Shown here: in pieces, positions 1 through 14,061 of the stretch
Numbering within the stretch: position 1 is the first letter of the stretch
Layout: every line of letters starts with the position of its first letter
Assembly: GCA_021789095.1 (NCBI GenBank)
Contig: JAJYJX010000046.1
Span: forward strand, 1 to 14,061
Reading direction: 5' to 3'
Length of the DNA: 14,061 bases
DNA from: a bacterium
GTDB lineage: Bacteria > JAMCPX01
Program-made: the position numbers and the translations under genes
Notes under the pieces: model-generated
The model's database searches: none
What the model saw: the letters and a program-made list of their open reading frames with translations, nothing else
What the model was told of the DNA's origin: nothing

Positions 1-477
1 TGCGGAAAATTTTCACCCGATGATAAAACCATTGCATATATCCATGATCCATTTCCTGGCGCCAATCCCATACCGAGCAGTGAAGCACCCATGAGCATTT
101 ATACCATATCTCCGGACGGCTCAAACAGGCAGCGGCTGTGCAATACGTCACAGGTATTCCCGCCAATCTCATGGTCACCGGACGGTAAATATATTTTATT
201 CTTGATGTCCTCTTCAACAACCGGTCATATCCAGATATTTATAATGCCTGTTGACTGCAGTGCTCCTCCCCGTCCTTTATCAGACCCGTCTTTCGATTGT
301 TTTGACCCGTCATTCTCGCCCGACGGCAATACAATAGTTTATACATCCAATCAGTACGGCAATTCCAGGATATTCATAATGAATGCGGACGGCTCAAACC
401 CAAGGGAGCTGACAAATGATGTGCATCTCAATGATCAGCCAGCATGGCAGAAAGGCATAGTATTACCTGTACAGTGA
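1..477 (+). CDS. TolB/PD40-type beta-propeller protein, C-terminal part (5' end outside window)
   Basis: The reading frame is open from the first base and closes at TGA 475-477, giving 158 visible residues; the start lies upstream of the window. The visible part contains repeated WD40-like PD40 blades: FSPDDKTIAYIHD, SWSPDGKYILFL and SFSPDGNTIVYTS, followed by RIFIMNADGSNPRELT. The SPDG(K/N) turn and the NADGSNPRELT strand are hallmarks of the TolB-like six-bladed propeller family. Such proteins are usually periplasmic or surface-exposed and act in protein-protein interaction; the N-terminus that would show a signal peptide is not in view. The family is certain from the sequence, but the specific role is not. 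The next gene starts about 55 bp later on the same strand, so co-transcription is possible but not shown. Confidence 0.85.
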   Translation, partial: CGKFSPDDKTIAYIHDPFPGANPIPSSEAPMSIYTISPDGSNRQRLCNTSQVFPPISWSPDGKYILFLMSSSTTGHIQIFIMPVDCSAPPRPLSDPSFDCFDPSFSPDGNTIVYTSNQYGNSRIFIMNADGSNPRELTNDVHLNDQPAWQKGIVLPVQ

Positions 478-532
478 TAACCACATAAATGCATTTGAAA
501 ATAGTGAACGAGTAAACTGCCTTATTGCATTT

Positions 533-973
533 TTGAGGATAGGGAAGCTCCTCCTCTTTCTAAGAATAGGCTTTTACACATTCTACATACCTTATCTTGA
601 GAAGAGAAATGGGCTGAAGGAGCTGTTTATTATACTATCAAAGAATGGAGCCCCGGCGGTAAGCGCGCGGCCCCTTGCGAAGGCTGATAAGAAACCGTAT
701 TACTATGACAAGTCTACTATCAGAAGATATGTTCATGCATGGATGCGCATAAAGGGCTTATTCATAGCCCAGCACTGCTGGAGCAGAACATTACTGCTTT
801 ATAAATTCTTAAAATCAGCCGGATACAATGTAATGATATATACAGGTATAAGAAAAGACTCTATAGATAATATTTCAATAATAGGACACAGCTGGATCAC
901 CATTGACGGCGATGTATTTGATGACAGAAGCGATGTTGCCGAAGCTTACTATGTAACATTTTCTTACCCATGA
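533..973 (+). CDS. Lasso-peptide B2-like protein (McjB C-terminal, transglutaminase-fold cysteine protease family)
   Basis: This 146-residue protein matches the size of stand-alone B2 proteins. In lasso-peptide pathways these remove the leader peptide using a Cys-His-Asp triad. Visible signature: HCWSRTLLLYKFLKSAGYNV (Cys82), a following G-I-R-K-D strand (105-109), then GHSWITIDGDVFDD with His119 and Asp130/131. The 12-residue His-to-Asp131 spacing agrees with the McjB triad as I recall it. The start is uncertain. The TTG at 533 has no convincing ribosome-binding site, no in-frame ATG or GTG lies upstream before the stop at 458-460, and an ATT at 524 is the other option. The end overlaps the next gene by ATGA (970-973), so the two are translationally coupled. 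No lasso precursor, B1/PqqD protein or dedicated cyclase is adjacent, so the substrate is unknown. Family call strong, pathway call weak. Confidence 0.82.
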   Translation: MRIGKLLLFLRIGFYTFYIPYLEKRNGLKELFIILSKNGAPAVSARPLAKADKKPYYYDKSTIRRYVHAWMRIKGLFIAQHCWSRTLLLYKFLKSAGYNVMIYTGIRKDSIDNISIIGHSWITIDGDVFDDRSDVAEAYYVTFSYP

Positions 974-2160
974 CCGGACTGTTTGATCCACTCAGAAAAC
1001 TGCTTGCAGATACATGTTCACCTGTAAAATCTGCAGAAAAGATAAAGCAGTTAAAATACAAGCTCTCTAAGATTAAGCCTGAAAAGCTTAAAAAGCTTGC
1101 AGATACAGAATTTCTCCCTCCGCTTCTATACTATCATCTTAAGACCTTCAATATTCCAGGATACAGTCATATGCTGCCGCAGCTCAAAGACAGCTATATG
1201 CGCAATACTGCACGCAATGTTCTGCTGCTGAAGCAATTAAAAGCGTTAAAAAAACAGGCGGAACAGAAAGGTATAAAGATAATCCTGCTCAAAGGTGCTG
1301 CGCTTGCCATGTCCGTTTATAATGAAATAGGACTCAGACCAATGGATGATATAGACATACTTGTCGAACAAAAGCACGTTGACAGGATAAAGGAGCTTAT
1401 GGAGCAGAACAGTATGCATCCATTATTCAAGGATACAAATCAAAACTGGCTTTTCAATATAAAATCCCATATAGTACCTTACCAGACTGACGACAGTATC
1501 CTCTCTCTCGATGTCCACACGCGATTGTTTGATGATAGGTTTATACACTTTGCAGAGCTAAAACCCTTTGAAAACACGTTCACAATAAACTGGGATAATG
1601 AATCATTTCTTACTCTCGATCCGTATACAGCATTCATCTATGGACTTTATCACATCGCAGTACACCATAACTTCTCATGTAAGCTAAGGGATATTATCGA
1701 TCTTTCATACGCTGTATCTTATTATGGCCTTGTACCCGAAAAAATATTTTCTTATATTGACTCCACACATGCAGCAGGACTGTTTTTGCCGCTGATAGAT
1801 ACAACCTTCGAACTTTCCGGCGTTAAGCCGGAACACCATAATGCTGCAACAATCAGCCATGCATACCTTTACTGGACAAACAGTGTTGTTATGAAATACC
1901 TGCCTATACAGGCATCATCCAGATTATCAGACCCTGCACTAAGGATTGCCACCGTTTTAACGTCTGGAGTTAAAAAATGGATGCTTCATATCTTCAGATT
2001 TACAGACTATGAAGTCTCTATATTCTATAAATCTCAGAAAGGCGGCATACTGAAAAAGGCTTTTATGGGTATATGGACGATTGTTATTGCTATCATTTAT
2101 ATTGTTGTGCTACCACTTTTTTATATTAAAGTAAAAGTACAAAAAATACAAACGAAATAA
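970..2160 (+). CDS. NTP_transf_5 family nucleotidyltransferase with C-terminal membrane helix
   Basis: This 396-residue protein belongs to the uncharacterised nucleotidyltransferase family of the Pol-beta fold. The core at residues 104-132 contains LLKGAALAMSVY, then GLRPMDDIDILV with metal-binding Asp127 and Asp129. Later family landmarks are LSLDVHTRLF (Asp181, the third acidic position with a His two residues on) and KLRDIIDLSYAV near 238-249. A hydrophobic stretch at about 366-388, followed by Lys-rich residues, looks like a single membrane anchor. The ATG lies inside the stop of the B2-like gene (ATGA overlap), implying coupled expression and probably a shared pathway. Family members occur beside B2 proteins and AsnB-like enzymes in several RiPP-type clusters, where they are thought to nucleotidylate or otherwise modify a peptide or small molecule. 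The reaction here is unknown. Confidence 0.85.
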   Translation: MTGLFDPLRKLLADTCSPVKSAEKIKQLKYKLSKIKPEKLKKLADTEFLPPLLYYHLKTFNIPGYSHMLPQLKDSYMRNTARNVLLLKQLKALKKQAEQKGIKIILLKGAALAMSVYNEIGLRPMDDIDILVEQKHVDRIKELMEQNSMHPLFKDTNQNWLFNIKSHIVPYQTDDSILSLDVHTRLFDDRFIHFAELKPFENTFTINWDNESFLTLDPYTAFIYGLYHIAVHHNFSCKLRDIIDLSYAVSYYGLVPEKIFSYIDSTHAAGLFLPLIDTTFELSGVKPEHHNAATISHAYLYWTNSVVMKYLPIQASSRLSDPALRIATVLTSGVKKWMLHIFRFTDYEVSIFYKSQKGGILKKAFMGIWTIVIAIIYIVVLPLFYIKVKVQKIQTK

Positions 2161-2166
2161 GAAAAG

Positions 2167-2206
2167 TGTCATTGCGAACCGCTTAAGAGGTGGCGAAGCA
2201 ATCTTG
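2167..2206. repeat. REP-like dispersed repeat (ATTGC...GCAAT)
   Basis: About 40 bp immediately after the nucleotidyltransferase. The segment carries an imperfect palindrome with outer arms ATTGC (2171-2175) and GCAAT (2198-2202) around a purine-rich centre containing GGTGGCGAAGC. Its wording, GTCATTGCGA at the left end and GCGAAGCAATCT at the right, matches a type of short intergenic repeat I know from many bacterial genomes, often in several copies near stop codons. Only one copy is visible here, so the dispersed nature is knowledge, not observation. Confidence 0.6.
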
Positions 2207-2211
2207 TTTTC

Positions 2212-2289
2212 GTCATTCCGTGTTTGACACGGAATCCAGAACACCATAATAAACAAAACACTGGATTCCCGTTTACACGGGAATGACAA
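2212..2289. repeat. Inverted pair of hairpin repeats (BIME/MITE-like)
   Basis: Two related hairpins face each other. The left one is ATTCCGTGT-TTG-ACACGGAAT (2215-2235), a perfect 9-bp stem. The right one is ATTCCCGT-TTAC-ACGGGAAT (2265-2284), a perfect 8-bp stem. Beyond the stems, the left unit begins GTCATTCC and ends GGAATCCAG, while the right unit begins CTGGATTCCC and ends GGGAATGAC. They are therefore inverted copies of one element separated by an AT-rich spacer of about 25 bp, and together could form a cruciform. Neither hairpin is followed by a T-run, so this is not an intrinsic terminator. The arrangement resembles REP/BIME units mobilised in trans by a transposase encoded elsewhere. 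Confidence 0.75.
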
Positions 2290-2360
2290 GCAAGTAGTAA
2301 CCCTGTAGCAAGTTACAGGGAATTATTGTACTAAATAGAAAACATTAAGAAGGAGGCTGT

Positions 2361-3131
2361 ATGTATACACTATCAAAACTCTTTTCAGCATGGTTTTTGC
2401 CGCCGGGATTATTTGTTACAATACTGGTTATATGGGCAATAATTCTTATAAGAAAAAAGAAAACAGGTATAGCTGTTTTAATGTTGGTCTTTTCGGGCTT
2501 TATCTATGCTCTCAGTATAACGCCGGTAGCAGATAAACTCATACTGCCTCTTGAAAACAGTTATTCACGGCTTGATGTTAAAAACATAACAAACCATGAT
2601 ATTTATGCAGTGCTTGGAGGCGGCATACATGATAATTCGCCTGATATCGAAGGTGAAGGCTCGCCAAGTGGCGATGCATTGCAAAGGCTTGTCTATGTCT
2701 TCAGGCTGTACAGGTTCCAGCCTTTACCGGTCATTGTTAGCAGCGGTAAAGGGTTCAAATGCCAGAAACCGGAAGCACCTGTAATGAAGCGCTATCTTGT
2801 TCAAATGGGTATACCCGAAAAAGACATATACATGGATACAACAAGCAGAAATACCTATGAGAATGCCGTCGAAATAAAGAAGCTTTGTGAAAAGCTTGCG
2901 TGCAAGAGAGTAATCCTTATTACTTCAGCATATCATATGAAAAGGGCTGTTTATTCGTTCAGGCATGCCGGGTTAACGAACGTGGTGCCTGCACCCGCTG
3001 ATTATAAAACAAGCAGGACTTGTTACAATTTCATAAACTATATGCCGGATATGGAAGCACTGCTCAACACCTACAGGGCGTTACATGAGTACATAGGTAT
3101 GCTTTACTATAAGATCCTTGTAAGGGTATAA
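2361..3131 (+). CDS. ElyC/SanA/YdcF family (DUF218) membrane protein
   Basis: This 256-residue protein has two N-terminal membrane helices (about 12-31 and 36-54), separated by a short RKKKT turn, followed by a soluble DUF218 domain. Family landmarks are the AVLGGG turn (83-88), SSGKG (127-131), the SRNTYENA helix start (162-169) and ITSAYHMKRA (187-196). Length and two-helix topology match ElyC of E. coli, which affects use of the undecaprenyl-phosphate carrier in envelope biogenesis; the smaller SanA and YdcF have a different N-terminus. The start is well supported by AAGGAGG at 2350-2356, with 4 bp between it and the ATG. The gene converges on the AsnB-like gene with only 12 bp between stop codons; a short T-run follows, but I see no stable hairpin. 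The neighbouring polyprenyl-phosphate glycosyltransferase makes a lipid-carrier role plausible, though that is inference. Confidence 0.85.
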   Translation: MYTLSKLFSAWFLPPGLFVTILVIWAIILIRKKKTGIAVLMLVFSGFIYALSITPVADKLILPLENSYSRLDVKNITNHDIYAVLGGGIHDNSPDIEGEGSPSGDALQRLVYVFRLYRFQPLPVIVSSGKGFKCQKPEAPVMKRYLVQMGIPEKDIYMDTTSRNTYENAVEIKKLCEKLACKRVILITSAYHMKRAVYSFRHAGLTNVVPAPADYKTSRTCYNFINYMPDMEALLNTYRALHEYIGMLYYKILVRV

Positions 3132-3143
3132 TTATTTTTTTCT

Positions 3144-5042
3144 CTATAATCCAAGCTTATATTTTTGCAGCCATTTAACAAGCACGAGAAGCGGCCAGAG
3201 CTTTTTCCTATGATCGTAAATCCTTGACGCATGTTCTTTTAAAAGCCTGTCAATATAAGCATGATTAAATATGCCGTTGCCTCCGACTGAATCTTCCGAC
3301 AGGATTGATTCAGCTTCATGCCTGAAATCATTTTGCAGCCATCGAGTAATAGGGATGCCGAAACCCTTTTTCTTTCTGCTCACCACTTCCCGGGGCAATT
3401 TATTTCTCATAAGATTCTTCAAGAGATATTTCCCGGTAATCCCCCTGATTTTATACTCAAAAGGAAGGGACATGCTGAATTCAACAAGCCTGTTGTCAAG
3501 CAGAGGGACCCTTGATTCTATGGATGCAGACATGGTTGCACGATCAACCTTTACAAGCAGGTCATCCGGCAGATACATAAAAATATCCAGTATATTCGCA
3601 CGTTCAGCTTCTGACATGCCTGGCACATCTGTAACCAGTTCCTCCGCCTGTTTATAAATGCCGTTATCGATATCCTTCAATAGTTCCTCTTTGAATATCA
3701 GGCTTAACCCTTCTGCAGTAAATCCTGACATCCATTGTATGTGCCTTTTATGTACAGGCATCAAGGCTGAACCGATGAATCTTTTTGCTACAAAGTCTAA
3801 AGAAAAATTCTTCGACGAAACCGGCAGCATGTGTATCAATGGTTCAAAAACTCCCTTCCTTACAAGGGCAGGCAGAGAACTGTAAAAAGATATAAACCTG
3901 TGAGCGATGTAGGTAGGATAGCCGGCGAACATCTCATCACCTCCCTCGCCGGAAAGCACGACCTTTACATGCTCGCCTGCCAGCCTGCTCAGGTAGTATG
4001 TCGGGATTACAGAAGGGTCTGCAACAGGCTCATCTATAAAGTCTGTGATCCTGTCAAACAGCTCCCTGAATACAGTGTAGGTAAACAATTCCGAGTAATG
4101 CCTTAATCCAAGTCTCCTGCTCACGATCATTGCATATCTGCTCTCGTCAAACGAAGGTTCATCAAATGCAATGGAAAAGCTGTTGATGTCTGCTGCTATT
4201 TTTGATGCAAAGTACGCAATTGTGGAGGAATCAATGCCTCCTGAAAGCAATACACCAACAGGCACATCAGCCGCCATCTGGTCCTTTACAGCATCCGATA
4301 AAAGTCCCTCTAACTGCATTTCAAGTTTTTTTTCATTCTGTATTCTGTTGTTCTGTACTGTCTTGTTTGTATGAATCTTGATCTCTGAAAACGTTTTTTT
4401 ATAAATTCGATCCTGCTCCTTAACAATGCATACACCAGGCATAAGCTTAAAAATGCCTTTTATAATCGTGTTTGGTGCAGGGGTGTAATCATGGGTAAGA
4501 TACTGTGCCACTGCCGGAAGATCCAATTTGTATTCACTGTTCTGTAAGGCAAGCATGGCTTTCAACTCCGATGCAAATACGATACCATCTGTTAAGCTGT
4601 AATAGAGCGGCTTTATACCAATCCTGTCCCTTGCCAGTATAAGCCTTTTGCGATTCCCATCGTATATTGCGAAGGCAAACATCCCGTTGAGTTTAGCAAA
4701 ACCCTCTATCCCGTACTGTTCGTAAAGATGAACAATAACCTCTGTATCCGTACCTGTGTAAAAGCCATGACCCGCCGATGCAAGATCCTTTTTCAGCTCC
4801 CGGAAATTATATACCTCGCCGTTGTACACAATCCATAGAGAGCCGTCTTCGTTATGAACCGGTTGATCGCCGTTTTTTATATCAATTATTGAAAGCCTGT
4901 TTGCGCCGATTACGCATTGATCGAACACACGAAGGCCTTGCTGATCAGGCCCGCGGTAACGCATAGCATCAAGCATTGTCCGTGATGTTACGATCAGATC
5001 ATCTTGTGGAGCATGCCTGTATATGCCGCATATTCCGCACAT
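3144..5042 (-). CDS. asnB: Asparagine synthetase (glutamine-hydrolysing) / AsnB-like amidotransferase
   Basis: This 632-residue enzyme has two complete domains. The N-terminal class II glutaminase starts MCGICGIY, with the catalytic Cys2 exposed after Met removal, and has the glutamine-site motifs NRLSIID (48-54), NGEVYN (74-79) and GTDTE (97-101). The C-terminal ATP-pyrophosphatase synthetase domain has the PP-loop SGGIDSS (267-273) and GEGGDEMFAGYP (365-376). Known chemistry is ATP-dependent amide formation using ammonia from glutamine, classically Asp to Asn. The length (about 630) fits the AsnB subgroup common in exopolysaccharide and exosortase-type loci, rather than the shorter housekeeping form. 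The upstream glycosyltransferase ends 3 bp before this start, so the two are one operon. It could amidate a sugar or peptide instead of free Asp. A lasso-cyclase role is unlikely because the glutaminase domain is intact. Confidence 0.93.
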   Translation of the reverse strand: MCGICGIYRHAPQDDLIVTSRTMLDAMRYRGPDQQGLRVFDQCVIGANRLSIIDIKNGDQPVHNEDGSLWIVYNGEVYNFRELKKDLASAGHGFYTGTDTEVIVHLYEQYGIEGFAKLNGMFAFAIYDGNRKRLILARDRIGIKPLYYSLTDGIVFASELKAMLALQNSEYKLDLPAVAQYLTHDYTPAPNTIIKGIFKLMPGVCIVKEQDRIYKKTFSEIKIHTNKTVQNNRIQNEKKLEMQLEGLLSDAVKDQMAADVPVGVLLSGGIDSSTIAYFASKIAADINSFSIAFDEPSFDESRYAMIVSRRLGLRHYSELFTYTVFRELFDRITDFIDEPVADPSVIPTYYLSRLAGEHVKVVLSGEGGDEMFAGYPTYIAHRFISFYSSLPALVRKGVFEPLIHMLPVSSKNFSLDFVAKRFIGSALMPVHKRHIQWMSGFTAEGLSLIFKEELLKDIDNGIYKQAEELVTDVPGMSEAERANILDIFMYLPDDLLVKVDRATMSASIESRVPLLDNRLVEFSMSLPFEYKIRGITGKYLLKNLMRNKLPREVVSRKKKGFGIPITRWLQNDFRHEAESILSEDSVGGNGIFNHAYIDRLLKEHASRIYDHRKKLWPLLVLVKWLQKYKLGL

Positions 5043-5045
5043 ATA

Positions 5046-5993
5046 TCAAAGATTGATTTTTTCCTTTATTGTATACACGGCATTGCTTATAGATTCGTGA
5101 TAAAGCCTTATGATCAGTTCTGCTATAAGCCCGATCAAAACAAGTTCAAAACCTATCAAAAACAGAAATACAGCGAGTAAAAGGAGCGGATTCTTATAGG
5201 CAAAGACATGCAGATAAAACTTCTCGTAAAGCACATACAGACCTATTAAAAAACCGACAAGCATAAACATGAAACCGCTGCCGCCGAAAAGATGTATGGG
5301 TCTTGTAGAAAAATCACCGAGAAATTTTACTGTGAGCAGATCAAGCAATACCTTTATCGTCCTTATAAAACCGTAATGAGAACTGCCGTAAAGCCTGCGC
5401 CTGTGGTGTGTCTTAACCTCGGTAATAACTGCACCTGTCCATGCAGCATAAACAGGTATAAATCTGTGCATCTCCCCGTACAGCTTTATGCCTTTTATCA
5501 AATCTGCCTTATAAGCCTTGAGCGTACATCCGAAGTCGTGCAGTCTGACGCCTGTAACAATACCTATTATATAATTTGCTATAATTGATGGCAGTATTCT
5601 CCTGAAGAACCCGTCTTTCCTTGGTCTTCGCCACCCGCTTACAAGATCATAACCTTCATCAATTCGTGATACCATTGCAGGTATATCGTGCGGATCATTC
5701 TGCAGATCCGCATCCATGGTAATAATGATCCGTCCTGAGGCATGTTTAATCCCGGCAGACATTGCAGGCGTCTGTCCATAGTTTCTCTTAAAGCTTATGA
5801 TCTTAACGGATTTATCTTCTGCTGCAAGCTGTCTCAGCTTTTTCTGGCTCTCGTCCGTGCTGCCGTCATTGACAAAGATAATCTCTGCATCATAATGCTG
5901 TTTTACGATAACATCTTTAAGTTCTGAATAGAGCTGATCAATAGAATCAGCTTCATTAAATACCGGTATTACAACAGATAAATAAACGCTCAT
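5046..5993 (-). CDS. GT2 polyprenyl-phosphate glycosyltransferase (DPM1/GtrB/ArnC-like)
   Basis: This 315-residue protein has a GT-A fold family 2 domain followed by two membrane helices, the classic layout of enzymes that transfer a sugar from a nucleotide sugar to undecaprenyl phosphate. Landmarks are VVIPVFNEADSI (7-18), EIIFVNDGSTDES (37-49), the metal-binding DAD in ITMDADLQNDP (91-101), GCTLKAY (155-161) and the RRRLYGSSHYG basic motif (198-208). The membrane helices lie at about 235-256 and 267-297. The predicted product is a lipid-linked monosaccharide for a glycan-modification or envelope pathway; the sugar cannot be read from sequence. It is the first gene of a two-gene unit with the AsnB-like enzyme. 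Its 95-bp upstream gap is mostly the porin terminator, and the ATG at 5991-5993 has no clear Shine-Dalgarno. Confidence 0.92.
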   Translation of the reverse strand: MSVYLSVVIPVFNEADSIDQLYSELKDVIVKQHYDAEIIFVNDGSTDESQKKLRQLAAEDKSVKIISFKRNYGQTPAMSAGIKHASGRIIITMDADLQNDPHDIPAMVSRIDEGYDLVSGWRRPRKDGFFRRILPSIIANYIIGIVTGVRLHDFGCTLKAYKADLIKGIKLYGEMHRFIPVYAAWTGAVITEVKTHHRRRLYGSSHYGFIRTIKVLLDLLTVKFLGDFSTRPIHLFGGSGFMFMLVGFLIGLYVLYEKFYLHVFAYKNPLLLLAVFLFLIGFELVLIGLIAELIIRLYHESISNAVYTIKEKINL

Positions 5994-6030
5994 GGGTTTT
6001 TAATACCAGAAATACAGTAGAAAGTGAAAT

Positions 6031-6068
6031 AAAAAAGGCGCCCCGCCTCAGGTGGGCGGGGCGCCTTT
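6031..6068 (-). terminator. Rho-independent terminator of the porin gene
   Basis: There is a perfect 14-bp GC-rich stem between 6034-6047 and 6055-6068 with a 7-nt loop (6048-6054). Read on the - strand, the stem is followed by six T residues (complement of 6031-6036). It begins 20 bp past the porin stop codon. On the + strand it is followed by only TTT and then GA, so it acts for the - strand, separating the porin from the glycosyltransferase-AsnB unit. Confidence 0.92.
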
Positions 6069-6088
6069 GAATTCAGATTTGCATAAGG

Positions 6089-7573
6089 TTAAAACAGAAC
6101 TGTGAAACGCGTTACGAATGCAAAAACACCGTCTGCGTTGTTATTTATATCCTTGAACACTGCACCCGGTATAAAGTAACCTGTCTGGAACCCGAATATA
6201 AAATTGTCCGACATGGTCGTATCGACGCCAAGGTCCGCTTCATAACCAAGGTTCCTTGCCGGTTTGCCCGGTGTCCTGCCTGCATAAGCGGCATAATTTG
6301 TAAAATCGTTTGTTTCTGCCCATAGCAGCTGCAGTTTTGCTTTAAGGAAATCCGCGGGTATAAACTTTACCATTGGCGCAATGTATATAAAGTCATCTTT
6401 TAATGCGGATTGCGATGGTATAGATGTGGGTGGAGTATTAAGCTTACCCAATCCATTGAGTGTTGCCAAGGTAGGATTCGGGAACGAATTCGGTCCTGCG
6501 AGCCCTGTGTTGTTAAACAGTATAAGGCTTGAGTTATAATCATTGCTGAATGGGTAGGTTTCTATATCACTTGAGGACTTACCGTTTGCGGGTGAGAAAC
6601 CTAATTCAAGCACATAATCCAGCGGCTTCATTGAATAAGTTCCTCTTAATATACCGCCCTGCGCATCCACAACCTTAAGCTTGTTTGTTCCTATACCTGC
6701 CTGCAGATACTGTGCGGCAACGCTTGATGCGGTAAACGGCATTAAGCTGCCGCTTATATAAAAGTAATCCAAAGCAAGCTTTAGATTCTCTATTGGTTTT
6801 ACATCAGCATAAAGCTCTAAAAGGTTGATATTTTTCTTAAAGGAATTCTGTTCTTGATGCTGTAACAGTAATAAGACAGTTGCTTCCTTTGTCATATAAC
6901 CCGGAATAAATGTGTACCAATCATCATCATCATAAGGGTTGTTTATGTCATTTCCTGCTATCTTTGCATAATCAAGTATGGTGATAAGTGGTTTGTCCTT
7001 GCCCATAGGCATGGTGGCAAACTGTATCTGGTCAGCAGTATTGCCATAATAAGCATCTCCCCATTCATTCTTAAATCCATCTCCACTATTATACAGAACT
7101 CCCTCCCCAAAACCATAAGGCATACGGCCCAGGGAAAAACTGCCTACCGGTGAATGATACTCAAGCCATACCCTTTTAACATTCATGTTCAGGAGCGCTG
7201 TACCATCGGGTGTAGTTGCACTGCCGGGATAATAAGATGAGGTATTCGAAGGATTGCCTGTGTTCACAGAGTTGCCCGAATCCACGTTATCGCCCCACAG
7301 CACGTCGTCAAGCATGTCGATCTGCGATTTGATGACAATATCTTCATTAATATTTACCTGCGGCTCCAATCGGAATCTCTGATCAAAATAAGATGTGTTT
7401 TCAGAATTTTGCGTTGCAATATTATGGTAGTAAACTTGCCTTACCCTGTAATATCCATCAAACTTAAAGCTTGATGCCTCGAGAAGACCCGCAGATGCCG
7501 GCACGGATGCAAGCATCATGATCAATGATGTAATGACAATGGTCAACAGCATTATACTTTTTTTGATCTTCAT
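6089..7573 (-). CDS. Outer-membrane beta-barrel porin-like protein
   Basis: This 494-residue protein begins with a Sec signal peptide: MKIKKSIMLL, then a hydrophobic core, then ASVPASA with likely cleavage after Ala28. The mature part has alternating aromatic/polar strands typical of a beta-barrel, for example FKFDGYYRVRQVYY (about 37-50), QRFRLEPQVNI and VWLEYHSPVGSFSLGRMPYG. It ends FAFVTRFTVLF, with the C-terminal Phe used for BAM-dependent outer-membrane insertion. The opening strands and the SLGRMPYGFGEG turn recall porins of the alginate-export/OprB-like kind, but I cannot assign a substrate. Translation start is secure: a near-perfect AAGGAGGT (complement of 7579-7586) lies 5 bp before the ATG. 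The gene has its own terminator and probably its own promoter. Confidence 0.85.
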   Translation of the reverse strand: MKIKKSIMLLTIVITSLIMMLASVPASAGLLEASSFKFDGYYRVRQVYYHNIATQNSENTSYFDQRFRLEPQVNINEDIVIKSQIDMLDDVLWGDNVDSGNSVNTGNPSNTSSYYPGSATTPDGTALLNMNVKRVWLEYHSPVGSFSLGRMPYGFGEGVLYNSGDGFKNEWGDAYYGNTADQIQFATMPMGKDKPLITILDYAKIAGNDINNPYDDDDWYTFIPGYMTKEATVLLLLQHQEQNSFKKNINLLELYADVKPIENLKLALDYFYISGSLMPFTASSVAAQYLQAGIGTNKLKVVDAQGGILRGTYSMKPLDYVLELGFSPANGKSSSDIETYPFSNDYNSSLILFNNTGLAGPNSFPNPTLATLNGLGKLNTPPTSIPSQSALKDDFIYIAPMVKFIPADFLKAKLQLLWAETNDFTNYAAYAGRTPGKPARNLGYEADLGVDTTMSDNFIFGFQTGYFIPGAVFKDINNNADGVFAFVTRFTVLF

Positions 7574-7596
7574 ACTCTACCTCCTTTTTCTACCGT

Positions 7597-7625
7597 TTTT
7601 ACTTTAAAAACACCAATTCTGTCAA
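7597..7625 (-). promoter_or_regulatory. Candidate sigma70-type promoter of the porin gene
   Basis: On the - strand a perfect TTGACA (complement of 7620-7625) is followed, 17 bp on, by GTAAAA (complement of 7597-7602), a poor -10 match in a very A/T-rich stretch about 25 bp before the ATG. The -35 is good and the -10 weak. A second TTGACA lies further upstream in the same gap (near 7705-7710), with a TATGCA-like -10 at a long 19-bp spacing. One of the two probably drives the porin; start-site data are needed. Confidence 0.35.
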
Positions 7626-7736
7626 GGAATATCCAATACTCTCTTCGCTGAAGTTTATCTACCTGCACCATAATTCTCGTGCATACCTTTGCCTGTTCTG
7701 CTTTGTGTCAAAATACCTTTCTTATCCTTTTGTTTT

Positions 7737-7837
7737 ACCCCGTTAGAAAGCCCCCCCTGTATGGTAGGGATACTACGATACTATTTAATTCCTTATAGAA
7801 AGGGCGTGGTTTAAAGCCACGTCCTTTCTAACGGGGT
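7737..7837. repeat. ~100-bp palindromic element with 14-bp perfect terminal inverted repeats (MITE-like)
   Basis: ACCCCGTTAGAAAG at 7737-7750 is repeated in exact inverse at 7824-7837. Between the arms lies a C-run (7751-7757) and an AT-rich stretch. A second hairpin, whose right arm overlaps the right terminal repeat, pairs 7796-7809 with 7817-7830 (14 pairs, one G-U when read on the + strand, loop TTTAAAG). The right arm overlaps the 3' end of the acyl-CoA synthetase and supplies its stop codon. The gap from 7574 to 7827 holds no gene besides this element and the porin upstream region. The nested structure fits a non-autonomous mobile element or the remnant end of an insertion sequence. No T-run follows the hairpin on the - strand, so a terminator role is only possible, not shown. 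Confidence 0.65.
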
Positions 7838-9483
7838 TTACTCCCCGCGTATTGCTTTCTTAAAGCGACTTTGTTAATTTTACCTACACTGGTTTTGGGA
7901 ATTGCTTCTACAATTTCAATATGACCTGGAATTGCATAACTGTCCAATTTCCCTTCTTCCACAAACTTTCTCATAAACGTCTTAATGTCATCACCGGTAA
8001 TTTTATCTTTATATTTTGGCTTCAATACTACCAATGCCAGGGGACGTTCCCCCCATATTTCGTTCGTAACTCCGATAACTGCCACTTCATGAACCGCTTC
8101 GTGCTGACTGATACAATCCTCTAATGTTAAAGAAGAAATCCATTCTCCTCCACTCTTAATGACATCTTTTAACCGATCGGTAATTACAACATAACCTTCT
8201 TTATCGATACTGGCCACATCTCCCGAATGCAACCAGCCGTTTCGCCACAAATCTTTACTTCTTTCCGGATCCTTATAGTATGCCTCTGTAAGCCATGGGG
8301 TACGGATGACCAGCTCTCCGGTAGCTTTCCCATCATGAGGAAGAAATTTACCATCATCAACAATCTCTACTTCACAGAGAGGGAATGGCACCCCTGTTTT
8401 AATAAGGTAGTCAAGTTTCTTTTCTGTATCCCAGTCCTCCATATACTCTTTGGTAAGAGCAAATGTTACGGCTGGACATGTTTCTGACATGCCATAGGCA
8501 GCCCAGACTTTAATCCCGAGCTCCATTGCTGCCTTAGCTAAACCTCTCGGTAAAGCTGAACCGCCAATGTCTAACTGCCAGTGAGAAAGATCGATTGTTT
8601 CAGCCATTGGATGGCCTATTACCATTAAAAGGATCGTAGGTATGCAATGACTAAAAGTGACCTTTTCATCCCTGATAAGTTTGAGTATAGTTTCGGGTTC
8701 ATAGCGTCCTGGGTATACCTGTTTGGTTCCCAAAAGAGTAGCTACATAAGGGACCCCCCACGCATGCACATGAAACATAGGGGTTAAAGGCATATAAACA
8801 TCTTTCGACCGTAAACTTCCAATCCCTGACTCATAAAGACTCGCTATTGATATTCCGAGTGTATGCAGTACCAGCTGTCTGTGAGAGAAATAAACCCCCT
8901 TGGGCGATCCGGTAGTGCCCGTCGTATAAAAAATGGTAGCCCTCGTATTTTCATCCAGATCCGGGAAATCATACGACGGCTGTGCATTCTTCAGCATCTC
9001 CTCATATTCAAGAGCAATGGGTACTTTCGTTGCCGGCATTTTTTCTTCATCTTTCAGAAGAATAACCTTTTTGACCGTTGTCAATTTGCCCCAGATAGAT
9101 TCCAGCAGAGGAAGGAAATCAGCATGCACAAATACTATATCATCTTCAGCATGGTTCATTGTATAAAGGATAGTTTCCGGTGATAAACGCCAGTTCATTG
9201 TATGCAGTACAGCCCCCATCATCGGCACAGCAAAATAGGCTTCTAAGTAGCGATGACTGTCATAATCAAATACGCATACTGTATTCCCGGGTTTCACACC
9301 TATTTTTTTCAGACCGTCGGCCAATTTATTAATCCGCTCATAGAGGGTTTTATACGTCAGCCGTACTTTATCCCGGTAAACAATTTCCTTGTCCGGAGAA
9401 TAAATGAGCGGGGTATTCAAAATCTTTTTGATAATCAATGGATACTTATAATTTTCACCTGCTTGATAATTTTTCTGTGTCAT
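7828..9483 (-). CDS. Fatty acyl-CoA synthetase (AMP-forming acid-CoA ligase)
   Basis: This 551-residue member of the ANL adenylating superfamily activates a carboxylic acid to an acyl-AMP and then to acyl-CoA. Core motifs are in order: the phosphate-binding YTTGTTGSPKGV (186-197), AAYGMSET (328-335), LHSGDVA (418-424), DRLKDVIKSGGEWIS (436-450) and PKTSVGKINK (529-538) with the adenylation Lys535. The PMFHVHAWG segment (235-243) is typical of medium/long-chain fatty-acid ligases (FadD3/AlkK-like). The start at 9481-9483 is chosen because AGGAGGTT lies just upstream; a longer reading from 9504 would put that site inside the coding region. The last three residues (KPR) and the TAG come from an inverted-repeat arm, so the original C-terminus was probably altered, past the catalytic Lys. 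It follows a broken 3-hydroxyacyl-CoA dehydrogenase, suggesting a former fatty-acid oxidation operon. Confidence 0.93.
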   Translation of the reverse strand: MTQKNYQAGENYKYPLIIKKILNTPLIYSPDKEIVYRDKVRLTYKTLYERINKLADGLKKIGVKPGNTVCVFDYDSHRYLEAYFAVPMMGAVLHTMNWRLSPETILYTMNHAEDDIVFVHADFLPLLESIWGKLTTVKKVILLKDEEKMPATKVPIALEYEEMLKNAQPSYDFPDLDENTRATIFYTTGTTGSPKGVYFSHRQLVLHTLGISIASLYESGIGSLRSKDVYMPLTPMFHVHAWGVPYVATLLGTKQVYPGRYEPETILKLIRDEKVTFSHCIPTILLMVIGHPMAETIDLSHWQLDIGGSALPRGLAKAAMELGIKVWAAYGMSETCPAVTFALTKEYMEDWDTEKKLDYLIKTGVPFPLCEVEIVDDGKFLPHDGKATGELVIRTPWLTEAYYKDPERSKDLWRNGWLHSGDVASIDKEGYVVITDRLKDVIKSGGEWISSLTLEDCISQHEAVHEVAVIGVTNEIWGERPLALVVLKPKYKDKITGDDIKTFMRKFVEEGKLDSYAIPGHIEIVEAIPKTSVGKINKVALRKQYAGSKPR

Positions 9484-9487
9484 GTTT

Positions 9488-9495
9488 AACCTCCT
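9488..9495 (-). promoter_or_regulatory. Shine-Dalgarno fixing the acyl-CoA synthetase start
   Basis: On the - strand AGGAGGTT is followed by AAAC and then the ATG at 9483. This strong site selects the MTQKNYQAG start over an in-frame ATG at 9504, which lies upstream of the site and has no ribosome-binding sequence of its own that I can see. Confidence 0.8.
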
Positions 9496-9534
9496 AAAAA
9501 TCAAAGAACAATTTTTTTAAATTTTACAAAACGT

Positions 9535-10080
9535 TTAAAACTTATCCTTGTAATTATAAAAACCTTTGCCGGTTTTCCGTCCTCATTCCTTTTTGACGAA
9601 TTTCTCAACAATTGTTGGTGAAGGCTTTTGAGCCGGATTAAAAAAGTGCATGTTACATACCTTATCCGGACGGCTTGTAGCATCGGCGATTTTGGAGCTG
9701 ACAATAAAGGAGCTGTTGGTTGCCAGAATAGTATGCTTTGGACAGATCTTATCTAACTCGGAAAATAACCGGCGTTTTATCGCGAGCTTCTCTATAATAG
9801 CTTCGATGACAAAATCGGCATCCACTGCCGCTTCCTTAAGGTTAGAAGTAAAAGAAAGATTGGTTTTGGCTTGCTGAGTTACTTCCTCAGTTAACTTTCC
9901 CTTGACAACGCGATCAGGTAAGTAGGCATCAATAAATTCTTTTGCTTTTTTGATGGCTTCTGAATTGACATCCGTACAGGCAACCTTATAACCGCTTAAA
10001 GCCTCAAACAGGGCAATTTCGTGCCCCATGATTCCTGCGCCAACAACACAGATTTTTTTGATGCCAGAAATGGTCATCAT
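9535..10080 (-). pseudogene. 3-hydroxyacyl-CoA dehydrogenase, internally deleted and with in-frame stop
   Basis: The intact part (165 codons, stop TGA at 9583-9585) is the NAD-binding half of a 3-hydroxyacyl-CoA/3-hydroxybutyryl-CoA dehydrogenase. It has the GAGIMG Rossmann loop (14-19), IEAIIEKLAIKRRLFSELD, ATNSS (120-124) and MHFFNP with catalytic His145. Family members are about 280-290 residues. Here the sequence jumps within a few residues of HFFNPAQ to PSPTIVEKFVKKE, which reads like the end of the C-terminal domain. Directly after the TGA the same frame continues GRKTGKGFYNYKDKF to a TAA at 9535-9537, the canonical C-terminal signature of the family. So about 100 residues of the helical substrate/dimer domain, including the catalytic Glu expected about 12 residues after the His, are missing, and a nonsense codon was added. 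An active enzyme is not expected. The acyl-CoA synthetase starts about 50 bp downstream. Confidence 0.88.
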
Positions 10081-10152
10081 AACATCCCATTAACTTTTTC
10101 TTTATTAAACTTGCTTAACGATGGTTGATTAAACTTTAACCAGGCGTATAAC

Positions 10153-11193
10153 TTACCCGCCTTTTTCCAGCTTGTCAAGGATGGAATCTATCTCATCAAG
10201 TTCTTCTTTTTTTTGCGGCTTTGCTTTTACTTCAGTAATTTTTGGGGTAATACGCTGGGCAGAAGCTACAGTCTTTTGTTTAGGCGGGTTAAGTTCCTGT
10301 GCTGCAGGGTGCTGTTCAATAATTATTTCCTGTTCTTCTGCAGCAGTGGCTTCACCCATCTCTTTCTTTTCTGTTTGTAAGTCTGTTATGCCGAGATCGG
10401 CCGTAACACCATCGATAATCCTGCCGTCTATTAACTTTGCCTTTACAAGGAATCCTTCAAAAAGCGCATTCGATGTAATTATATTTATCATCCTCGGTAT
10501 ACCTTTTGAATAACGGTGGATCTTTTCTATCGCATCCGGTGCAAATATTTCATCTTTACTGCCTGCAAGTCCCAGCCGATGCTTTATGTAAGCCTCTGTG
10601 GATTCATAATTAAATGATTCGAGCCTGTATTTCAATGCCACACGCTGCGCGAGCGGACCATCCAGCATAAGGTTGTCCTCTATTTCTGGCAGGCCAAAGA
10701 ATACGAATGTGATCAGCTTTCTGTCGGTTGCCTCAAGATTCAGAAGGCCTCTGAATTCTTCCATCATCTCCCTTGTTTTCAACATTTGCGCCTCATCGAT
10801 CAACACAACCGCCTTTTTACGCTGCTCGTACAACTCACTTAATCTTCCGTACAACTGTGACAGCAGTGTAATCTTATTTTCTGAAGGCTCTGAGATACCA
10901 AGCTGCATTGCAATTTTTTTTAACAGCCAGTCAGCTGTTATGCCTGAATGAATAATAACAAGCAGGGCTGATTCATACTCTTCTTCCGGAAGACTGTCCA
11001 GCATCCTTCTTGCGAGAGTTGTTTTGCCCGTACCTATGTCCCCTATAAGAAGCGCAAGTCCCTTCATTGAATCAACAGCATACATAAGTCTAACAAGTGC
11101 CTTTGAATGCTGGGCACTGTTGTAATAAAATTTTATGTCCGGGGCGCTTGAAAACGGTTCTTCATTCAGCTTATAAAAATCTAAATAGTTCAT
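10153..11193 (-). CDS. GspA/ExeA-like AAA ATPase with disordered C-terminal tail
   Basis: This 346-residue P-loop ATPase begins MNYLDFYKLNEEPFSSAPD, the usual opening of the GspA/ExeA and exosortase-associated ATPase (TIGR03015-like) family. It has Walker A GDIGTGKT (51-58), Walker B VVLIDEAQ (129-136), a sensor-like FVFFGLPE (163-170) and the arginine-bearing LAQRVALKYRL (181-191). The GIPRMINIITSNAL helix (231-244) closes the AAA domain. Residues from about 275 on are charged and Pro/Gln-rich, ending in an amphipathic DEIDSILDKLEKGG. It lacks the membrane helix and peptidoglycan-binding domain of full ExeA. ExeA-type proteins help assemble secretion channels through the cell wall, which is suggestive only. 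It starts 12 bp after the TPR gene stop, preceded by an AGAGGG ribosome-binding site, so the two are expressed together. Confidence 0.85.
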   Translation of the reverse strand: MNYLDFYKLNEEPFSSAPDIKFYYNSAQHSKALVRLMYAVDSMKGLALLIGDIGTGKTTLARRMLDSLPEEEYESALLVIIHSGITADWLLKKIAMQLGISEPSENKITLLSQLYGRLSELYEQRKKAVVLIDEAQMLKTREMMEEFRGLLNLEATDRKLITFVFFGLPEIEDNLMLDGPLAQRVALKYRLESFNYESTEAYIKHRLGLAGSKDEIFAPDAIEKIHRYSKGIPRMINIITSNALFEGFLVKAKLIDGRIIDGVTADLGITDLQTEKKEMGEATAAEEQEIIIEQHPAAQELNPPKQKTVASAQRITPKITEVKAKPQKKEELDEIDSILDKLEKGG

Positions 11194-11205
11194 TTAACCC
11201 TCTTT

Positions 11206-14061
11206 TTAAATATAAGATACCCTTTTCTTGGGTTGCTTTGGCTTGCTCTGTTCAACATTGGGTTCTCGTTTTTGTCCGCCCGTATCATCAGTATTTACCT
11301 GCCCTTTCAGTTCGTCGGCCGCAGGTCTCTGGTTATCCTTTGGTTCAGCTGATTGCTTCCCTGGTGTATTCTCTTCCATGAGATCATCCAGTGTGAATTT
11401 CTTCTCTTCCAATTGTTGTACGTTCTGCACATCGGGCTGCTCATCCTTTACAAATTCACTCAGTTTAGTCAACTTATCTCTAGCATCTCTGAACTTTTCA
11501 TCTATTTTGCTTACCTCTTCAAAGTACCTGTAAGCACTCTTCATATCCCCGTATGCCTCAAAAGAAAGGGCAAATTCATATAATAGGCCTATAGTATCCT
11601 GTTTTATTCCACCTTTGATCTCCAATGCCTGTTTATACATTTCTATAGCTTTGCCAGGTAATCCCTTCCCCATATAGCTCATACCAAGCATTATAAGACC
11701 ATCTGCTTTTTTATCGGGTGAAAGTATTGCTATGTTAAATTCATTTATAGCTTCATCTATCAATCCCATTTCCTTGTAAGCTATGCCAAGATTATAGTGC
11801 GTTTCTGCGTCCTCTTTATCAACGTTTTTTTCAACACCCTTTTTGAAAGCCTCGAGCACTTCTTCAACACTGACCTGCTGTTCTTCCTCCACAGGCTGCT
11901 GTACCCGGGTTTCCCCTATGGTCGTTGACAGCTCATTTTCAAGTTCCTGTGCAAGATCAAACAAATCCTCGCCGGCTGATACTGCGATAACGGGTTCTGT
12001 TTCCCTTTGAATAAACGGCTCTTCCAGTTCGGATAGTGAAGGCTCTGCAGTAACCGGCCTGGACTCTTCCTCTTTGGCCAGTATTTCTGCAAGCCTCTTT
12101 TTTGCACGTTCTTCATCAGGCACTGCTTGAAGTATTCTCTGAAGGATCGCCCTTGCTTCTGTTAAAATACCCTGCTGATAATAGAATTCCGCCTCATCAA
12201 GTGAATCGATGATATCTATATCAGGCTTTGCCTTATGTTCAGAAGCCTGGACGGCCGGTTTAACATGGTCTGCAGGGATCAAAGGCTTTTCTGAGCTTAT
12301 CTCTTTTAATTCGTCCTCAGAAAAGCTGAAATTTATCTCTTCTTCCCGGCTTATTTCAACGGCGCCGCCAATATCTGGCTTGGCACTTTCCGTTTCGGGT
12401 ATAAACTCTATCTGCTCAGGTATAGGAATATCTCCCTTTATTTCTTCCTTGGCTGCTTCATGAGTTGATACTTCCTCTGCCTCAGGCAGCACTTCTGAAA
12501 CAGGCGGTTGTTCCTGCGCATGTTCTTCTGCTGCGGGAGAAGTCTCTACCTCAATCTCTATGCCGGTATCTATTTCATGAGGGCCTGCTTCAATTTGTTC
12601 TTCTAATGGGGGTATCTCCTCTTCTATAATCTCTTGATCTGCAGCAGGAGCAGGCTGCTTTTTAAGCTGTTTTCCTGCAACCTTGGCAGGTTTTTCCTCT
12701 ACCGCAGGCTCCGCACTGTACCCTATAAGGGCTTTCAGGCCCTCATTGCCAGGATCGCTGTTTATAGCCTGTCTGACAAATGTTTCTGCCTTACTTATAT
12801 CACCTTCTGCTATTAAAACATTATATAATTTTACAGCTATCCTGGAAACCTCTTTGAACTTCTTTTCCATTTGATACAGTTCAAACAGCTCTATCAGTGC
12901 TGTTCTGTGTGAAGGGTTTACCTCCAGAACCTGATTTAATTTTTCTTCTGCTTTTGAGTTTAAACCGTACCTCTTGTATACCTGGGCCTCCGAGAATAAT
13001 TTGTCTAATTCGTCTGACGGCAGCCGTTCTTCTTTCCCTGCTGGTGCTTTTGCCGTTATTTCCGCTGCAGGTTTTGTCTGTGTTTTTTTCTCCAGTGGTT
13101 TTTCTGCCTGCTTCTCTACCCTCATTTCCGGCTTTTTCTCCGGTTTTTTAATGCTTTCAAGCGGTTCTGGCTCGATCTCTGGCATCGGCACAGGTGCTAC
13201 CCTTGCACCAACTACAGCCTGAAGTGCCTGTTCATCTGTCGGGTCAAGTTCCAGGATCTTTTTGAATACGTCATGTGTCTGGGATGCCAGGCCTTCTTTA
13301 GAATATAATTTTGCGACCTCCCTGTATGCAGATATCGCAAGCGGGATCTTTTCAAGTGCAACATATGCCCTTGCAAGGGCCATAAGCACTTCTGTATCTG
13401 ACTTTCCTGAAGCTATAACTTCTTTTACCTTTAACAGTACCTTCTGATAATCACCTCTGGACATATACAGCTTTATGAGCTGTTTGAGTATATTTATATC
13501 ACCCGGCTTGAGCGCAAGCATCTTCTCATACACGATGATGAGATCCAGTATTCTTTTCGCTTCTATAAGTTTTTCTGCAATCTTGGAAAATTCGGTATAC
13601 GCCTGATCCTTCAAGCCGTTCTTTGCGTAAAGTTCCGCAAGCTTAACCCTTCCGGGAAGATTTGATGGCTCCAGCTCTGTAATGGTTTGCAGTATCTTCA
13701 GGGCATCCTGAATCCGTCCTTCTTTTTCGTATATAGCTATCGCAACTTTGTAATTTGAGACTGCCTCTGCAGAGAGATTTTTCTTTCTGAAAAGATCCGC
13801 GAGTTTAAGATAGGCCTGAGAGGATACAGGATTGATTGTAAGCAGCTGCCTGTAGACTGCTATTGCTTTGTCGTAGAATCCGCTTTCCCTGAAAATAGCG
13901 GCGGCAATATCGTAATAATTACAAGCGTCATCTTTCCTTCCCAGTTTCAAAAATAGTTCTGCTATCTTCAGTGCAACCTGGTTATTTTTAGGATCTAATT
14001 CAAGGACTTTCTGCAAATCCTTTATAGCTTTATCAAACTGGTTTTTAGCTATAAATTTGCT
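11206..14061 (-). CDS. Long TPR-repeat protein with acidic low-complexity linkers (5' end outside window)
   Basis: The frame is open to the right edge, and the residues read from the edge (SKFIAKNQFDKAIKD...) already form a TPR helix, so the true start lies outside. About 951 residues are visible. Counting from a leucine codon at 14016, TPR blocks occupy roughly 1-275 (units ending in ELDPKNNQ, TINPVSSQ, ELEPSNLP and similar), 336-430, a short one near 628-670, and 770-870 (ETHYNLGIAYKEMGLIDEAI). They are joined by Pro/Lys/Glu-rich linkers, the longest at about 430-625. The tail ends with a basic PKKRVSYI. No signal peptide or membrane helix is visible. TPR arrays are protein-interaction scaffolds. 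The only strong clue to partners is the AAA ATPase starting 12 bp downstream, whose tail is also charged and repetitive. A scaffold for a secretion, pilus or envelope machine is plausible but unproven. Confidence 0.88.
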   Translation of the reverse strand, partial: SKFIAKNQFDKAIKDLQKVLELDPKNNQVALKIAELFLKLGRKDDACNYYDIAAAIFRESGFYDKAIAVYRQLLTINPVSSQAYLKLADLFRKKNLSAEAVSNYKVAIAIYEKEGRIQDALKILQTITELEPSNLPGRVKLAELYAKNGLKDQAYTEFSKIAEKLIEAKRILDLIIVYEKMLALKPGDINILKQLIKLYMSRGDYQKVLLKVKEVIASGKSDTEVLMALARAYVALEKIPLAISAYREVAKLYSKEGLASQTHDVFKKILELDPTDEQALQAVVGARVAPVPMPEIEPEPLESIKKPEKKPEMRVEKQAEKPLEKKTQTKPAAEITAKAPAGKEERLPSDELDKLFSEAQVYKRYGLNSKAEEKLNQVLEVNPSHRTALIELFELYQMEKKFKEVSRIAVKLYNVLIAEGDISKAETFVRQAINSDPGNEGLKALIGYSAEPAVEEKPAKVAGKQLKKQPAPAADQEIIEEEIPPLEEQIEAGPHEIDTGIEIEVETSPAAEEHAQEQPPVSEVLPEAEEVSTHEAAKEEIKGDIPIPEQIEFIPETESAKPDIGGAVEISREEEINFSFSEDELKEISSEKPLIPADHVKPAVQASEHKAKPDIDIIDSLDEAEFYYQQGILTEARAILQRILQAVPDEERAKKRLAEILAKEEESRPVTAEPSLSELEEPFIQRETEPVIAVSAGEDLFDLAQELENELSTTIGETRVQQPVEEEQQVSVEEVLEAFKKGVEKNVDKEDAETHYNLGIAYKEMGLIDEAINEFNIAILSPDKKADGLIMLGMSYMGKGLPGKAIEMYKQALEIKGGIKQDTIGLLYEFALSFEAYGDMKSAYRYFEEVSKIDEKFRDARDKLTKLSEFVKDEQPDVQNVQQLEEKKFTLDDLMEENTPGKQSAEPKDNQRPAADELKGQVNTDDTGGQKREPNVEQSKPKQPKKRVSYI

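Follow-up and report, generated by a model that had tools for sequence, protein, structure and literature searches.

A B2-like leader peptidase and its NTP_transf_5 partner in a likely cyclase-free RiPP pathway scattered over three loci

The window analysed here, i.e. the whole 14,061-nt stretch of DNA, is contig C179 in the 203-contig genome G000; its family comprises nine genomes (G000-G008). Window position 1 falls mid-gene, inside the gene of a TolB-like propeller. We observed that the end of contig C195 of the same genome overlaps window positions 1-138 with identity at 137 of 138 nt. C195 carries B1, a large lipoprotein gene and the 5' part of the propeller gene, and joining the two contigs gives the order B1-propeller-B2-NTP in G000. 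An earlier sequence-only reading, in which the protease-nucleotidyltransferase pair had neither B1 nor any other PqqD-like leader-binding protein, was wrong on this point because the contig ends inside the operon. The features of the two contigs are as follows.

L105 (contig C195) 944-3718, - strand: large lipoprotein gene
L105 (contig C195) 632-901, - strand: B1/PqqD gene (PF05402 and TbiB1 matches)
Window 1..477, + strand: TolB-like (PD40) beta-propeller lipoprotein, 3' part (PD40 9.5e-13)
Window 533..973, + strand: B2-like leader peptidase (PF13471 1.4e-9; NF033537 over cut-off)
Window 970..2160, + strand: NTP_transf_5 protein (PF14907 6.4e-34)
Window 2361..3131, + strand: DUF218/ElyC-like envelope protein (PF02698 1.6e-32)
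Window 3144-5042: AsnB, with an intact glutaminase start, MCGICG

The B2 and NTP_transf_5 reading frames share the ATGA overlap (970-973) already pointed out from the window's letters. An uninterrupted series of large lipoprotein gene, hairpin with T-run, B1, TolB-like propeller lipoprotein, B2, NTP and ElyC-like gene was found in G001, G004, G006 (where the contig begins within the lipoprotein gene) and G007. Among the relatives from the window's family, the cassette was complete in four, partial in three and lost in one. Contig ends truncate the loci of G005 and G008; in G003 the propeller, B2 and NTP genes are broken, and B1, the candidate precursor and the kinase described below are kept. 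G002 has lost the cassette, with a lipoprotein gene and an NTP fragment remaining. The ElyC-like gene is the downstream neighbour in five family genomes, directly after NTP in the four uninterrupted loci; it is not at the post-NTP place in G005. We assign its product an accessory role at most.

The hairpin with a T-run lies directly before the B1 start codon, after the large lipoprotein gene, and is conserved in L059, L055, L058, L053, L096 and L105. Its stem sequence differs among genomes with the pairing kept, and it possibly attenuates expression of the B1 operon. The gap between the NTP and ElyC-like genes (window about 2160-2340) holds a dispersed-looking inverted repeat, and a similar sequence occupies the same place in G001 (L053 15555-15701). 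Elsewhere in the window, a 3-hydroxyacyl-CoA dehydrogenase ORF of 165 aa (9583-10080) covers the NAD-binding half only, compared to families of about 290 aa, and looks truncated or frameshifted.

B1 is of the PqqD type (PF05402, 3e-12). Its closest solved relative is TbiB1 (5v1u; 9.4e-14 with the B1 profile), which serves a lasso pathway as its RRE protein. The large lipoprotein (~924-1066 aa) precedes B1 in every family genome where this region is visible. A PqqD domain fused to a PGA_cap (CapA-like) domain was seen at L136 184-1773, in a neighbourhood that holds a B1-HprK-B2-NTP cluster.

The B2-like ORF proved real: it matches Transglut_core3 (1.4e-9) and scores 34.3 bits with lasso_biosyn_B2 (NF033537), just above the 33-bit cut-off. 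The called start, TTG at 533, is uncertain since it leaves the upstream part shorter than in relatives. A GC-rich insertion of 14 codons (window about 644-690, residues about 39-53) is absent from relatives, and model confidence is low there (residues 40-54). All six family members have Cys82, His119 and Trp121, as do all other B2 proteins that can be read at the position in question. Asp131 is also constant in the six family members, but is not conserved across the clade. Thus, of the Cys82/His119/Asp131 arrangement proposed earlier, the first two residues hold almost universally, but the third holds only inside the family, where Asp131 is probably the third catalytic residue. In the AF2 model (mean pLDDT 84) a helix begins at Cys82 and a strand holds His119, a predicted placement as expected for a papain/transglutaminase-like enzyme. 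Foldseek matches of the model to known proteases were weak (best 0.1). Both B2 and NTP are under purifying selection, with dN/dS of about 0.09-0.21 where dS is unsaturated.

The NTP_transf_5 protein retains the DxD motif and third acidic site read from the window: Asp127 and Asp129 occur in all 92 sequences, and 89 of the 92 have D or E as residue 181. Thus, the catalytic residues of both proteins are conserved among close relatives. The AF2 model of the NTP protein resembles LnuA and ANT(2'')-Ia, and more weakly FKRP. With its pol-beta-type nucleotidyltransferase fold, the protein probably acts as an 'N'-type tailoring enzyme, like PsmN, LppN and BsfN. A second, short NTP_transf_5 match in G000 reaches the end of contig C161.

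The conserved neighbours of B2+NTP pairs, proposed earlier as a check, were tabulated in a survey of 386 genomes plus named loci. There were 15 further B2+NTP loci outside the window's family. Both B1 and HprK were present in 14 of them; an AsnB-type cyclase was found in eight and none in seven. A tree of 32 B2 proteins, which has several long branches, showed a split at 100/99 between 16 cyclase-free rows (six from the family and ten others, one of which, L123, sits at a contig edge) and 16 rows of which 13 have a cyclase. The B2 of the window falls on the cyclase-free side, outside the lasso/cyclase clade. The label of cyclase presence was far more clustered on the tree than in shuffles. The motif around the catalytic His reads GH[SAC]W on the cyclase-free side and AHxW on the other side, with one exception (L216). 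A tblastn check found no AsnB-type cyclase in the 16 loci on the window's side. The missing cyclase is a genuine trait of the whole clade. Plasmid B2s of Tistrella, Azospirillum and Halopiger served only as context in the tree; no close B2 relatives on plasmids were found.

The earlier statement that no dedicated cyclase stands beside the pair was borne out, since neither the operon nor any family locus holds an AsnB-type macrolactam cyclase. Nor was the pair consistently accompanied by a complete lasso cluster, as the family loci and the ten other loci of the same clade are without a cyclase. Every family genome has AsnB-type genes unlinked to the pathway. The AsnB of the window was rejected as a cyclase: it is an ordinary asparagine-synthetase-like enzyme with, as had been noted, an intact glutaminase domain; it lies outside the system, and its orthologues in relatives are on other contigs and occur also in G002, which lost the system.

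Further partners of the pair, missed when the window was read by itself, were found on a third contig. This locus, with an HprK-like kinase and a radical SAM enzyme, is conserved in G000, G001, G003, G004 and G006 (in G006 the kinase is a profile match with no called ORF); in G000, G001 and G004 it also has a MurU-like nucleotidyltransferase. The kinase is nearest to kinases of the cyclase-free B2 clade. For the radical SAM enzyme, the nearest counterparts are the B2-adjacent ones of L064 (48%) and L066 (37%), both in the same B2 clade; in L066 a propeller lipoprotein directly precedes B2, as in the window's family. No HprK-like gene was found in G005, G007 and G008, which are 80-87% complete MAGs. 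Weak, short HprK matches in G002 and G005 were not counted, the one in G002 also lying within a RapZ-like ORF. At 92% completeness, G002 is without B1/B2, the precursor and an HprK-like gene of this kind.

The suggestion that the precursor is encoded elsewhere gained support. A scan of the family loci for conserved small ORFs in or beside the operon found none except B1 itself, which fits the earlier view that no precursor stands beside the pair. A motif (regex) search recovered lasso-type precursors in cyclase-positive clusters, and small peptides sharing their leader turned up when it was applied to cyclase-free clusters from other taxa. We ran a profile of 14 leaders from other taxa, including zero family sequences, over whole genomes. 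It gave one strong match each (2e-6 to 1.6e-5) in G000, G001, G003, G005 and G006, i.e. in five of nine family genomes, with the next-best matches at 0.08 or weaker. The candidate precursor lies on an unlinked contig, in trans to the operon. It was not found in G004, G007 and G008 (80-87% complete MAGs), and the profile had no precursor match in G002 (92% complete).

The G000 candidate is MSEKRQNKITVTSEKSDTSAVACSNREGKKTFIEPELREYPSLKEVTLLTMSGVSGATFFKTFK, with ...FIEPELREYPSLKEVTL ending the leader and LTMSGVSGATFFKTFK following the predicted cut. For the unmodified core LTMSGVSGATFFKTFK the calculated neutral monoisotopic mass is 1720.886. Its leader has an aromatic residue at -17, Pro at -14, Leu at -12 and Thr at -2, the exact lasso-leader geometry. 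All five family precursors show the YxxPxL pattern at -17 to -12 with Thr(-2), Phe replacing Tyr; setting this Phe at -17 places Thr at -2 in each. The leader block in the family reads FIEPELREYPSLxEVT. Core residues 7-9 are SGA, SGA, SGT, TGT and SGG, with Asp/Glu in none of the five, and precursor length varies from 62 to 85 residues. Synonymous sites of the precursor block are near saturation with few nonsynonymous changes, i.e. conservation is at the protein level, under strong purifying selection. The precursor gene adjoins a homologous large lipoprotein gene, or is one short ORF from it, in four of these five genomes; in G003 a gene related to the large lipoprotein is ~6 kb away. Two observations come from other loci. 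In L215 (about 7480-7660, + strand) a precursor-like peptide with a nearly all-Tyr/Trp core end, SQWYYYYYYYWY, has B1, B2 and radical SAM genes alongside. L169 (4417-5617, + strand) has five tandem small Cys/Gly/Ser-rich precursor-like ORFs with a common YQxPEL leader, near HprK and without B2.

We consider it likely that the pair is part of a cyclase-free RiPP pathway with genes scattered over three loci in the window's family. Locus 1, with reading frames that overlap or lie close together, would supply B1 (RRE), the TolB-like propeller lipoprotein, B2 and NTP_transf_5; locus 2, the 62-85 residue precursor adjoining or near a large secreted lipoprotein; and locus 3, a sugar-1-phosphate nucleotidyltransferase, the HprK-like kinase and the radical SAM enzyme. 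Gene content, operon, conservation, leader geometry and co-loss in one relative (G002) are observed; enzyme activities, their order, export and function we infer. B1 would bind the FIEPEL leader motif, and the radical SAM enzyme and kinase would act on the Ser/Thr/Gly-rich core. By analogy with paeninodin, pseudomycoidin, Bsf and LPP (PMC8498205, PMC10368454, PMC13381572), the kinase may phosphorylate a core hydroxyl, and NTP_transf_5 may attach a sugar or nucleotide group to a phosphate. B1 would then present the leader to B2, with Cys82 cutting after residue -1, and the product released would be a linear peptide (LTMSGVSGATFFKTFK in G000). With a cyclase and an Asp/Glu acceptor both missing, no macrolactam is expected.

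Thus, the earlier idea that the pair processes a peptide stands, with a candidate precursor in five of nine family genomes, but its 'without B1' part was an effect of the contig end. The three loci are joined by homology and co-occurrence since they are unlinked in every family genome. Some findings count against the pathway: the missing precursor in G004, G007 and G008 and the missing kinase in G005, G007 and G008 are unexplained despite genome incompleteness, and G003 keeps B1, precursor and kinase with B2, propeller and NTP broken. Also, the leader aromatic is Phe compared to Tyr/Trp of the described motif, the third catalytic residue of B2 is unconserved across the clade, and the Foldseek matches are weak.

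Other explanations have to be weighed against these data. The conserved lipoprotein upstream of B1, separated from it only by the conserved hairpin and T-run, would fit an abundant substrate followed by its enzymes, and the precursor genes also neighbour large lipoproteins. The cassette could then be an envelope-protein maturation system acting on the large (or the propeller) lipoprotein, with no small peptide. We regard this as unlikely: G002 keeps the lipoprotein without the cassette, no B1/B2 was found near distant lipoprotein homologues, and the lipoprotein is without the conserved YxxP leader geometry. As a leader-bearing substrate it was rejected, with a single aligned F..P.F match at the wrong spacing to Thr.

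A true lasso peptide pathway with its cyclase elsewhere in the genome, e.g. the AsnB of the window, would agree with the lasso type of B1, B2 and leader, with the cyclase in eight of 15 B2+NTP loci of other taxa and with the AsnB-type genes of every family genome. It is, however, very unlikely, given the ordinary, MCGICG-bearing AsnB with its orthologues on other contigs and in G002, the absence of Asp/Glu at core positions 7-9 and the position of B2 outside the cyclase clade. The broken genes of G003 and the loss in G002 could suggest a decaying remnant of a lasso/LPP-type cluster with no present function; the low dN/dS of B2 and NTP, the catalytic residues conserved in six genomes and the strong purifying selection on the precursor block make decay highly improbable.

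To our knowledge, the definitions of the HPr-rel-A and SynChlorMet cassettes do not include B2. These cassettes (TIGR04352/04353, TIGR04248-04251) resemble the cyclase-free pathway in bringing PqqD, HprK-like and radical SAM proteins together. All scores were far below the NCBIfam cut-offs, though: 41.7 bits compared to 200 for the kinase (HprK_rel_B), 90.7 compared to 400 for the radical SAM enzyme (ScmF) and 18.1 compared to 35 for PqqD.

Phosphorylated lasso peptides (paeninodin, pseudomycoidin, Bsf) share B1, B2, kinase and nucleotidyltransferase with the window's family, and B2-NTP adjacency or fusion has already been reported for them (PMC8498205, PMC10368454). Their leaders, too, carry YxxPxL at -17 to -12, and most of them have Thr(-2) (PMC10368454). 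Hexose addition to a phosphorylated lasso peptide was reported for PsmN of pseudomycoidin. In contrast, the window's family has no macrolactam cyclase, no core Asp/Glu at 7-9, no linked precursor and a B2 of a separate clade. B1 as RRE protein, B2 (34.3 bits compared to 33, though outside the lasso-side clade) and the leader are lasso features; since the two defining features of cyclase and core Asp/Glu fail, the system is not a lasso peptide pathway.

Linear polyphosphorylated peptides (LPPs), thought to stay linear, are similar in being cyclase-free, with a discrete RRE, an HprK-like kinase, an NTP transferase and a [Y/W]xxP-type leader (Popov et al. 2026, PMC13381572). The window's family has this combination with an unlinked kinase. 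On the other hand, LPPs have an archaeal-type signal peptidase (LppS) in place of B2, an MsbA-like transporter, a Bacillota distribution and the leader YxxPxVLxHQxIxFETxxS (PMC13381572), a consensus that FIEPELREYPSLxEVT does not follow. No SpI-like leader peptidase of the LppS kind was seen within the three loci, where B2 occupies that role; the family in turn has a propeller lipoprotein and a radical SAM enzyme, and its genes are spread over three unlinked loci. Therefore, with a failing leader consensus and B2 replacing the signal peptidase, the system falls outside the LPP definition. No activity of LppN was seen in the heterologous host used for it. Our best reading, by analogy, is that the system would work like lasso and LPP pathways minus the ring, close to LPPs but with B2.

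In the open-access literature searched, we met no account of a cyclase-free family that carries B2, and there is a fair chance that the B2 clade without cyclases merits a class of its own. Tentatively, we suggest that it may represent a broad undescribed multi-phylum RiPP class, in which a distinct lasso-type B2 clade (GH[SAC]W) matures linear, radical-SAM- and kinase-modified peptides, with genes in the window's family fully unlinked and tied to cell-envelope lipoproteins. Among proteins annotated as 'lasso B2' there is a distinct lineage without cyclases, and mining based on gene clusters misses pathways with a precursor encoded elsewhere. A concrete candidate precursor, cut site and mass are now available for testing. 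Such a pathway would link lasso leader-peptidase chemistry with radical SAM tailoring and would form a B2-using parallel to the LPPs, which were described only recently.
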